Shown here piece after piece: positions 1-64,000 of a DNA stretch of 64,000 bases. Below the pieces are notes generated by a model that ran no database searches, was not told where the DNA came from, and saw only the letters and a list, made by a program, of their open reading frames with translations. The translations under genes and the position numbers were made by a program. The stretch comes from Streptomyces pristinaespiralis (GTDB lineage Bacteria > Actinomycetota > Actinomycetes > Streptomycetales > Streptomycetaceae). The stretch is from NCBI RefSeq assembly GCF_001278075.1, contig NZ_CP011340.1, positions 3,224,001-3,288,000 of the forward strand, written 5' to 3'. Within the stretch, counting starts at the first letter, position 1. Each line of letters begins with the position of its first letter.

Positions 1-482
1 TCGAGGAGGCCACGAAGAAGTCCGGCCTCATCTGGGTGCGCGGCGCCGGCCACACGCGTGCCCTGTGGCACGTCTGGCACGAGGGCGCCGCGTACATCGT
101 CGGCGACGGGCCGGGCGAGCAGCCGCTGCCGGGTCTGGTGGACGGCGGGGACGCGGAGGTCACCGTCCGCAGCAAGGACAAGGGCGGCAGGCTCGTCGCC
201 TGGTCGGCCCGCGTGAGCGAGCTCGCCCCGCACTCCGAGGCGTGGGAGGCCGCCGTCGGCGAGCTCAAGGGGAAGCGGCTGAACGCGCCGGACGCGGAGC
301 GGATGGCCGAGCGCTGGGCGCGCGAATGCCGGGTGCTGCGCCTCGAACCGCGGGACGCGGTCACCGACCTGCCCGACGGCTCACTGGCGGCCGCGCCGCT
401 GCCGACCGCCGCGACGACCCGCCGGGCTGCTCCGGCGGCCCTGCCGCGGCTCCTGCTGAAGCGGCGGGGGCGCCGCGGCTGA
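1..482 (+). CDS. PPOX/FMN split-barrel-like protein, 5' end missing
   Basis: The start lies upstream of the window. Reading from position 3 gives 159 residues before the TGA at 480-482. The visible part has the feel of a small flavin-binding split-barrel (pyridoxamine-phosphate-oxidase-like) protein: a tryptophan-rich strand (ALWHVWHEGAAYIVGDG), a turn with QPLPGL, then a strand with AEVTVRSKDKGGRLVAW and a helix with LKGKRLNAPD. The C-terminal 40 residues are Ala/Pro/Arg-rich and probably disordered. No catalytic motif is decisive, so the family call is an inference from overall pattern. A GTG at 36 could serve as a start, but coding continues in frame to the window edge, so the gene is best treated as truncated by the window. 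It converges on the lipoprotein gene that follows. Confidence 0.6.
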   Translation, partial: EEATKKSGLIWVRGAGHTRALWHVWHEGAAYIVGDGPGEQPLPGLVDGGDAEVTVRSKDKGGRLVAWSARVSELAPHSEAWEAAVGELKGKRLNAPDAERMAERWARECRVLRLEPRDAVTDLPDGSLAAAPLPTAATTRRAAPAALPRLLLKRRGRRG

Positions 483-544
483 TCCGCCCGCGCCGGCCGG
501 AGCATGCTCCCTGACGGCCGGACCGCAGGCGCTCCGCCCGGAGG

Positions 545-1321
545 TCAGGAGCTCTGCTCGGAGGACTTCGGGAGCTGCTTGCCGTAGTCGACCGTCTCGC
601 CCTTCGACGGTTCCGCCAGCGGGAAGTCCTTGTCCCAGTCGCCCAGTGTGAGCACCCCCGCGCCGCCGGCCCGGGTGAACTGGAGCGGATACGGCTTGCC
701 CTCCAGCGACACGTCCAGCACACCGCCCCGGCCGCCCTCGCCCGCCGTGACCTTGATGGTGCGTACTCCGCCGACGCGGGTCCGGTCGCCCTTGCTGAGC
801 TCGCCCTCCATCCCGAGCAGCCCGTCGAGCAGCACATCCATGTCGGTGAAGCCGCGGAACTGCTTGTACGAGGGGTCGCCCTTGGGGACCTTGACGTACT
901 TGTCGGCCAGCTTCTTCGCCGCCTCGAGGTCCGATTCGCTCGGCTCCTTGTCCTCGTCACCGTCCGCGTGGCTCCAGAAGCCGGCGTCGGCCTTGAGGAA
1001 AAGGGTGTCGCCGATCCTCAGCAGCTCGAAGGCGTTCTCCTTGGACGTCAGCGAGCCGGTGCCACCGTCGTGCTTGAGGCGCATGTTCAGCTTGTAGGTG
1101 CCCCCCTTGCTCACGAGGGTGCCCGACAGACGTACGGACGCCGCCGCGTCGGCCGCCGTCCGCGCCTTGGTCTCGATCTCCTCCGCCGACAGCTTCCCGA
1201 CCCCGTTGGTCCCCGCGTCCGGGTCCTCGCCGCACGCACCGAGGGCCATGGTCAGCCCGGCACACAGCACCGCGGAGAGCCCGGCGCGGCGCACTCGGCC
1301 GGCCGGCGGGAGGGGAGTCAC
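545..1321 (-). CDS. LolA/LppX-like secreted lipoprotein
   Basis: Predicted exported lipoprotein of 258 residues, anchored to the outer face of the membrane. From the GTG at 1321 the N-terminus has an RRAG basic patch, a hydrophobic core and a lipobox LGAC with the lipidated Cys at residue 30. The mature part (SVRLSGTLVSKGGTYKLNMR, later FELLRIGDTLFLKAD) alternates strands in the way of the LolA/LppX-LprAFG fold, a half-barrel that holds lipids; the exact substrate is unknown. I prefer GTG 1321 because AGAGG sits about 10 nt upstream; the in-frame ATG at 1339 has no Shine-Dalgarno. The gene is divergent from the MgtE_N/CBS gene. The family call is by pattern, not by a search. Confidence 0.75.
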   Translation of the reverse strand: MTPLPPAGRVRRAGLSAVLCAGLTMALGACGEDPDAGTNGVGKLSAEEIETKARTAADAAASVRLSGTLVSKGGTYKLNMRLKHDGGTGSLTSKENAFELLRIGDTLFLKADAGFWSHADGDEDKEPSESDLEAAKKLADKYVKVPKGDPSYKQFRGFTDMDVLLDGLLGMEGELSKGDRTRVGGVRTIKVTAGEGGRGGVLDVSLEGKPYPLQFTRAGGAGVLTLGDWDKDFPLAEPSKGETVDYGKQLPKSSEQSS

Positions 1322-1504
1322 AAGCGCACTGCCTCTCATCTGTGGGGAATGGCAGACCGCAGCGTACCCGTGCGGGATGCACGCGTAGCAGGCAGCCGTA
1401 CGGCCGTCGGCCGGGAGCGGCCCGGATCGGTACCGGCTAGCCTGAAACGGTCCGGAACCAGCAATTTCGGCGCAGAAGTGACCGGCAGTGGAGGAGGGGC
1501 GGAC

Positions 1505-2767
1505 ATGGCGGCAGGCGCCCCGCGGGTCTTCGTCTCGCACCTCGCCGGCGTGCCCGTCTTCGACCCCAACGGCGACCAGGTGGGGCGCGTACGCGACCTG
1601 GTGGCGATGCTGCGCGTCGGCCGCCGCCCGCCGCGGCTGCTGGGCCTGGTGGTCGAGGTCATCAGCCGCCGCCGGATCTTCCTCCCCATGACCCGGGTGA
1701 CGGGCATCGAGTCGGGCCAGGTCATCACCACCGGTGTGCTCAATGTGCGCCGCTTCGAGCAGCGTCCCACCGAGCGGCTGGTGCTCGGTGAACTGCTCGA
1801 CCGCCGGGTCCGCCTGGTGGAGAGCGGCGAGGAGGTCACCGTCCTCGACGTGGCGATCCAGCAGCTACCCGCCCGCCGAGACTGGGAGATCGACAAGGTG
1901 TTCGTACGCAAGGGCAAGGGCGGGGCGCTGCGCCGCAAGGGCGAGACGCTGACCCTCGAGTGGTCCGCCGTCACCGGTTTCTCGCTCGAGGAGCACGGTC
2001 AGGGCGCGGAGAGCCTGCTGGCCACCTTCGAGCAGTTGCGTCCGGCCGACCTGGCCAATGTGCTGCACCATCTGTCGCCCAAGCGGCGTGCCGAGGTGGC
2101 CGCGGCGCTCGACGACGACCGCCTGGCCGATGTGCTGGAGGAGCTGCCCGACGACGACCAGGTGGAGATCCTCGGCAAGCTCAAGGAGGAACGGGCCGCC
2201 GACGTCCTGGAGGCCATGGACCCGGACGACGCCGCCGACCTGCTGTCCGAACTGCCGGAGGCGGACAAGGAACGGCTGCTGACGCTGATGCGGCCCGACG
2301 ACGCGGCGGACGTGCGGCGGCTGATGGCGTACGAGGAGCGCACCGCGGGCGGACTGATGACGACGGAGCCGATCGTGCTGCGCCCCGACGCCACGGTGGC
2401 CGACGCCCTGGCCCGGGTGCGTCAGCAGGACCTGTCCCCCGCGCTCGCCGCGCAGGTGTACGTGTGCCGGCCGCCCGACGAGACCCCGACGGGGAAGTAC
2501 CTGGGCACGGTGCACTTCCAGCGGCTGCTGCGGGACCCGCCGTTCGCGCTGGTCAGCTCGATCGTGGACAGCGACCTGCCACCGCTGTCGCCCGGCACCC
2601 CGCTGCGGACCGTCACCCAGCACCTCGCCGCCTACAACATGGTGGCGGCGCCGGTCGTCGACGAGAGCGGGTCGCTGCTGGGCGCCGTGACCGTCGACGA
2701 CGTACTGGACCACCTGCTGCCCGACGACTGGCGCGAGACCGAGTTCGAAGAATCCGCCCATGGGTAG
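1505..2767 (+). CDS. Soluble MgtE N-domain/CBS protein lacking the transport domain
   Basis: A 420-residue cytoplasmic protein. Residues 1-150 look like two PRC-barrel-like units (VFVSHLAGVPVFDPNGDQVG at the N-terminus). Residues about 160-275 are the superhelical MgtE_N domain, seen as repeated acidic units such as LADVLEELPDDDQVEIL and AADLLSELPEADKERLL. Residues 280-415 are a CBS pair (GGLMTTEPIVL, then VAAPVVDESGSLLGAVTVDD). In true MgtE Mg2+ channels these two domains form the Mg2+ sensor in front of five membrane helices; here the protein stops after the CBS pair. The start ATG at 1505 has GAGGAGGGG about 8 nt upstream. It overlaps the next gene by 8 bp, so the two are translationally linked. 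A role in divalent-cation sensing is inferred from the domains alone. Confidence 0.88.
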   Translation: MAAGAPRVFVSHLAGVPVFDPNGDQVGRVRDLVAMLRVGRRPPRLLGLVVEVISRRRIFLPMTRVTGIESGQVITTGVLNVRRFEQRPTERLVLGELLDRRVRLVESGEEVTVLDVAIQQLPARRDWEIDKVFVRKGKGGALRRKGETLTLEWSAVTGFSLEEHGQGAESLLATFEQLRPADLANVLHHLSPKRRAEVAAALDDDRLADVLEELPDDDQVEILGKLKEERAADVLEAMDPDDAADLLSELPEADKERLLTLMRPDDAADVRRLMAYEERTAGGLMTTEPIVLRPDATVADALARVRQQDLSPALAAQVYVCRPPDETPTGKYLGTVHFQRLLRDPPFALVSSIVDSDLPPLSPGTPLRTVTQHLAAYNMVAAPVVDESGSLLGAVTVDDVLDHLLPDDWRETEFEESAHG

Positions 2768-3353
2768 CGGCGAGACCGGGCCGCCCGACCGGTTCGAACA
2801 GCAGGGCCGTATGCCGGCCGGGGCGAGCGCCGCCCCGCGGACCCGGGTGCGGCTCGACCTGCCGCGGGCCCCGCGCCGCAGTCTGCTGCCCGACTACGAC
2901 CCGGAGGCGTTCGGGCGTCTCTCGGAGAAGATCGCACGGTTCCTCGGGACGGGCCGGTTCCTCGTCTGGATGACCCTGACGATCATCGCCTGGGTGGTGT
3001 GGAACGTCAGCGCCCCCGCCCCGCTGCGCTTCGACGAGTACCCGTTCATCTTCCTGACCCTCGCGCTGTCGCTCCAGGCGTCGTACGCGGCGCCCCTGAT
3101 CCTGCTGGCGCAGAACCGGCAGGACGACCGCGACCGGGTCAATCTGGAGCAGGACCGCAAGCAGAACGAGCGCTCGATCGCGGACACCGAGTATCTGACC
3201 CGGGAGATCGCGGCGCTGCGGATGGGCCTCGGCGAGGTGCCGACGCGGGACTGGATCCGCTCCGAGCTGGAGGATCTGGTCAGGGAGATGGACGAGCACC
3301 GGGTCCCTTCCCCGCACGAGCGCACCGGCGGTAGTGACGAAGACGACCGCTGA
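2760..3353 (+). CDS. DUF1003 membrane protein
   Basis: A 197-residue protein of the DUF1003 type. Residues about 55-80 contain FGRLSEKIARFLGTGRFLVW leading into a first membrane helix (MTLTIIAWVVWNV). A short loop with the family-typical FDEYPFIFL leads into a second helix (TLALSLQASYAAPLILLAQ). The QNRQDDRDR segment and a charged coiled-coil-like tail follow, rich in Glu/Arg. DUF1003 proteins have no proven function. The 8-bp overlap with the preceding soluble MgtE_N/CBS gene suggests the pair acts together, perhaps with this protein supplying a membrane anchor; that is inference. The first 40 residues are variable and Pro/Arg-rich. Confidence 0.85.
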   Translation: MGSGETGPPDRFEQQGRMPAGASAAPRTRVRLDLPRAPRRSLLPDYDPEAFGRLSEKIARFLGTGRFLVWMTLTIIAWVVWNVSAPAPLRFDEYPFIFLTLALSLQASYAAPLILLAQNRQDDRDRVNLEQDRKQNERSIADTEYLTREIAALRMGLGEVPTRDWIRSELEDLVREMDEHRVPSPHERTGGSDEDDR

Positions 3354-3383
3354 CGGCCTTTCCGCAGGCGGTGGCCGGAGCCG

Positions 3384-3389
3384 TACCAT
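3384..3389 (+). promoter_or_regulatory. -10 element of a probable leaderless promoter (mrp)
   Basis: TACCAT lies with a 6-nt gap before the ATG at 3396. That spacing puts the transcription start at or next to the A of the start codon, and no usable Shine-Dalgarno lies between. A GGAG at 3376-3379 is 16 nt from the ATG, too far for normal use. Assignment is by motif and spacing only. Confidence 0.45.
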
Positions 3390-3395
3390 CTCCGT

Positions 3396-4529
3396 ATGGC
3401 TACACAAGACGCGGTGCTCGAGGCACTGGCGACGGTGAACGACCCCGAGATCAACCGACCGATCACCGACCTGGGCATGGTGAAGTCGGTCGACATCGGG
3501 GACGACGGCACGGTCGCCGTCACGGTGTACCTCACCGTCTCGGGCTGCCCGATGCGCGAGACGATCACCAAGAACGTGACCGAGGCGGTCGCCCGCGTCG
3601 ACGGCGTCTCTCGGGTCGAGGTCACGCTGGACGTGATGAGCGACGAACAGCGCAAGGACCTCGCGGCGTCGCTGCGGGGCACCACCGCCGAGCGCGAGGT
3701 GCCGTTCGCCAAGCCGGGTTCGCTGACGCGGGTGTACGCGGTGGCGTCCGGAAAGGGCGGCGTCGGCAAGTCGTCCGTGACCGTGAACCTCGCGGCGGCC
3801 ATGGCGGCGGACGGTCTGAAGGTCGGCGTCGTCGACGCGGACATCTACGGTCACAGCGTGCCGCGCATGCTGGGTGCGGACGGGCGTCCGACCCAGGTCG
3901 AGAACATGATCATGCCGCCGTCCGCGAACGGCGTGAAGGTCATCTCCATCGGTATGTTCACGCCGGGCAACGCGCCGGTGGTGTGGCGCGGCCCGATGCT
4001 CCACCGGGCGCTTCAGCAGTTCCTCGCCGACGTGTACTGGGGCGACCTGGACGTCCTGCTGCTCGACCTCCCGCCGGGTACGGGCGACATCGCGATCTCC
4101 GTCGCCCAGCTCGTCCCGAACGCGGAGATCCTCGTCGTCACCACTCCGCAGCAGGCGGCCGCCGAGGTGGCCGAGCGGGCCGGTTCCATCGCGGTGCAGA
4201 CGCACCAGAAGATCGTGGGCGTCGTCGAGAACATGTCGGGCATGCCGTGCCCGCACTGCGACGAGATGGTCGACGTCTTCGGCAGCGGCGGCGGTCAGCG
4301 GGTCGCGGAGGGCCTGACGAAGACGACCGGCGCCACGGTGCCGGTGCTGGGCTCCATCCCGATCGACGTGCGGCTCCGCGAGGGCGGCGACGAGGGCAAG
4401 CCGGTCGTCATCACGGACCCGGACTCCCCCGCGGGTTCGGCGCTGCGCGCGATCGCGGACAAGCTCGGGGGCCGTCAGCGCGGTCTGTCCGGCATGTCGC
4501 TGGGCATCACCCCGCGCAACAAGTTCTGA
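3396..4529 (+). CDS. mrp: Mrp/ApbC-type Fe-S cluster carrier ATPase
   Basis: Cytoplasmic P-loop ATPase of 377 residues that transfers Fe-S clusters to target proteins. The N-terminal 100 residues are a MIP18/DUF59 domain (LATVNDPEINRPITDLGMV, with the conserved SGCPMRETI). Next comes the deviant Walker A of the MinD/Mrp class, ASGKGGVGKSSVTVNLAAA, then VGVVDADIYGHSVPRMLG and LLLDLPPGTGD. The CPHC pair (MSGMPCPHCDEM) is the expected cluster ligand at the dimer interface. Length and domain order are normal. The ATG has no good Shine-Dalgarno, but a TACCAT hexamer ends 6 nt before it, so the mRNA may be leaderless. The gene is followed by a strong hairpin at 4558-4590. Confidence 0.95.
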   Translation: MATQDAVLEALATVNDPEINRPITDLGMVKSVDIGDDGTVAVTVYLTVSGCPMRETITKNVTEAVARVDGVSRVEVTLDVMSDEQRKDLAASLRGTTAEREVPFAKPGSLTRVYAVASGKGGVGKSSVTVNLAAAMAADGLKVGVVDADIYGHSVPRMLGADGRPTQVENMIMPPSANGVKVISIGMFTPGNAPVVWRGPMLHRALQQFLADVYWGDLDVLLLDLPPGTGDIAISVAQLVPNAEILVVTTPQQAAAEVAERAGSIAVQTHQKIVGVVENMSGMPCPHCDEMVDVFGSGGGQRVAEGLTKTTGATVPVLGSIPIDVRLREGGDEGKPVVITDPDSPAGSALRAIADKLGGRQRGLSGMSLGITPRNKF

Positions 4530-4557
4530 CCGGAGGGGCACTCGCCCCCACCGGCAC

Positions 4558-4590
4558 CGAGGGCGCCGCTCGACCCGAGCGGCGCCCTCG
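4558..4590. terminator. Bidirectional hairpin terminator
   Basis: A perfect 15-bp inverted repeat (4558-4572 and 4576-4590) with a 3-nt loop, placed between the convergent mrp gene and the hypothetical gene at 4652-5347. It has no T-run, as is usual for Streptomyces. Confidence 0.85.
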
Positions 4591-4651
4591 CTGTCTCTTC
4601 GGGTCCGTGACCGCCCGGTCGCGCCCGTACGGGAGTCACCCCGCACACGGG

Positions 4652-5347
4652 TCAGCGCACGTACGCGGCCGGGTTGGCGACCACCGAGAACCCCAGGCCG
4701 TAGGCGCTCATCCCGCGCCCGTACGCGCCGATGTGGACTCCGGCCCCGGTCGTGCCGGCCAGCACCCAGCCGAACTCCGACTCGCGGTAGTGGAAGGACG
4801 TCGGTACCCCGTCGACCGGCAGCGAGAGGGTCGACCACTCGGGGCCGCTCAGATCGTCCGCGAGCTCGAAGGCGGTCTCCGTCTGCTGGTCGAGCCAGTC
4901 GTCACGCAGCGAGTGGTCGAGCTTCTCGGGCCAGGTGTGGGCCAGCAGGCCCGAGCCGGCCAGCCAGGCGGCCGAGGAGACGGTCGTGGCCTCCAGCACC
5001 CCCGTGCCGTCGCCGCTGCGTCTGACCGGGTTCGCCGCGACGGTCACCACGACGGCGAAACGCTCCTTCTCGGTGCCTGCCGTCTCGGACCGTATCGTCG
5101 GCTCGTCGCCGTGACCGATCGCCCCGTGCTGGACCGTCCCGTCGGCGGCGGTGCCCACCTGCATCAGGCGCCGGGGACCGGTGAAGGCCTCGTCCAGCGC
5201 GTACCAGGGGAAGGCGGCGTTCTTGAAGCCCTCCGCCGCACGCCGGGCAGCCGTGTCCCCCTGCGCCGTGCGGGATCTGTAGCCGCTCTGGTCCGGCGTT
5301 TCGCCCGCCGTCCCCTGCTGCTCCGTCACCCGGCTCGTCGTCGACAT
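4652..5347 (-). CDS. Conserved hypothetical protein
   Basis: A 231-residue protein of unknown function. No signal peptide or membrane helix is evident. The first 50 residues are polar and low in order; the rest is a mixed fold with several Trp and aromatic motifs (NAAFPWYALDEAFTGPRRL, WPEKLDHSLRDDWLDQQ) and a Gly/Tyr-rich end (IGAYGRGMSAYGLGFSVV). A single compact beta-rich domain seems likely. I start at the ATG at 5345-5347, which has GGAGAGG about 12 nt upstream; upstream codons have no start support. It lies downstream of tatB in the same direction, with tatB's start well away, so it is probably a separate unit. I do not recognise the family. Confidence 0.7.
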   Translation of the reverse strand: MSTTSRVTEQQGTAGETPDQSGYRSRTAQGDTAARRAAEGFKNAAFPWYALDEAFTGPRRLMQVGTAADGTVQHGAIGHGDEPTIRSETAGTEKERFAVVVTVAANPVRRSGDGTGVLEATTVSSAAWLAGSGLLAHTWPEKLDHSLRDDWLDQQTETAFELADDLSGPEWSTLSLPVDGVPTSFHYRESEFGWVLAGTTGAGVHIGAYGRGMSAYGLGFSVVANPAAYVR

Positions 5348-5465
5348 GTACCCGGCCGCCTCTCCGTCTTTCACACCTGCAGCGGACCCGCCCCCCTCGG
5401 GCGTCCTCACTGCCGGACAGATGGAGAATAGCCACCCTGTCCCCGCTCGCAGGGATTGACAGTGC

Positions 5466-5918
5466 TCAGGTGGCGTCTGCGTCGAAGGGCGGGCGGTCGT
5501 CGCGGGCGGGCGTCTCACCCTTCTTGAGCAGGTCGGGGCCGCCGGAGGAGGAACCGTTCACCGCGGCGGGCACGGACGTGTCCGACACACCCGAATGCTC
5601 CGTTCCGTTGACGGCGTCGGCGACCTCGTTGATCTCCTTCTTGAGGTCGAAGCTGCTGCGGAGCTCCTTGAGGTCCTCGTTCTCCGCGAGCTGCTTGCGG
5701 ATGAACGCCTTCGGGTTCAGGTCCTCGAACTCGAAGTCCTTGAACTCGGGCCCGAGCTCGCTGCGGATGTCCTCCTTGGCGCTCTCGGAGAACGCGCGGA
5801 CCTTCCGGATGAAGCGGCTGGCGTCCTGGATGACCTTCGGCAGCTTGTCGGGGCCGAAGATGAGCACGGCGAGCACCACGAGCGCCACCAGCTCCAGTGC
5901 GCCTATGTCATTGAACAC
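5466..5918 (-). CDS. tatB: Sec-independent translocase subunit TatB
   Basis: Twin-arginine translocation subunit of 150 residues; with TatC it forms the receptor for folded RR-signal precursors. The start is GTG at 5916-5918, preceded by GAGGAGC. The N-terminus VFNDIGALELVALVVLAVLI is the typical single membrane helix of TatB with its short acidic N-tail, followed by the FGPDKLPKVI hinge and an amphipathic helix (DASRFIRKVRAFSESAKEDI). A charged helical region and a polar tail complete it. It is the last gene of the sigma / anti-sigma / htrA / tatB block; the same order is known in M. tuberculosis (sigE-rseA-htrA-tatB), which supports TatB over TatA. Confidence 0.93.
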   Translation of the reverse strand: MFNDIGALELVALVVLAVLIFGPDKLPKVIQDASRFIRKVRAFSESAKEDIRSELGPEFKDFEFEDLNPKAFIRKQLAENEDLKELRSSFDLKKEINEVADAVNGTEHSGVSDTSVPAAVNGSSSGGPDLLKKGETPARDDRPPFDADAT

Positions 5919-6056
5919 CTTGCTGCTCCTCGTGTTCTCCGTGCTCGCTGCGTTCCTCGTGCCCGCCACGGTCCGCGGACCGGCCGGAATCCGGGTCCGG
6001 TCCACGGTACCCGGCGAAACTGTCGGCCCGGTACCTTCCGGGCAGCGCCGAGATGG

Positions 6057-7973
6057 TCATGAGCTGTCCGCGGAGCCGAGCACGAGCGTCACCGTCCGCT
6101 CGTCCCCGCCGCGACGCAGCGTCAGCTCCAGTTTGTCACCGGGGCGGTGTGCGCGGATCTTCACGATCAGCTCTTCTCCGCTGTGCACCCGCCGGCCGTC
6201 GACCTCGGTGATGACGTCACCGGGTTCGACGCCCGCCTTGTCCGCGGGACCGCCAGGTGTGACGGCGGGGGAGTCGTCCTGGCCCTTGTCACCGACGCGG
6301 GCCCCGTCCCCGGCGAACTTCATGTCGAGGCTGACCCCGATCACCGGGTGCGTGGCCTTACCGGTGTTGATCAGCTCCTCAGCGACGCGCTTGCCCTGGT
6401 TGATGGGGATCGCGAAGCCGAGTCCGATGGAGCCGGCCTGGGCCCCGTCGGCGCCCGCACCGGTGTCCGCGGCACGGATGGCGCTGTTGATCCCGATGAC
6501 CCGGGCCTTGCCGTCCACGAGCGGGCCGCCCGAGTTGCCCGGGTTTATCGGTGCGTCGGTCTGCAGGGCGTCGACATAGCTGATGTCGCTGCCGTCACCC
6601 TTCTCGCCGCCGGCGGTGATCGGCCGCTCCTTGGCGCTGATGATTCCGGAGGTGACCGTGTTCTGGAGGTCGAACGGTGCGCCGATGGCGACGACGGGGT
6701 CACCGACCCGGACGTTGTCGGAGTTGCCCAGGGGCAGCGGCTTCAGGCCGCCGACACCGGTCACCTTGACGACGGCGAGGTCGTAGCCGCTGTCCTTGCC
6801 GACGAGGGTGGCCTTGGCCGTCTCACCGCCGCTGAAGGTGATCGAGATGTCACCGGAGGCGCCGGCCGGGTCGACGACGTGGTGGTTGGTGAGGATGTGG
6901 CCCTGCTCGTCGAGCACGAAGCCGGTTCCGGTGCCCTGTTCCGCGTCGCCGCTGACGTGCAGGGTGACGACGCTCGGCAGAGCGCTCGCGGCGATGCCGG
7001 CGACGCTGTCGGGTGCGCGGTCGGTGCTCTCGCGGCCGGCCTGCGGGAGCTCGATCCGGGTCACACCGCCGTTGCGCTCCACATACGCCCCTATGACTCC
7101 GCCGGTACCGCCCGCGAGGAGCGCGACGACGAGGGCTCCGACCAGCAGCGGGCCGCGCCGGCGCCTGCGGGGGGCGGCCGGCTCACCGTGGTGGGTGAGC
7201 GGCGCTCCCGGCGCGCTCCAGGGGTCGTAGCGGAGCCAGACGGAGGACAGCGGCTGCGGTCGCTCCGGAGCGGGAGGCGGACCGGCCAGGGTGGCCGCGG
7301 CGGGCGGCACCGTGGGGTCGGGCTGCGGATGCGGGTGCGGGTGCGAGGGCTGGGGGTGGTGCTGGTGCTGGTGCTGGTGGTCCGGGTGCGGGTGCGGCTG
7401 CTGCGCGTAGCCGGCGCTCGCGGTGCCGGCCGTCGCGTACTGGGCAGGCAGCGGCGTGCCGTGGGCAGGCGTCGCCACCGGGCGCTGCACAGGAGGGGCG
7501 GGCGCCCACGGCCCGGGGCCGCCGTACGGCGGGGTGCTGTAGGGATCAGGCTCGTGCAGCGGCTGGGGCCTCGGGGCCGTGGCGACGGATGCGGCGGGCG
7601 CTGCGGGCACTGTGGCGTCCACCGGCGCCGGCACGTCCACCGGCGCCTGGGCGGGGGCCTCGGCCGGCGCAGGGGCCGTCACCTCGGCAGCAGCCGGTAC
7701 GGGCGCACCCGCGGGGGCCTCGGCCGGCGCAGGGGCCGCCGCCTCGGCGGGAGCCGGTACGGGCGCGTCAGCGGGCGCAGGGACCGTCGCCCGGTCCGGC
7801 TGTGCGTCCGCCCGGTCCGTGTCCGGTGCCGGTGATGCGTCCACCGATGAAGCGTCCCGGGCCCCGGGAGCCTCTTCCGGCACGGCTGCCTCCTGTTCGG
7901 AGGGGACCGCGCGCCCCTTGTCGGGGCGGCTCCACCACTTCGCCTTGGGTCCGGTGGGCTTCCCGTCGTCCAT
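6057..7973 (-). CDS. htrA: Membrane-anchored HtrA/DegP-type serine protease with PDZ domain
   Basis: A 638-residue protease acting outside the membrane on misfolded envelope proteins. Residues 1-270 are a cytoplasmic, very Pro/Ala-rich region with repeated PAPAEAPA-like units and a striking His-rich run at about 194-216. One membrane helix spans about 275-297. The protease domain has the full triad: H365 in LTNHHVVD, D398 in GYDLAVVKV and S481 in PINPGNSGGPL. The PDZ domain near the C-terminus reads PADKAGVEPGDVITEVDG. The ATG at 7973 has GGGGAG upstream; an earlier in-frame start at 8018 lacks one. The gene belongs to the ECF-sigma stress cluster and is probably a target of that sigma factor, by analogy with mycobacterial SigE-HtrA. 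Confidence 0.94.
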   Translation of the reverse strand: MDDGKPTGPKAKWWSRPDKGRAVPSEQEAAVPEEAPGARDASSVDASPAPDTDRADAQPDRATVPAPADAPVPAPAEAAAPAPAEAPAGAPVPAAAEVTAPAPAEAPAQAPVDVPAPVDATVPAAPAASVATAPRPQPLHEPDPYSTPPYGGPGPWAPAPPVQRPVATPAHGTPLPAQYATAGTASAGYAQQPHPHPDHQHQHQHHPQPSHPHPHPQPDPTVPPAAATLAGPPPAPERPQPLSSVWLRYDPWSAPGAPLTHHGEPAAPRRRRRGPLLVGALVVALLAGGTGGVIGAYVERNGGVTRIELPQAGRESTDRAPDSVAGIAASALPSVVTLHVSGDAEQGTGTGFVLDEQGHILTNHHVVDPAGASGDISITFSGGETAKATLVGKDSGYDLAVVKVTGVGGLKPLPLGNSDNVRVGDPVVAIGAPFDLQNTVTSGIISAKERPITAGGEKGDGSDISYVDALQTDAPINPGNSGGPLVDGKARVIGINSAIRAADTGAGADGAQAGSIGLGFAIPINQGKRVAEELINTGKATHPVIGVSLDMKFAGDGARVGDKGQDDSPAVTPGGPADKAGVEPGDVITEVDGRRVHSGEELIVKIRAHRPGDKLELTLRRGGDERTVTLVLGSADSS

Positions 7974-8093
7974 GCTCTCCCCGCAAACTGCCGGCCGCTG
8001 CGGCGCCCCCGCGGGCACCCGCTGAGATTCAACCAGGTTTGCGAATCGGCGCGCAGGGTCCTGGTCGGGTCCTGCTCAGGTGCCCGGTGCCGG

Positions 8094-9044
8094 TCAGCGC
8101 GAAGGCGGCGGGGCAGGCTGCGACGGGGCAGCCAGATGCCTGGGCACGGGAGTGGCCACAGGCCCGATCGCCGGGGCGGCGGCCAGGTGGAGCGGCGCCG
8201 CTGCCGTCGGACGTATCAACGGCGTCGTCGAGGAGGCGTGGGACAGCGGCGAGACACCGAGGTGGCGGTTGAGGTCCTGGCCACCGGGCTCGCCGGGCAC
8301 TGCGGCGATCACCGGCCCGGAGCCCGGCCTGGTCTGGCCGCTCCCGCCTCGGCGGCGGTCGCCGTCCGTGCTGCGGTACGTGGTCGCACCGCCGCCGGAT
8401 CCAGGGGTCGTGCTGTTCGCGGCGGTCGTCGGCGACGACGTGCGCAGCGGCGTCACCTTGTTGCCGCCGCCCTGCCCGCGCGCACCGGATTCACCGACGG
8501 CGTCGAGCGGTACTGCGCCACCCAGGGCGATGGCGGCGAAGGACACGGCGCTGGCCGCCGCGAAGGCGAACCGCCTGCCGCGCCACGGCGAGCGCTCAGC
8601 CTCCGCGCGGCCGACCTCGTGGATCCGGAAGCCGCTGCCGCCACCGGGCAGAACGGCCGCGTGGGCCCCGCCGGGGACGTAGCCGAACGTCTCCGCGCGA
8701 GGGTCGCGCGGTCTTCCCGCGGACGGGTTCAGCGCTCCGAACACCCCGCCGGCGGCACGTCCGCCGCCGAAGGGGCCGGGTTCGTCGTCGTCGCCTACGG
8801 CGCTCGGACCTGCGGGCAGCCCCTGGAGCCGCGCGAGCAGCCCCTCGGAGAGCGGCGGCGGTGCGGCCTGGGCGAAGACGTTCTTGAGACGACGCTGGGC
8901 GTCGGCCTCGGCCTTGCATCTCGGACAGGTGGCCAGGTGCGCGAGGACCCGGTCGCGGGCGTCGTGCTCCAGCTCACCGTCGACGAGTGCGGCCAGCCGG
9001 TCCCCCAGATGCTGTTCCGCAGGAGTCGGACCTGTGCCGCTCAC
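8094..9044 (-). CDS. rseA: Zinc-binding membrane anti-sigma factor (RseA-like)
   Basis: A 316-residue anti-sigma factor of the ZAS class. The N-terminal zf-HC2 domain carries the Hx3Cx2C signature as H36, C40, C43 ([17 protein letters not shown]). A helical sigma-binding segment and a Gly/Pro-rich linker follow, then one membrane helix at about 158-180 ([20 protein letters not shown]). A Ser/Thr/Pro-rich extracytoplasmic tail of roughly 130 residues completes it. Its start codon overlaps the sigma stop by 4 bp (ATGA), so the two are made in step. It should hold the sigma factor at the membrane, in a redox- or proteolysis-sensitive way as for other ZAS proteins. Symbol given by synteny with mycobacteria. 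Confidence 0.9.
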
Positions 9045-9811
9045 GCCGGTCCACCCTCCCCCGCGAGGCCCACGGCGCCCGCCAGCGAGCGCTGCTGCTC
9101 CGCACGCGCCTCCGGGGAGCGGTGCTGCAGTGCCTTGCGCAGGTGGGAGCGGCCGCGGTGGATGCGGCTGCGGACGGTGCCGAGCTTCACGCCCAGCGTC
9201 GCGGCGATCTCCTCGTACGACAGGCCCTCGATGTCACAGAGCACCACGGCGGCGCGGAACTCGGGCGCGAGGGTGTCCAGCGCGTGCTGGACGTCCGCGT
9301 CGAAGTGGCTGTCGTTGAAGACCTGCTGCGGCGACGGCTCCCGGCTGGGCAGACGCTCTGCCGCGTCGTCGCCCAGAGCGTCGAAGCGGATCCGCTGCTT
9401 GCGGCGGACCATGTCCAGGAAGAGATTGGTGGTGATCCTGTGGAGCCAGCCCTCGAAGGTGCCGGGCGTGTACGTCGACAGGGAGCGGAAGACGCGGACG
9501 AAGACCTCTTGTGTGAGGTCCTCGGCATCGTGCTGGTTACCCGTCAGGCGGTACGCGAGGCGGTAGACCCGTGCGCTGTGCGTGCTGACGATCTCCTCCC
9601 ACGTGGGAGGAGTCCAGGCCTGCGATTCCGCATCCGATGCGAAGGTCGCCGTGGTGACGGAGTCGGAGGGCGTAGAACGGTCAGCAGTGTTGGTCACGGA
9701 TTTCGGCTCACCCACCGACCTGAGAAGGCGCCTCAGCACTCCTCCCCGATCCGCAGGTGCAGCCGCACCTCCCCTGTCGGCTCTGGTGGTGTCCAGCGGA
9801 GCCCCTACCAT
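9041..9811 (-). CDS. sigE: ECF RNA polymerase sigma factor, SigE class
   Basis: ECF sigma factor of 256 residues from the ATG at 9811 (GAGGTGG just upstream). Region 2 is clear: [20 protein letters not shown] with [13 protein letters not shown] and the -10 recognition segment [19 protein letters not shown]. Region 4 has [20 protein letters not shown] followed by [12 protein letters not shown]. The first about 85 residues form an N-terminal extension of low order, as in mycobacterial SigE. Gene order (sigma, ZAS anti-sigma, htrA, tatB, with a divergent O-methyltransferase) matches M. tuberculosis sigE. The name is by that synteny and is not the cell-wall SigE of S. coelicolor. Alternative upstream starts up to 9919 are in frame but would overlap the divergent promoter region. 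Confidence 0.9.
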
Positions 9812-9984
9812 AGCCACCTCGCCCGTTAGCTCCGGATAAGAATCTTTACGTGGATTTGGAACCGGCATCCGGGCCCCGCTCCACGCGCTTCCCTCTGCCT
9901 CAACAACGACCGGTCCCATCTGCGGGTTCCCGGGCCCAGCGGATACAGTCAGCGTCGCGCCAACTACGGGGACAGGAGAGGGTC

Positions 9985-10620
9985 ATAACCGCCAACCAGC
10001 AGACGAGCTGGGCGTTCGCCGACGCCTTTGTCGCCGAGGACGACGCTCTGCGCTGGGCCCGGGACCGGGCCCGGGAGTCAGGGCTGCCCTCGGTGTCCCC
10101 GGGCACGGGCGCCGCCCTGCGACTGCTGGCCGCGACCGCCGACGCGAAGGCGGTGGCAGAGATCGGGACGGGGACGGGAGTCTCCGGCATCTACCTGCTG
10201 CACGGCATGCGCCCGGACGGCGTCCTGACCACGGTGGACCTCGAGCCGGAACGCCAGCAGTTCGCCCGCGAGGCCTTCCGGGCGGCCGGCTTCGCCGGGA
10301 ACCGCGCCCGCTTCATCCCCGGCCGTGCGCTCGACGTCCTGCCGCGGCTCGCGGACGGCGGCTACGACCTCGTCTTCTGCGACGGCGACCGCACCGAGTC
10401 CCTCGACTACCTCGCTGAATCGTTGCGCCTGCTGAGGCCGGGCGGACTCGTCTGCTTCGAGGGCGTTTTCGCCGACGGCCGTACGGTCGACTCCGCGGCT
10501 CAGCCGGCGGAGGTCCTGCGCGTGCGTGAGCTGCTGCGGGCGGTCCGTGAGAGTCATGAACTCCTGCCGACCCTGCTGCCGGTGGGCGACGGTCTCCTCT
10601 GCGCGGTCCGCCGCGCCTGA
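9985..10620 (+). CDS. SAM-dependent O-methyltransferase, probable ATA start
   Basis: Class I O-methyltransferase (methyltransf_3/catechol type), about 211 residues: SAM motif VAEIGTGTGVSGIYLL, acidic loop TTVDLEPERQQFAREAF and YDLVFCDGDRTESLDYL. Family members transfer a methyl group to hydroxyls of small aromatic or other substrates; the substrate is not predictable here. The start is odd. An optimal AGGAG lies 6 nt before ATA at 9985, and typical Streptomyces third-position GC begins exactly there. The only conventional in-frame start upstream is GTG 9850, and codons 9850-9984 have about one third A/T third positions and no Shine-Dalgarno. Annotation pipelines may extend it to 9850. It is divergent from the ECF sigma gene, as in mycobacteria. 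Confidence 0.85.
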   Translation: MTANQQTSWAFADAFVAEDDALRWARDRARESGLPSVSPGTGAALRLLAATADAKAVAEIGTGTGVSGIYLLHGMRPDGVLTTVDLEPERQQFAREAFRAAGFAGNRARFIPGRALDVLPRLADGGYDLVFCDGDRTESLDYLAESLRLLRPGGLVCFEGVFADGRTVDSAAQPAEVLRVRELLRAVRESHELLPTLLPVGDGLLCAVRRA

Positions 10621-10715
10621 GACGGCGCCGCGCACGGTTCTTCCGGGCTCCGCCCCCGTACCCCTCGCTCCGGACGCCTGCCGGGACCGGGTCCGCCGCA
10701 TTCCCTGAAAACACA

Positions 10716-10748
10716 CACTGCCCCGGCACGAACCGTGCCGGGGCAGTG
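10716..10748. terminator. Bidirectional terminator between convergent genes
   Basis: A perfect 15-bp stem (10716-10730 and 10734-10748) with loop AAC. It lies between the end of the methyltransferase and the end of the small DUF3117 gene, so it can serve both. Confidence 0.88.
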
Positions 10749-10763
10749 GAAAATCAGGGCGCG

Positions 10764-10931
10764 TCAGCCGACGACCTTCTTCAGGGCGTCACCGAGTGCA
10801 TCGGCTTCGTCCGGAGTCAGTTCGACGACAAGCCGACCGCCGCCTTCGAGCGGAACGCGCATGACGATGCCCCGCCCCTCCTTTGTCACCTCGAGCGGGC
10901 CGTCGCCCGTCCGCGGCTTCATGGCCGCCAT
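10764..10931 (-). CDS. DUF3117 small protein
   Basis: A 55-residue protein with the actinobacterial DUF3117 sequence: MAAMKPRTGDGPLEVTKEGR at the start, then a strand pair with IVMRVPFEGGGRLVVELTP and a C-terminal helix DEADALGDALKKVV. The length matches the family. Function is unknown; I know of no assigned activity. The start ATG at 10929-10931 is preceded by a GGAAGGGG-type Shine-Dalgarno. It corresponds by position to the M. tuberculosis gene next to tagA (Rv1211, from memory), consistent with long-range conservation of this neighbourhood. Confidence 0.9.
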   Translation of the reverse strand: MAAMKPRTGDGPLEVTKEGRGIVMRVPLEGGGRLVVELTPDEADALGDALKKVVG

Positions 10932-11243
10932 GCTCGTTCCCCTTCCTGAAACCAGCTCATCGCAGCCGGCGGCCCCGTGAGAGGTGCTGTGTCACCGGCA
11001 TCGAACACATTGCTTCCAGGTCATTATCCCGCATGGCGGGACCCAAAGACCAACATCAGTCGGCATCGCTTGCGCAACGCGCTCTCTCAAAACCACTCAA
11101 TTCGGCGATGTGGCTGCGATACTTCGCCGCCGCTCCCCAGGCGCCCCACGGAGATTGTTTGACGCAGGTCACATGTGCACACCCGATGATCTCCGTCATG
11201 CTGGCCTCGACACTGCCGTCAGAACCACCTAAGGGGACCCGCC
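10932..11243. other. Divergent intergenic region with candidate promoters
   Basis: 312 bp without a gene, between divergent DUF3117 and the crotonase gene. On the minus strand GATAAT (11023-11028) is a good -10 for DUF3117; it abuts a short inverted repeat with arms 11028-11032 and 11036-11040. On the plus strand TTGACG (11159-11164) is a good -35 for the crotonase, with a weak -10 near 11182-11190. The region is less GC-rich than its surroundings. No RNA gene is recognisable. Confidence 0.5.
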
Positions 11244-12044
11244 ATGGCCGACTCCGTGCTGTACGACGTGAACGACGGACTCGCGACGATCACGATCAAC
11301 CGGCCCGAGGCCATGAACGCGATGAACGTCGACGCAAAGGTCGCTCTGCGCGACGCCGTGCAGGCCGCGGCCGCCGACCCGGCGGTGCGCGCGGTGCTGC
11401 TGACCGCCACCGGCAAGGCGTTCTGCGTCGGCCAGGACCTCAAGGAGCACGTGTCCCTGCTCGCCGCCGACCGTGAGTCGGGCAGCGGCGGGACCATGAG
11501 CACCGTGCGCGAGCACTACAACCCCATCGTCCGGGCGCTGACCGGGATGCAGAAGCCGGTCGTCGCCGGGGTCAACGGCGTGGCCGCCGGCGCCGGCCTC
11601 GGCTTCGCGCTGGCCGCCGACTACCGGGTCGTCGCCGACACGGCCAAGTTCACGACGTCGTTCGCGGGCGTGGCCCTCACCGCCGACTCCGGCGTCTCCT
11701 GGACGCTGCCCCGCCTGATCGGACAGAGCCGCGCCGCCGACCTGCTGCTCTTCCCCCGCTCGTTCTCGGCGCAGGAGGCGTACGAGTGGGGCATCGCGAA
11801 CAAGCTCGTCCCCGCGGACGAGCTGGCCGGCCAGGCCGCCGCCGTGGCCCGCGCGCTGGCCGACGGGCCCACGCTCGCCTACGCCGCGCTGAAGGAGTCG
11901 ATGGCCTACGGCGCGGACCGCTCGCTGAGCGAGGCGCTGGACAAGGAGGAGGAGCTGCAGGCGAAGGCGGGCGCCTCCGAGGACCACGCGATCGCGGTGC
12001 AGGCGTTCCTGGCCAAGGAGACCCCCAAGTACCTCGGCCGCTGA
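11244..12044 (+). CDS. Enoyl-CoA hydratase/isomerase family protein (PaaG-like)
   Basis: Crotonase-fold protein of 266 residues, normal length. The oxyanion-hole elements are AFCVGQDLKEH and KPVVAGVNGVAAGAGLGFAL; the catalytic-loop region reads VALTADSGVSWTLPRLIGQ. That last segment resembles PaaG/ring-opened phenylacetyl-CoA isomerases, which carry Asp in place of the second catalytic Glu, more than a classical hydratase. The enzyme acts on CoA thioesters in the cytoplasm, in fatty-acid or aromatic-acid breakdown; the exact substrate is not readable. The start ATG has AAGGGGA at good spacing. It appears to be a single-gene unit with its own promoter upstream. Confidence 0.88.
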   Translation: MADSVLYDVNDGLATITINRPEAMNAMNVDAKVALRDAVQAAAADPAVRAVLLTATGKAFCVGQDLKEHVSLLAADRESGSGGTMSTVREHYNPIVRALTGMQKPVVAGVNGVAAGAGLGFALAADYRVVADTAKFTTSFAGVALTADSGVSWTLPRLIGQSRAADLLLFPRSFSAQEAYEWGIANKLVPADELAGQAAAVARALADGPTLAYAALKESMAYGADRSLSEALDKEEELQAKAGASEDHAIAVQAFLAKETPKYLGR

Positions 12045-12065
12045 GCCGGCCGGACCGCCGTGGCG

Positions 12066-12659
12066 TCAGCGGCCTCCGCCGCGCGCCACGCAGTCGGCGA
12101 GGTGGTCGTCGACGAGTCCGCAGGCCTGCATCAGGGCGTACGCCGTCGTCGGGCCCACGAAGCGCAGCCCGCGCTTCTTGAGCGCCTTGGCCAGAGCGGT
12201 GGACTCGTCGGTGACGGCCGGCACGTCGGCGATCGTGCGGGGCGTGGACCGCGTCGCGCCGGGCGCGTACGACCAGATCAGCTCGTCGAGCTCGCCTGCG
12301 GGCCACTCGGCGAGCACCTGCGCGTTGGCGAGGGTCGCCCGGATCTTGGCGCGGTTGCGGATGATGCCGGGGTCGGCGAGCAGACGCTCCTCGTCGGCCT
12401 CGGTGAACGCGGCCACCGAGGCGATCTTGAAGCCGTCGAAGGCGCTGCGGAAGCCTTCCCTGCGGCGCAGGATCGTGATCCAGGACAGCCCGGACTGGAA
12501 GGCCTCCAGGCAGAGCCGTTCGAACAGGGCGTCGTCGCCGTGGACCGGGCGGCCCCACTCCTCGTCGTGGTACGTGACGTAGTCGGCGGTGGACAGCCCC
12601 CAGGGGCACCGGAGCCTGCCGTCGGGGCCCGGCACGGCGGCGCCGGTCACCACGGTCAC
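12066..12659 (-). CDS. tag: DNA-3-methyladenine glycosylase I
   Basis: Base-excision repair glycosylase of 197 residues that removes 3-methyladenine from alkylated DNA. The structural zinc site of Tag is intact: C18 and H31 (RCPW, then YHDEEWG) near the N-terminus and the HLADC pair near the C-terminus. The substrate pocket motif HDEEWGRPVHGDDALFE is also present, with SGLSWITILRRREGFRSAF and IIRNRAKIRATLANA. The GTG start overlaps the stop of the upstream DivIVA-like gene by 4 bp (GTGA), indicating translational coupling. The same pair, with folP2 nearby, occurs in mycobacteria (tagA region). Confidence 0.95.
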   Translation of the reverse strand: MTVVTGAAVPGPDGRLRCPWGLSTADYVTYHDEEWGRPVHGDDALFERLCLEAFQSGLSWITILRRREGFRSAFDGFKIASVAAFTEADEERLLADPGIIRNRAKIRATLANAQVLAEWPAGELDELIWSYAPGATRSTPRTIADVPAVTDESTALAKALKKRGLRFVGPTTAYALMQACGLVDDHLADCVARGGGR

Positions 12660-13009
12660 CGGCCCGGCTCCTCGCCCGGCTTGGTGAACATGTCCTGCCT
12701 GCTCACCGCGGTGGCCTGGGCCCCGGCGAGCGCGGACTCCAGCTCGGCGATGCGCGCGTCCCGCTCGGCGAGCTCCGCGCCGAGGCGGCCGAGCGCCTCG
12801 TCCACGTCCGCCATCCGGTAGCCGCGCAGGCCGACGGGGAGGCGGAGGGCCTCGACATCGGCGCGGCCGACGGGTCGGTCGAGCGGCAGCGGGTCCACCA
12901 GTTGCTCCGGAGGGGCCTCCGGCAGCGCCGCGCTGTCACTGCCGCCGACCACCACGAGCGTGACCGCCGCGATGACCACGACCATCGCGATCAGCAAGAA
13001 CCAGAACAC
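12656..13009 (-). CDS. Membrane-anchored DivIVA-domain protein
   Basis: A 117-residue protein. Residues 2-22 form a membrane helix (MFWFLLIAMVVVIAAVTLVV). After a short Pro-rich linker comes a DivIVA-like motif (ADVEALRLPVGLRGYRMADV) and a predicted coiled coil (LGRLGAELAERDARIAELES). DivIVA domains recognise or organise curved or polar membrane; this one has only a single short coiled coil, so it is a minimal member of unknown role. Its stop overlaps the start of tag, so both are probably expressed together although their functions seem unrelated. It is divergent from folP2. By position it resembles a small gene beside folP2 in mycobacteria. Confidence 0.85.
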   Translation of the reverse strand: MFWFLLIAMVVVIAAVTLVVVGGSDSAALPEAPPEQLVDPLPLDRPVGRADVEALRLPVGLRGYRMADVDEALGRLGAELAERDARIAELESALAGAQATAVSRQDMFTKPGEEPGR

Positions 13010-13143
13010 GAGCGACCCTCTCCCCGAACTTCCCGTACGTCCCCGGGGGAACTTACCCGAACGGAAAACCGTCCACTGCTGATCGTGCCACGGGGCACCG
13101 ACAGCTAGGGTCGCAGGCGAACGATCTGAGGAGGAAACAGCGG

Positions 13144-14004
13144 ATGCTGCGGCTGGGACGGCGCGAGTTCGACGCGCACGAGCCGGTGATCATGGCGATC
13201 GTCAACCGGACGCCCGACTCCTTCTACGACCAGGGCGCGACGTTCCGGGACGAGCCCGCCCTGTCCCGCGTGGAGCAGGCGGTGGCCGAGGGCGCCGCCA
13301 TCATCGACATAGGCGGGGTGAAGGCCGGTCCCGGCGAGGCGGTGTCCGCCGAGGAGGAGGCGCGGCGCACGGTCGGCTTCGTGGCCGAGGTGCGGCGACG
13401 TCACCCGGACGTGGTGATCAGTGTCGACACCTGGCGCCACGACGTGGGCGCGGCGGTCTGCGAGGCGGGCGCCGATGTGCTGAACGACGCGTGGGGCGGC
13501 GTGGACCCGAAGCTGGCGGAGGTCGCCGCGCGGTACGGGGCGGGCCTGGTGTGCACCCACGCGGGCGGCGCGCAGCCGCGTACGCGGCCGCACCGGGTGG
13601 CGTACGACGACGTGATGGCCGACATCCTCCGCGTGACGCTCGCGCTGGCGGAGCGGGCGGTCGGGCTCGGCGTCCGCAGGGACGGGATCATGATCGACCC
13701 CGGTCATGACTTCGGCAAGAACACCCGGCACAGCCTGGAGGCGACGCGCCGGCTCGGGGAGATGACGGAGACGGGCTGGCCGGTGCTGGTGTCCTTGTCG
13801 AACAAGGACTTCGTCGGGGAGACCCTCGACAAGCCGGTCAAGGAGCGGGTGCTGGGCACCCTGGCGACCACGGCGGTGTCCGCCTGGCTGGGCGCGCAGG
13901 TGTACCGGGTGCACGAGGTGGCGGAGACCAGGCAGGTCCTGGACATGGTGGCCTCGATCGCGGGCCACCGGCCGCCCGCGGTGGCGCGCCGCGGTCTGGC
14001 CTGA
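13144..14004 (+). CDS. folP2: FolP2-type dihydropteroate synthase homologue
   Basis: A 286-residue TIM-barrel protein of the pterin-binding family. It keeps IMAIVNRTPDSFYDQGATF (strand 1), VISVDTWRHDVG, DVLNDAWGG and IDPGHDFGKN. In strand 2, where authentic DHPS has a GGESTRPG loop that binds p-aminobenzoate, this protein has GGVKAGPGEAV. That change defines the FolP2 branch of actinobacteria; the M. leprae FolP2 is reported to lack DHPS activity, so a role in folate synthesis is doubtful and the substrate is unknown. The ATG has GAGGAGG at good spacing. Neighbours (LOG protein, DivIVA-like, tag) match the mycobacterial folP2 neighbourhood. Confidence 0.88.
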   Translation: MLRLGRREFDAHEPVIMAIVNRTPDSFYDQGATFRDEPALSRVEQAVAEGAAIIDIGGVKAGPGEAVSAEEEARRTVGFVAEVRRRHPDVVISVDTWRHDVGAAVCEAGADVLNDAWGGVDPKLAEVAARYGAGLVCTHAGGAQPRTRPHRVAYDDVMADILRVTLALAERAVGLGVRRDGIMIDPGHDFGKNTRHSLEATRRLGEMTETGWPVLVSLSNKDFVGETLDKPVKERVLGTLATTAVSAWLGAQVYRVHEVAETRQVLDMVASIAGHRPPAVARRGLA

Positions 14005-14103
14005 GAACCGGGGCCGGGATCGTCCGGCCCGAGAACCGGAGCCGGGAGAGCCGGAGCCTGCGCGCACGAGACGCCGGGCACCGGGAAGGTCCGGAACATA
14101 CGC

Positions 14104-14135
14104 GGCCCGGGCCCCGGACGTCCGGGGCCCGGGCC
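14104..14135. terminator. Perfect palindromic terminator
   Basis: A 32-bp perfect palindrome, arms 14104-14119 and 14120-14135, GC only except one A/T pair. It lies between the convergent folP2 and LOG-family genes. Confidence 0.8.
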
Positions 14136-14143
14136 CTGTCCGG

Positions 14144-14893
14144 CTACCTGCCCGTCTCCTTGGAGACCATGGCCACCGCCTCCTCCACGTCGTCCGTGAC
14201 GTGGAAGAGCAGCAGGTCCTTCTCCGACGCCTTGCCCTGAGCGATGACGGTGTCTCGCAGCCAGTCGACCAGACCGCTCCAGTAGTCCGTGCCGAAGAGC
14301 ACGATCGGGAAGCGCGTCACCTTGCGGGTCTGGACGAGGGTCAGGGCCTCGAAGAGTTCGTCCAGCGTGCCGAGTCCGCCCGGCAGCACGACGAAGCCCT
14401 GCGCGTACTTCACGAACATCGTCTTGCGGACGAAGAAGTAGCGGAAGTTCACCCCGATGTCGACGTGCGGGTTGATGCCCTGTTCGAAGGGCAGCTCGAT
14501 GCCGAGGCCGACCGAGATCCCCTTGGCCTCGCTCGCGCCCTTGTTCGCGGCCTCCATCACGCCCGGACCACCGCCGGTGATCACCGCGAAGCCCGCCTTG
14601 GCCAGCGCCCTGCCGAGTTCGACGCCCACCTCGTACTCGGGCGAGCCGGCCGGGGTGCGGGCGGAACCGAAGACGCTGATGGCGCTGGGCAGTTCGGCGA
14701 GAGCGCCGAAGCCCTCCACGAACTCGGACTGGATACGCATGACCCGCCACGGGTCGGTGTGCACCCACTGGGAGTCGCCCTCGGTGTCGAGCAGCCGCTG
14801 ATCGGTGGTGCCCGGCCGGATCTGTTCCCTGCGGCGCAGTACCGGTCCCAGCCGCTGCTCCTCCAGCGCCCGCAATCCCTCGGGGTTGCTCAT
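14144..14893 (-). CDS. LOG-family protein (TIGR00730 Rossmann fold)
   Basis: A 249-residue cytoplasmic protein with the lysine-decarboxylase-like/LOG fold. Diagnostic motifs are AVITGGGPGVMEAANKGASE and VVLPGGLGTLDELFEALTL. Characterised relatives are nucleoside 5'-monophosphate phosphoribohydrolases (cytokinin-activating LOG enzymes); the old lysine decarboxylase label is wrong. The N-terminal 50 residues form an extension found in actinobacterial members. The ATG at 14893 is preceded by GGAGGGAGC. In M. tuberculosis the homologue Rv1205 also lies near dapE and folP2, which agrees with the neighbours here. The natural substrate in this bacterium is unknown. Confidence 0.9.
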   Translation of the reverse strand: MSNPEGLRALEEQRLGPVLRRREQIRPGTTDQRLLDTEGDSQWVHTDPWRVMRIQSEFVEGFGALAELPSAISVFGSARTPAGSPEYEVGVELGRALAKAGFAVITGGGPGVMEAANKGASEAKGISVGLGIELPFEQGINPHVDIGVNFRYFFVRKTMFVKYAQGFVVLPGGLGTLDELFEALTLVQTRKVTRFPIVLFGTDYWSGLVDWLRDTVIAQGKASEKDLLLFHVTDDVEEAVAMVSKETGR

Positions 14894-14990
14894 GACCTGC
14901 TCCCTCCGCCGAACATCATCTGCTTTGGCTCAGGGTAGGTCGGCCGACGTTACGAATGGCGAAATCGGGGCGATCCGCCAGGATGCGAGA

Positions 14991-16070
14991 TCAGGAAGTG
15001 AGCCATTCACGCAGCCGGTCCTCGCAGTGCGTGATCTTGTCCACGGCCACGTGTTCGTCCCGCTTGTGGGCGAAGAGCGCGTCGCCGGGACCGTAGTTGA
15101 CCGCGGGCACTCCGAGAGCGCTGAAGCGTGAGACGTCCGTCCAGCCGAACTTGGGCTGCGCGGTGCCGCCCACCGCCTCCATGAACGCGGCGGCGGCCGG
15201 GTGCGACAGCCCGGGCAGGGCTCCGCCCGTGTGGTCGTCCACCACGATCTCGCTCACACCGCAGTCGGCGAACACCTCGCGGACGTGCGCCTCGGCCTCG
15301 GCCATGCTGCGGTCCGGTGCGTAGCGGTAGTTGACCACCACGGTGCATTCGTCGGGGATGACATTGGTGGCCACTCCGCCCTCGATGCCGACGGCGTTGA
15401 GGCCCTCGTGGTACTCCAGTCCGTCGATGACCGGCCGGCGCGGCTCGTACGACGCGAGGCGGGCCAGGATCGGGCCGGCGGCGTGGATGGCGTTGGACCC
15501 CATCCAGCTGCGCGCGGAGTGTGCCCGTTCCCCCTTCGTGCGCAGGTGGACCCGGAGCGTCCCCTGGCAGCCGCCCTCGACCTGGGCGTCGGAGGGCTCC
15601 AGCAGGATCGCGAAGTCACCGACCAGCCAGTCCGGGTGGGCCTCGGCCACATGCCCCAGCCCGTTGAGGTGTGCGGCGACCTCTTCGTTGTCGTAGAAGA
15701 CGAAGGTGAGGTCGCGGTTGGGCTCCGGAACGGTGGCGGCGATCCGCAGCTGGACGGCGACGCCCGACTTCATGTCGCTGGTGCCGCAGCCCCACAGGAT
15801 GCCGTCGTCGTCGAGCCGCGAGGGCACGTTGTCGGCGATCGGGACCGTGTCGATGTGCCCGGCGAGCACCACGCGCTCGGGGTGGCCGAGGCGGGTCCTG
15901 GCCACGACGTTGTTCCCGTGCCGGTCGACGGTGAGGTGCGGCAGCTCGCGCAGCGCTTCCTCGATGGCGTCGGCGAGGGGCTTCTCCGCGCCGCTGACCG
16001 ACGGGAAGTCGACCAGGGCTGCGGTGAGCGCGGGGGCGTCGAGGGTGAGGTCAAGCGCGGTCTCAGGCAT
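14991..16070 (-). CDS. dapE: Succinyl-diaminopimelate desuccinylase
   Basis: M20-family metallo-amidohydrolase of 359 residues, cutting N-succinyl-LL-diaminopimelate to succinate and LL-DAP for lysine and peptidoglycan. Metal and catalytic motifs: VVLAGHIDTVPIAD (His, Asp), GCGTSDMKSGVAV (bridging Asp) and FYDNEEVAAHLNGLGH (Glu-Glu). The dimerisation domain includes ERAHSARSWMGSNAIHAAG. The C-terminus ends with FAHKRDEHVAVDKI, containing the last metal His. The ATG at 16070 sits 7 nt after TATCGT, suggesting a leaderless transcript; GGAGCC directly before it is too close for a normal Shine-Dalgarno. DapC, the previous step, is encoded 1.8 kb further on. Confidence 0.95.
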   Translation of the reverse strand: MPETALDLTLDAPALTAALVDFPSVSGAEKPLADAIEEALRELPHLTVDRHGNNVVARTRLGHPERVVLAGHIDTVPIADNVPSRLDDDGILWGCGTSDMKSGVAVQLRIAATVPEPNRDLTFVFYDNEEVAAHLNGLGHVAEAHPDWLVGDFAILLEPSDAQVEGGCQGTLRVHLRTKGERAHSARSWMGSNAIHAAGPILARLASYEPRRPVIDGLEYHEGLNAVGIEGGVATNVIPDECTVVVNYRYAPDRSMAEAEAHVREVFADCGVSEIVVDDHTGGALPGLSHPAAAAFMEAVGGTAQPKFGWTDVSRFSALGVPAVNYGPGDALFAHKRDEHVAVDKITHCEDRLREWLTS

Positions 16071-16077
16071 GGCTCCG

Positions 16078-16083
16078 ACGATA
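16078..16083 (-). promoter_or_regulatory. -10 element of a probable leaderless promoter (dapE)
   Basis: Minus-strand TATCGT followed by 7 nt and then the dapE ATG at 16070. The spacing fits transcription starting at the start codon. Motif-based call only. Confidence 0.4.
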
Positions 16084-16141
16084 GGCGGTCGCCGGGATGT
16101 GTCGACCGGCACACCCCCCGGGGGCGCTCGGGGGGCTCCAG

Positions 16142-16147
16142 TACGGT
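16142..16147 (+). promoter_or_regulatory. -10 element of a probable leaderless promoter
   Basis: TACGGT followed by 6 nt and then GTG at 16154. No Shine-Dalgarno lies between them. It faces the dapE promoter, which has the same architecture on the other strand. Confidence 0.4.
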
Positions 16148-16153
16148 GGGCGG

Positions 16154-17113
16154 GTGTCCGAGACCGCCTCTCCCGTCCGGCGCGGCCGCCTCTTGCGCTT
16201 CGCGGCCGCGTCCCTCGTGCTGCTGGCCCTCATCGGTTACGTCGCGGTGCAGTACGTCACCGGGGGCGGGCCCCCGCGCTGTGTCGTCCGTACGGCCGAG
16301 GGCGACGGCCCGTCGTACGAGCTCTCCGCCGAGATGGCGGGGAACGCCGCGACGATCTCCGCGGTGGGCACGACCCGCGGGATGCCGGAACGGGCGGTGA
16401 CGATCGCGCTGGCGACCGCGCTCCAGGAGTCGGCGCTGCGCAACATCGAGCACGGCGACCGGGACTCCCTCGGCCTGTTCCAGCAGCGCCCTTCGCAGGG
16501 ATGGGGGACGCCCGAGCAGATCCTGGACCCCGTCTACGCGTCGGGGAAGTTCTACGACGGCCTCGCCGAGGTGCCCGGCTACTCACGGCTGCCGCTCACG
16601 GTGGCCGCGCAGCGCGTGCAGCGCAGCGGTTTCCCGCAGGCGTACGCCAAGCACGAGCCGGACGCCGCGCTGCTGGCCGCCGCCCTCACGGGCCGGGCCT
16701 CCGCGACCCTGACCTGTGACGTCAAGAGCGGCGGCGGTCCCGGCGACCCGGCACGGGTCAAGGCGGAGCTGACGCGGGCGTTCGGGCCCGAGGTGCTGCC
16801 GAAGGGCGGCAGCGGCCGGGGCCGCGCGGGCGACGCGGGTGCGCGTGAGGTGTCCGTCCCGGTACAGGCGACGGTCGGCGCGGCGGAGACGGGCGACGGC
16901 GGCACCGGGGCGCACGGCGGCGGGACCGGGCGGGGCGGCGAGCGCGGCTGGGAGCTCGCGCACTGGGCGGTGGCGCGGGCGGACGAACTGCGCATCGAGG
17001 AGGTCTCGTACGCGGGCCGGGTGTGGAGCGCCGAGGAGTCGGAAGAGGGCTGGCGCCCGGCGGGCGGCGACGAAAACGGCACGAACGACGTCCGCATTCG
17101 CATCGCACGCTAG
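16154..17113 (+). CDS. Membrane-anchored putative lytic transglycosylase/muramidase-like protein
   Basis: A 319-residue protein with one N-terminal membrane helix (LRFAAASLVLLALIGYVAVQ) and an extracytoplasmic body. The region AVTIALATALQESALRNIEH then GDRDSLGLFQQRPSQGWG resembles the Glu-containing active-site segment of lysozyme-fold enzymes (catalytic Glu in QES, then GLFQ), so a peptidoglycan-cleaving role is plausible. The C-terminal third is Gly-rich then ends in a domain with RGWELAHWAVARADELRIEE, as in proteins taken to prime substrate contact. Databases often call Streptomyces homologues heavy-metal transporters, which nothing here supports. Start GTG at 16154, probably leaderless. 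Confidence 0.75.
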   Translation: MSETASPVRRGRLLRFAAASLVLLALIGYVAVQYVTGGGPPRCVVRTAEGDGPSYELSAEMAGNAATISAVGTTRGMPERAVTIALATALQESALRNIEHGDRDSLGLFQQRPSQGWGTPEQILDPVYASGKFYDGLAEVPGYSRLPLTVAAQRVQRSGFPQAYAKHEPDAALLAAALTGRASATLTCDVKSGGGPGDPARVKAELTRAFGPEVLPKGGSGRGRAGDAGAREVSVPVQATVGAAETGDGGTGAHGGGTGRGGERGWELAHWAVARADELRIEEVSYAGRVWSAEESEEGWRPAGGDENGTNDVRIRIAR

Positions 17114-17257
17114 TTCAGCGACTCGCTCGAACGAGTCAGTCCGTTCACCCGAGCGACACCCCCTTCCGGCCGGCGGAGCACCGTCCGGCGCCGACCTCGA
17201 TTCCCCTTACGGGCGACGGGAAGTGACGGTTCGGCAGATCGCTTCACCATGCAGCTT

Positions 17258-17285
17258 TTGACCGTTTTTATCCGAGAACGATAAT
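17258..17285 (+). promoter_or_regulatory. Vegetative-type promoter for the small secreted protein
   Basis: TTGACC (17258-17263), 16-bp spacer, GATAAT (17280-17285): close to the HrdB/sigma-70 consensus and in a local AT-rich stretch. Transcription would start near 17292, leaving a leader of about 115 nt before the ATG at 17409. Confidence 0.6.
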
Positions 17286-17408
17286 GCGACGCATTACCAA
17301 CTCTTTACCTTGGATCACCGCAACTTCTCCCCCGCTCCCCCCGGTTGTCAGGACGTCCGAACGCCGGACACGCAGCATCCCGAACGTCCTTTCGTCCCAA
17401 GGAGCATC

Positions 17409-17837
17409 ATGTCCCTCCCCCTGACCCGTCGGATCGCCCGTGCCGCGCTGCTCATCGCGGCGGGAGCAGCTCCCGTGGTCGGTGCGGCCGGCTCCGCAGG
17501 CGCCGTTGAACTCCCGCAGGCCCCGGTCGGCGGCCTCTCGGCCCTCGACACGGAGAACGTCGACTCCACGGTCGACGGCGTCTCGAAGGAGACCACCAAG
17601 GTCGCCGGCCAGGTCGGCGGCAAGACCGCGGAGAAGGCCGCCCCTGTGGCGACCAAGACCGTCGGCAAGACGGCCAAGACGGCCACGCCGGTCGCCACGA
17701 AGGCCGCCGGCGACACCGCCGAGCAGGCGGGCGACCTGGTCGGCGGCACCACCGAGGGCGGCCTGCCGACCGACTCGCTGACCGGCGGCGGCCTGCCCAC
17801 CGGCACGCTGGGCGGCGGCGGCCTGCCGATCGGCTGA
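17409..17837 (+). CDS. Small secreted repeat-rich protein
   Basis: A 142-residue exported protein. A signal peptide is clear: basic MSLPLTRRIARAALLIAAG then a hydrophobic core and a probable AGA-VE cleavage near residue 34. The mature part is low complexity with heptad-like Lys/Thr/Ala repeats (TTKVAGQVGGKTAEKAAPVA, TKTVGKTAKTATPVATKAAG), then a Gly-rich tail with repeated GGGLPTG units. No Cys, no enzyme motif and no membrane anchor are seen. It has a good promoter, an AAGGAGC Shine-Dalgarno and a strong terminator, so it is a stand-alone, probably well-expressed gene. Function is unknown; a cell-wall-associated structural role would fit the composition. Confidence 0.8.
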   Translation: MSLPLTRRIARAALLIAAGAAPVVGAAGSAGAVELPQAPVGGLSALDTENVDSTVDGVSKETTKVAGQVGGKTAEKAAPVATKTVGKTAKTATPVATKAAGDTAEQAGDLVGGTTEGGLPTDSLTGGGLPTGTLGGGGLPIG

Positions 17838-17855
17838 CGGCACGGCGCACACATG

Positions 17856-17895
17856 CGGGAAGGGCCCGGGAGCAGCTGCTCCCGGGCCCTTCCCG
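17856..17895. terminator. 40-bp perfect palindrome, bidirectional terminator
   Basis: Arms 17856-17875 and 17876-17895 are exact reverse complements with no loop in the sequence. It lies between the convergent small secreted protein gene and dapC. Confidence 0.85.
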
Positions 17896-17910
17896 TGCAT
17901 CGGGTCCCGC

Positions 17911-19017
17911 TCAGCCGAGGCGCTTGACCGCCGCCTCGACCCGCTCGTCGGTCGCGGTGAAGGCCACACGTACGAAACGCTCGCCCGCCTCGCCGTAGAA
18001 GTCGCCGGGCGCGACCAGGATGCCCAGACCGGCCAGGTACGCGACGGTGTCCCAGCACGGCTCGTCGCGGGTGGCCCACAGGTAGAGGCTGGCCTCGCTG
18101 TGCTCGATCCGGAAGCCGTGCGACTCCAGCGCGGTCCGCAGGGCCGTGCGGCGGGCCGCGTACCTGGCGCGCTGCTCGGTGACGTGCGTGTCGTCGCCGA
18201 GCGCGGCGACGGTGGCGGCCTGGACGGGGGCGGGGGTCATCATGCCGCCGTGCTTGCGGATCTTCAGGAGCTCGCCCAGCACGTCCTCGTCGCCCGCGAC
18301 GAAGGCGGCGCGGTAGCCGGCCAGGTTGGAGCGCTTGGAGAGCGAGTGGACGGCCACCACACCGGCGTACGAGCCGCCGCAGACGTCCGGGTGGAGCACG
18401 GAGACCGGCTCCGCCTCCCAGCCCAGCTCGAGGTAGCACTCGTCGCTGAACACCAGCACGTCGTGCTCACGCGCCCAGGCGACGATGCGGGTCAGCTCGT
18501 CCTTGTCCAGCACCCGGCCGGTCGGGTTGGAGGGTGAGTTGAGCCAGAGCAGCCGCAGGCCCTCCGGGTCGAGCTCGGTCGGGTCGTCGTAGACCACGGG
18601 GGTGGCGCCGCAGAGCCTCGCGCCGACCTCGTACGTGGGGTAGGCGAGACGCGGGTAGGCGACCCGGTCGCCGGCGCCCAGACCCAGCTGCGTCGGCAGC
18701 CAGGCCACCAGCTCCTTCGAACCGACGACCGGCAGGACGTTGGTGTGCGCCACGTTCGCGGCGCCGAGCCGGCGCTCGACCCAGGAAACGAGCGCGTCGC
18801 GCAGCGCCGGCGTGCCCCAGACCGTGGGGTAGCCCGGCGAGTCGGCGGCCGCCACGAGTGCCTTCCTGATCAGCTCGGGCACGGGGTCGACCGGGGTGCC
18901 GACGGAGAGGTCCACGATGCCGTCGGGGTGGGCCGCGGCCGTGGCCTTGTAGGGCTCGAGCTTGTCCCAGGGGAAGACGGGGAGTCGCGAGGAGACTGCG
19001 GGCACGGCGGCGCTCAC
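17911..19017 (-). CDS. dapC: Succinyldiaminopimelate transaminase
   Basis: PLP-dependent class I/II aminotransferase of 368 residues that makes N-succinyl-LL-DAP from the 6-oxo precursor and glutamate. Key residues: N165 in LNSPSNPTGR, D192 and Y195 in VFSDECYLELGW, and the Schiff-base lysine K228 in VHSLSKRSNLAGYR. The N-terminal FPWDKLEPYKATAAAHPDGI is typical of actinobacterial DapC. The start is GTG at 19017. It lies immediately after the ferredoxin gene in the same direction, the same fdxC-dapC order as in M. tuberculosis, and it works with DapE encoded nearby. Confidence 0.93.
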   Translation of the reverse strand: MSAAVPAVSSRLPVFPWDKLEPYKATAAAHPDGIVDLSVGTPVDPVPELIRKALVAAADSPGYPTVWGTPALRDALVSWVERRLGAANVAHTNVLPVVGSKELVAWLPTQLGLGAGDRVAYPRLAYPTYEVGARLCGATPVVYDDPTELDPEGLRLLWLNSPSNPTGRVLDKDELTRIVAWAREHDVLVFSDECYLELGWEAEPVSVLHPDVCGGSYAGVVAVHSLSKRSNLAGYRAAFVAGDEDVLGELLKIRKHGGMMTPAPVQAATVAALGDDTHVTEQRARYAARRTALRTALESHGFRIEHSEASLYLWATRDEPCWDTVAYLAGLGILVAPGDFYGEAGERFVRVAFTATDERVEAAVKRLG

Positions 19018-19123
19018 TTTCGGGTACGGCGTCGTTTCGGGCTGTCGGTCAGGGCGTCGGACGGCGGGGCGCGCGGACGTCGGGGGACGACCGGGTGCGT
19101 CCGGCGGGGTGCGTCAAACGCCT

Positions 19124-19157
19124 CGGTCCCGTACGGACGACGAACCGTACGGGACCG
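19124..19157. terminator. Hairpin terminator of the ferredoxin gene
   Basis: A perfect 13-bp stem (19124-19136 and 19145-19157) with an 8-nt loop, 19 bp after the ferredoxin stop and upstream of dapC. It may limit read-through into dapC. Confidence 0.75.
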
Positions 19158-19175
19158 GGGACATGCGGACTTCGA

Positions 19176-19496
19176 TCAGCCGTTCTGCGGCGGCAGGGCG
19201 GCGATGAAGGGGTGGTCGCGCTCGATCAGGCCGAGCTTGGAGGCGCCACCGGGCGAACCGAGCTCGTCGAAGAACTCGACGTTCGCCTTGTAGTAGTCCT
19301 TCCACTCCTCCGGGGTGTCGTCCTCGTAGAAGATGGCCTCGACCGGGCAGACCGGCTCACAAGCACCACAGTCGACGCATTCGTCCGGGTGGATGTACAA
19401 GGACCGGGAGCCCTCGTAGATGCAGTCGACGGGGCACTCCTCGATGCACGCCTTGTCCTTGACGTCGACACAAGGCTGCGCGATGACGTAGGTCAC
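19176..19496 (-). CDS. fdxA: Seven-iron ferredoxin
   Basis: A 106-residue electron carrier with one 3Fe-4S and one 4Fe-4S cluster. Cluster ligands are all in place: C9, C17 and C50 for the 3Fe centre; C21, C40, C43 and C46 for the 4Fe centre (KACIEECPVDCIYEG and HPDECVDCGACEPVCPVEAI). The C-terminal extension with EEWKDYYKANVEFF is typical of the actinobacterial FdxA/FdxC type. Such ferredoxins feed electrons to cytochromes P450 and other oxidoreductases. The start ATG has GAGGAAC upstream. It is followed by dapC with a hairpin in between. Confidence 0.95.
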   Translation of the reverse strand: MTYVIAQPCVDVKDKACIEECPVDCIYEGSRSLYIHPDECVDCGACEPVCPVEAIFYEDDTPEEWKDYYKANVEFFDELGSPGGASKLGLIERDHPFIAALPPQNG

Positions 19497-19610
19497 GCTG
19501 TCGTTCCTCCTCGATAAGGGCTGGCTTGCGCGGGAGCGCGGCGTCGTCGATGCCCGCCTCTAGTATCTCCGTTCTTGGTAACGATCCGAACAGGAGGGGC
19601 TCACAGAGCT

Positions 19611-20606
19611 GTGGAATTCACTGCGGGCGGACGGCTCGAAATCAGGATCAGCCCTGCTGACGTGGGCAAACGCGTCTCGGTGCGGTGCTTGAGCGACGCT
19701 GAAGGGCCGGTCGCGAAGTTCACCGACACGGTTGGTGTTCTCACATCATGGACCGACGATGTGCTGGTGATCACACGCCGCACGGGCGAGAGCGTCCGCA
19801 TCCCGCAGTCCTTGCTGGTCGCGGGCAAGGTCGTGCCCGCGGAGCCCGCGCGGCGCAGGGGCCCCGCGGCCGATTTCCAGGAGCTGGCCAGGGTGACGGC
19901 GCGCGCCTGGCAGCCGGTGGAGAGCGAGCGGCTCGGCGACTGGGAGCTGCGGGCGTCGGCGGGCTTCACCCGGCGGGCGAACTCGGTCCTCCCCCTCGGC
20001 GATCCGGGCATGCCGCTGGACGACGCGCTGGCGCGGGTGCGGGACTGGTACGCGGCACGCGGTCTTCCGGCGTACGCGCAGACCGCCACAGGCGCCGCCG
20101 GCACGCAGGAGGAGCTCTGCGCCGAGCTGGAGGCCCGGGGCTGGCGCGCCGAGGTCTCGGCGCAGGTGCAGGTCGGCGGCCTGGCGGCGGTGGGCGACCT
20201 GGACGCGGACGTCTCCCGGGTCACGTTGTCCCGCTCGTTCGACGAGGCGTGGCTGCGGCGCTACCAGCGTTCCGGTGTGCCAGGACCACATGTGCTGAAG
20301 GTCCTCGGCAGCGGCCCTTCCGTATGGTTCGCCTCCATACCCGGGGAGGGTCGGAGCCCCGCGGCCATCGGCCGATGTGTGGTCGACGCACGCTGGGCGG
20401 GCTTCATGGCGGTGGAGGTGGACCCGGAGTACCGCCGCCAGGGGCTCGCGAAGGCGATCATGGCCGCGCTGGCCCGCCGGGCCCTCGAGGAGGGAGCCTC
20501 GGCTGCCTGGCTGCAGGTCGAGTCGGACAATGACGGGGGGCGTGCCCTGTACGCCGGGATGGGCTTCCGGGTCCATCACCACTACCACCACTACCGGGCG
20601 ATGTAG
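19611..20606 (+). CDS. GNAT-family N-acetyltransferase with N-terminal SH3-like domain
   Basis: A 331-residue protein. Residues 1-75 look like a small beta-barrel domain (GGRLEIRISPADVGKRVSVR to LTSWTDDVLVITRRTGESVR). The C-terminal 120 residues are a GNAT fold with the acetyl-CoA loop EVDPEYRRQGLAKAIMAAL and the helix-strand end AAWLQVESDNDGGRALYAG. It probably acetylates an amine; the substrate is unknown. I take GTG 19611 as start, with AGGAGGGG upstream, although its spacing of about 13 nt is a little long. It is followed after 15 bp by a transglutaminase-like gene in the same direction, so the two likely form an operon divergent from the ferredoxin gene. Confidence 0.85.
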   Translation: MEFTAGGRLEIRISPADVGKRVSVRCLSDAEGPVAKFTDTVGVLTSWTDDVLVITRRTGESVRIPQSLLVAGKVVPAEPARRRGPAADFQELARVTARAWQPVESERLGDWELRASAGFTRRANSVLPLGDPGMPLDDALARVRDWYAARGLPAYAQTATGAAGTQEELCAELEARGWRAEVSAQVQVGGLAAVGDLDADVSRVTLSRSFDEAWLRRYQRSGVPGPHVLKVLGSGPSVWFASIPGEGRSPAAIGRCVVDARWAGFMAVEVDPEYRRQGLAKAIMAALARRALEEGASAAWLQVESDNDGGRALYAGMGFRVHHHYHHYRAM

Positions 20607-20621
20607 CCGGGGGCGGAGCTC

Positions 20622-21455
20622 ATGCACCAGAACGACCGGCGGTCCCGCTTCGCGCAGGAGGCCCGCTCACAGCGGCCGGACGTGGCCCTGCTCTGCCTGC
20701 TCATCGGCGCGGAGGCCGACCCCTCGCTCGACGAGGCGGGCACGGACGCGGCCCAGATCGAGCTGGACCGCCTGGCCGGGATGCTCCCGTACGGGCTGCG
20801 GGACCCGCACGCGTGGGCGGCGGCCGTCGCCGACCTGCTGGGTGGCCGGGAGGGCTTCCACGGCACGGCCGGCGACTACCAGCACCTGGAGTCCTCGCTC
20901 CTCCACGAGGTCCTGCGCCGCCGCCGGGGCCTGCCGATCCTGCTCTCGGTCGTCTGGACGGAGGTCGCCCGCCGCGCGGGCGCCCATGTCTACGGAGTCG
21001 CCCTTCCGGGCCACTTCGTGGTCGGCTTCGGCGACCCGGAGGACCCGGCAGGGCAGGTCCTGGCCGACCCGTTCGCGGCCGGCCGGGTGCTCTCCGGCAC
21101 GGAGGCCGACCTGCTCGTCACGAGCGCCGTGGGGACGTCCCTGACCCCGTCCATGCTGACGCCCGCCGATCCGCTCGCGGTGGTCTCCCGCATCCTCAAC
21201 AACATCCGCGCCTGGGCTGCCCAGCGCCCGGAGCACTCGGCGGTCGCCCTCTGGGCGCTCGACCTCCTTCTCCTGCTCCCCGCCCACCCGGCCCGCCTGC
21301 GCTTCGAGCGTGCCCAACTGCTCGTCCAGCGGGGCGACTTCCTGACGGGCGCGGCGGAGATGGACGCGTACGCGGAGGTCGTGGACGCGGTCGAACCGAC
21401 GGCGGCGGAGGAGATCCGGGGACGGGCACGGGCGGCCAGGGCCATGCTCAACTGA
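20622..21455 (+). CDS. Transglutaminase-like (SirB1/Transglut_core2) protein
   Basis: A 277-residue cytoplasmic protein. The middle contains the transglutaminase-like core seen in SirB1-type proteins: EVLRRRRGLPILLSVVWTEV, VYGVALPGHFVVGFGDPED (with the conserved His) and VLADPFAAGRVLS. The usual nucleophile Cys of active transglutaminases is not evident, which fits Transglut_core2 members that are not proven enzymes. The C-terminal 100 residues are helical and TPR-like (FERAQLLVQRGDFLTGAAEM). It is in probable operon with the preceding GNAT. Function unknown. Confidence 0.83.
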   Translation: MHQNDRRSRFAQEARSQRPDVALLCLLIGAEADPSLDEAGTDAAQIELDRLAGMLPYGLRDPHAWAAAVADLLGGREGFHGTAGDYQHLESSLLHEVLRRRRGLPILLSVVWTEVARRAGAHVYGVALPGHFVVGFGDPEDPAGQVLADPFAAGRVLSGTEADLLVTSAVGTSLTPSMLTPADPLAVVSRILNNIRAWAAQRPEHSAVALWALDLLLLLPAHPARLRFERAQLLVQRGDFLTGAAEMDAYAEVVDAVEPTAAEEIRGRARAARAMLN

Positions 21456-21506
21456 GGCTGTTCCGGGCCCGCCGAAGCCTTCCGGACCGGGTCCGCCCTG
21501 CCGGGC

Positions 21507-21872
21507 CTACCGGAACTCGTGCACGACCTGGATCTCGCCCACGATGTGCGCGTTGAACTCGTCGAGCTCCTCGGCCGGCACCCAGAGCTCGAGGATCGTC
21601 CTCCCGCCCGCCTGCTGCACGGGGTACCGCGCGACGAACTCGGACTCGACCTCGAACCGCGTCACGAACCCGGCACCGTCGTGCTTGACGTTCCAGTCCC
21701 TGGCGATGCGGATCGCGTAGTCCTCGTTGAGCACGGGATAGAAGATCGGCTGCTCGGGCAGCCTCGGCGGCCACGCCCGCCATCCCGACTTCCGCACCAA
21801 CTCCAGCTCCTCGGGGCCGGTGGGGCGCCACAGGGTCGTGGTGGGGGTGGTGGCGTGCTGCTGCCTGGTCAT
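21507..21872 (-). CDS. Small conserved hypothetical protein
   Basis: A 121-residue protein with a single compact domain: TTLWRPTGPEELELVRKSGW, RLPEQPIFYPVLNEDYAIRI and a C-terminal LELWVPAEELDEFNAHIVGE. The sequence is typical of a Streptomyces family that I have seen carry the label ADP-ribosylation/crystallin J1; nothing in the sequence proves that activity, and the protein is far too short for an ADP-ribosylglycohydrolase. The ATG at 21872 is the first Met after a stop-poor antisense stretch. It converges on the transglutaminase-like gene and is divergent from the RHS gene. Confidence 0.7.
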   Translation of the reverse strand: MTRQQHATTPTTTLWRPTGPEELELVRKSGWRAWPPRLPEQPIFYPVLNEDYAIRIARDWNVKHDGAGFVTRFEVESEFVARYPVQQAGGRTILELWVPAEELDEFNAHIVGEIQVVHEFR

Positions 21873-22151
21873 GATCAGCTCTCGGGAGTCGGGCGTGCCG
21901 GGTGTGAGCCCGGACGATAACCCGCGTACTGCCCGACGGCCACGGTGTTTTTTGCGTCCGCTCGCACCGCGGGCAGGGCGGCTCTCTCGACGCCCGCGCG
22001 CCGCCAGGAATCCATGAGTCCCAACTCCACTGTCGGATACCTCACTTGTAGGCCGTCCCGCCGAAACGGCTTTGGGCGCGACGATCACCCGTGAGATCTT
22101 TTTCGCACATGCATTCTGCGAACACAGGCTCGCACGGGGGGATTTCGCACT

Positions 22152-25100
22152 GTGGCTGTAACTGTGCCTGATTGGGCCGACACCCTGCTCGACGTCATCG
22201 GCGTCAACTGGCCCAACGTCGACGAGGACGCCTACCGCGACATGGCGGACTCCCTGCGGGAGTTCGCCGAGGACCTCGAGGACGACGGCCATCTCGCGAA
22301 CCAGCACGTGCAACGTTTGCTGTCCTCCGGCTACGGCGAAGCCATCGACGCGCTGAACGGCCACTGGGGCAAGGTCAAGGACAAGCACATCAAGGACATC
22401 GCCGGGGCCGCCCGCACCATCGCGGGCGCCCTGGACAACGCCGCCACGGCGATCGAGGCCATGAAGTACGCCGCCCTCGTCCACCTCGGCGTCCTCGCCG
22501 GCAAGGCCGGCATCTCGATGGCCCTCATCCCCGTCACCGGCGGACTGTCCATGCTCCTCGGCGCCGCCGCCATCGCCGCCTGCCAGCAGGCCGTCCGCAA
22601 GGTCATCAAGGAATGCATGGAGGAGGTCGTCGCCTACATCGTCTCGGCGATGACCGAACCCGCAGTCGCGGCCCTCGAGAACATGGCCGCCGACCTCGCC
22701 ATTCAGGTCGCCGCCGACGCGCTGGGTCTGCAGAACGGCGTCGACATGAACCAGGTGGGCCAAGCCGGCAAGGACGGCTTCAAGGAGGGCGTCCAAGGCG
22801 CGAAGGACGCGATGCACCTGGCCTCCGCAGGAGGTTCACCAGGCCCCGGACCAGGTGCCGGCAAAGGCGTCCACATCGAGCACTCCGAGCACGACCGCGC
22901 CGGCACCAAGCTGAACCTCGTCAGCGTCGGCGTCCACGGCAAGACCGCCGGCAAGCTGACCAAGGCCAGGTCCCATCACGGCCGCACCCGTGGCAAGGAC
23001 GACATCGCCGGCGCGCTCGACCCGGTGGTCGACAAAGCGATGGAGGCCCTGGGCAAGGCCACGAAAGAGATGGGCGACCACCTCGGCAAGAAGCTGCCGA
23101 AGGCTGTCAAGGACATCTCCGACAACCAGAAGAGGACCGACCAGGCAATCAAGGACAGGCTCGCCCGGGAGAACAAGGACGGCGGCGACGGGCGCGACGG
23201 CGGGAAGGGGGGCACCCGCCCCGGAGGCGACCGGTCCAAGGACTCCGCCCACACCAAGCCCGACTCGCTCAAGGACGCCAAGGACGATCCGCGCCGCAAC
23301 GGCATCCCGCTCGACAAGAAGACCTGTGAGAACGACCCGGTGGACGTCGCCACCGGCGAGATGACACTGCCCCAGACGGACCTGTCCCTGCCGGGCGTCC
23401 TGCCCCTGGTCCTCCGGCGCACTCACCTCTCCGGATACCGCTTCGGCCAGTGGTTCGGCCGCAGTTGGGCCTCCACCCTGGACGAGCGGATCGAGCTCGA
23501 CCCGCTCGGCGGCGGCGCGGTCTGGTCGCGCGAGGACGGCTCCCTCCTCGTCTACCCCCGGCTGCCGCTGCCGGACGAACCGGACGGCGTCCTGCCTCTC
23601 GAAGGGGCGCGTCTGCCTCTCCTGCACGGCGACGAGGTCAACGGGGAGACCACCTATCGCGTCACCGATCCGCACTCCGGCCTGACGCGCTCGTTCACCG
23701 GCAGCCCGTACAACGAGTCGTCCGCGTACTGGCTCAGGGAGATCGAGGACCGCAACCTCAACCGGATCACGTTCACCCGCCGCCGGGACGGCAGCCCCAC
23801 GGCCGTCACTCATGACGGTGGATACCGGGTCACCCTGGCCGTCGAGGAGGCCCGCGTACGCGAGCTCGCCCTGCGCACACCGGACGGCCCGGTCACCGTC
23901 ATGCGCTACGGCTACGACGCACGGGGCAACCTCGACGCCGTCATCAACTCCTCCGGCCGGCCGCTCCGCTTCACCTACGACGCCGACGCCAGAATCACCT
24001 CCTGGACCGACCGGAACGACTCCACCTTCCGGTACGTCTACGACAGCGCCGGCCGGGTCGTCCGCACGATCGGCCCGGACGGATACCTGTCCTCCACGTT
24101 CGTCCACGACGTCCACGGCGAGACGGGCGCCCCGATCACCCGGTACACGAATTCGGTCGGCGCGACGAAGGTCTTCCACTTCAACGACCACCTGCAGGTC
24201 GTCGCGGAGACCGACCCCCTGGGGAACACGACTCACCAGACCTTCGACCGGTACGACCGCCTCCTCTCCCGCACCGACGCCCTCGGCCGGACCACCGCCT
24301 ACACCTACGACGACCGCGGCAACCTCACCCGTGTCGACCACCCGGACGGCACCGCGGCCACCGTCGAGTACAACGAGCTGAACCAGCTCGCATCCGTCAC
24401 CGGCCCGGACGGTTCCACATCGCGGCAGGAGTACGACGAGCGCGGCAACCCGACCCTCTTCACACGCCCGAACGGGTCGACGACCCGCCTTACCCATGGG
24501 CCGCGCGGCCAGCTCACCGGGGTCGACGACTCCCTGGGCGCACTTGACCGGGTGCACTGCGACGCTGCCGGTCTCCCGCTGGCGGTCCGCGGCCCGCTCG
24601 GCGCGGTCACCCGCTACACGCGGGACGCCTTCGGGCGGGCGACCAGGATCACCGATCCGCAGGGCCGCACCACCGAGCTGGAGTGGACCGTCGAGGGCAA
24701 GCTCGCTCGTCGGACCGACCCGGACGGCGCGCAGCAGTCGTGGACCTACGACGGCGAGGGCAACTGCCTTGTCCACACGGACGCTGTGGGCGGCGAGACC
24801 CGCTTCGAGTACACCCACTTCGACCTGGTCGCCGCCCGCACCGCACCGGACGGCGCGCGCCACGAGTTCGCTCATGACACAGAGCTGCGCCTCGCTGCCG
24901 TGACCGACCCGCAGGGCCTCACCTGGAGCTACGAGTACGACTCGGCGGGGCGCCTCACCTCCGAGACGGACTTCGACGGCCGCACCCTCACGTACGCCCA
25001 CGATGCGATGGGCCGCCTGTCCGCCCGTACGAACGGCCTCGGGCAGACGGTCCGCTACGAGCGCGACTCGGCGGGCCGCGTGATCACGAAAGACGCGGAC

Positions 25101-27065
25101 GGTGCGGTCACCCGCTTCACCTACGACATCCACGGTCACCTCGCCAGTGCCGTGAGCCCGGACGTCCAACTGTCCTTCGTACGCGACAGCTCGGGCCGGA
25201 TCCTCCGCGAGATCTGCAACGGCCGGGAACTCGCCAACGTCTACGACGAGACCGGCCGCCGCCTCCGCCGCACCACCCCCTCCGGAGCGGTCAGCACCTG
25301 GTCCTTCCCCGCGGACCTCCACGCCGAGCTGAACGCCTCGGGCCACCCAGTGGTCTTCGAGTTCGACGAGTCGGGCAGGGAGAGCACCCGCCGCATCGGC
25401 GACACACTGGCCATCGAGCACGCCTACGACGCCGGCGGCCGCCTGACCGACCAGCGCGTCCGGGGTGCCGGTGACCGGACTCTCCAGCACCGCACCTACA
25501 CGTACCGCGCGGACGGCCACCTCACCTCGGTCGACGACCAGCTCGGCGGCCGACGGCGGTTGGAACTGACCCGCGAAGGCCGGGTCACGGGCGTCACCGC
25601 CGAGAACTGGAGCGAGCGGTACGCCTACGACGAGGCCGGCAACCAGACGACAGCGTCCTCCCCGGGCGGCGGTGACACCGACGGCCCACGCGAGTACGTC
25701 GGTACCCGCATCACCCGTGCGGGCAGGGTCCGCTACGAACACGACGCGCAGGGCCGGGTCGTCCTGCGCCAGAAGGCCCGTCTCTCGCGCAAGCCGGACA
25801 CCTGGCACTACGGCTGGGACGCCGAGGACCACCTGGTCTCCGTCACCACACCGGACGGGACGCGCTGGCGCTACGTGTACGACGCGCTGGGCCGCCGGAT
25901 CGCGAAGCAACGCCTGTCGGCAGACGCGACGACGGTCGCCGAGGAGGTGACCTTCACGTGGGACGGCGACACCCTGTGCGAACAGACCACCTCACTGACC
26001 GGCTCCGCCGACTCCGTCGCCCTGACCTGGGACCACGACGGCGTGAAGCCGGTCACCCAGGTGGAACGCCGACTCCTCGACCGGTCGGAGGTCGACCGTC
26101 GCTTCTTCGCGATCGTCACGGACCTGGTCGGGACGCCGCGCGAACTCGTCGACGAGCAGGGCAAGGTGGCCTGGCGCACCCGGGCGACCCTGTGGGGTAC
26201 GACGACGTGGAACCGCAGCGCCACCGCGTACACACCGCTGCGCTTCCCCGGCCAGTACTTCGACCCCGAGTCGGGCCTCCACTACAACCGCCACCGCCAC
26301 TACGACCCCGAGTCGGGCCGCTACCTCTCCCCGGACCCCCTGGGCCTGGTCCCGGCCCCGAACGCGGTCACGTACGTCGACAACCCGACGCGGTGGATCG
26401 ACCCGCTGGGCTTGGCGGGTTGCCCGCACCGCAACGGCGAGCACAGGCACAGCGTGGTGCTGGGCGTCGATATGGAACCCCACCGGCAATCGGAGTCCTT
26501 GGCCAGATATCTGCGAAACGATCCCTCCTATCCGAACCACGATCCAAATCGGCCTCAGGATCCAGGAGCACACACCTACAACGGCAATGCCTACTCGGGT
26601 GAGGAAGCAGGTGGGCCGATATGGATGACCAACGTCATGGCCGCCGTCGGAGACCGCAACACAACCCTGTCCATCACCTTGGACGGCATGCCGAACAGCG
26701 AGGGCAGAGTCGGAAACTGGAGCACCCCGGCAGATATCGTGGATGCGTTCCAGGCGGCGGCACAGCATGGCGCCCAGTTCAACACCTCTCATGAGGACAA
26801 CTATCCTCGACGTGGCTCCGGAACGGCCTGGGAAATGAGCGAGGTCGCTTACGCGGTGCGCAACTACGACGGGGCTGCCGCTTGGGGAGACCCTGACAGT
26901 GAACGGCCCGGCCGTCCTTGGGAAGAAATCCACTGGTACACCCGCGACGAGGAGAACGGCGGATACAAGGAGATCAAGGTCCCCAAACCTGATATCCCAG
27001 AGATCCAGCCGGACCTCTCGAAACTACCGAAGCATCTGAGGGACGCACTGAATGGCGAATCATGA
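22152..27065 (+). CDS. RHS-repeat polymorphic toxin with unassigned C-terminal domain
   Basis: A 1637-residue protein built as a contact-dependent or secreted toxin. Residues 1-220 are helical and WXG100/CpnT-like (VNWPNVDEDAYRDMADSLRE, LNGHWGKVKDKHIKDIAGAA), the delivery type linked to type VII export. A Lys/Asp-rich linker runs to about 390, where a DUF6531-like domain starts (NDPVDVATGEMTLPQTDLSL). About 580-1300 holds YD/RHS repeats that form the cocoon. The RHS core lies at 1362-1400 (FPGQYFDPESGLHYNRHRHY) and ends at DPLGLAG near 1422. The final 215 residues are the toxin tip; I recognise no nuclease or deaminase motif. Start GTG 22152 after GGGGGGA. The immunity-like gene downstream overlaps it by 14 bp. 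Confidence 0.92.
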   Translation: MAVTVPDWADTLLDVIGVNWPNVDEDAYRDMADSLREFAEDLEDDGHLANQHVQRLLSSGYGEAIDALNGHWGKVKDKHIKDIAGAARTIAGALDNAATAIEAMKYAALVHLGVLAGKAGISMALIPVTGGLSMLLGAAAIAACQQAVRKVIKECMEEVVAYIVSAMTEPAVAALENMAADLAIQVAADALGLQNGVDMNQVGQAGKDGFKEGVQGAKDAMHLASAGGSPGPGPGAGKGVHIEHSEHDRAGTKLNLVSVGVHGKTAGKLTKARSHHGRTRGKDDIAGALDPVVDKAMEALGKATKEMGDHLGKKLPKAVKDISDNQKRTDQAIKDRLARENKDGGDGRDGGKGGTRPGGDRSKDSAHTKPDSLKDAKDDPRRNGIPLDKKTCENDPVDVATGEMTLPQTDLSLPGVLPLVLRRTHLSGYRFGQWFGRSWASTLDERIELDPLGGGAVWSREDGSLLVYPRLPLPDEPDGVLPLEGARLPLLHGDEVNGETTYRVTDPHSGLTRSFTGSPYNESSAYWLREIEDRNLNRITFTRRRDGSPTAVTHDGGYRVTLAVEEARVRELALRTPDGPVTVMRYGYDARGNLDAVINSSGRPLRFTYDADARITSWTDRNDSTFRYVYDSAGRVVRTIGPDGYLSSTFVHDVHGETGAPITRYTNSVGATKVFHFNDHLQVVAETDPLGNTTHQTFDRYDRLLSRTDALGRTTAYTYDDRGNLTRVDHPDGTAATVEYNELNQLASVTGPDGSTSRQEYDERGNPTLFTRPNGSTTRLTHGPRGQLTGVDDSLGALDRVHCDAAGLPLAVRGPLGAVTRYTRDAFGRATRITDPQGRTTELEWTVEGKLARRTDPDGAQQSWTYDGEGNCLVHTDAVGGETRFEYTHFDLVAARTAPDGARHEFAHDTELRLAAVTDPQGLTWSYEYDSAGRLTSETDFDGRTLTYAHDAMGRLSARTNGLGQTVRYERDSAGRVITKDADGAVTRFTYDIHGHLASAVSPDVQLSFVRDSSGRILREICNGRELANVYDETGRRLRRTTPSGAVSTWSFPADLHAELNASGHPVVFEFDESGRESTRRIGDTLAIEHAYDAGGRLTDQRVRGAGDRTLQHRTYTYRADGHLTSVDDQLGGRRRLELTREGRVTGVTAENWSERYAYDEAGNQTTASSPGGGDTDGPREYVGTRITRAGRVRYEHDAQGRVVLRQKARLSRKPDTWHYGWDAEDHLVSVTTPDGTRWRYVYDALGRRIAKQRLSADATTVAEEVTFTWDGDTLCEQTTSLTGSADSVALTWDHDGVKPVTQVERRLLDRSEVDRRFFAIVTDLVGTPRELVDEQGKVAWRTRATLWGTTTWNRSATAYTPLRFPGQYFDPESGLHYNRHRHYDPESGRYLSPDPLGLVPAPNAVTYVDNPTRWIDPLGLAGCPHRNGEHRHSVVLGVDMEPHRQSESLARYLRNDPSYPNHDPNRPQDPGAHTYNGNAYSGEEAGGPIWMTNVMAAVGDRNTTLSITLDGMPNSEGRVGNWSTPADIVDAFQAAAQHGAQFNTSHEDNYPRRGSGTAWEMSEVAYAVRNYDGAAAWGDPDSERPGRPWEEIHWYTRDEENGGYKEIKVPKPDIPEIQPDLSKLPKHLRDALNGES

Positions 27066-27420
27066 AATGTCGGACGCCGCAGAACTTGTTGAAGCAGAGT
27101 GGAACCGGATTCTGGGCTACGGCCCGGATCGCATCGACCCTCTGGTTGCTCGCACCGCGTACACGCACCCCGCTCTGCGAGAACTCTTCCCGATGGTAAG
27201 CCACGGGATCCTCTACTTGAGTCGCTGCACGCAATATCCCTGGACCCACGATGTCGCCACCGCTTTTCCCCAAGCGGCCGGTGGTTACCGCGTGCGCCGG
27301 CAATCAGACAACACTCTCCTCGGCGCGGTCGAGACCGTGGAGGAGGCTTACGAGTTGATCGCCGCCAACCTCCCGGAGGGGTGCGGCCCGGCCGTCGACG
27401 GCACTCCGGACGACCTTTGA
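27052..27420 (+). CDS. Putative immunity protein for the RHS toxin
   Basis: A 122-residue cytoplasmic protein starting inside the last codons of the toxin gene (14-bp overlap), the standard position of a cognate immunity gene. Features: an N-terminal helix (AAELVEAEWNRILGYG), the block ALRELFPMVSHGILYLSRCT, and a C-terminal ETVEEAYELIAANLPEGCGP. The pattern recalls the DUF6193-type family found near actinobacterial natural-product and toxin genes, from memory and unverified. Two further copies of the same fold follow downstream, one broken. Low third-position GC, like the toxin tip, points to joint acquisition. Start ATG 27052. Confidence 0.8.
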   Translation: MANHEMSDAAELVEAEWNRILGYGPDRIDPLVARTAYTHPALRELFPMVSHGILYLSRCTQYPWTHDVATAFPQAAGGYRVRRQSDNTLLGAVETVEEAYELIAANLPEGCGPAVDGTPDDL

Positions 27421-27560
27421 CCGCGAACGTCAGGGCCGCGTCCGCAGAGACGCGCCGAGTGCCACGGATGAGCTTGTTCCGCATGGGCGGACACCTGTCG
27501 GTGTGTGGTCAGGCCGCGAGGGGCGCGGCCCGGCCATCGCCGGCACAGCAGGAGTGCTGT

Positions 27561-27653
27561 GACGCGACGGAGTTCCTCGGCGAGGCGGACACCCTCGGGA
27601 GGCGTTCGCGCTCGTCGTGGCGTACCTGCGCGACGGGTGCGGCCCTGCCTGAG
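27561..27653 (+). pseudogene. C-terminal remnant of an immunity paralogue
   Basis: About 30 codons matching the end of the immunity family: FLGEADTL, then after a one-base shift near 27597 AFALVVAYLRDGCGPA and a stop at 27649-27651. No start or N-terminal part exists upstream. It aligns by eye with LLGAVETVEEAYELIAANLPEGCGPA of the intact first copy. It is a truncated, frameshifted leftover of a recombined copy. A still shorter tail-like segment (REGRGPAIAGTAGVL then stop) may lie just upstream, near 27518-27562. Confidence 0.55.
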
Positions 27654-27993
27654 ATCGTTGCCAGACAATGGCGGTATCTCCTGGAAGGGAATCAGGACCT
27701 GATCGACACGGAAACCGTCCGGGCGGCCTATGCGCAGCCGCGACTGAGACAGCTTTTCCCCGATGGTCAGCCACGGAGTGATGTACTTCAGCCGGTGCAC
27801 CGGAATGCCGGCCGCGCATGTCGGCGGCCAGGTCTATCCGAGGGGCGCTGACGGGCGGTTCTGGGTTCGAGGACCCATGGGCATAGGCGCCGTGGGCAGG
27901 GCGGAAACCCTGGAGGAAGCATTCGCACTGGTCGCGGCCAATCTCCCGGAGCGGTGTGGCCCGGCCATACTTGGCACAGTGGGGGACGTATGA
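27651..27993 (+). pseudogene. Frameshifted immunity paralogue (second copy)
   Basis: The first part, read from 27651, gives EIVARQWRYLLEGNQDLIDT and AAYAQPRLRQLFP. The second part continues in another frame from 27763: MVSHGVMYFSRCTGMPAAHV to LEEAFALVAANLPERCGPAI. The switch falls at a CCCC run near 27757-27762, where the intact copy has CCC, so one extra base breaks the gene. No good start codon precedes the first part. Together the two halves cover the whole family length. It is either a genuine pseudogene or a sequencing error in a homopolymer. Its TGA overlaps the ATG of the third copy by 4 bp. Confidence 0.65.
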
Positions 27994-28367
27994 CGCACGG
28001 GAACGAAGCCGAGGAGGCCGCTCGGGTCGTGTCCGCGCAGTGGCAGCAGGTCCTCGCGTACGACTCGTACACGGTCGATCCCGCCATGCCCCGCGCCGCG
28101 TTCGCACACCCTCGCCTGCGGGAGCTGTATCCGGTGGTCAGCCACGGTGCCCTCTACCTCAACCGGTGCACAGGCTTCCCCACACCGGGAGACGTGGGCG
28201 CACTGTTCCGCCGGGCTGGAGGAGGGTTCATCGTCATCCGGCACTCCGACGGAGCCGTCCTCGGTGAGCCCGATACCGTCGAGGAAGCTGTCGAACTGAT
28301 TGTGAGGAACCTGCCCGACGGGTGCGGCCCTGCCGTCATCGGCACGGCGGACGACGTCCCTGGCTGA
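27990..28367 (+). CDS. Second intact immunity-family protein
   Basis: A 125-residue paralogue of the protein at 27052-27420. Shared blocks: RVVSAQWQQVLAYDSYTVDP, HPRLRELYPVVSHGALYLNR and TVEEAVELIVRNLPDGCGPA. It begins with ATG at 27990, overlapping the stop of the broken second copy (ATGA), which indicates coupling before that copy decayed. No toxin tip lies next to it, so it is probably an orphan immunity gene kept against another strain's toxin tip. Its codon use is closer to the chromosome than that of the first copy. Confidence 0.75.
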   Translation: MTHGNEAEEAARVVSAQWQQVLAYDSYTVDPAMPRAAFAHPRLRELYPVVSHGALYLNRCTGFPTPGDVGALFRRAGGGFIVIRHSDGAVLGEPDTVEEAVELIVRNLPDGCGPAVIGTADDVPG

Positions 28368-28473
28368 ACTCGCAGGGCCGGACCGCGGTGGTGCAGGTGG
28401 CCGAGGCGGGCGAAGAAGACGCCGCGGAGGGCCGGCCGCCCGTCGTCGCTCTCGACGTGAGCCACGGGCGAAA

Positions 28474-28514
28474 CGACGTGGCCCCTCGCCCGGACCGGGC
28501 GAGGGGCCACGTCG
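28474..28514. terminator. Strong bidirectional terminator
   Basis: A perfect 19-bp stem (28474-28492 and 28496-28514) with loop GAC. It closes the toxin-immunity island on its right side and also serves the peptidoglycan-binding gene that converges on it. Confidence 0.88.
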
Positions 28515-28524
28515 GTGAAGCGAC

Positions 28525-30711
28525 TCAGCTCGGGTCGAGCTCGATGACCGCGGTGCGCTCCGCCGGGGTCTTGCCGCGCAGCGCCGGGCCCATCGCCTGG
28601 GCCACGTCGTCCGCGGAGACCTCGTGCTTCTTGCCGTCACCCTTGGTGATCATGATGCCGTCGAAGACGCCCTCGAGCAGCTGCTCGATCGCCTTCTTGT
28701 CGTAGACCTCGACGAGCCTGCCGTCGATCGGCTTCATGGAGAGGATCTTCGGCAGCGACTTCGCGGGGCCGAACTGGATCGACTTGCCGCCCGCCTTGAT
28801 CGTGATCAGACCGGACATCGCGGGCTCCGCGAACTCCTTCATCGCCCGGTCCAGCTCGGCCTGGGTGATGGTCGGCTGCCGGGTGGCGACCGGGAGTTCG
28901 ACCAGGTCCGGCTGTCCGGTCTGCACCTGGGCGCGGTACGCGTCCTTGACCGAGATCATGGAGCGGCCGACGTCCAGCGTCTCCCCGGGCTTCCCGGGCA
29001 CGGCGACGGCCTTGTTGGGCTCGAAGCGGATCGTGCCGTCGCTGGAGGACCCCGCGGTGCCCGCGAGGTCGGCGAGGGCGACGCTCAGCTTCTCCTCGTC
29101 CACGACGATCACCGGCTCTGCGACCCGCTCGCCGCCGAAGAGCGAGCCGATGACGGAGACCGGGTTGTAGTCGCTGCCCGCGGCCGCGCGGACGGTGGCC
29201 TGGCTGTCCAGGGACAGGCCGGCCTTGTCGGGGTGCAGCTCGGCCTTCTTGCCGCCCACGGAGAGCTGCAGCGGCGCCTTGGCGCGCTCGCCCAGCGTGG
29301 CGTCCAGCTTGTTGACGGCCTCGTCCCTGGTGCCGCCGCCGATGTCGACGCCGAGGACCGTGGTGCTCTTGGGCACGTCGGAGTGGTTCAGCAGCAGCCC
29401 GGCGCCGTACGCGATGCCCAGCAGGCCGACCACGCCGGCACCGACGAGCACCAGCTTGGAGCGGCCCTTCTTGGCCGGCGCGGGCCGGGGCGCGGGCCGG
29501 GCAGCCGGCTCGGCCGAGGGGCCGGGCACGACGGGACCGCCGGAGCCGCCCGGGCCGGCCGGGAACTCCGGCACGGAGAAGTCGCCGTCACCGGCCTGCG
29601 GGCCGGGCCGGGAAAGGATCGGGTTGGGACCCGTCCCGGGACCCGTCTGCAGTCCGCCCGGCGGCGGGAAGGGCGAGCGGTGTCCGCCGCCAGGGACCAC
29701 CGGGATGCCGCTGGTGAGCGTGTCACCGGAGACATGGCCGTGACCGCCGTCGCCCTCGGGCGCCGGCTTCTGCGGGGTGAGCACCGCCGTGTCGTCGGAC
29801 ATCCGGGGCGTGTTGATGCCGGGCACCGGGGCGCCGGGGCGCTGACCGAGCGGCATGCTGCCGGTGACCGGGCCGGACGTGGGGCCCATGGGGCCGCCGT
29901 CGCGGTCCGGCGCGCCGGGCGGACGGACGCCCAGCGGGGGCGTGTTACGGCCGGGGGCGAAGCCGTTGCCCTGGCCGGGCGCACCGGGACCGCCGCCGGA
30001 CGCGCCGGGGCGGGGGGCCGAGGGGCCGGAGGGCGCGCCGGGGGCTCCGGCCTGCTCCGCGAGGGCCGCCAGGCCCGAACGCGGGGCCGAACCGGCACCG
30101 CCCGCTCCGGACGCACCCGCACCGCCGTTGCCGGCGGGGCCGCCCGGCGCGGGAGGGCCGGCCGGCGAAGTCGGCGCGGCCGCGCCCGGCGTCGGCGTAC
30201 CGGCCGCGGGTGTCGCGCCCGCGGCGGGCTTGCGCGGCGCGAACCAGTCGCTGGTGGCGGGCTTCTCCTCGGTCGCAGGTCCCGCGGGACCTGCCGTCTC
30301 GCGGGCCGCTCCGGGGCGCGGTGTGCTGCCCGTGCGCTCGCTCTCCCGCTCTGCGGTACCGGCGCCGCCGGAACCGCCCGGCGCACCTGGCCCGCCGGAC
30401 GCACGGGAGCCGGCCGACGTGCCGGAACCGCCGGAGGCGGGCCTGGCGTCGACGTCGCTCATCGGCGTACGCATGACGACCGGCGGGATCGGCCGGGAAC
30501 CCGGGATGTTGATCCGGATGCGCGTGGTCAGCGTCGTCTCGGTCCTGGGCTCTTCCGGCTGCTGCTCGGGGGCCTCCGCGGCCTCGTCCGGAGCGTCCTG
30601 CGGGTGCAGCGACGGATACTGGCGCGATCCGTACGGCGGTGTCCCGGAGGGGTACGCGGCTCCACCGCGCCCCTGGGGGCCGGAGGACGAACTGTCAGTT
30701 TCACGACTCAA
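28525..30711 (-). CDS. Membrane protein with VanW-associated peptidoglycan-binding domains
   Basis: A 728-residue protein. Residues 1-415 are cytoplasmic, disordered and very Gly/Pro/Ala-rich. One membrane helix follows at about 418-440 (LVLVGAGVVGLLGIAYGAGL). The outer part has two PG_binding_4-like domains: KSTTVLGVDIGGGTRDEAVN and LHPDKAGLSLDSQATVRAA in the first, then a second copy ending with AVIELDPS. In relatives these precede a VanW or L,D-transpeptidase domain; here the protein stops without one. The start is TTG at 30711, with GGGAGAA 8 nt upstream and no better in-frame codon. It probably binds or senses peptidoglycan at the cell surface; the function is inferred from the domain. 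Confidence 0.83.
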   Translation of the reverse strand: MSRETDSSSSGPQGRGGAAYPSGTPPYGSRQYPSLHPQDAPDEAAEAPEQQPEEPRTETTLTTRIRINIPGSRPIPPVVMRTPMSDVDARPASGGSGTSAGSRASGGPGAPGGSGGAGTAERESERTGSTPRPGAARETAGPAGPATEEKPATSDWFAPRKPAAGATPAAGTPTPGAAAPTSPAGPPAPGGPAGNGGAGASGAGGAGSAPRSGLAALAEQAGAPGAPSGPSAPRPGASGGGPGAPGQGNGFAPGRNTPPLGVRPPGAPDRDGGPMGPTSGPVTGSMPLGQRPGAPVPGINTPRMSDDTAVLTPQKPAPEGDGGHGHVSGDTLTSGIPVVPGGGHRSPFPPPGGLQTGPGTGPNPILSRPGPQAGDGDFSVPEFPAGPGGSGGPVVPGPSAEPAARPAPRPAPAKKGRSKLVLVGAGVVGLLGIAYGAGLLLNHSDVPKSTTVLGVDIGGGTRDEAVNKLDATLGERAKAPLQLSVGGKKAELHPDKAGLSLDSQATVRAAAGSDYNPVSVIGSLFGGERVAEPVIVVDEEKLSVALADLAGTAGSSSDGTIRFEPNKAVAVPGKPGETLDVGRSMISVKDAYRAQVQTGQPDLVELPVATRQPTITQAELDRAMKEFAEPAMSGLITIKAGGKSIQFGPAKSLPKILSMKPIDGRLVEVYDKKAIEQLLEGVFDGIMITKGDGKKHEVSADDVAQAMGPALRGKTPAERTAVIELDPS

Positions 30712-30945
30712 AGCAGGTTCTCCCGGTTGGCTTCGCCGCCCGTTTCTTACTGGATAGCTACTGCTGCGGGCGGCTCGGCGGCGCGCACCACCATACTGGC
30801 CGCCGCCGACGAACACCCCGGGACTGTGGGAAGCGGCCTTCGGCCGACCGTACGGGCATGGTCAGTTCGACGGCTTCCCACTCCGTGGGTCGACCCACCC
30901 TAGGGGGCCGGTCGCACCGGGTGCTTGCTGGGGTCCTGCGTTGTT

Positions 30946-31443
30946 CTATCCGCCAAGTCGGCCCGGGCCGCCGCCCGGTTGCGACGCCCGCGACATGGTG
31001 GCACACATCACAGCGACCGCCATGCCGCCGAGCATGAAGACGAGGGGCCCGATCCCGGCGCCGAACATGGCGTCCCCTTCGGGCCGTCCGGTGCTCAGCA
31101 GGACGATCGCCGCGAGCCAGCCCACGGCGGAGCAGGCGACGCCGAGCTGGGAGCCCGTCACCCGCAGCGAGCCGATGAACAGGCCGGCGGAGGCCAGCAG
31201 TGCCAGCACCAACCCGCCCGGCATCCATGCCGCTTGGACGAGTGAGCCGGCCGTGCCGACGATCGCCCCGAGGATCACCAGGGCGAGGTACGCCACCAGG
31301 CGGCCGGGCTTCGGGGCCTTCGGGGGACGGGTGATCCAGGACCCGGGCGCGCTCCCGCCGCCGCCTGCGCCGCTCCCGCCGGCGGCGCTGCTGCCGGTCC
31401 CCCCGCCGGCACGGCCGGCACCGGCACGACTGCGGCCGCTCAT
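30946..31443 (-). CDS. DUF6113-type membrane protein
   Basis: A 165-residue protein with a Gly/Ser-rich cytoplasmic N-tail (residues 1-45) and four predicted membrane helices ([20 protein letters not shown], then around [33 protein letters not shown] and [19 protein letters not shown]). No catalytic motif is seen. The ATG overlaps the mshB stop by 4 bp (ATGA), so it is translated with mshB. The family is common next to mshB in actinomycetes; its role in mycothiol metabolism, if any, is unknown. Confidence 0.82.
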
Positions 31444-32327
31444 GACGAAACCCCCGCGAAGAGGTCGTGCTCCCGCTCGCCGGGCTCCGCGCCCGATTCC
31501 CCGGCCACCAACTGGTAGTACTCGGTGGTGAAGAGAGGTTGCCCCAGTTCGTTGGAGAGTGCGAAGAATGGTCCGTCCACCGCGATCTGGGTGGCGTGCG
31601 CCCTCATCGCGGCCGCCTTGCGGTCCGCGTAGGCGGTGCCGTCGATCTCGGCCGTGATCTCCGAGTCGTCCACGACACCGGGGATGTCACCGATCTCGGC
31701 GACACCGGGGAAGTCCGCTTCACAGGCGCGCAGCCGGGCGAAGCCCTCCTCCGCGACCGAGCGCGGGACGCGGTTCCAGTAGATCTTGGCGATCGCGTGG
31801 GGCGCTCCGAGGTCCGGCCGGAAGCCGGGCTCGGCGGCGAGAGTCGCGGCGCGCATCGCCACGCGGTGGGTCTGGATGTGGTCGGGGTGCCCGTATCCCC
31901 CGTCGGGGTCGTACGTCACCAGCACCTGCGGACGCACCGAACGGACGACCTCGACGAGATGCGCGGCCGCCTCGTCCACGTCCGCGCTCCAGAACGCCCC
32001 CTCGCGGTGGTTCTGCTCGAGCCCCATCATCCCGGAGTCCCGGAAGCGCCCCTGGCCGCCGAGGAAGCGGTGGTCGGTGACACCGAGCTCCTTCATCGCC
32101 GCGGCCAGCTCCCCGGCCCGGTAGGGCCCGAGCCGGTCCTCCCGGTCCGGCGCGAGATGGGCGAGATCGGCCGGAATGACCTCGCCCTCCTCTCCGAGGG
32201 TGCAGGTCACCAGGGTGACCTGGGCGCCGGCCGCCGCGTACAGGGCCATGGTGGCGCCGTTGTTGATCGACTCGTCGTCCGGATGCGCGTGTACGAGGAG
32301 CAGACGGCGGTCGGGGAGATCCTTCAT
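31440..32327 (-). CDS. mshB: N-acetyl-GlcN-inositol deacetylase of mycothiol synthesis
   Basis: Zinc deacetylase of 295 residues, LmbE/PIG-L fold, removing acetate from GlcNAc-inositol as the second step specific to mycothiol. The zinc motif HAHPDDE is at residues 13-19 (His15, Asp18; Asp17 as general base) and the second site is [16 protein letters not shown]. Also typical are [12 protein letters not shown] and [12 protein letters not shown]. The ATG at 32327 lies 7 nt after TAGGGT on the minus strand and has no Shine-Dalgarno, so the transcript is probably leaderless. It is followed by DUF6113 with a 4-bp overlap. Confidence 0.95.
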
Positions 32328-32334
32328 GAAGGAC

Positions 32335-32340
32335 ACCCTA
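32335..32340 (-). promoter_or_regulatory. -10 element of a probable leaderless promoter (mshB)
   Basis: Minus-strand TAGGGT, 7 nt, then the mshB ATG. It sits 11 bp after the stop of the 64-residue membrane protein gene, giving mshB its own promoter. Confidence 0.5.
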
Positions 32341-32350
32341 GAACGGGCGG

Positions 32351-32545
32351 TCAGAACTTGATGCCCCCGAGCATCCCCGCGACGTTCGTCGTCAGCTCGG
32401 TGATGGTCGGCGCGACCGACGAGCTGGCGAGGTAGAACCCGAGCAACACACAGACCGCCGCATGTCCCCCCTTCAGCCCGGCTTTCCGGATCAGCAGGAA
32501 GACGACGATCGCCAGCAGCACCACCGCCGAAATCGAGAGTGCCAC
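32351..32545 (-). CDS. Small two-helix membrane protein
   Basis: A 64-residue hydrophobic protein: helix 1 in [19 protein letters not shown], a short basic turn KAGLKGGH, helix 2 [20 protein letters not shown], then a polar tail. It starts with GTG at 32545, preceded by GGAGGTGA. Proteins of this size and pattern are frequent in actinomycetes, including on conjugative elements (recollection), but here it is chromosomal and lies before mshB. Function unknown. Confidence 0.75.
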
Positions 32546-32588
32546 GGCGGTTCACCTCCACAGATATTCGGTCGGGACGGGCCAGTTG

Positions 32589-32612
32589 CATGTGCCAGGA
32601 CATGTGCCAGGA
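32589..32612. repeat. Perfect 12-bp tandem direct repeat
   Basis: The unit CATGTGCCAGGA occurs twice without a gap (32589-32600, 32601-32612) in the divergent promoter region between the 64-residue membrane protein and the S9 peptidase. It could be a binding site for a dimeric regulator on one face of the helix. Confidence 0.6.
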
Positions 32613-32700
32613 GGTTCATACCCACCTTGCGCTACGGATCATAACTATCCGTGCCTGTGCATCGATCGGTGCACGGCAGCACATGGGGGCGCACACCCCC

Positions 32701-32706
32701 TAAGGT
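32701..32706 (+). promoter_or_regulatory. -10 element of a probable leaderless promoter (S9 peptidase)
   Basis: TAAGGT ends 8 nt before the ATG at 32715, and no Shine-Dalgarno is present between. Spacing is at the upper end for a leaderless start. Confidence 0.4.
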
Positions 32707-32714
32707 TCGGTCGC

Positions 32715-34874
32715 ATGACGTCGACGCAACCCCTCTCCTTCCCGCGTCAGTCCGCGCGGACGCAGCGCTTCACGCTGGGCGCCCCCCGCGCCTTCACGGT
32801 GTCGCCGGACGGTTCACGCGTGGTCTTTCTGCGCTCGTCCTCCGGAACGGACCGTTCGGGACTGCTGTGGGTGCTCGATCTCGAGGGCCACGGCCCGCCG
32901 CAGGAGCGGCCTGCCGCCGATCCGCGGGAGTTGCTGGGCGGCATCGCCGAGGAGCTCTCCGCCGAGGAACGAGCACGGCGCGAGCGCAGCAGGGAAGGGT
33001 CGGCCGGGATCGTCGCCTACGCGGTGGACCGAGCGGTCGAGTTGGCGGCGTTCACCCTGTCCGGGCGGCTGTTCACCGCGGAGCTGCGGGCGGGGACCGC
33101 GCGTGAACTCCCCACGCCGGGGCCGGTGCTCGACCCGCGGCCGTCCCCCGACGGCCGGCTGGTCGCGTACGTGGCCGGCGGCGCGCTGCGTGTGACGGGC
33201 GCGGAGGGCGAGGAGGACCGTGCCCTCGCGGAGCCGGAGGACGAGCACACCACGTACGGCCTCGCGGAGTTCATCGCGGCGGAGGAGATGGGCCGTTCAC
33301 GCGGCTTCTGGTGGTCACCGGACTCGGACCGGCTGCTCGTCGCCCGCGCCGACGAGCGGGACGTGCGGCGCTGGTGGATCCCCGATCCGGCGCAGCCGGA
33401 CCAGGAGCCCTCGAAGGTCGCCTATCCGGCCGCCGGGACGCCCAACGCCACCGTCCGGCTGTTCTTCGTCGCTCTGGACGGGAACCGCACGGAGGTGACC
33501 TGGGACCGCGAGCGCTACCCCTATCTGGCGCGGGTGCACTGGTCCGCCGCCGGCCCTCCGCTGCTGCTCGTGCAGTCGCGGGACCAGCGCACCCAGCTGT
33601 ATCTGGCCGTGGACCCGGAGTCCGGCTCGACCCGGACGGTGCACGTGGACGAGGACGAGGCCTGGCTGGAACTCTTCTCCGGCGTCCCGGCCTGGGCCCC
33701 TGAGTCCTCCTACGAGCAGGGCTTCGGCGGCGGGCGGCTGGTGCGCATCGCCGACGAGGGCGGAGCGCGGGTGCTCGCCGTGGGCGACCGGGTGCTGACC
33801 GGCGCGCAGCTGCAGCTGCGCGCGGTGCTCGACATCGGCGAGAGCGACGTGCTGGTCTCCGCGGCGGCGGGTGCGGACTCCGCGGAGCCGGAGACCGGCG
33901 AGATCCATGTGTACCGGGTGAACGAGCTGGGCGTCGAGCGTGTGTCCGACGGCCCGGGGGTCCACGCGGCGGTGCGCGGGGGCGGGGTGACCGTCCTGGC
34001 CTCGTCGCGTACGGACGTCAGCGGCGCGCTCGTCCAGGTGCTCAGGGACGGCAAGCAGGTCGCGGTGGTGGCCTCGCACGCCGAGGAGCCGGTGCTGCGT
34101 GCCCGGCCGACGCTGACCGAGGCGGGCGCCCGCCGGATCCCGTGCGCGGTGCTGCTGCCGTCCGGCCACCGGGATGCGGACGGTCCGCTGCCGGTGCTGA
34201 TGGACCCGTACGGGGGACCTCATGGCCAGCGCGTGCTCGCGGCGCACAATCCGTACCTGACCTCGCAGTGGTTCGCCGATCAGGGTTTCGCCGTGGTCGT
34301 CGCCGACGGCCGGGGCACTCCGGGCCGCTCCCCCGGCTGGGAGAAGGCGGTCGTGGGCGACTTCACGCCGACGCTGGACGACCAGATCGAGGCGCTGCAG
34401 TCACTGGCCGGTTCCTTCCCGCTCGACCTCGACCGGGTGGCGATCCGCGGCTGGTCGTACGGCGGTTACCTGGCGGCCATGGCGGTGCTGCGCCGCCCCG
34501 ACGTCTTCCACGCGGCGGTGGCGGGCGCCCCGGTCACCGACTGGAGGCTCTACGACACCCACTACACGGAGCGCTATCTGGGCGACCCGGCCGCGCAGTC
34601 CGCGGCGTACGCGGCGAACTCGCTGGTGACCGATGCCGGGTTGACGTCCGCGGAGGGCCCGGCGCGGCCGTTGATGATCGTCCACGGTCTGGCCGACGAC
34701 AATGTCGTCATGGCCCACACGCTGCGGCTCTCGTCGGCGCTGCTGGCCGCAGGCCGGGCGCACGAGGTGCTGCCGCTGACCGGGGTGACGCACATGACGC
34801 CGCAGGAGCAGATCGCGGAGAACCTGCTGCTTCTCCAGGTCGACTTCCTCAAGCGGTCGCTGGGTCGGGCGTGA
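32715..34874 (+). CDS. S9 family prolyl oligopeptidase (DPP4-type)
   Basis: A 719-residue cytoplasmic serine peptidase. The N-terminal about 480 residues are a beta-propeller of the DPP4_N kind (FTVSPDGSRVVFLRSSSG, FWWSPDSDRLLVARADERD). The C-terminal alpha/beta-hydrolase has PVLMDPYGGPHGQRVLAAHN, the nucleophile S581 in IRGWSYGGYLAAMA, D661 in VHGLADDNVV and H693 in GVTHMTPQEQ. The EE motif that binds the peptide N-terminus in DPP4 is matched by EFIAAEEMGRSRGFWW. It should release N-terminal dipeptides, often after Pro. No signal peptide is seen. Confidence 0.93.
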   Translation: MTSTQPLSFPRQSARTQRFTLGAPRAFTVSPDGSRVVFLRSSSGTDRSGLLWVLDLEGHGPPQERPAADPRELLGGIAEELSAEERARRERSREGSAGIVAYAVDRAVELAAFTLSGRLFTAELRAGTARELPTPGPVLDPRPSPDGRLVAYVAGGALRVTGAEGEEDRALAEPEDEHTTYGLAEFIAAEEMGRSRGFWWSPDSDRLLVARADERDVRRWWIPDPAQPDQEPSKVAYPAAGTPNATVRLFFVALDGNRTEVTWDRERYPYLARVHWSAAGPPLLLVQSRDQRTQLYLAVDPESGSTRTVHVDEDEAWLELFSGVPAWAPESSYEQGFGGGRLVRIADEGGARVLAVGDRVLTGAQLQLRAVLDIGESDVLVSAAAGADSAEPETGEIHVYRVNELGVERVSDGPGVHAAVRGGGVTVLASSRTDVSGALVQVLRDGKQVAVVASHAEEPVLRARPTLTEAGARRIPCAVLLPSGHRDADGPLPVLMDPYGGPHGQRVLAAHNPYLTSQWFADQGFAVVVADGRGTPGRSPGWEKAVVGDFTPTLDDQIEALQSLAGSFPLDLDRVAIRGWSYGGYLAAMAVLRRPDVFHAAVAGAPVTDWRLYDTHYTERYLGDPAAQSAAYAANSLVTDAGLTSAEGPARPLMIVHGLADDNVVMAHTLRLSSALLAAGRAHEVLPLTGVTHMTPQEQIAENLLLLQVDFLKRSLGRA

Positions 34875-34882
34875 CACCGGGA

Positions 34883-36022
34883 CTACCAGTTCGGCGGCGG
34901 TGACGACGGCGGCGGGGGCCCGAACCCGCCGCCGGACGGGGAGCCGGGCGGTGAGCCCGGGTGGGGGTAGCCGTAACCGGGCGGCGCGGAGGGCGGATAC
35001 CCGTATCCGGGCCGGGCCGGCGGATAGCCGTAGCCGGGGGCGGGCTGCGGATACCCGTAGCCCGAGGTCGCCCCGGACCCGCCCGCCGGTCCGCTCTCGC
35101 CGCGGCGCGTGAGGAGGACGATCAGCAGGAGCCCCGCGACCAGCTCGAACACGGAGGTTGCGACGAGCAGTTGGTACTCCAGCGGCGCTCGGCCGAAGTG
35201 CTGGAGGATCCGCAGCCGGACGGCGGCGTCCACGCCGACCGCTCCGGAGGCGAGCACGGCCACGGCGACGACTGCTCCCAGCGGCCGGGAGTACACGGCC
35301 CTGGCCAGCAGGCCCACGCCCGCGGTGAGGCCGAGGACGACGGTCGTGGCCGCCAGCCAGCCCGACGGCGGCGCCAGCAGCCGCTGCCCGACCCGCTCGC
35401 CGCCGACCAGGCTGTCGAGGTACACCTCCGGCCCGAACTGGTAGCCGAAGCGGAGCTGCCAGGCCGTGACCAGGGCGGCCTCCAGGAGCAGGAGCGCGCC
35501 GGCGAGCCAGGCCACCACGACGGTCGGCCCGGCGGGCGTCCGGCGGTGCGGGGCGGCGCGCGGGCCCTGGTCGTCGTGCGCCTCTGCCGGGCGTCTTCCC
35601 GCCACGGCCGTGATGACGAGCCCGACGGCCAGCCCCAGCACGGCGAAGGTGCTGAACAGCGCGCGGGTGCGGATCGAGTCGGTGGGCTGGAGATACGCCC
35701 AGGAGGCGGTCAGGACCCACAGGCTGGGCAGCCGGACGGCGAGGGTGAACACCGCGGCTGCGACCAGCGCGGAGGCCGCCACCGACGAGCGCAGCACGGC
35801 GACGCCGACGCCCGCGTACACCGCCAGAAGCGCGCCGTCGAGCGGCGAGGTGGCCTGCTGGGCGATCCGCCACTCCCGCCGGGGGTCAGAGGCCCAGTAG
35901 CGCCACAGTCCCTCGAGCCCGCCGGACACCGAGATGTCCCTGACGATCCACGCTCCCGTGATCAGGGCGAGCACGCCGCACAGCGCCGCTCCCGTGATCC
36001 TGGCCCCCCGCGTAAGAGTCAC
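34883..36022 (-). CDS. Polytopic membrane protein with Gly-Tyr-Pro repeat tail
   Basis: A 379-residue protein. About eight hydrophobic helices cover residues 8-315, including ITGAALCGVLALITGAWIV and LLVATSVFELVAGLLLIVLL. The C-terminal 65 residues are a low-complexity repeat of PGYGYPP-like units. The body resembles no transporter family I know; databases mostly leave such Streptomyces proteins as hypothetical membrane proteins. The start is GTG at 36022 with CAGGAT ending 7 nt before it, so it may be leaderless; AGGA in the same stretch could also act as Shine-Dalgarno. It converges on the S9 peptidase with 8 bp between the stops. Confidence 0.75.
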   Translation of the reverse strand: MTLTRGARITGAALCGVLALITGAWIVRDISVSGGLEGLWRYWASDPRREWRIAQQATSPLDGALLAVYAGVGVAVLRSSVAASALVAAAVFTLAVRLPSLWVLTASWAYLQPTDSIRTRALFSTFAVLGLAVGLVITAVAGRRPAEAHDDQGPRAAPHRRTPAGPTVVVAWLAGALLLLEAALVTAWQLRFGYQFGPEVYLDSLVGGERVGQRLLAPPSGWLAATTVVLGLTAGVGLLARAVYSRPLGAVVAVAVLASGAVGVDAAVRLRILQHFGRAPLEYQLLVATSVFELVAGLLLIVLLTRRGESGPAGGSGATSGYGYPQPAPGYGYPPARPGYGYPPSAPPGYGYPHPGSPPGSPSGGGFGPPPPSSPPPNW

Positions 36023-36029
36023 ATCGACG

Positions 36030-36035
36030 ATCCTG
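36030..36035 (-). promoter_or_regulatory. -10 element of a possible leaderless promoter (membrane protein)
   Basis: Minus-strand CAGGAT followed by 7 nt and GTG at 36022. The first position departs from the consensus T, and AGGA can also be read as a Shine-Dalgarno, so this is uncertain. Confidence 0.3.
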
Positions 36036-36104
36036 CATACCGGCCAGGGGCGGGACAAGGCGGGGACCGGACAGTTCCGGACAACCGGAACGGGGACGGG
36101 CAAG

Positions 36105-36141
36105 GACCGGCCGGGTCCGCATGGCGCGGTCCCGGCCGGTC
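36105..36141. terminator. Terminator downstream of opp operon 1
   Basis: Arms 36105-36120 and 36126-36141 pair over 16 positions with one mismatch, loop ATGGC. It lies 110 bp after the stop of the last ATPase gene. Confidence 0.75.
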
Positions 36142-36251
36142 TACGGCACCCGCACGGCCGTACGTTCCTCAGCGTGAGGCGTCCGTATATCGGACCTGCG
36201 ACGCCCGAGTTGCGGCGGTGTTAAATGAACTGGCCCACAACCGGCGGGGAT

Positions 36252-37316
36252 TCACAGGGATTTCGTGCCGCCGCCGTCGTCCGGCGCCACGCCGCTGGGC
36301 ACCACATGCTTCTCCTCCGCGAAGTGGCATGCCGACGGGTGGTGCGCCGGCCCTGCCGCCTGCTCCAGGTGCGGCGGCACGGCGAGCAGCGGAACCTCCC
36401 GCGCGCACCGCTCCTGGGCCTTCCAGCAGCGGGTGCGGAAGCGGCAGCCGGAAGGGATGTTGGTGGGCGACGGCACGTCCCCCGTGAGGATGATCCTCTC
36501 TCGGTGCTCGCGCGCCCGAGGGTCGGGCACGGGCACGGCGGAGAGCAGGGCCTGGGTGTAGGGGTGGGTGGGGTGGTCGTAGATCTCGGCGTCCCGCCCG
36601 ATCTCGACGATCCGTCCCAGGTACATCACGCCGACCCGGTCCGAGATGTGCCGGACGATCGACAGGTCATGTGCGATGAACACATAGCTGAGCGAGAACT
36701 CGCTCTGCAGTGTGTCCAGCAGGTTGATGACCTGCGCCTGGACGGACACGTCCAGTGCGGAGACCGGCTCGTCGGCCACGATGACCTCGGGCCGCAGGGC
36801 GAGCCCCCGGGCGATGCCGATGCGCTGGCGCTGGCCGCCGGAGAACTGGTGCGGATAGCGGTTGATGTACTCGGGATTGAGCCCGACGACGTCCAGCAGT
36901 TCCTGGACCTTCTGCCTGCGGGAGCCCTTGGGGGCCACCTCCGGGTGGATCTCGTACGGCTCGCCGATGATGTCGCCGACCGTCATCCGCGGGTTGAGCG
37001 AGGTGTACGGGTCCTGGAACACCATCTGGATGTTGCGGCGGACCGCCTTCAGCGCGCGCCCCGACAGCTTGGTGATGTCCTCGCCCTTGTAGCGGATGGC
37101 GCCCGCCGTGGGCCGCTCCAGGTGGACCAGCATCTTGGCGAGCGTGGACTTGCCGCAGCCCGACTCCCCCACGATGCCGAGGGTCTCTCCGGCGAACAGG
37201 TCGAGGTCGACGCCGTCGACCGCCTTGACCGCGCCGACGTGTTTCTTGAAGAGGATGCCGCGGGTCAGCGGGTAGTGCTTGACCAGGTCGCGCACCTCGA
37301 GGATCGCCTCAGCCAT
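36252..37316 (-). CDS. oppF: Oligopeptide ABC transporter ATPase, OppF type (operon 1)
   Basis: A 354-residue ATPase of a peptide importer. Walker [18 protein letters not shown], signature [18 protein letters not shown], Walker [13 protein letters not shown] and H-loop FIAHDLSI are complete. The C-terminal oligopeptide-transporter (oligo_HPY) region has [17 protein letters not shown], a set of spaced cysteines like those that bind a 4Fe-4S cluster in a mycobacterial OppD. It couples ATP hydrolysis to peptide uptake with its OppD partner. Its ATG overlaps the stop of oppD by 8 bp. It is last in the operon and followed by a terminator. It is very similar to the protein at 43681-44829. Confidence 0.93.
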
Positions 37317-38337
37317 GGATGGCCGCCTCCCAGAAGTGGCACGCGCTGCCGCGCTGCTCGTTCACCTCGTACAGCGGCGGTACGTCGGTCCGGCACACGT
37401 CCTGGGCCATCGGGCAGCGCGGGTTGAAGGCGCAGCCGGGCGGGATGTGCATCAAATTGGGCGGCAGGCCCTTGATGGCGTAGAGCTCCTTCCCCTTCTG
37501 GTCCAGGCGCGGGATCGACTCGAGCAGGCCCTTGGTGTACGGGTGGGCGGGTGCCCGGTAGATGTCGTGGACGGGGGCGGTCTCCACGATCCGCCCTGCG
37601 TACATCACCGCGATCTTGTCCGCGACGTCGGCGACGACACCGAGGTCGTGGGTGATCAGGATCAGCCCCATGTCCAGTTCGCGCTGGAGCTCGGCCAGCA
37701 GGTCCATCACCTGTGCCTGGACGGTCACGTCGAGCGCTGTGGTCGGCTCGTCGGCGATGATCAGGTCCGGTTCCAGGGAGAGTGCCATCGCGATCATGAT
37801 CCGCTGGCGCATTCCGCCGGAGAACTGGTGCGGGTACTGGCCCACGCGTTCCTTGGCCGCGGGGATGCGGACCCGGTCCATCAGCTCGACGGCCCTGGCC
37901 TTCGCGTCCTTGCGGGACAGGCCCTGATGGACGATGAACATCTCCCCCAGCTGGTCCCCCACGCTCAGTACGGGGTTGAGGGAGGACAGGGCGTCCTGGA
38001 AGATCATGGCCATTCCGGCGCCCCTGATCTTCCGCCGTTCGTCCTCCCGCATCTTCAGCAGGTCCTGGCCCTTGAAGAGGATCTCGCCACCGGTGATCCT
38101 GCCGGGCGGCATGTCGAGGATGCCCATGACGGTCTGGGCGGTGACGGACTTGCCCGACCCCGACTCGCCCAGCACCGCGAGCGTCTCTCCGGCGTCGACG
38201 GTGTAGTTCACGCCGTTGACGGCTCTGGCCACGCCGTCGCGGGTGCGGAACTCCACGTGCAGGTCGCGTACGTCGAGCAGACGGCCTGGCGTGTCCGGTT
38301 CCGCGGACATCACGGCCTCGTAGGACGTGGCGGGCAT
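37309..38337 (-). CDS. oppD: Oligopeptide ABC transporter ATPase, OppD type (operon 1)
   Basis: A 342-residue ATPase. Walker [21 protein letters not shown], signature [17 protein letters not shown], Walker [15 protein letters not shown] and switch [11 protein letters not shown] are all intact. The C-terminal segment [20 protein letters not shown] followed by ACHFW supplies the Cys/His pattern of the oligo_HPY tail. The first ATG (38337) has AAGGAGC upstream. It lies 17 bp from the permease stop and overlaps oppF by 8 bp, exactly as in the second operon. Confidence 0.93.
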
Positions 38338-38354
38338 GGCGGCTCCTTGGGCGG

Positions 38355-39353
38355 TCAGCGCAGCTTGGGATCGAGGGCGTCGCGTACCGCGTCGCCGAGC
38401 ATGATGAAGGCCAGCACCGTGATCGCCAGCGCGCCGGCGGGCCACAGCAGCATGTGCGGGGCGTTGCGGATGTACGGGGAGGCCGAGGAGATGTCGATCC
38501 CCCAGGAGACCGTCGGCGGCTTGAGCCCGACGCCCAGGAAGGACAGCGTGGCCTCCAGCGAGATGTAGGTGCCCAGGGCGATGGTCGCCACGACGATCAC
38601 CGGCGCGACGGCGTTGGGGGCGATGTGCCGCAGCAGCATCCGTGAGCTGGAGGCGCCGAGGGCTCGGGCGGCCTGCACGTAGTCGTTCTGCTTGGCGGTG
38701 ATGACGCTGCCGCGTGCGATGCGGGAGATCTGCGGCCAGCCGAGCAGCACCATGAAGCCGACCACGGGCCAGACGGTGCTGCTGGTGATGACGGACAGCA
38801 GCACCAGACCGCCGAGCACGACGGGGATGCCGAAGAAGACGTCGGTGAGCCGGGACAGCACGGCGTCCCAGGCACCGCCGAAGAAACCGGCGAGCCCGCC
38901 GAGCACGGAACCGAGCAGCGCCACACCGAGGGTGGCGCAGACACCGACGGTGACCGAGGCCCGTGCGCCGTAGACCGTACGGGTGTAGACGTCGCAGCCC
39001 TGCCCGTTGAAACCGAAGGGGTGACCGGGCTGGGAGCCCTGTTGTGCCTTGGCCAGATCGCACGACTGCGGGTTGCCGGAGGCGATCAGGGAGGGCCACA
39101 GGGAGATGACGATCAGGAAGAGGATGACGAGGGCGGAGAGGATGAAGACGGGGTTGCGCCGCAGGTCCCGCCAGGCGTCCGACCAGAGGCTGCGCGGCTT
39201 GCCGGCGGGGCCGGCTCCGTCGGGCCCGCCGGGGGCCTTCTCCAGCGTCTCGCCCTCCGCCATCGCGAGGTTGGCCGCCCCGCCCGCTCCGGTGGCCGCG
39301 ACGGCGGTGTGCCCCGGGTCGTCGAAGTGCGGATTCTGCTGCGGCTCAGGCAT
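38355..39353 (-). CDS. oppC: Peptide ABC transporter permease, OppC type (operon 1)
   Basis: A 332-residue membrane permease. A cytoplasmic N-tail of about 60 residues leads to KPRSLWSDAWRDLRRNPVFI and the first helix. Five further helices follow, with the EAA-type loop RALGASSSRMLLRHIAPNAV that contacts the ATPases. The C-terminus LGDAVRDALDPKLR is the family norm. It overlaps the preceding permease by 8 bp. With OppB it forms the channel through which the substrate-binding lipoprotein delivers peptide. Confidence 0.92.
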   Translation of the reverse strand: MPEPQQNPHFDDPGHTAVAATGAGGAANLAMAEGETLEKAPGGPDGAGPAGKPRSLWSDAWRDLRRNPVFILSALVILFLIVISLWPSLIASGNPQSCDLAKAQQGSQPGHPFGFNGQGCDVYTRTVYGARASVTVGVCATLGVALLGSVLGGLAGFFGGAWDAVLSRLTDVFFGIPVVLGGLVLLSVITSSTVWPVVGFMVLLGWPQISRIARGSVITAKQNDYVQAARALGASSSRMLLRHIAPNAVAPVIVVATIALGTYISLEATLSFLGVGLKPPTVSWGIDISSASPYIRNAPHMLLWPAGALAITVLAFIMLGDAVRDALDPKLR

Positions 39354-40269
39354 ACCGGATCCTCGGGTCCAGGACGGCGTACAGAAGGTCCACCAGCAGG
39401 TTCGCCACCAGGAAGACGATGACGAGAACGCTGACGAAGCCGACGACGGTCTGCGTGTTCTGGCGCAGGATGCCCTGGTAGAGCTGGTAGCCGACGCCGT
39501 GGATGTTGAAGATCCGTTCGGTGACGATCGCACCGCCCATGAGGGCGCCGACGTCGGTCCCGATGAAGGTGACCACCGGGATGAGCGAGTTGCGCAGCAG
39601 GTGTTTGCGGATGACCCGGCCCCTGGGCAGGCCCTTGGCCTTCGCCGTGCGGACGTAGTCGGCGCGGCTGTTCTCCGCGATGGAGGTGCGGGTCAGCCGG
39701 GTGACGTAGGCCAGCGAGACGGAGGCGAGCACCAGGCCGGGGACGATCAGTTCGTCGAGCCGCGCGTCGGTGGAGACCGACGGGTCGATGATGTCCCACT
39801 TGTAGCCGAGCAGCAGTTGGAGCAGCAGGCCGGTGACGAACGTGGGCACCGAGATGACCACGAGGGTGAGCAGCAGCACGCCGCTGTCCACCGGCCGGCC
39901 GCGGCGCAGGCCGGTGACGACGCCGAGGGCGATGCCGATGACGATCTCGAAGACGATGGCCACCAGGGTGAGCCGGATCGTGACGGGGAAGGCCTCGCCC
40001 ATCAGCTCGGTGACCTCCTGCCCGTTGAAGGCGGTGCCGAAGTCTCCGGTGAAGACGTTGCCCATGTAGGTCGCGTACTGCTGCCACAGGGGCTTGTCGA
40101 GGCCGAACTCCTTGCGCAGCTGCGCGGCCGTCGCCGGGTCGCACTGGCGCTCGCCGCACAGCCCGGCGATGGGGTCGCCCATCACGTTGACCATGAGGAA
40201 GATCAGCAGGGTGGCGCCGAAGAAGACGGGGACCATCTGCAGCAGACGCCGGATCACATAACGTCCCAT
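39346..40269 (-). CDS. oppB: Peptide ABC transporter permease, OppB type (operon 1)
   Basis: A 307-residue permease with six helices, beginning MGRYVIRRLLQMVPVFFGAT. The ATPase-contact loop is AKAKGLPRGRVIRKHLLRNS. The external loop between helices 1 and 2 (GDPIAGLCGERQCDPATAAQ) is typical of the DppB/OppB family, here with two Cys. The C-terminus VDLLYAVLDPRIRYA is standard. The start is the ATG at 40269. It is first of the four membrane and ATPase genes after the SBP gene. Confidence 0.92.
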   Translation of the reverse strand: MGRYVIRRLLQMVPVFFGATLLIFLMVNVMGDPIAGLCGERQCDPATAAQLRKEFGLDKPLWQQYATYMGNVFTGDFGTAFNGQEVTELMGEAFPVTIRLTLVAIVFEIVIGIALGVVTGLRRGRPVDSGVLLLTLVVISVPTFVTGLLLQLLLGYKWDIIDPSVSTDARLDELIVPGLVLASVSLAYVTRLTRTSIAENSRADYVRTAKAKGLPRGRVIRKHLLRNSLIPVVTFIGTDVGALMGGAIVTERIFNIHGVGYQLYQGILRQNTQTVVGFVSVLVIVFLVANLLVDLLYAVLDPRIRYA

Positions 40270-40300
40270 GAAGGGCTCCGGGGGTCGTGGGAAGGGGGAC

Positions 40301-40327
40301 GGCCCGGCGCTGCGGGCGCGCCGGGCC
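40301..40327. terminator. Intercistronic hairpin after the SBP gene of operon 1
   Basis: A 10-bp perfect stem (40301-40310 and 40318-40327) between the SBP stop and oppB. It could slow read-through or stabilise the upstream mRNA so that more SBP than permease is made. The second operon has a stronger hairpin in the same place. Confidence 0.55.
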
Positions 40328-40342
40328 GGGTGCCTTCGGCCG

Positions 40343-41971
40343 TCAGTTGACCTTGATCTCTTCGTAGACGGGGACGCTGAACGGATTGAGTGCGACGTTC
40401 GAGACGCGCTCGGAGTACCCGGCGCTGCCGTTCTGGTACCAGAGCGGAATGGCGGCCATCTCGTCCCGTACGACCTTCTCCGCCTCCTTGAACGCCGCGA
40501 CGGCCGCGGCCGGGTCCGCCTCCGCGTTGGCCTTGTCGACCAGGTCGTCGAACTTCTTGTTGCTCCACTTGCCGTCGTTGGACGAGGCGTTGGTGTAGTA
40601 GAGCGGCTGGAGGAAGTTCTGGATCAGCGGGTAGTCCATCTGCCAGCCGGCCCGGAAGGGGCCCGGCATCTTGGACTGGATGATCTGGTTCCGGAAGTCG
40701 GCGAAGGTGCCGACCGGGTTGCCGACGCAGGCCCGGTCGTTGCCGAGGGCGTTCTTGATGGAGTTGCAGACGGCGTCGACCCAGTCCTTGTGCGACCCGG
40801 TGTCCGCGTTGTACGTGAGGGTGACCCGGCCACCGGGCAGGCCGCCGCCCTCGGCGATCAGCCGCTTCGCCTCCGCGGGGTCGTATTCGCAGGCCTTGCC
40901 GCACAGAGTCGGGTCGAAGCCGCCCTCCTCGCCGAGCACGGGCGAGGTCCAGTCCTTCGCGGGGGTGCGGGTCTGCTGGAAGATGGTGTCGGTGATCTGC
41001 TTGCGGTTGATCGCCATCGAAAGACCGGTGCGGACCTTCGCTCCGTCCGCCGTGTTCCACTGCTTGTCGTAGTAGGGGAAGGCGAGGGTCTGGATGATGC
41101 CGGCGGGGGTGTTGATGTACCGGTCGCCGAGGTCCGCCTTCACGTTCTTCAGCTGGGACGCGGGTACGTCGTCGACCAGGTCGAGGTTGCCGGCGATCAG
41201 GTCGGTGTAGGCGGTGTTGTTGTCGGTGTAGACCTTGAGGTCGATGCCGCCGTTCTGCGCCTTGTCGGGTCCGTTGTACCCGTCCCAGCGGCGCAGGGAC
41301 ATCTGGGATCCCCTTGCGTAGGAGTCGACGAGGTAGGGGCCGTTGCCGACGGGCTTGGCGAGCCAGGCGTCGTGGTCGTCGAAGAAGGCCCTCGGCAGCG
41401 GGGCGAACGCCGCGTAGCCGAGGGTGTCGGGCCATGTGGAGAACTTCTGCGACAGCTTGACGGTGAAGGTCCGGTCGCCGGTGACCTTGAGCCCGGACAG
41501 CGTCTGCGCGCTCGGCTGCCCCTTCTCCGGGTGGACCTTCTCGTACCCGTCGATGTAGCCGAAGAAGTACGCGTTGCGCTGGTTGTTCTTCAGGTGGGCG
41601 CCGTAGTTCCACGCGTCCACGAAGGAGCGGGCCGTGACGGCCTCGCCGTTGCTGAACTTCCAGCCGGGTCTGACGGTGACGGTGAAGTTGACCGAGTCCT
41701 TGGTCTCGATGCTCTCGGCGAGCATGTCCTTGGCCTCGCCGGTCTTGGGGTCGTACTGCTTGAGTCCCCGGAAGATCATGGCGAGCACCTTGCCGCCCTG
41801 CACCTCATTGGTGTTGGCGGGCTCCAGGGGGTTCTGCGGGTCGCCCCAGGAGGAACTCACGATCCCGTCGGCGCCACTGCCGCCGCTGTCGCTTCCGCCG
41901 CCGCAGGCCGCCGCCGTGAGGGCGACGGCGATCGCGCATGCGGCCCACTTCGCGTGGGTGGCTCCGCGCAT
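40343..41971 (-). CDS. oppA: Oligopeptide-binding lipoprotein (operon 1)
   Basis: A 542-residue SBP_bac_5 lipoprotein. The signal peptide (AKWAACAIAVALTAAACGGG) ends in a lipobox with Cys in AAAC. The mature protein shows NPLEPANTNEVQGGKVLAMI, the family signature VDAWNYGAHLKNNQRNAYFF and FAPLPRAFFDDHDAWLA. It binds peptides outside the membrane and hands them to OppB/OppC. The ATG at 41971 has AGGAGGC upstream. A 7-bp-arm inverted repeat lies in its leader. Its paralogue at 47916-49532 shares length and motifs. Confidence 0.93.
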   Translation of the reverse strand: MRGATHAKWAACAIAVALTAAACGGGSDSGGSGADGIVSSSWGDPQNPLEPANTNEVQGGKVLAMIFRGLKQYDPKTGEAKDMLAESIETKDSVNFTVTVRPGWKFSNGEAVTARSFVDAWNYGAHLKNNQRNAYFFGYIDGYEKVHPEKGQPSAQTLSGLKVTGDRTFTVKLSQKFSTWPDTLGYAAFAPLPRAFFDDHDAWLAKPVGNGPYLVDSYARGSQMSLRRWDGYNGPDKAQNGGIDLKVYTDNNTAYTDLIAGNLDLVDDVPASQLKNVKADLGDRYINTPAGIIQTLAFPYYDKQWNTADGAKVRTGLSMAINRKQITDTIFQQTRTPAKDWTSPVLGEEGGFDPTLCGKACEYDPAEAKRLIAEGGGLPGGRVTLTYNADTGSHKDWVDAVCNSIKNALGNDRACVGNPVGTFADFRNQIIQSKMPGPFRAGWQMDYPLIQNFLQPLYYTNASSNDGKWSNKKFDDLVDKANAEADPAAAVAAFKEAEKVVRDEMAAIPLWYQNGSAGYSERVSNVALNPFSVPVYEEIKVN

Positions 41972-41987
41972 GGAGTGCCTCCTAGAT

Positions 41988-42004
41988 CCCAAGTCAGACT
42001 TGGG
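41988..42004. promoter_or_regulatory. Palindromic operator candidate in the opp operon 1 leader
   Basis: CCCAAGT-CAG-ACTTGGG, perfect 7-bp arms, 17 bp before the SBP ATG and just upstream of its Shine-Dalgarno. It could bind a repressor or form a hairpin that masks the ribosome site. No matching site was found before operon 2, where a shorter repeat (CTTGT-4-ACAAG) occurs at 49554-49567. Confidence 0.5.
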
Positions 42005-42038
42005 CCCAATATCACCCCATAAAGGATCTAACGCATTT

Positions 42039-42983
42039 TCAGCTCACCCGGGCGGAGGCCGGAGAGACCGTCAGAACCAGCTCCCAGGTGTCGATCGCAT
42101 AGAGCGGGGACATCCCGTGCGCCTCGTAGAGGGAAAGGGCGCGGCTCTCGTTCTGTGTGTCCACGGCCAGGCCGACGGTGTCCCGGCCGCGGGCGGCGTA
42201 GGTGCCGAAGGCATGGCGCAGCAGATGGCTGCCGAGACCGCGGCCGCGGGCCTGCTTCCGCACACCGAGGTTCCCGATCCAGCCCATGGATTCCTTGTCG
42301 TCCCTGGTCAGCAGGACGGCCATGTCGCCTTCGCCCTCGACGCCGGCGATCCACATCAGCGACCGGTCCCGTGGCCCGAGGTCGGCCAGCCACTGCTCGT
42401 AGGTCCGCGGGTGGTGGTCGAAGTGCTCCGCGAAGGTCTCCTCCACCAGGGCGTGGGCGATCCGGTGGTCGGCGTCGGCGGTGCAGTCGCGCAGACGCAC
42501 ACCGGCGGGCGGCTCCGGCACCCGGTCGGCCTCGCTCAGCGGCCGGGTCATGACGTGGTGGCGGCGCACGGTGCGCCAGCCGCGGGCGCCGAGGAGCGCG
42601 GTGTCGAGCGTGGGCCGGACGTTGAGGTTCAGATGGAGCACGGCCCGCTCCACGCCGGCCGCGGCCGCCTTCGCGGCGGCGCGCGCCTCGATCCGCTCCA
42701 GCACCGGCACTGCCGCGTCCGGCCGGCCGGGGAGCACGTAGTGGTCGACGCCGATGTCGCCGTCACCGGAATCGCTCCAGATGATCCCGTACGCCACGAG
42801 GTCGCCCTCCTCGTGCACCAGCCAGGAGTCCTGGGCGAGGTCCACCTCGGGGTGGGCGAGGTCGGTCTCGACCGTGTGCAGCTCGGTGTCCGCCCGGCCG
42901 ATCTCCTCGATGTCGATGGCGTTCAGCAGGGCGCATATGGAGGGTGCGTCCGCGAGTGTCGCGGGCCGGACGGTGAGTGGCAT
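42039..42983 (-). CDS. Tandem-GNAT acetyltransferase
   Basis: A 314-residue protein with two GNAT-like halves. The first (PLTVRPATLADAPSICALLN) is weak in acetyl-CoA motifs. The second carries VRLRDCTADADHRIAHALVE, IGNLGVRKQARGRGLGSHLL and AVDTQNESRALSLYEAHGM, the usual pyrophosphate-binding loop and C-terminal strand. MshD (mycothiol synthase) has the same two-domain plan and size, but the sequence does not look like MshD, so a general GNAT label is safer. It lies between the two opp operons, upstream of operon 1, in the same direction. Start ATG 42983; the longer in-frame start lacks support. Confidence 0.85.
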   Translation of the reverse strand: MPLTVRPATLADAPSICALLNAIDIEEIGRADTELHTVETDLAHPEVDLAQDSWLVHEEGDLVAYGIIWSDSGDGDIGVDHYVLPGRPDAAVPVLERIEARAAAKAAAAGVERAVLHLNLNVRPTLDTALLGARGWRTVRRHHVMTRPLSEADRVPEPPAGVRLRDCTADADHRIAHALVEETFAEHFDHHPRTYEQWLADLGPRDRSLMWIAGVEGEGDMAVLLTRDDKESMGWIGNLGVRKQARGRGLGSHLLRHAFGTYAARGRDTVGLAVDTQNESRALSLYEAHGMSPLYAIDTWELVLTVSPASARVS

Positions 42984-43041
42984 ACCGCCACTGTTCGCGT
43001 CCCGGCCACGTCCCCGCAACGGATTTTCGCCGCCGTGGTGG

Positions 43042-43518
43042 CTAGGCCTGCCGGACCGCGAGGCCCACCACTGTCTCGTCGTCCTCGAACGCCCCTGTCG
43101 GGGTGAAGCCGAGGGAGTTGTAGAGCTTCGCCGCGCCGGTGTTGTGGGGGTGGTACGAGAGCCGTATCTCCTGGCAGTCCGGGCGCTTCGACAGCATCCT
43201 GATCAGCGCGGTCATCGCCTGCCGGCCCACGCCCCTGCCCTGCTCGTCCGCGTCGACGATCAGTCCGCCGACCCAGTGCGTCCCGTCCTCCTCGTCGTAC
43301 GCCCACATGACGTGGCCGACCACCGTGTCGTCGGCGAGGACACCGAGCGAGGTCCAGACCCCGCCGCGCATCGACAGCAGCAGATACCGGGCGGCGAGGG
43401 CCGCCACGAAGGTCCGTTGCTCGTCCCGCGGCGCGATGTCCGCGACGGCCCGCCAGTTGTCGTCGTCGACCGGGCACAGCGTGACGCGGCGGCCGGTCCG
43501 GTCGGTCAAGTCGTCCAT
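43042..43518 (-). CDS. GNAT-family acetyltransferase (SpeG-like)
   Basis: A 158-residue single-domain GNAT. Motifs: VGGLIVDADEQGRGVGRQAM (acetyl-CoA loop), LIRMLSKRPDCQEIRLSYHP and NTGAAKLYNSLGFTPTGAFE at the C-terminus. The opening VTLCPVDDDNWRAVADIAPR resembles polyamine (SpeG-like) acetyltransferases. The ATG at 43518 has GGAAGG upstream. It follows the terminator of opp operon 2 and precedes the tandem-GNAT gene in the same direction (59 bp apart), so these two genes may be co-transcribed. Confidence 0.85.
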   Translation of the reverse strand: MDDLTDRTGRRVTLCPVDDDNWRAVADIAPRDEQRTFVAALAARYLLLSMRGGVWTSLGVLADDTVVGHVMWAYDEEDGTHWVGGLIVDADEQGRGVGRQAMTALIRMLSKRPDCQEIRLSYHPHNTGAAKLYNSLGFTPTGAFEDDETVVGLAVRQA

Positions 43519-43633
43519 CCGGACACCTTCCGGTGCGGGCCCGCACCGGCGCAAAGGCTTTTCCCGCCCCGCCCGCCACCGCACCGTCCCGCCCCGCCAC
43601 CGCACCGTCCCGCGGCCCGCCGGACACGACGAA

Positions 43634-43663
43634 GGCGCCCGCTCCCCGGAGGGAACGGGCGCC
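43634..43663. terminator. Terminator downstream of opp operon 2
   Basis: Arms 43634-43646 and 43651-43663 pair over 13 positions with one mismatch, loop CGGA, starting 18 bp after the stop of the last ATPase gene. Confidence 0.75.
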
Positions 43664-43680
43664 CTGCGCCGACGAGGGGA

Positions 43681-44829
43681 CTACGCCGCGTGGACGACGT
43701 CCTTCTCCTCGGCGAAGTGGCACGCCGACTCGTGCGCGGCCGGGGTGTCCTGGCCCTTGAAGCGCTCCGGGACCGCGAGCAGCGGCACCTCGGTGGCGCA
43801 CTTGTCCTCCGCCTTCCAGCAACGGGTGCGGAAGCGGCAGCCCGAGGGCGGGTTGGCCGGCGACGGGACGTCACCGGTGAGGATGATCCGCTCCCGGCCC
43901 TCGCGCGCCTCGGGGTCCGGAACCGGGACCGCCGACAGCAGCGCCTGGGTGTAGGGGTGCGTCGGGTGGTCGTAGATCTGCACGTCGGTGCCGATCTCGG
44001 CCATCTTGCCGAGGTACATCACGCCGACCCGGTCCGAGATGTGCCGGACGATCGACAGGTCGTGGGCGATGAAGACGTAGGAGAGGTTGAACTCGTCCTG
44101 CAGCTTCTCCATCAGGTTGACGACCTGCGCCTGGACGGACACGTCCAGCGCGGAGACCGGCTCGTCGCAGATGATGATCTCCGGGTTGAGCGCGAGGCCG
44201 CGGGCGATGCCGATGCGCTGGCGCTGACCGCCGGAGAACTGGTGCGGGTAGCGGTGGATGTACTCCGGGTTGAGACCGACGACGTCCAGCAGCTCCTGCA
44301 CCTTGCGGCGCCGGTCACCCTTCGGGGCCACCTCGGGGTGGATGTCGAAGGGCTCGCCGATGATGTCGCCGACCGTCATACGCGGGTTGAGCGAGGTGTA
44401 CGGGTCCTGGAACACCATCTGGATGTTGCGGCGCACGGCCTTCAGCGCACGCCCCGACAGCTTGGTGATGTCCTGGCCCTTGTAGAAGACCTCGCCGGCG
44501 GTCGCCTTCTCCAGCGTCATCAGCAGCTTGGCGACGGTGGACTTGCCACAGCCGGACTCGCCGACGATGCCGAGGGTCTCGCCCTGGTAGAGGTCGAAGG
44601 AGATCCCGTCCACGGCCTTGACCGCGCCGACGTGACGCTTGAACAGGATGCCCTGGGTCAGCGGGAAGTGCTTGACCAGGTTGCGCACCTGGAGGATCGG
44701 CTCACCGCGCTCGACCGTGGCGTCGAGGGCCGCGACGGCCGCCTCCTCCGAGGTGACCTCGACGGTCTCCACCTCGGTCACGTTCGGGGTCGCGTCCACG
44801 GCCTCGTTCGTCTTCTTGAGCTCAGCCAT
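43681..44829 (-). CDS. oppF: Oligopeptide ABC transporter ATPase, OppF type (operon 2)
   Basis: A 382-residue ATPase, close paralogue of 36252-37316 but with a 35-residue acidic N-terminal extension (NEAVDATPNVTEVETVEVTS). Walker [21 protein letters not shown], signature [20 protein letters not shown] and Walker [13 protein letters not shown] are complete; Walker B has Cys where the paralogue has Ala. The oligo_HPY tail has [20 protein letters not shown] and [10 protein letters not shown]. It overlaps oppD by 8 bp. If the operon is the BldK ortholog suggested by the typA neighbour, it would power import of a developmental peptide. Confidence 0.93.
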   Translation of the reverse strand: MAELKKTNEAVDATPNVTEVETVEVTSEEAAVAALDATVERGEPILQVRNLVKHFPLTQGILFKRHVGAVKAVDGISFDLYQGETLGIVGESGCGKSTVAKLLMTLEKATAGEVFYKGQDITKLSGRALKAVRRNIQMVFQDPYTSLNPRMTVGDIIGEPFDIHPEVAPKGDRRRKVQELLDVVGLNPEYIHRYPHQFSGGQRQRIGIARGLALNPEIIICDEPVSALDVSVQAQVVNLMEKLQDEFNLSYVFIAHDLSIVRHISDRVGVMYLGKMAEIGTDVQIYDHPTHPYTQALLSAVPVPDPEAREGRERIILTGDVPSPANPPSGCRFRTRCWKAEDKCATEVPLLAVPERFKGQDTPAAHESACHFAEEKDVVHAA

Positions 44830-45880
44830 GGATCGTCTCCTTCCAGAAGTGGCACGCGCTGCCGCGGCCGGGCAGATCGCTGCCGTCCTGCTCTGTCACC
44901 GGCGCCAGAGCCGGGATCTCCGTACGGCAGATGTCGTCCGCCTTGGGGCAGCGCGGGTTGAAGGCGCAACCGGTGGGGATCTTCAGCAGGTTGGGCGGCA
45001 GACCCTTGATCGCGTACAGCTCCTGGCCCTTCTGGTCCAGGCGCGGGATCGAGTCGAGCAGACCCCGGGTGTACGGGTGCGCCGGCCGCTTGTACAGCTC
45101 GTGCACGGGCGCGGTCTCGACGATCCGGCCCGCGTACATCACGGCGATCTTGTCGGCGACGTCGGCGACGACGCCGAGGTCATGGGTGATCAGGATCAGG
45201 CCCATGTTGTACTCGCGCTGGAGCTCCGCGAGCAGGTCCATGACCTGGGCCTGGACGGTCACGTCGAGCGCGGTGGTCGGCTCGTCGGCGATGATCAGGT
45301 CCGGCTCGAGAGCCAGCGCCATGGCGATCATGATGCGCTGGCGCATACCGCCGGAGAACTGGTGGGGGTAGTCGCCGACCCGGGCCTTGGCGGCCGGGAT
45401 CTTGACCTTGTCCATCAGCTCGATGGCCTTGGCCTTGGCGTCCTTCTTGGACAGGCCCTGGTGGACGCGGAACATCTCGCCGAGCTGGTAGCCCACGGAG
45501 AGGACCGGGTTGAGGGAGGACAGCGCGTCCTGGAAGATCATCGCGATCTTCCGGCCGCGGATCTTCCGCCGCTCCTCGTTGCTCATGGTGAGCATGTCCT
45601 CGCCGCGGAACAGGATCTGTCCGTGCGGGATCTTGCCGGGGGGCATGTCGAGGATGCCCATGATGGCCTGGGCGGTGACCGACTTGCCGGAGCCGGACTC
45701 GCCGAGCACCGCCAGGGTCTCGCCGGAGTCCACGCTGTAGTTCACGCCGTTGACGGCCTTGGCGACACCGTCACGGGTGTGGAACTCGACGTGCAGGTCG
45801 CGCACTTCGAGCAGTGGACCGGATGCCTCGCCGCCCTCGCGGGGCGCCGGGACGCTTGCTGTCTTATCGATGATGGTCAC
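44822..45880 (-). CDS. oppD: Oligopeptide ABC transporter ATPase, OppD type (operon 2)
   Basis: A 352-residue ATPase starting at GTG 45880, which has GAGGAGG upstream. Walker [21 protein letters not shown], signature [20 protein letters not shown], Walker [15 protein letters not shown]. The C-terminal Cys-rich tail is [20 protein letters not shown] with GSACHFWKE. It is nearly identical in order and spacing to its operon 1 counterpart. It lies 14 bp after the OppC stop and overlaps oppF by 8 bp. Confidence 0.93.
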   Translation of the reverse strand: MTIIDKTASVPAPREGGEASGPLLEVRDLHVEFHTRDGVAKAVNGVNYSVDSGETLAVLGESGSGKSVTAQAIMGILDMPPGKIPHGQILFRGEDMLTMSNEERRKIRGRKIAMIFQDALSSLNPVLSVGYQLGEMFRVHQGLSKKDAKAKAIELMDKVKIPAAKARVGDYPHQFSGGMRQRIMIAMALALEPDLIIADEPTTALDVTVQAQVMDLLAELQREYNMGLILITHDLGVVADVADKIAVMYAGRIVETAPVHELYKRPAHPYTRGLLDSIPRLDQKGQELYAIKGLPPNLLKIPTGCAFNPRCPKADDICRTEIPALAPVTEQDGSDLPGRGSACHFWKETIHG

Positions 45881-45894
45881 GTCGTACGCCCTCC

Positions 45895-46866
45895 TCAGCG
45901 CAGCTTGGGGTCGAGGGCGTTGCGAACCGCATCGCCGAACATCAGGAACGAGAGCACCGTGATCGAGACCATCACCGACGGGATGATCAGCACGTGGGGT
46001 GCGTTACGCAGCTGCTCACGTCCACTGGACACGTCGACGCCCCACGAGACCGTCGGTTCGGCGAGGCCGACACCGAGGAAGGAGAGCGTCGCCTCCGCGG
46101 CGATGTAGCCACCGAGCGCGATGGTCGCGACGACGATGATCGGCGCGAGCGCGTTGGGCAGCACGTGCCGGGTCAGGATGCGGGTGGTCGAGGCGCCGAG
46201 CGCCTTGGCGGCCACCACGTAGTCCGCCTGCTTGATGGTGATGACCGAACCGCGGGCGACACGGGCGATCTGGGTCCAGCCCAGGAACACCAGGGCGAGG
46301 ATGACGACCCAGATGGCGCGCTTCTCGAAGCTGGTGAGGACGACGAGCGCGCCCAGCAGGAACGGGATGCCCATGAAGATGTCGGTGAGGCGGGACAGCA
46401 GGGTGTCGATCCAGCCGCCGAAGTAACCGGCGATCATGCCGACCAGGGTGCCGAGGACGGTCACCAGGGCGGTGACGCCGACGCCGACGATGATCGAGGC
46501 GCGGGCGCCGTAGACGACGCGGGCGTAGATCGAGCGGCCCTGGCCGTCGTAACCGAACCAGTCCGCCTGGAAGAAGTGGCTCCAGTTCGGCTGGCCGAGG
46601 TAGTGGTTCGCCAGGTCGGCGTCGCGCGGCGAGGCGCTGGTGAACAGGCCCGGGAACGCGGAGATGACGACGAGGAGGACGATCAGACCCGCCGAGATCA
46701 AAAACAGCGGGTTGCGGCGCAGGTCGTGCCAGGCGTCGGACCACAGGCTGCGGGCCTTGTCCGGCTTGGGCGCCCCGGTGACCAGCGCGGTGTCGGGAGC
46801 GGCAGCGGTGCTGGTGACCTTCTCGGCCCCGGTGGACGCCGCGGTGGCTGCGGTCTTCTCAGGCAT
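45895..46866 (-). CDS. oppC: Peptide ABC transporter permease, OppC type (operon 2)
   Basis: A 323-residue permease with a Thr/Ala-rich N-tail, then KARSLWSDAWHDLRRNPLFL and six helices. The ATPase-contact loop is KALGASTTRILTRHVLPNAL. The loop after helix 1 (FTSASPRDADLANHYLGQPN) is longer than in the paralogue. It overlaps oppB by 8 bp, the same overlap as in operon 1. Confidence 0.92.
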   Translation of the reverse strand: MPEKTAATAASTGAEKVTSTAAAPDTALVTGAPKPDKARSLWSDAWHDLRRNPLFLISAGLIVLLVVISAFPGLFTSASPRDADLANHYLGQPNWSHFFQADWFGYDGQGRSIYARVVYGARASIIVGVGVTALVTVLGTLVGMIAGYFGGWIDTLLSRLTDIFMGIPFLLGALVVLTSFEKRAIWVVILALVFLGWTQIARVARGSVITIKQADYVVAAKALGASTTRILTRHVLPNALAPIIVVATIALGGYIAAEATLSFLGVGLAEPTVSWGVDVSSGREQLRNAPHVLIIPSVMVSITVLSFLMFGDAVRNALDPKLR

Positions 46867-47788
46867 ACCGGATCCTCGGGTCCAGGACCGCGTAAAGCAG
46901 GTCGACGAGCAGGCTGGCGAGCAGGTAGACGAGGACGATCAGGGAGGCGATGCCGACGACGGTCGCGCCCTCGCGGCGGAAGAGTGCCTCGTAGATCGCG
47001 TCACCGACGCCCTGGACGTTGAAGATGCCCTCGGTGACGATGGCGCCGGTCATCAGGTTGCCGATGTCGGTGCCGAGGAAGGTGACCACCGGGACGAGCG
47101 AGTTGCGCATCAGGTGGACGCCGATGATCCGGCGTCGCGGCAGGCCCTTGGCGACCGCGGTGCGCATGTAGTCGGCGCGCAGGTTCTCCGCCATCGAGGT
47201 ACGGGTCAGCCGTGCCACGTAGGCGAGGGACAGCGAACCCAGAACGATCGCCGGCAGCAGGAGGTCTCCGAAGCTCTCGGAGTCCTGCACGGTCGGGGTG
47301 GTGATCCCCCACTTGAAGGCGAACAGGTACTGCATCAGGTAGCCCAGCACGAAGGAGGGCATCGAGATCAGCACGAGGGTGAGGGCGAGGAGCCCCCGGT
47401 CCCGCACGGACTCGGGACGCAGACCCGCGATGATGCCGAGGCCGATGCCGACGACCACCGTGAAGGTGAACGCGAAGAGCGTGAGCCGGATGGTGACCGG
47501 GAACGCCTGCGCGATGATGTCGGCGATGGGACGCTGGCTTGCGATCTCCGTGCCGAAGTTCCCCTGAACCAGCTCGAAGAGGTACTTCAGGTACTGCTGC
47601 CACAGCGGCAGGTCGAGACCGCGGTCATGGCGAATGGCCTCGACCACGGCGGGGTCGAAAGCCTGGTCCCCCATGAGCGCTCTGACGGGGTCGCCGGGCA
47701 GCGCGAACATCATGGCGAAGATCAAAAAGGTTGACCCGATGAACACCGGGATCATCTGGAGCAGTCGTCGTGCGACGTAGCGCCCCAT
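46859..47788 (-). CDS. oppB: Peptide ABC transporter permease, OppB type (operon 2)
   Basis: A 309-residue permease starting MGRYVARRLLQMIPVFIGST, with the contact loop AVAKGLPRRRIIGVHLMRNS and C-terminus VDLLYAVLDPRIRYA. Unlike its paralogue it lacks the two Cys in the first external loop (GDPVRALMGDQAFDPAVVEA). The start ATG is at 47788, preceded by GAGGC. It lies 127 bp after the SBP stop, with two hairpins in between. Confidence 0.92.
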   Translation of the reverse strand: MGRYVARRLLQMIPVFIGSTFLIFAMMFALPGDPVRALMGDQAFDPAVVEAIRHDRGLDLPLWQQYLKYLFELVQGNFGTEIASQRPIADIIAQAFPVTIRLTLFAFTFTVVVGIGLGIIAGLRPESVRDRGLLALTLVLISMPSFVLGYLMQYLFAFKWGITTPTVQDSESFGDLLLPAIVLGSLSLAYVARLTRTSMAENLRADYMRTAVAKGLPRRRIIGVHLMRNSLVPVVTFLGTDIGNLMTGAIVTEGIFNVQGVGDAIYEALFRREGATVVGIASLIVLVYLLASLLVDLLYAVLDPRIRYA

Positions 47789-47813
47789 GGGTGCCTCCGT
47801 GAGGGGTTAACTG

Positions 47814-47850
47814 GGTCCGGGGGCCGTCCGCACGGGACGGCCCCCGGACC
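47814..47850. terminator. Intercistronic hairpin after the SBP gene of operon 2
   Basis: A perfect 16-bp stem (47814-47829 and 47835-47850, loop GCACG). A second GC-only stem (47852-47860 with 47873-47881) follows on its right side. Being between SBP and permease genes it likely gives partial termination or 3'-end protection of SBP mRNA. Confidence 0.7.
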
Positions 47851-47915
47851 ACCGCCGCCGCCGGATGTCCGACGGCGGCGGGTGACGGCCGAGTGGGGAT
47901 GAGGCCCGCAGGCGC

Positions 47916-49532
47916 TTACTTGACGGTGACTCCGGTGAGCTCGAGGTCACCGTGGAAGTCGACCGCGACGTTGTCGACGCCCTTACCGTGGCCACCGTTG
48001 ATGCGGTAGTACCACAGCGGGATCGCCGGCATCTTCTCGAGAAGCTTCTTCTCGACCGCCTGGTAGCCCTTCACGGCCTCGTCCAGGGAGCTGGCCTTGT
48101 CCGCGTCCTCCATCATCTTGTCGATCTCCTTGTCGGAGAAACGACCGTTGTTGGACTCGGCGTTGGTGTGGTACAGCTCCTTGAGGAAGTTCACGTTGAC
48201 GGGGTAGTCGGCCACCCAGCCACCGCGGTACATCGACTTCACCTGGTCGTTGTCACGGGCCTCGAGGTCCGTGGGGAAGTCCGGCTTGGCGTCGCCGACG
48301 CAGTCGACACCGGTCGCCTTGCGGATGGACTCGCAGACCGCGGTCACCCACTCCTTGTGGCCGCCGTCGCTGTTGTACTGGATGAACAGCTTGTTCTCCG
48401 GGACGCCGCCGCCCTCGGTGATGAGCTGCTTGGCCTTCGTCGGGTTGAACGTGAAGACGTCCGTACCCAGGTCCTGGTTGCCCTTGACCTGCGGCGGCGT
48501 GAAGCTCGTCGCGGGGGTACGGGTGTTGTTCAGGACGGTCTTGGTGATCGTCTCACGGTCGATCGCCATGGACAGACCCTGGAGGACCTTGGGGTCGATG
48601 TCCTTGAACGTCTTGCTGTAGAACGCCGGGACCAGCGACTGGATGGCCGCGTACGGCTGCTCGATGGCGCCGTCACCCAGGTCCTGCTTGTACTTCGGCA
48701 GGTCCGTCGGGCCGACCTGGCGGATGATGTCCAGGTTGCCGGAGACGACGTCCTGGTACGCGGCCTCGAGGGTCGCGTAGTTCTTGAACTGGATGCCCTT
48801 GTTCGCAGCCTTGTTGGGGCCCTGGTAGTCAGGGTTGGCCGCAACCTGGATGAGCTTCTTGTGGGTCCACTTCTCGAACTTGTACGGACCGTTGCCGATC
48901 GGCTTCTGGCCGAACGCCTTCGGGTCGTCGTAGAACACCTTCGGCAGCGGCGCGAACGTCGCGTAGCCGAGCTTGTAGTTGAAGTACGGGACCTTGTCCT
49001 TCAGCTCGATCGTGAAGGTGGTGTCGTCCACGACCTTCAGACCGGACATCTTGTCGGCCTTCGGGTCACCCTTCTCGGGGTGCACGTCGTCGTAGCCGGC
49101 GATGTCCGCGAACCAGAAGCTGTTCTGCTGGTTGTTCTTGATGTTCGCGTACCAGTTCCACGCGTCGACGTACGACTGCGCGGTGACGGCCTCGCCGTTG
49201 TGGAACTTCCAGCCGGACTTCAGCTTGACGGTCCAGGTCTTCGAGTCCGTCGTCTCCACCGACTCGGCGTTGGTGTAGACGATCTCGCCCTTGGCGTCGA
49301 AGTCCAGCAGCTGCGTGAAGAGCGACTGGATCACGTACGAGCCGTTGGTCTCGTTCGTGTCGGCCGGGATCAGCGGCTTCTGCGGCTCGCCGACGTCGAT
49401 CGAGACGTAACCGGCAGGCTTGCCGGCCGGGTTCTTCTTGCCCTCTTCACCGCTGCCGCCACCACAGGCAGTGGCCGCCAGGGCGACAACGATCGCTCCC
49501 GCGACCCACTTGGCGCTCTTGGCACCACGCAT
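47916..49532 (-). CDS. Oligopeptide-binding lipoprotein (operon 2), BldKB candidate
   Basis: A 538-residue SBP_bac_5 lipoprotein. Signal and lipobox: KWVAGAIVVALAATACGGGS. Mature motifs: GEPQKPLIPADTNETNGSYV, YVDAWNWYANIKNNQQNSFW and FAPLPKVFYDDPKAFGQKPI. Codon choice is strongly biased and the gene has GAGGAGGAACCC before its ATG (49532), consistent with high expression. In S. coelicolor, from memory, the bldK peptide importer lies beside typA, as this operon does, so it may be the BldK system needed for aerial growth signalling; gene order differs from S. coelicolor, so this needs phylogeny. Confidence 0.9.
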   Translation of the reverse strand: MRGAKSAKWVAGAIVVALAATACGGGSGEEGKKNPAGKPAGYVSIDVGEPQKPLIPADTNETNGSYVIQSLFTQLLDFDAKGEIVYTNAESVETTDSKTWTVKLKSGWKFHNGEAVTAQSYVDAWNWYANIKNNQQNSFWFADIAGYDDVHPEKGDPKADKMSGLKVVDDTTFTIELKDKVPYFNYKLGYATFAPLPKVFYDDPKAFGQKPIGNGPYKFEKWTHKKLIQVAANPDYQGPNKAANKGIQFKNYATLEAAYQDVVSGNLDIIRQVGPTDLPKYKQDLGDGAIEQPYAAIQSLVPAFYSKTFKDIDPKVLQGLSMAIDRETITKTVLNNTRTPATSFTPPQVKGNQDLGTDVFTFNPTKAKQLITEGGGVPENKLFIQYNSDGGHKEWVTAVCESIRKATGVDCVGDAKPDFPTDLEARDNDQVKSMYRGGWVADYPVNVNFLKELYHTNAESNNGRFSDKEIDKMMEDADKASSLDEAVKGYQAVEKKLLEKMPAIPLWYYRINGGHGKGVDNVAVDFHGDLELTGVTVK

Positions 49533-49945
49533 GGGTTCCTCCTCATGAGTCCACTTGTCACTACAAGAGGGGCACCGTTCTACGCGCGCTGACACCCCTG
49601 ACAGCGCTCGTCAAGTGCCCCGAGTGTGCTCGTGAGTCGGCGCTCCCCACAGCGCATGACCCATTGACCCGAGCTCAATGGAGCCAACTATTAAGTAGGA
49701 CAGGCTTGTAAACCACACCTAAAGGGTCTCGTTTTGACAACATCAGAGAGGGACTCCAGCCCGAAATCCGGACAAAGCGATCCCAGACAGACACCCGCGA
49801 AACGGACCGTTAACACATGTTCCGGAGTGCGACGGCCGATATCCGGACACTCGGACCATGAAAACGAGTTGACGAACGGCCCGGCCCTCCACAGTCTCTG
49901 CGGAGGGCCGGGCCGTCGGTTCAGCGGTTTTCCAGAGCTTTACCG
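49533..49945. other. Upstream region of opp operon 2 and typA terminator
   Basis: 413 bp without a gene. Near typA there is a strong hairpin (49876-49916). Between 49670 and 49740 the DNA is AT-rich; on the minus strand TTTACA, 16 bp, TAGTTG is a possible promoter for the SBP gene, giving a leader of about 140 nt. A short repeat CTTGT-4-ACAAG (49554-49567) lies just before the Shine-Dalgarno. No coding signal was seen. Confidence 0.45.
49876..49916. terminator. typA terminator
   Basis: A perfect 15-bp outer stem (49876-49890 and 49902-49916) with a partly paired inner loop, 30 bp after the typA stop. Confidence 0.85.
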
Positions 49946-51853
49946 TCAGCCGTGCTTGGCACGGGACGCCGCGCGGCCGCGCTCCTTCTGGTCCAGGACG
50001 ACCTTGCGGATGCGCACCGCCTCCGGGGTCACCTCGACGCACTCGTCGTCACGGCAGAACTCCAGCGACTGCTCCAGCGAGAGCTTGCGCGGCGGGACGA
50101 TCGCCTCGAAGGAGTCGGCCGAGGACGACCGCATGTTGGTGAGCTTCTTCTCCTTGGTGATGTTCACGTCCATGTCGTCGGAACGCGAGTTCTCGCCGAC
50201 GATCATGCCCTCGTACACCTCGGTGCCGGGCTCGGTGAACAGCACGCCGCGCTCCTGAAGGTTCGTCATCGCGAACGCGGTGACGGCGCCGGAGCGGTCG
50301 GCGACGAGCGAGCCGTTGTTCCGGGTCTGCAGCGGACCGAACCAGGGCTCGTGACCCTCGTGGATGGAGTGCGCGATACCGGTGCCGCGGGTGTTCGTCA
50401 GGAACTCCGTACGGAAGCCGATCAGGCCGCGGGACGGGACCACGAACTCCATGCGGACCCAGCCGGAGCCGTGGTTCGACATGTTGTCCATGCGGCCCTT
50501 GCGGACACCCATGAGCTGGGTGACGGCGCCCATGTGCTCCTCGGGCACGTCGATCGTCATGCGCTCGACCGGCTCGTGGACCTTGCCGTCGACCAGCTTG
50601 GTGACGACCTGCGGCTTGCCGATCGTCAGCTCGAAGCCCTCACGGCGCATCTGCTCGACCAGGATCGCCAGCGCCAGCTCACCGCGGCCCTGCACCTCCC
50701 AGGCGTCGGGGCGCTCGGTGTCCAGCACGCGCAGCGAGACGTTACCGATCAGCTCACGGTCCAGCCGGTCCTTGACCTGACGGGCCGTCACCTTGCGGTC
50801 CTTGACCGCGGACTTCGCGTCCGCGCCCTTGCCGGTGCCGCCGCGGCCGACCAGCGGCGAGGTGTTGGTGCCCACCGTCATCGAGATCGCCGGCTCGTCC
50901 ACCGTGATCAGGGGCAGCGCGATCGGGTTCTCCGGGTCGGCCAGCGTCTCGCCGATCATGATGTCCGGGATACCGGCGACGGCGCAGATGTCACCGGGGC
51001 CGGCCACCTCGGCCGGCTTGCGGGTGAGCGCCTCGGTCATCATCAGCTCGCTGATGCGGACGTTGGAGATCGAGCCGTCACGCTTGATCCAGGCCACGGT
51101 CTGGCCCTTGCGCAGCTCGCCCTGCTCGACGCGGAGCAGCGCGATACGGCCGAGGAAGTTGTCGGCGTCCAGGTTGGTGACGTGGGCCTGCAGCGGGGCG
51201 GACTCGTCGTACTCCGGCGCCGGGACGGTCTCGAGCAGCGTGCTGAAGAACGGCTCCAGGCTGTCGCTGTCGGCCGGGACGGTCCCGTCCTCCGGCTTGG
51301 TCAGCGAGGCGACGCCGTCACGGGCGCACGCGTAGACGATCGGGAACTCGATCTGCTCCTCGGTCGCGTCCAGGTCCAGGAACAGGTCGTACGTCTCGTC
51401 GACGACCTCGGCGATCCGGGAGTCCGGACGGTCCGTCTTGTTGATGCAGAGAATGACCGGCATCTTCGCGGCGAGCGCCTTGCGCAGCACGAAGCGGGTC
51501 TGCGGCAGCGGGCCCTCGGAGGCGTCGACGAGGAGGACGACCGCGTCCACCATCGACAGACCGCGCTCCACCTCGCCGCCGAAGTCGGCGTGGCCGGGGG
51601 TGTCGATGATGTTGATGGTGACCGGGGCCCCGCCGTCCTTGGGGTGGTACTTCACGGCGGTGTTCTTGGCCAGGATCGTGATGCCCTTCTCACGCTCCAG
51701 GTCGTTCGAGTCCATCATGCGGTCGTCGAGCTGCTCCGCGGCGTGCGCGGCGAAGGCACCGGCCTGCTTCAGCATGGCGTCGACCAAGGTGGTCTTGCCG
51801 TGGTCGACGTGGGCGACGATGGCAACGTTACGGATGTCGTGGCGCGTGGGCAT
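49946..51853 (-). CDS. typA: Translational GTPase TypA/BipA
   Basis: Ribosome-associated GTPase of 635 residues, EF-G-like. G1 is AIVAHVDHGKTTLVDAMLKQ, G2 lies near EREKGITILAKNTAV, G3 DTPGHADFGGEVERGL and G4 CINKTDRPDSR. Domains II, III and V follow, then the BipA-specific C-terminal domain, ending QKERGRAASRAKHG. It acts in 50S assembly and stress or cold adaptation in other bacteria. The ATG at 51853 begins MPTRHDIRNVAIVAHVDHGK, the family norm; a longer reading from 51925 is not supported. It is followed in the same direction by opp operon 2. Confidence 0.96.
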   Translation of the reverse strand: MPTRHDIRNVAIVAHVDHGKTTLVDAMLKQAGAFAAHAAEQLDDRMMDSNDLEREKGITILAKNTAVKYHPKDGGAPVTINIIDTPGHADFGGEVERGLSMVDAVVLLVDASEGPLPQTRFVLRKALAAKMPVILCINKTDRPDSRIAEVVDETYDLFLDLDATEEQIEFPIVYACARDGVASLTKPEDGTVPADSDSLEPFFSTLLETVPAPEYDESAPLQAHVTNLDADNFLGRIALLRVEQGELRKGQTVAWIKRDGSISNVRISELMMTEALTRKPAEVAGPGDICAVAGIPDIMIGETLADPENPIALPLITVDEPAISMTVGTNTSPLVGRGGTGKGADAKSAVKDRKVTARQVKDRLDRELIGNVSLRVLDTERPDAWEVQGRGELALAILVEQMRREGFELTIGKPQVVTKLVDGKVHEPVERMTIDVPEEHMGAVTQLMGVRKGRMDNMSNHGSGWVRMEFVVPSRGLIGFRTEFLTNTRGTGIAHSIHEGHEPWFGPLQTRNNGSLVADRSGAVTAFAMTNLQERGVLFTEPGTEVYEGMIVGENSRSDDMDVNITKEKKLTNMRSSSADSFEAIVPPRKLSLEQSLEFCRDDECVEVTPEAVRIRKVVLDQKERGRAASRAKHG

Positions 51854-52231
51854 GCTGGCTGGCGCTTCTCTCGATCGTGGGATCGGGCGTTGGATGTGAT
51901 CCTCGTCCGCCCGCCGGGCGGACACGCCACGGCTTGTCCCATGGTACGGGGCCGCCGGGACCCGGGCCTCCCGGAACGATCGGGTCCGGGACGAACGAGG
52001 CGGGGATCACGCCGCGGCCGGTTCTCCGGCCGGTGCCGACGGGCCCGGCGGAGGCGGTGCGCAACGGCAGGTGGGGAGGCTGCCGGACGAGGGTGATGCA
52101 TGAGCATGCGTGGGGCGAGCCTGGGTCAAAGGTCGGCACGAGCTTGCCCGCCGGCGGTGCCGGCGGGCAAGGAAATTGAGCCAGTTCTGAGGTTGTGACC
52201 TGCGGTTTCTTCTGACCGGCGGCCGGTGCGG
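51854..52231. other. typA upstream region
   Basis: 378 bp without a gene. On the minus strand TACCAT at 51941-51946 is a plausible -10 for typA, giving a leader of about 80 nt. An overlapping short repeat GGACA-10-TGTCC lies just downstream of it. The left-over part carries a hairpin (52143-52171) for the SBP-like gene. No small gene or RNA could be supported. Confidence 0.4.
52143..52171. terminator. Terminator of the LpqW-like gene
   Basis: A perfect 13-bp stem (52143-52155 and 52159-52171), loop GGT, 60 bp after the stop at 52232. Confidence 0.8.
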
Positions 52232-54580
52232 CTACTGCTTGGGGGCAGTGGCGGCCGTCTTGAAACCAATGTCCTGGTATCGGGGCTCCCCGAAGCCGAA
52301 GGCGCCCGCGTTGACCACCTGCTTGCGTGCCGCGACCAGCTCCGGGCGCTGGTAGAGCGGAACGGAACCGGCCGCGGCCCAGATCCGGGCGTCCGCCCTG
52401 CGCATCAGGTCACGGGCGGCGTCCGCGTCGAGCTCCCCGGCGGCCTGGGTGAAGAGCTGGTCGATGTAGTCCGTACCCACCCGTGTGTAGTTCTGCTCGA
52501 CGAGGAGCGAGCCGTCGGAGGCCGGCTTGGGCTTGGCGTAGATCGGCCGGGCGTCGGTCGCGGGGAAGGGGCTCGAGGGCCAGGAGTACAGGGCCAGGTC
52601 GTAGTCGCCGGACGCGATGTGGTCCTTGAAGAAGCTCGCGTCGTCCACCTTGATGATCTCCGTGCGCACCCCGACCCGGTCGAGCATCTGCGCGATCTTG
52701 TCGCCGACGGTGCGCAGCACCTCGGAGCCGGCGCCGGAGGGGAGGACGAAGCGGAGGCTCAGCGGCTTCCCGTCCTTGCCGAGGGCACCGCCCGCGGCGG
52801 CGCCGGGTGCCGCCGTACCGCGCGGGGCGTACGCGCCGGCCATACCGCCCTTGTCCTCGGCCTTCCCGGCCGCCCTGTCCGCGGGGCCGGCGCCGTCGTC
52901 GGTGAGCGACGCTGCCTGGCGCCGGACGGCGACACTCTGGAGCGCGGCGCCGGGGGCGGGGGCGAGGACGTGGGTGACACGGGAGCCGGACCTCGGGTCG
53001 CGGGCCGCCGGCTTGTCGTCACCGACGATGTAGAGCCCGTCGTCGGAGGCGGCGTCCTTGTTCTTCTGCGACGCCGCCGCCGAAGCGCGCGAGGACGGCT
53101 CGGCGGAGGCCTTGCCCGTCGTCTTCTTCTTGTCCTCCTCCTTACCGTCCTTGCCGTTCTCCTCCGGCTTCCCGGCCTCGCCGCCCGCCTTGGCAGGTGC
53201 CTCGCGCAGCCCCTCGGGAGTCCAGCCGGCGTCGGCGAGCAGTGCCTGCGCCTCCTGGGTGTCCTGCTCCCCGAGTGCGGCGCTGTTGTCGGTGTACGCG
53301 GCCTGCCCGGCCAGCGCGAGGTGGTTGCCGGGCGGCTCCGCGGGCAGACCGAGCGGCGTGAGCACGGTCTCGGCCAGCTCCTTGCGGTTCAGCGCCCGGG
53401 CGATCGCCCGGCGCACCCGGTCGTCGGCCAGTGGCCCGGACTCGCCGTTCAGAGCGAGCTGGGTGTACGCGGGTTCCAGTGACTTGCGGACCTCGTACTT
53501 ACTGAGGGCGGACTGTTCCTGCGCGTACTTCTTCTCAGCCTCCGCCGCCCGCTTGCGGGCCTGCTGTGCGACCTCGGCCAGCTCCTCGTCGGAGCCGTGG
53601 GCCATCGCCCACGACTTCAGGGCGGCGGAGGGAGTCCTGGCGGCGCCCGGTCCGTAGGCCAGCGGGCGGCCGCCGCGTCCGGCGTCCTTCACCGCGTAGG
53701 CGATGCGTTCCGCGGCCGAGGGGTCGACAGCCGCCAGATCGAGGCTGCCGGCGGCGAGCGCGGCGACCCGCTTCTCCCGCGGGACGGCGGAAAGCACCAG
53801 TTCGTCGAGCTTGGGACGGTCCCCCCACCAGCGCGGGTTCCGCACGAGCGTGGTGGTGTCGGCCTCCTGGTCGATCTTGGAGATCCGGAACGGTCCCGCC
53901 GTCACCTTGAGCTTCGTGCGGGCCCCGTCGTTGAAGGCCGCCGGGGTCCCGGTGACGTCCTTGGGGTAGAGCGGCGTGAAGAGCGACTGCCAGTCCGCGT
54001 AGGGCTTGGTGAAGGTGACCTTGACCTCGAGGTCGTTCGCACCGCGCTCGACCTTCTGGATCCGGTCGTACCCGGCGTTGCGCGCCGTCCAGTAAGAGGA
54101 ATCCTTTCCGCTCAGGGCCCGCCACTGGGCGAGGAAGTCCGGGGCGCCGATCTCGCGGCCGTCGCTCCACACGGCCTGCTGGTTGAGCTTGTAGAGCACG
54201 ACCTGCTTGGGCTCCCGCTCGACGATCTCCGCCGACTCGAGGTAGTCCGGGTTCCGCTGCGGCCGCCCCTCCGCGTCCAGGGTGAACAGCGCCGGCAGCA
54301 CGGCGCCGGCGATCCGGCCGGTCGTGGCGTCCGCGTCGGCCTGGAAGGAGTTGAGCGTGGCGGGCATCGTGTCGACGGCCCAGCGCAGGGTGCCTCCGTC
54401 GGCGACGAGCTCACGATCGGCGGGCGAGATGTCCTGAGCCGGCGGGTTCCCCCTGCTCTGCTCCTCGCCCGAGCTGCATCCGGCGAGAACGGGGAGTACC
54501 AGCACTCCGCTCGCGAGCAGTGCGACGGGGCGGAGCCTTCGGGAGCATGTCCGCCCGCGGGGGGCTTCGACCTGGGACAT
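52232..54580 (-). CDS. Orphan SBP-fold lipoprotein, LpqW-like, with long low-complexity insertion
   Basis: A 782-residue lipoprotein of the OppA/SBP_bac_5 fold. The signal peptide ends in LAGCSSGEE (Cys about residue 34). The N-terminal lobe shows AVDTMPATLNSFQADADATT and IGAPDFLAQWRALSGKDSSY. A Lys/Glu/Ala-rich linker of about 160 residues (near 440-610) interrupts the fold, then LRFVLPSGAGSEVLRTVGDK resumes it. No permease or ATPase gene is adjacent. In M. tuberculosis the gene next to typA is lpqW, an SBP-fold lipoprotein adapted to control lipomannan synthesis rather than transport, so an LpqW-type role is more likely than peptide uptake. This is synteny plus recollection. Confidence 0.82.
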   Translation of the reverse strand: MSQVEAPRGRTCSRRLRPVALLASGVLVLPVLAGCSSGEEQSRGNPPAQDISPADRELVADGGTLRWAVDTMPATLNSFQADADATTGRIAGAVLPALFTLDAEGRPQRNPDYLESAEIVEREPKQVVLYKLNQQAVWSDGREIGAPDFLAQWRALSGKDSSYWTARNAGYDRIQKVERGANDLEVKVTFTKPYADWQSLFTPLYPKDVTGTPAAFNDGARTKLKVTAGPFRISKIDQEADTTTLVRNPRWWGDRPKLDELVLSAVPREKRVAALAAGSLDLAAVDPSAAERIAYAVKDAGRGGRPLAYGPGAARTPSAALKSWAMAHGSDEELAEVAQQARKRAAEAEKKYAQEQSALSKYEVRKSLEPAYTQLALNGESGPLADDRVRRAIARALNRKELAETVLTPLGLPAEPPGNHLALAGQAAYTDNSAALGEQDTQEAQALLADAGWTPEGLREAPAKAGGEAGKPEENGKDGKEEDKKKTTGKASAEPSSRASAAASQKNKDAASDDGLYIVGDDKPAARDPRSGSRVTHVLAPAPGAALQSVAVRRQAASLTDDGAGPADRAAGKAEDKGGMAGAYAPRGTAAPGAAAGGALGKDGKPLSLRFVLPSGAGSEVLRTVGDKIAQMLDRVGVRTEIIKVDDASFFKDHIASGDYDLALYSWPSSPFPATDARPIYAKPKPASDGSLLVEQNYTRVGTDYIDQLFTQAAGELDADAARDLMRRADARIWAAAGSVPLYQRPELVAARKQVVNAGAFGFGEPRYQDIGFKTAATAPKQ

Positions 54581-54900
54581 GGCTTGTACCTCTTCGTCCT
54601 GTTTCGTCGAATTTAGAGATGATCACACCGATTCCACTCACTGAAGTGGATGGATTGCCGTGCCGGACGCAGACACGGCGACGCTCCCGTGAAGGCCACC
54701 CGTGCGGACGAACCACGAACGCCGCCAACGGGAACAAAAAGGGTGAATATGGGGGGAGTGAGGCTCCGACCATGAGGGGCGCACCGGCAGCGCCTGCGCC
54801 GGGAATCCCCGTACGTCCCCTTCACAAGCGGGGATGTGACGCGCGACACTCGCAGGCGCATGAACGACGCCACCGCACCCCGCGGAAGTGAGGGCAAGTC
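54581..54900. other. Divergent intergenic region
   Basis: 320 bp between the LpqW-like gene and the small coiled-coil gene, AT-richer than average. On the minus strand a TAAATT hexamer lies near 54610 as a weak -10. An inverted repeat CCACT-CACTGA-AGTGG is seen near 54637-54652. No open reading frame with good codon use was found. Confidence 0.35.
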
Positions 54901-55140
54901 ATGTCACAGGAAGATCTCGCGGCCGTCCAGCGCCGCCTCGATGAGCTGGTCCGGCGTGTCGGCCAGCTGGAACAGACCGTCGACCGGCTGAGCGGCTCCC
55001 GCCCGCTCGCGGGCTCCGCCGCACCGGCCGCCAAGGTCCGGACCGAGCTGGTCACCATCCCCGACGCCCCGTACGACAACGCGCTGTGGACCGATTCGGA
55101 CGACGAGGGACTGGGCGTCCGCGACCGGCACGCGCCCTGA
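54901..55140 (+). CDS. Small coiled-coil protein
   Basis: A 79-residue acidic protein. The first 32 residues form a clear amphipathic helix with heptads (EDLAAVQRRLDELVRRVGQL then EQTVDRLSG), followed by an Ala/Pro linker and a polar tail (PDAPYDNALWTDSDDEGLGV). No motif for catalysis or membrane insertion is seen. It starts ATG 54901, with AGTGAGGG before it. It precedes the succinate dehydrogenase operon by 85 bp in the same direction and could be transcribed with it; its role is unknown. Confidence 0.7.
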   Translation: MSQEDLAAVQRRLDELVRRVGQLEQTVDRLSGSRPLAGSAAPAAKVRTELVTIPDAPYDNALWTDSDDEGLGVRDRHAP

Positions 55141-55224
55141 CCGGCCCGGACAGCAGGAGCCGGCCCGCAGGAGGGGCCGGCGGACCGGAGCCCATCCCTG
55201 ATCCCACTCCACCCGGAGTCTTCG

Positions 55225-56046
55225 TTGGCCACTGGTACCGAACCACCACAAGTCGACAAGGGCGTGCACGAGGCCACGCGTGCCGCCATCGGCGCCCGCC
55301 ACCTGCGGACGGACCGCTGGTGGCTGGCCCCGGCCCTGACGGCCGCCGGCCTGCTCGCCTTCATCGTGTACTCGACATGGCGCGCGTTCGCCAATGCCGA
55401 CTACTACGCGGCGCCGTACGTCTCACCCTTCTACTCGCCCTGCCTGGCCGAGAACTGCGAACCGATGCGGTCCGGCCCCAACTGGGAGATCTTCGGCAGC
55501 TGGTGGGGCCTGTCGCCCGCGCTGCTCATCCTGATCTTCCCGCTCGGCTTCCGGCTGACCTGCTACTACTACCGCAAGGCCTACTACCGGGGCTTCTGGG
55601 CCTCTCCCCCGGCCTGCGCGGTCGCCGAGCCGCACAAGAAGTACTCCGGCGAGACCCGCTTCCCGCTGATCATGCAGAACATCCACCGGTACTTCTTCTA
55701 CGCCGCCCTACCGGTCGCCGGGATCCTCACGTACGACACGGTGCTCGCCTTCCGTGACGAGCACTACGAGTGGGGCCACATGGGCCTCGGCACGCTCGTG
55801 TTCCTGGTCAACATCGTGCTGATCTGGGCGTACACCATCTCGTGCCACTCGTGCCGGCACATCATCGGCGGCCGGCTGCGGCACTTCTCCAAGCATCCCG
55901 TGCGCTACCGCCTCTGGGGCTGGGTCGGCAAGCTGAACGCCCGTCACATGCAGCTCGCGTGGGCGTCCCTGTTCAGCGTCGCGCTCGCCGACCTCTACGT
56001 CTACCTCGTCGCGTCCGGCGCCTTCGACGATCCGAGGCTGTTCTAG
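55225..56046 (+). CDS. Succinate dehydrogenase membrane anchor
   Basis: A 273-residue membrane protein with five likely helices. The His-rich context fits haem b and quinone binding: IMQNIHRYFFYAALPVAGIL, EHYEWGHMGLGTLVFLVNIV and ISCHSCRHIIGGRLRHFS. The N-terminal AENCEPMRSGPNWEIFGSWW loop is typical of the actinobacterial Sdh1-type anchor (Rv0249c-like), one long subunit instead of two short ones. TTG start at 55225, with GGAG 7 nt upstream. It is the first gene of the operon with the flavoprotein and Fe-S subunits, 14 bp before sdhA. Confidence 0.9.
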   Translation: MATGTEPPQVDKGVHEATRAAIGARHLRTDRWWLAPALTAAGLLAFIVYSTWRAFANADYYAAPYVSPFYSPCLAENCEPMRSGPNWEIFGSWWGLSPALLILIFPLGFRLTCYYYRKAYYRGFWASPPACAVAEPHKKYSGETRFPLIMQNIHRYFFYAALPVAGILTYDTVLAFRDEHYEWGHMGLGTLVFLVNIVLIWAYTISCHSCRHIIGGRLRHFSKHPVRYRLWGWVGKLNARHMQLAWASLFSVALADLYVYLVASGAFDDPRLF

Positions 56047-56060
56047 ATGGAAGGTGCCTG

Positions 56061-58004
56061 ATGACCGAGCTCGAACGGCAGCAGTGGGACGTCGTGGTGG
56101 TGGGTGCGGGCGGCGCGGGCCTGCGCGCCGCCATCGAGGCGCGCGAGCGGGGCGCGCGTACGGCGGTGATCTGCAAGTCCCTGTTCGGCAAGGCCCACAC
56201 GGTCATGGCGGAGGGCGGCATCGCCGCCTCCATGGGCAACGTGAACGCGGGTGACAACTGGCAGGTGCACTTCCGCGACACCATGCGCGGCGGGAAGTTC
56301 CTCAACCAGTGGCGGATGGCCGAGCTGCACGCCCGCGAGGCGCCCGACCGGGTGTGGGAGCTGGAGACCTGGGGCGCGCTCTTCGACCGCACCGCGGACG
56401 GCCGGATCTCGCAGCGGAACTTCGGCGGACACGAGTACCCGCGTCTCGCCCACGTCGGCGACCGCACCGGCCTCGAACTGATCCGCACCCTCCAGCAGAA
56501 GATCGTCTCCCTCCAGCAGGAGGACAAGCGGGAGCTCGGCGACTACGAGGCCGGTCTCAAGGTCTTCCAGGAATGCACGGTGACGCGGGTCCTGAAGCGG
56601 GACGGCAGGGTCTGCGGTGTCTTCTGCTACGAGCGGGAGTCCGGTCGCTTCTTCGTCCTCGAGGCTCCCTCCGTCGTCCTGGCCACGGGCGGCATCGGCA
56701 AGTCCTTCAAGGTCACCTCCAACTCCTGGGAGTACACCGGGGACGGCCACGCCCTCGCGCTGCTCGCCGGCGCCCCGCTGGTGAACATGGAGTTCGTGCA
56801 GTTCCACCCGACGGGGATGGTCTGGCCCCCGTCGGTGAAGGGCATCCTCGTCACCGAGTCGGTGCGCGGCGACGGCGGGGTGCTGCGGAACTCCGAGGGC
56901 AAGCGGTTCATGTTCGACTACGTGCCCGACGTGTTCAAGGAGAAGTACGCCCAGTCCGAGGACGAGGGCGACCGCTGGTACGAGGACCCGGACAACAACC
57001 GGCGTCCCCCCGAACTGCTGCCGCGCGACGAGGTCGCGCGGGCGATCAACTCCGAGGTCAAGGCGGGCCGCGGGTCCCCGCACGGCGGTGTGTTCCTCGA
57101 CGTGTCCACCCGGATGCCGGCCGACGTGATCCGGCGCCGGCTGCCGTCGATGTACCACCAGTTCAAGGAACTCGCGGACGTCGACATCACGGCGGAGGCC
57201 ATGGAGGTCGGCCCCACCTGCCACTACGTGATGGGCGGCATCGCCGTCGAGTCCGACACCGCGGGCGCGCTCGGCGTCCCCGGGCTGTTCGCGGCCGGAG
57301 AGGTCGCGGGCGGGATGCACGGCTCCAACCGCCTCGGCGGCAACTCGCTCTCCGACCTGCTCGTCTTCGGACGCCGGGCCGGGCTGCACGCGGCCGAGTA
57401 CGCCCAGCGGCTCCCCGCCCGGCCGGCGGTCGACGAGGCCCAGATCGACGCGGCGGCCGCCGAGGCGCTGCGCCCGTTCAGCGCGGAGGGGCCGGAGGCG
57501 GGGGCGGCCCCGGAGAACCCGTACACGCTCCATCAGGAGCTCCAGCAGACGATGAACGACCTGGTCGGCATCATCCGCCGGGCGGGCGAGATGGAGCAGG
57601 CCCTCACGAAACTCGCCGAACTGCGCGAGCGGGCGAGCCGCGCCGGGGTCGAAGGTCACCGGCAGTTCAACCCCGGCTGGCACCTCTCCCTGGACCTGCG
57701 GAACATGCTCCTGGTCAGCGAGTGCATCGCGCGCGCCGCCCTGGAGCGGACGGAGAGCCGCGGCGGCCACACCCGGGAGGACTGCCCCGGCATGGACCGT
57801 GAATGGCGCCGGGTGAACCTGGTGTGCCGGCTCAGGCAGGACGACGACGCCACCGCGGCCGCCGGGGCCACCGGGGCCACCGGGGCCACCGGCCGGATTC
57901 GGCTGGAGCGGAGGACGTCCGAGCCCATCCGTGCCGACCTGCTCGCCCTGTTCGAGAAGGAAGAGCTGATCAAGTACCTCGCCGAGGAGGAGCTGACCGA
58001 GTGA
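56061..58004 (+). CDS. sdhA: Succinate dehydrogenase/fumarate reductase flavoprotein subunit
   Basis: A 647-residue FAD protein that oxidises succinate to fumarate. FAD site: WDVVVVGAGGAGLRAAIEAR. The covalent flavin His is H46 in GKAHTVMAEGGIAAS. The catalytic region has GGHEYPRLAHVGDRTG, ATGGIGKSFKVTSNSWEYTG and HYVMGGIAVESDTAGALGVP. The C-terminus contains a short TGATGATGA stretch encoded by a 9-bp triplicate. Part of the anchor-flavoprotein-FeS operon of the actinobacterial Sdh1 type. Start ATG 56061; stop overlaps sdhB by 4 bp (GTGA). Confidence 0.94.
   Translation: MTELERQQWDVVVVGAGGAGLRAAIEARERGARTAVICKSLFGKAHTVMAEGGIAASMGNVNAGDNWQVHFRDTMRGGKFLNQWRMAELHAREAPDRVWELETWGALFDRTADGRISQRNFGGHEYPRLAHVGDRTGLELIRTLQQKIVSLQQEDKRELGDYEAGLKVFQECTVTRVLKRDGRVCGVFCYERESGRFFVLEAPSVVLATGGIGKSFKVTSNSWEYTGDGHALALLAGAPLVNMEFVQFHPTGMVWPPSVKGILVTESVRGDGGVLRNSEGKRFMFDYVPDVFKEKYAQSEDEGDRWYEDPDNNRRPPELLPRDEVARAINSEVKAGRGSPHGGVFLDVSTRMPADVIRRRLPSMYHQFKELADVDITAEAMEVGPTCHYVMGGIAVESDTAGALGVPGLFAAGEVAGGMHGSNRLGGNSLSDLLVFGRRAGLHAAEYAQRLPARPAVDEAQIDAAAAEALRPFSAEGPEAGAAPENPYTLHQELQQTMNDLVGIIRRAGEMEQALTKLAELRERASRAGVEGHRQFNPGWHLSLDLRNMLLVSECIARAALERTESRGGHTREDCPGMDREWRRVNLVCRLRQDDDATAAAGATGATGATGRIRLERRTSEPIRADLLALFEKEELIKYLAEEELTE
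57861..57887. repeat. Three tandem 9-bp repeats inside sdhA
   Basis: GGGGCCACC occurs three times without gaps, encoding an Ala-Thr-Gly repeat. It stays in frame, so copy-number slippage would change only the linker length. Confidence 0.75.
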
Positions 58005-58771
58005 GCGCCTACCAAGCCCGCTTCAAGGTCTGGCGGGGCGACCCGAGCGGCGGCGGCCTCGAGGATTTCACCGTCGAGGTCAACGACGGAGAGGTCGTCC
58101 TCGACATCATCCACCGCCTCCAGGCCACCCAGGTCTCCGACCTCGCGGTCCGATGGAACTGCAAGGCCGGCAAGTGCGGTTCGTGCAGCGCCGAGATCAA
58201 CGGCCGGCCCCGGCTGATGTGCATGACCCGGATGTCCGTCTTCTCGAAGGAGGAGACGATCACGGTCACCCCGCTGCGGGCGTTCCCCGTGGTGCGCGAC
58301 CTGGTCACCGACGTCTCGTTCAACTACGAGAAGGCCAGGGAGATCCCGGCGTTCGTGCCACCCCCGGAGCTCGCGGCCGGCGAGTACCGGATGCAGCAGA
58401 TGGACGTGGAGCGGTCGCAGGAGTTCCGCAAGTGCATCGAGTGCTTCCTGTGCCAGGACACCTGCCATGTGGTGCGCGACCACGAGGAGAACAAGGAGGC
58501 CTTCGCGGGCCCGCGTTTCCTGATGCGCATCGCCGAACTGGACATGCACCCGCTGGACGCCGCCGCCGGGACGGGGCTGGACCGCAGGACGACGGCCCAG
58601 GACGAGCACGGACTGGGCTACTGCAACATCACCAAGTGCTGCACGGAGGTCTGCCCCGAGGGCATCAAGATCACGGACAACGCGCTGATCCCGATGAAGG
58701 AACGCGCCGCGGACCGCAAGTACGACCCCCTGGTGTGGCTGGGCAACAAGATCAGGCGCCGGGAGTCCTGA
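58001..58771 (+). CDS. sdhB: Succinate dehydrogenase iron-sulfur subunit
   Basis: A 256-residue Fe-S protein passing electrons from FAD to quinone. The 2Fe-2S ligands are C54, C59, C62 and C74 (NCKAGKCGSC, RLMC). The 4Fe and 3Fe centres use CIECFLCQDTCHV and YCNITKCCTEVCPEGI. It begins with GTG 58001, sharing the sdhA stop (GTGA), so synthesis is coupled. The following hairpin ends the operon. Confidence 0.94.
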   Translation: MSAYQARFKVWRGDPSGGGLEDFTVEVNDGEVVLDIIHRLQATQVSDLAVRWNCKAGKCGSCSAEINGRPRLMCMTRMSVFSKEETITVTPLRAFPVVRDLVTDVSFNYEKAREIPAFVPPPELAAGEYRMQQMDVERSQEFRKCIECFLCQDTCHVVRDHEENKEAFAGPRFLMRIAELDMHPLDAAAGTGLDRRTTAQDEHGLGYCNITKCCTEVCPEGIKITDNALIPMKERAADRKYDPLVWLGNKIRRRES

Positions 58772-58772
58772 A

Positions 58773-58811
58773 CCGCGGGAGCCGGCGCGTCTCCCGCGCC
58801 GGCTCCCGCGG
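58773..58811. terminator. sdh operon terminator
   Basis: A perfect 17-bp stem (58773-58789 and 58795-58811), loop TCTCC, 2 bp after the sdhB stop. It also lies just before the end of the convergent GH18-like gene. Confidence 0.9.
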
Positions 58812-58820
58812 CCCGGGCTG

Positions 58821-59897
58821 TCAGCACCACCCTTCGCGGTAGGCCTTCCAGTCGCCCTCCTCGGCTGCGAAGTCCACGTACAGCGCCACACCGAAACGCT
58901 TCCTGTCGCGGTCCGTGCGTCCGAGGCCGAGCCGGGTGCCGCGGACCGCGGCCGCGACCGTCTCGGCGTTCTCGTGGTGGCCGAGGTCGTCCTCGTGGAA
59001 GAACGGCAGCCCCATCAGCAGGTCGGTGCCCTCCGGCGTCACCTCGAGCGCGAGGGCGGTCTGCTGCGCCACGTAGCCGCCGTACATGCCCTCCAGCGGC
59101 ATCCAGGTGTCGTACGACATGACCGCTATCTGGTCGACCCGGCGCGCGACCTCGCCGAAGAACTCCTGCGACCACCACTTCTCGCGGCCGCTGACCGCCG
59201 CGTTCACCCGGTGCGCGGCGGGCAGGGGGTCGATCTGATGGGCCGCGACCGACAGCTGCGCCTCACGCTCGCGCGTCAGCTCGCGCAGGTCGCCGAGCAG
59301 GGACAGATAGTCCCGGTCACCGGAGAGCAGCGGCTCGAGGTCGAAGTGGACGCCCTCGAAACCGGCGTCGAGGATCTGCCGGGCGGAGCCCACCACCGCG
59401 TCGCGGGACCGGGCGTCCAGGCGCAGCCCGTCCGGTCCGCCGTTGGCCAGCACGTCACCCATCCACGCCTGGACGCGGATGCCCGGCATCTCCCGGTGCA
59501 CGGCGTCCAGGAGCCATCGGGCGCGGGGGTAGCGGTCCCGGGGCAGGGTGCCGTCGTGCTCGAGCGGGCCGGCGTGCACGTACAGGTCCTTGATGCCGGT
59601 GCCGCGGATCCGCTCGGCGAAGGCCCGGACGTCGGCGTCCTTCTTACGGCCGTCCACCCAGGCGTGGCCCAGCCAGATCGCGTCCTTGCCGCGGGTGCGG
59701 GTGCCGTCCCGGAGGTCGCCCGCGTAGTTGATGCGCAGAGCCACCGCACCGGCGAGCGGCGGGACGAGCAGGACCAGGGCCAGCGCGAGGGCGATCCTCT
59801 TCGGCCACTTCAGCCGCGGGCTGCGCCATCTCCGTACGAGCGCCCGCGTCCTTCCGCCCGGCCGGGTGTCGGTTCCTGTTGCCTCGTCGATCCCCAT
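58821..59897 (-). CDS. Membrane-anchored GH18-like TIM-barrel protein
   Basis: A 358-residue protein with an N-terminal membrane helix at about 34-54 (RIALALALVLLVPPLAGAVA) and an extracytoplasmic TIM barrel. The strand-4 motif of family 18 is present: GVHFDLEPLL, with D186 and E188 at the DxE positions that act in substrate-assisted catalysis. The strand-6 motif IAVMSYDTWMPLEGMYGGYV also fits. It lacks a chitin-binding module. The substrate may be a cell-wall or exogenous aminosugar polymer; this is inference. Start ATG 59897; divergent from the TPM gene. Confidence 0.8.
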   Translation of the reverse strand: MGIDEATGTDTRPGGRTRALVRRWRSPRLKWPKRIALALALVLLVPPLAGAVALRINYAGDLRDGTRTRGKDAIWLGHAWVDGRKKDADVRAFAERIRGTGIKDLYVHAGPLEHDGTLPRDRYPRARWLLDAVHREMPGIRVQAWMGDVLANGGPDGLRLDARSRDAVVGSARQILDAGFEGVHFDLEPLLSGDRDYLSLLGDLRELTREREAQLSVAAHQIDPLPAAHRVNAAVSGREKWWSQEFFGEVARRVDQIAVMSYDTWMPLEGMYGGYVAQQTALALEVTPEGTDLLMGLPFFHEDDLGHHENAETVAAAVRGTRLGLGRTDRDRKRFGVALYVDFAAEEGDWKAYREGWC

Positions 59898-59968
59898 GGG
59901 GTGCAGGACCCAGGATCGGGTGCCCGCGGTTCCTGAAGCGTGCGGTCGCGGCGGAACAGAGGGGGACT

Positions 59969-59974
59969 TAGCCT
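59969..59974 (+). promoter_or_regulatory. -10 element of a probable leaderless promoter (TPM gene)
   Basis: TAGCCT followed by 7 nt and GTG at 59982. The GGGGG at 59961-59965 is too far from the start to act as Shine-Dalgarno. Confidence 0.4.
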
Positions 59975-59981
59975 CCGAAAT

Positions 59982-62069
59982 GTGATGCGAACAGCCGCCC
60001 GGGTCCTCGTCGCCGTGCTCATGGCGTCGTGGTGGCTGGTCGTGCCCGCCACCGGCGGAGCCGCCGCGGACGACCCCGTCGACCTCTCCCGGCAGGGCCA
60101 GATCACCGACCGCGCGGACGCCCTGGACGACCGCGCGGCCGAGGTGTCACGGGCCCTGGACCGCCTGTACGACGAGCAGCGGCTCCAGCTGTTCGTCGTC
60201 TACGTCACCAGCTTCTCCGGCCGCTCCGCGCAGGAGTGGGCGGCCGAGACGGCCACGAGGAACGGACTGGGGACGAACGACGTCCTGCTCGCCGTCGCGA
60301 CCCGCGACCGGCAGTACGCCTACTGGGTCGACGCCGCCTCCCGCCTGACCGACGCACAGCTCGCCGAGGTCGCCCGGACGGCGGTGGAGCCGGCGCTGCG
60401 GGAGAACGACTGGGCGGGCGCCGCGATCGGCGCCGCCGACGGCTACGGCGCGGTGACGGCCGGCGAACCGGTCCCCACGGTGAACATCACGCCGGGCGAG
60501 GCGGACCCCGGCGACGGCGGCGGCGCGGGCACCGGAGCGGGCGACCTCGTGCTGCCGATCGCGATCCTCGGCGGCGCCGCCGTCCTCGCCGCGTACGCGT
60601 ACACCAAGCGCAGGCGGCGCACGGCGACCCGCACCACTCCCCGGGGCGGCCAGGAGGGCTGGGGCGCGCCGGAGCAGCCACCGCTCCCGGAGCTCGACGC
60701 CCGGGCCAGGACGGCGCTGGTGGAGACCGACGACGCGGTGCGCACGAGCCAGGAGGAACTCGGCTTCGCCACGGCCCAGTTCGGCGAGGAGGCCGCGCGG
60801 CCCTTCCACGAGGCCGTGGCGCACGCGAAGAAGGAGCTGACCGCCGCGTTCAGGCTCCGCCAGCAACTGGACGACGCCTACCCGGAGGACGACGCCACCC
60901 GCCGCAGGATGCTCGACGAGATCCTCGCCCGCTGCTCGGAGGCCGATCGCCGGCTCGACGCCGAGGCCGAGGACTTCGACCGGCTGCGGGCCCTGGAACG
61001 CAACGCGCCGCAGGCACTGGACGCGGCGGCGGCCGCCTTCCAGGACGTCGACGGCCGCGTCGTCAGCGCGGAGGCCACGCTGGGGGTGATGCGCGAGCGG
61101 TACGCGGCCTCGGCGGCGGCCCCCGTCGCGAACGACGTGGAACAGGCGAAGGACCGGCTCCAGTTCGCCGCGGCCGCCCTCGACCGCGGCCGGCAGGCCG
61201 TCGAGGCCGGCGACAACGGGTCCGCCGCGGTCCAGGTGCGGGCCGCGGAAGGGGCCGTCGCACAGGCCGCACGCCTGATCGAGGCCGTGGACCGGCGGGC
61301 GCGGGAACTGGCGGAAGCGACCGGAAAGCTGCCGAGCGCGCTCACCGAGACGGAGACCGACCTGGCGGAGGCGCGCGGACTGCTCAAGGGGACGGAGGAA
61401 GGCACCTCGACCGCCGGGCTCCAGGGGCGGATCGCCCGCGCGGAGACGGTCGCCGCGGAGGTGCGCACGGCGACGGAGTCCGGGCGGTACGACCCCATCG
61501 ACGCGCTGCGCCGGGTGGAGGAGGCCGACGCCGCCCTGGACGAGGCGCTGGCCGGGATCCGGGAACAGGAGCAGGGGACACGGCGCGCCCGGGCCCTGCT
61601 GGAGCGGGCCGTGCTCGGCGCGCGCTCCGGCATCGGCGCCGCCACGGACTACATCACCACCCACCGCGGCGCCGTCGGCAGCGAGGCCAGGACGCGCCTG
61701 GCGGAGGCCCAGCGCCGGCTGGAGCGCGCACAGGCACTGGCCGGCCCGGACGGCACCGGCGGTGACGCGCAGACGGCGCTGGCCGAGGCGCAGCGCGCGG
61801 ACTGGCTGGCGCAGCAGGCGCAGAGCCTCGCGGAGAACGACGTGCGCGACTTCCGGAACCCCTTCGGACCGGGCGGCACGCCGGGGGCCGGCGGCCCCGG
61901 AGGCGGACTCGGGGGCGCGGTGCTCGGCGGCATCCTCCTCGGCGGGATGCTCGGCGGCGGGGGACGCGGCGGCGGCCTCGGGGGCGGGTTCGGCGGGGGT
62001 TTCGGCGGAGGGCCCGGCAGCTTCGGCGGGGGTGGCACGCGGGGCCGGATGGGCGGTGGCCGCTTCTGA
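59982..62069 (+). CDS. TPM-domain membrane protein with helical body
   Basis: A 695-residue exported or membrane protein. Signal: MRTAARVLVAVLMASWWLVV, with cleavage likely near AAAD. Residues about 35-165 are a TPM domain (LQLFVVYVTSFSGRSAQEWA, NDVLLAVATRDRQYAYWVDA). A membrane helix follows at about 185-203 (LVLPIAILGGAAVLAAYAYT), then about 400 residues of charged helices (LRQQLDDAYPEDDATRRRML, ARARTALVETDDAVRTSQEE type) and a Gly-rich tail. TPM domains occur in proteins that act at membranes in repair or stress. The start is GTG 59982 (leaderless) or ATG 59985. PspA lies 75 bp downstream in the same direction. Confidence 0.8.
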   Translation: MMRTAARVLVAVLMASWWLVVPATGGAAADDPVDLSRQGQITDRADALDDRAAEVSRALDRLYDEQRLQLFVVYVTSFSGRSAQEWAAETATRNGLGTNDVLLAVATRDRQYAYWVDAASRLTDAQLAEVARTAVEPALRENDWAGAAIGAADGYGAVTAGEPVPTVNITPGEADPGDGGGAGTGAGDLVLPIAILGGAAVLAAYAYTKRRRRTATRTTPRGGQEGWGAPEQPPLPELDARARTALVETDDAVRTSQEELGFATAQFGEEAARPFHEAVAHAKKELTAAFRLRQQLDDAYPEDDATRRRMLDEILARCSEADRRLDAEAEDFDRLRALERNAPQALDAAAAAFQDVDGRVVSAEATLGVMRERYAASAAAPVANDVEQAKDRLQFAAAALDRGRQAVEAGDNGSAAVQVRAAEGAVAQAARLIEAVDRRARELAEATGKLPSALTETETDLAEARGLLKGTEEGTSTAGLQGRIARAETVAAEVRTATESGRYDPIDALRRVEEADAALDEALAGIREQEQGTRRARALLERAVLGARSGIGAATDYITTHRGAVGSEARTRLAEAQRRLERAQALAGPDGTGGDAQTALAEAQRADWLAQQAQSLAENDVRDFRNPFGPGGTPGAGGPGGGLGGAVLGGILLGGMLGGGGRGGGLGGGFGGGFGGGPGSFGGGGTRGRMGGGRF

Positions 62070-62144
62070 CGTACCCCGGCCCGTGTCACGCACGCCGGCC
62101 CGTATTCCGTTCGGCGCTCAAGGAGCCTTTCAAGGAGCAGTGGC

Positions 62145-62855
62145 ATGACCAAGCAGACCGTTCTCGGGCGGGTCACCCAGCTGGCCAGGGCGAACATCAA
62201 CGCGCTGCTGGACCAGGCGGAGGACCCGCAGAAGATGCTCGACCAGCTGATCCGCGACTACACGAACAACATCGTGGAGGCCGAACAGGCGGTGGCGAGC
62301 ACCATCGGCAACCTGCGCCTCATGGAACAGGACCACCAGGAGGACGTGGACGCCGCCCGGGAATGGGGCGGCAAGGCGCTGGCGGCCAGCAGGAAGGCGG
62401 ACGAACTGCGTGCCGCGGGACAGTCCGCGGACGCCGACAAGTTCGACAACCTGGCGAAGGTCGCCCTCGGCAGACAGCTCCGGTCCGAGCAGGAGGCGAA
62501 GACGGCGGAGCCGACGATCGCCTCCCAGACGGCGGTCGTCGACAAGCTCAAGTCCGGTCTGGAACAGATGAAGGCGAAGCTGGGACAGCTCCAGGCGAGG
62601 CGGGACGAACTGGTGGCCAGAGCGAAGTCCGCGGAGGCGCAGAACCGGATGATGGACGCGGTGAAGAGCATCGACGTGCTCGACCCGACGAGCGAACTCC
62701 ACCGCTTCGAGGACAAGGTCCGGCGCGAGGAGGCGAGGGCGCTCGGCAAGCAGGAACTGGCGGCGTCGTCGCTGGACGCGCAGTTCGAGCAGCTGGAGAG
62801 CATGGGGGAGGACGCGGAGATCGAGGCGAGGTTGGCGGCGTTGAAGTCTGCGTAG
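62145..62855 (+). CDS. pspA: PspA/IM30-family membrane-stress protein
   Basis: A 236-residue, almost fully helical ESCRT-III-like protein that coats and repairs the inner leaflet of stressed membranes. The N-terminal QLARANINALLDQAEDPQKM with amphipathic helix 0 is standard. Coiled-coil helices follow (AAREWGGKALAASRKADELR, IASQTAVVDKLKSGLEQMKA) and the family motif RFEDKVRREEARALGKQELA. Acidic C-terminus. The ATG at 62145 has AAGGAGC upstream. It is downstream of the TPM protein, a pairing that suggests one membrane-maintenance unit. Confidence 0.93.
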   Translation: MTKQTVLGRVTQLARANINALLDQAEDPQKMLDQLIRDYTNNIVEAEQAVASTIGNLRLMEQDHQEDVDAAREWGGKALAASRKADELRAAGQSADADKFDNLAKVALGRQLRSEQEAKTAEPTIASQTAVVDKLKSGLEQMKAKLGQLQARRDELVARAKSAEAQNRMMDAVKSIDVLDPTSELHRFEDKVRREEARALGKQELAASSLDAQFEQLESMGEDAEIEARLAALKSA

Positions 62856-62905
62856 GGGGTGGGCGGGGGTGGCCGCGTTGGCGCGGCGGCCGCTGCGCGG
62901 GGCCG

Positions 62906-63145
62906 TTCCCCTACCCGCCCCTTCCCGAACCGGGGCAGGCCCCGGGCCCCGTACCGCGCTCCGCGCGGTGCCCTCAATCTCCCCCTACGGCCTGGCGGCC
63001 GTGGGAGGTGCCCCCAGGCGGGCTGGATTTCGCTCCGCGAAATCAGCCCCGCCGGCGATTGAGGCGCGGGGGTCCGGTGGGGGTCCCCCCACGCCGCCAG
63101 GCGTAGGGGGAGGAGCCCCCGGTTCGGGAAGGGGCGGGTAGGGGA
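62906..63145. repeat. Streptomyces-type intergenic inverted-repeat element
   Basis: Perfect 30-bp arms (62906-62935 and 63116-63145) bracket 180 bp of nested hairpins. Inside are an imperfect repeat (CCCCTACGG-type at 62981 against its reverse near 63098) and a short hairpin around ATTTCGCTCCGCGAAAT (63017-63033). Elements with this arm sequence are, from memory, dispersed in Streptomyces intergenic regions. It occupies most of the 335-bp gap between pspA and the PP2C gene and may act as a transcription or insulation element. Confidence 0.75.
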
Positions 63146-63190
63146 AAACGCCAGCCGCAGGCGCCGCGCCCCCGTACCCGCCCCACGCCC

Positions 63191-64000
63191 TCAGAACATG
63201 CTCAGCAGCTGCTCCACCGTCGGCTCCGCCGACCCCTCGCCGTCCGGCAGTGCCAGCTCGAACCACACCGTCTTGCCCCGCGGCGTCCGCCGTGAGCCCC
63301 ACGCCGCGCTCAGGAGGCCGACCAGTTGGAGGCCGCGGCCTCCCTCGTCGGTGTCGCGGGCGCGGCGGCGTCGGGGCTGGACGAGGCCGGCGTCCCACAC
63401 CTCGCAGACCAGGGTCCGGTCCCTGAGCAGCCGCAGGCGGATCTCGCCCTCCCCGTAGCGCAGGGCGTTGGTGACCAGTTCGCTGACGAGGAGTTCGACC
63501 GTGTCGACGAGCGCCTCGAGGTCCCAGGCGGTCAGCTGGGCGCGGGCCAGTTCGCGGGCCCGGCCCACCGAGCGGGGTTCGCGGGGCAGACGCCAGTCGC
63601 CCACGGCTTCGGTCGGCAGGCCCTGTATGCGGGCCATCAGCAGCGCGATGTCGTCCTCGCCGTGCCGGGTGTCGAGGGCGCCGAGCACATGGTCGGCGAC
63701 GTCCTCGAGGGGGCGTACCGGATCCGCGAGTGCGGCACGGAAGGCGCGCAGGCCCTCTTCGAGCGGGTGGTCGCGGGACTCGACCAGGCCGTCGGTGTAG
63801 AGGGCGAGGAGGGATCCCTCGGGTACTTCGACCTCCACCTCCTCGAAGGGTTCGCCGCCCACGCCGAGCGGCATGCCCGGCGGCACGTCGAGCAGCAGCG
63901 CCTCTTCGCCCGGTTCGACCAGAACGGGCGGCAGATGGCCCGCGTTGGCGAAGGTGCAGCGCCGGGTGACCGGGTCGTAGACGGCGTAGACGCAGGTGGC
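63191..64000 (-). CDS. SpoIIE-type PP2C phosphatase with C-terminal anti-sigma kinase domain, 5' part missing
   Basis: The last 269 residues of a regulator that continues beyond the window edge. The phosphatase part reads RRCTFANAGHLPPVLVEPGE, LLALYTDGLVESRDHPLEEG and GEDDIALLMARIQG, the terminal motifs of SpoIIE/RsbU-type PP2C. Residues further on form an HATPase of the RsbW type (VSELVTNALRYGEGEIRLRL, then EGGRGLQLVGLLSAAWGSRR). One protein thus carries a serine phosphatase and a histidine-kinase-like ATPase, common in Streptomyces, where upstream PAS or GAF sensors are usual. The stop is at 63191-63193. Regulatory targets cannot be read from this part. Confidence 0.9.
   Translation of the reverse strand, partial: ATCVYAVYDPVTRRCTFANAGHLPPVLVEPGEEALLLDVPPGMPLGVGGEPFEEVEVEVPEGSLLALYTDGLVESRDHPLEEGLRAFRAALADPVRPLEDVADHVLGALDTRHGEDDIALLMARIQGLPTEAVGDWRLPREPRSVGRARELARAQLTAWDLEALVDTVELLVSELVTNALRYGEGEIRLRLLRDRTLVCEVWDAGLVQPRRRRARDTDEGGRGLQLVGLLSAAWGSRRTPRGKTVWFELALPDGEGSAEPTVEQLLSMF

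Follow-up and report, generated by a model that had tools for sequence, protein, structure and literature searches.

An RHS polymorphic toxin of Streptomyces pristinaespiralis with an Ntox27 tip, and DUF6193 as its probable immunity family

Introduction

Which toxin does a large RHS protein of Streptomyces pristinaespiralis carry at its C terminus, and which gene would protect the cell that makes it? The locus lies in a stretch of 64,000 nucleotides (NZ_CP011340.1, positions 3,224,001 to 3,288,000; hereafter the window) of an 8.53-Mb genome assembled as a single contig. The initial annotation had read it as a contact toxin with a WXG100-like head, a novel tip matching no known toxin and an immunity gene beginning inside the toxin's last codons. 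We therefore asked to which family the tip belongs, whether the gene behind it follows the tip or the rest of the protein, and what the tip might do.

Results

Anatomy of the toxin gene

As for the overall anatomy, the analysis upholds what had been proposed. The ORF is open throughout, leaving the 1637-residue frame intact, and combines a WXG100-like head and a DUF6531 domain with 19 stretches of RHS repeats and an RHS protein domain (residues 1322-1352; both Pfam), an RHS core and a tip of 215 residues. This is a real, ordinary RHS polymorphic toxin with modular anatomy, made up of the following parts.

22152-27065, + strand: RHS polymorphic toxin, 1637 aa, GTG start (ORF, Pfam, NCBIfam)
22203-22550, + strand: WXG100-like head, WXG100_2 (PF25547), residues 18-133, 35.8 bits against a cut-off of 27 (Pfam)
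23334-23555, + strand: DUF6531 domain, residues 395-468 (Pfam)
26190-26414, + strand: RHS repeat-associated core TIGR03696, residues 1347-1421 (NCBIfam)
26418-27062, + strand: toxin tip, 215 aa after DPLGLAG, residues 1423-1637 (ORF translation, base composition)

The GC content falls from 0.70 in the body to 0.61 in the tip. At third codon positions the GC content is 0.92 in the body, and it is lower in both the tip (0.71) and the first downstream gene (0.73), as expected for a recombined cassette. The genome has one EccB gene, which is about 690 kb from the toxin locus.

Downstream of the toxin lies a series of DUF6193 genes and gene remnants.

27052-27420, + strand: first DUF6193 gene, 122 aa, PF19692 133.7 bits; likely cognate immunity gene
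about 27596-27655, + strand: short remnant of a DUF6193 C terminus (weak, E 4e-4)
27651-27990, + strand: DUF6193 copy split over two frames (N-terminal part 27651-27761, C-terminal part 27760-27990)
27990-28367, + strand: second intact DUF6193 gene, PF19692 132.1 bits, ATG at 27990 (longest ORF from GTG 27954)

The first of these genes, as had been noticed, begins inside the toxin's last codons, its ATG at 27052 giving an overlap of 14 nt. In the excerpt of a 2012 survey of polymorphic toxins used here (PMC3482391), the immunity gene follows the toxin gene immediately on its 3' side. The two intact genes behind the toxin clearly belong to DUF6193 (PF19692) and share 52.5% identity; the four DUF6193 matches found genome-wide (E 0.001) are all at the toxin locus.

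The tip is a member of Ntox27

In Pfam the tip falls into Ntox27 (PF15531), with a score of 32.3 bits for the tip and 29.4 bits for the whole protein against a cut-off of 24, so the statement that it matches no known toxin does not hold. Nor is it novel as a family: a strong match to a known family is what the initial annotation had itself said would remove novelty, Ntox27 was named in the 2012 survey (PMC3482391, excerpt), and relatives are called "polymorphic toxin type 27" in NCBI records. PF15531 is matched by all 27 aligned relatives. In the excerpt of the survey, Table 2 gives Ntox27 an alpha+beta fold, the residues D, E and RxW and no immunity protein, and its range is actinobacteria, bacteroidetes and fusobacteria; the excerpt of PMC10882806 has one Ntox27 protein in a metaproteome list. 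Ntox27 tips sit at the C terminus of RHS and WXG proteins. The tip resembles the family in its domain, in its C-terminal location and in D, E and RxW, all of which it keeps at the positions below.

26613-26870, + strand: Ntox27 (PF15531) match, residues 1488-1573 (Pfam)
26682-26684, + strand: conserved Asp, tip D89 (protein D1511), in the loop after predicted strand 83-87 (alignment and model)
26823-26834, + strand: T-x-x-E motif, tip T136/E139 (protein T1558/E1561), at the start of predicted helix 135-155
26913-26921, + strand: R-x-W motif, tip R166/W168 (protein R1588/W1590) (Table 2 in the excerpt of PMC3482391, and alignment)

Across 25 divergent Ntox27 members, T136 and E139 are invariant, while D89, G90, W69, N55 and R166 are nearly so; D89 is present in at least 90% of the 25 rows and missing from at least two members (L021 and L032). 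Locus L077 is left out of alignment A2, and L077 and L085 out of A3. The blocks that had looked conserved by eye proved to be just that: LDG and GTAWEM form the conserved Ntox27 core. The precomputed PF15531 label is missing from 23 of 87 close relatives, which places the branch of the tip near the edge of the Pfam model. Two further RHS tips fall below the Pfam cut-off, L251 with an E value of 0.038 and L258 with no match.

L251 1876-2259 and L258 1837-2232: RHS tips missed by Pfam or below its cut-off, a sister branch of Ntox27

Against a deeper Ntox27 profile both tips do align (hhalign 97.3%), and D, TxxE and RxW are retained in each. Since they match this profile despite Pfam, the Ntox27 superfamily is wider than the PF15531 model. 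Compared with HINT-linked Ntox27 members, the branch of the tip has extra stretches after DG and before RxW plus a C-terminal tail, and its partner is DUF6193 instead of an unnamed gene of about 135 aa.

DUF6193 follows the tip and not the RHS body

An RHS-core search gave matches in 226 of 246 genomes, from which the best 30 loci were kept. DUF6193 lies directly behind the tip in all 7 of these loci that carry the branch of the tip, against 0 of the 23 that carry another tip (about 1 kb past the tip inspected; Fisher p 5e-7, for loci that are related). Two of these 23 tips, L251 and L258, are the diverged Ntox27 relatives, which have the unnamed partner. Among the records of tip-branch loci, DUF6193 is behind 34/34 (24 of them distinct by script), and the unnamed gene is never there; this count leaves out L023, L028 and L031 (no domain hit by the profile used), L004 (fragmentary, with a fragment of DUF6193) and duplicate records of loci already counted. 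Genome contigs were retrieved with the patterns GTAWEMS[VEQ] and [TS]L[SH][IV]TLDGM, a retrieval that favours the tip branch. The counts are not independent, because the sampled genomes belong to one genus with shared ancestry.

The tip and the gene behind it also vary together. Over 21 loci, identity between tips and identity between first DUF6193 genes correlate with an r of 0.90 (0/9999 permutations), against 0.10 for tip and body and 0.01 for immunity gene and body; given the body, the partial correlation of tip and immunity gene is still 0.90 (0/4999 permutations). In six of these 21 loci, a stop in the 900 residues that precede the tip leaves a body of less than that length. A tie between DUF6193 and the RHS body is rejected on the 7/7 against 0/23 comparison and the immunity-body correlation. 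Tips are exchangeable among related heads: of 120 listed relatives of the head, 69 have an Ntox27 tip and 51 do not (at least 4 of the 51 being truncated proteins), and the closest body (P0077) is 89% alike with a tip that is only 60% alike.

Together, these findings show joint inheritance of the tip with the first DUF6193 gene, as a single cassette that is independent of the RHS body. They support the reading of the locus as a polymorphic contact toxin with a cognate immunity gene, and make a strong case, from sequence comparison, that DUF6193 is very probably the immunity family of the tip's Ntox27 branch. This role is apparently unreported: the open-licence literature yielded no description of DUF6193 as an immunity protein.

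DUF6193 is present in at least 135 of 295 Streptomyces genomes, and PF15531 in 29 of the 295. Among the DUF6193 matches listed (including L043-L071), many are away from Ntox27 and often in longer open frames, and some are alone near transposase-like genes. Since DUF6193 is far commoner than the tip and often in other settings, it is not only the antidote of Ntox27; away from the toxin it likely has other partners or roles.

Other Ntox27 branches have a second partner family

HINT-linked and other Ntox27 loci share with the window the toxin superfamily and the toxin-then-partner order. Unlike in the window, their partner is unrelated to DUF6193.

L005-L022 and L094-L098 (e.g., L096 6475-6879, L009 1961-2377): unnamed gene of about 135 aa directly behind the Ntox27 toxin

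This gene is found behind the toxin in 23 of 25 records (20 of 22 distinct loci); one record has both partners, one DUF6193 only and one neither. Its profile was built from 7 of the loci later matched, and outside those, 13 of 15 distinct loci match. No Pfam match was found in the 5 members scanned, and the family is unrelated to DUF6193 by profile (hhalign 0.29%). It is also present behind the diverged tips L251 and L258. As these sit on RHS bodies like that of the window, the partner follows the branch of the tip, not the body. By sequence, the unnamed family is thus a candidate second immunity family of Ntox27.

One locus stands apart. At L032 (1429-2548) a diverged Ntox27 toxin, with a His where other members have the Asp, is followed by a 227-aa protein in which DUF6193 makes up only the C-terminal half (37.1 bits).

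Extra DUF6193 copies and a toxin-free array

For five of the six extra DUF6193 copies, the nearest sequence is a first copy from another locus. The second copy of L072, for example, is 92% like the copy of L091, the tip of which is only 56% like the L072 tip, and the second intact gene of the window is 71% like the L082 copy. On sequence comparison, the extra copies thus resemble the putative immunity genes of other tip subtypes. In another Streptomyces (G276), DUF6193 genes stand alone at a locus (L099) whose upstream flank matches that of the window (83.6% over 2380 columns).

L099 9384-10977 (G276): toxin-free array of four tandem DUF6193 genes and a partial one, with 4-nt overlaps each

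No trace of the RHS gene was found there in the 13.5 kb searched; elsewhere, the same genome has HINT-linked Ntox27 and other RHS genes. In the excerpt of PMC3482391, strings of immunity genes are viewed as a record of former tips or a guard against rivals, and the extra copies and the toxin-free array fit this poly-immunity idea. As here, the polyimmunity loci described in that excerpt line up several immunity genes from a single family, either after a toxin or by themselves. The homogeneous kinds it names are SUKH, Imm6, Imm11, Imm28, Imm33, Imm36 and Imm41, DUF6193 not being among them.

At a further locus (L100 9500-11537, G174), a DUF6193 gene lies next to an RHS-core fragment that is displaced and bears another tip, an arrangement like an orphan tip module.

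Predicted fold of the tip

The tip is predicted with a pLDDT of 89.2 and a pTM of 0.88 to fold into a mixture of helices and strands (alpha+beta). A structure search with this model gave no significant match, TIR domains being the best weak ones, which makes any chemistry a guess; the rows returned were Rossmann-like. The open-licence literature assigns no toxin activity to Ntox27. The tip is most likely an enzyme, with an active site that would use T-x-x-E (E1561), D1511 and R1588/W1590. Two points count against this proposal: a T-x-x-E at a helix start could also be a structural capping box, and D1511 is not universal in Ntox27.

The GTAxE and GxGTxxE motifs are, we assume, a hint at nucleoside deoxyribosyltransferase, LOG or TIR enzymes. 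A sequence relationship to these found no support in profile comparison, where hhalign gave 0.1-1.0% for TIR, PF05014 and PF03641, the same as for controls (26 PF05014, 30 TIR_2 and 30 PF03641 sequences; 30 response-regulator controls). The window also holds a gene of the LOG/lysine-decarboxylase family (14171-14557, - strand; PF03641, 119.2 bits), unrelated to the toxin.

Discussion

We favor the reading, which we consider probable, that the locus encodes an RHS-type polymorphic contact toxin whose tip is Ntox27 and whose specific immunity protein is DUF6193. The WXG100-like head would send the toxin out via a type VII (ESX) system, and the RHS shell would carry the tip to a neighbouring cell, where it may act in the cytoplasm if the right DUF6193 protein is not there. 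In kin, DUF6193 would bind and block the tip. The extra copies may remain from tips that the locus once had, or may protect against rivals.

Two other views of the locus have to be weighed against this one. DUF6193 could be a fellow traveller of the tip, such as a chaperone or a regulator of the cassette, and not its antidote. That it occurs widely without Ntox27 nearby and within longer open frames, among the matches listed, would suit such a general role; tandem diverged copies, copies that match other tip subtypes and an array free of toxin fit immunity better than a chaperone, and we find this view improbable. It is less probable still that the toxin is silent or inactive and the cassette a relic, as could be read from the broken DUF6193 copy behind the toxin and from the stops upstream of the tip in six of the 21 related loci. 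Against a relic, the 1637-aa frame of the window is intact and the family-defining residues are all kept.

As for what the tip might attack, the N-glycosidic bond of a nucleotide (NAD-like) is a tentative first guess, little ahead of RNA, itself an unlikely substrate. The tip could be a metal-independent RNase, as its place in the table of the 2012 survey implies, with an active site blocked by DUF6193. In the excerpt of PMC3482391, Ntox27 stands in Table 2 between "Predicted metal-independent RNase toxins" and "Predicted RNase toxins with two conserved histidine residues", and most novel toxin domains are predicted to be nucleases; the same excerpt has no specific argument for Ntox27 and calls the catalysis of the remaining Ntox domains unclear. 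Of the 51 listed head relatives without an Ntox27 tip, 29 have a sister tip with the PF13930 label, which would agree with an RNase. PF13930 is a family that we take to be nucleases. Two findings speak against an RNase, which we regard as a doubtful reading: no histidine of the tip is invariant or nearly so across the 25 divergent members, and the predicted fold returned Rossmann-like rows, in a list of structure matches where the absence of RNase folds is not evidence. No likelier, in our estimate, is that the tip is a diverged Rossmannoid enzyme of the TIR/DrHyd/SLOG type that would use the Glu of T-x-x-E as catalytic residue to cut the N-glycosidic bond in NAD or a different nucleotide. In its widest form, a speculative proposal, Ntox27 would be a new branch of these Rossmannoid enzymes, made up of contact-delivered NAD-like glycosidases and not RNases, with two unrelated branch-specific immunity families, DUF6193 and the family of about 135 aa.

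The family of the tip, Ntox27, was already known; what is likely and apparently new is the immunity assignment of DUF6193. With it, a domain present in at least 135 of 295 Streptomyces genomes sampled gains a likely role as a toxin antidote, and Ntox27, which has no immunity protein in the 2012 list (PMC3482391, excerpt), gains two candidate immunity families, between which its branches are divided. Work with a toxic tip requires its antidote, so a candidate antidote makes the activity of Ntox27 testable in a laboratory strain. If the TIR-like reading were true, Ntox27 would belong with the nucleotide-depleting toxins and no longer with the predicted RNases.
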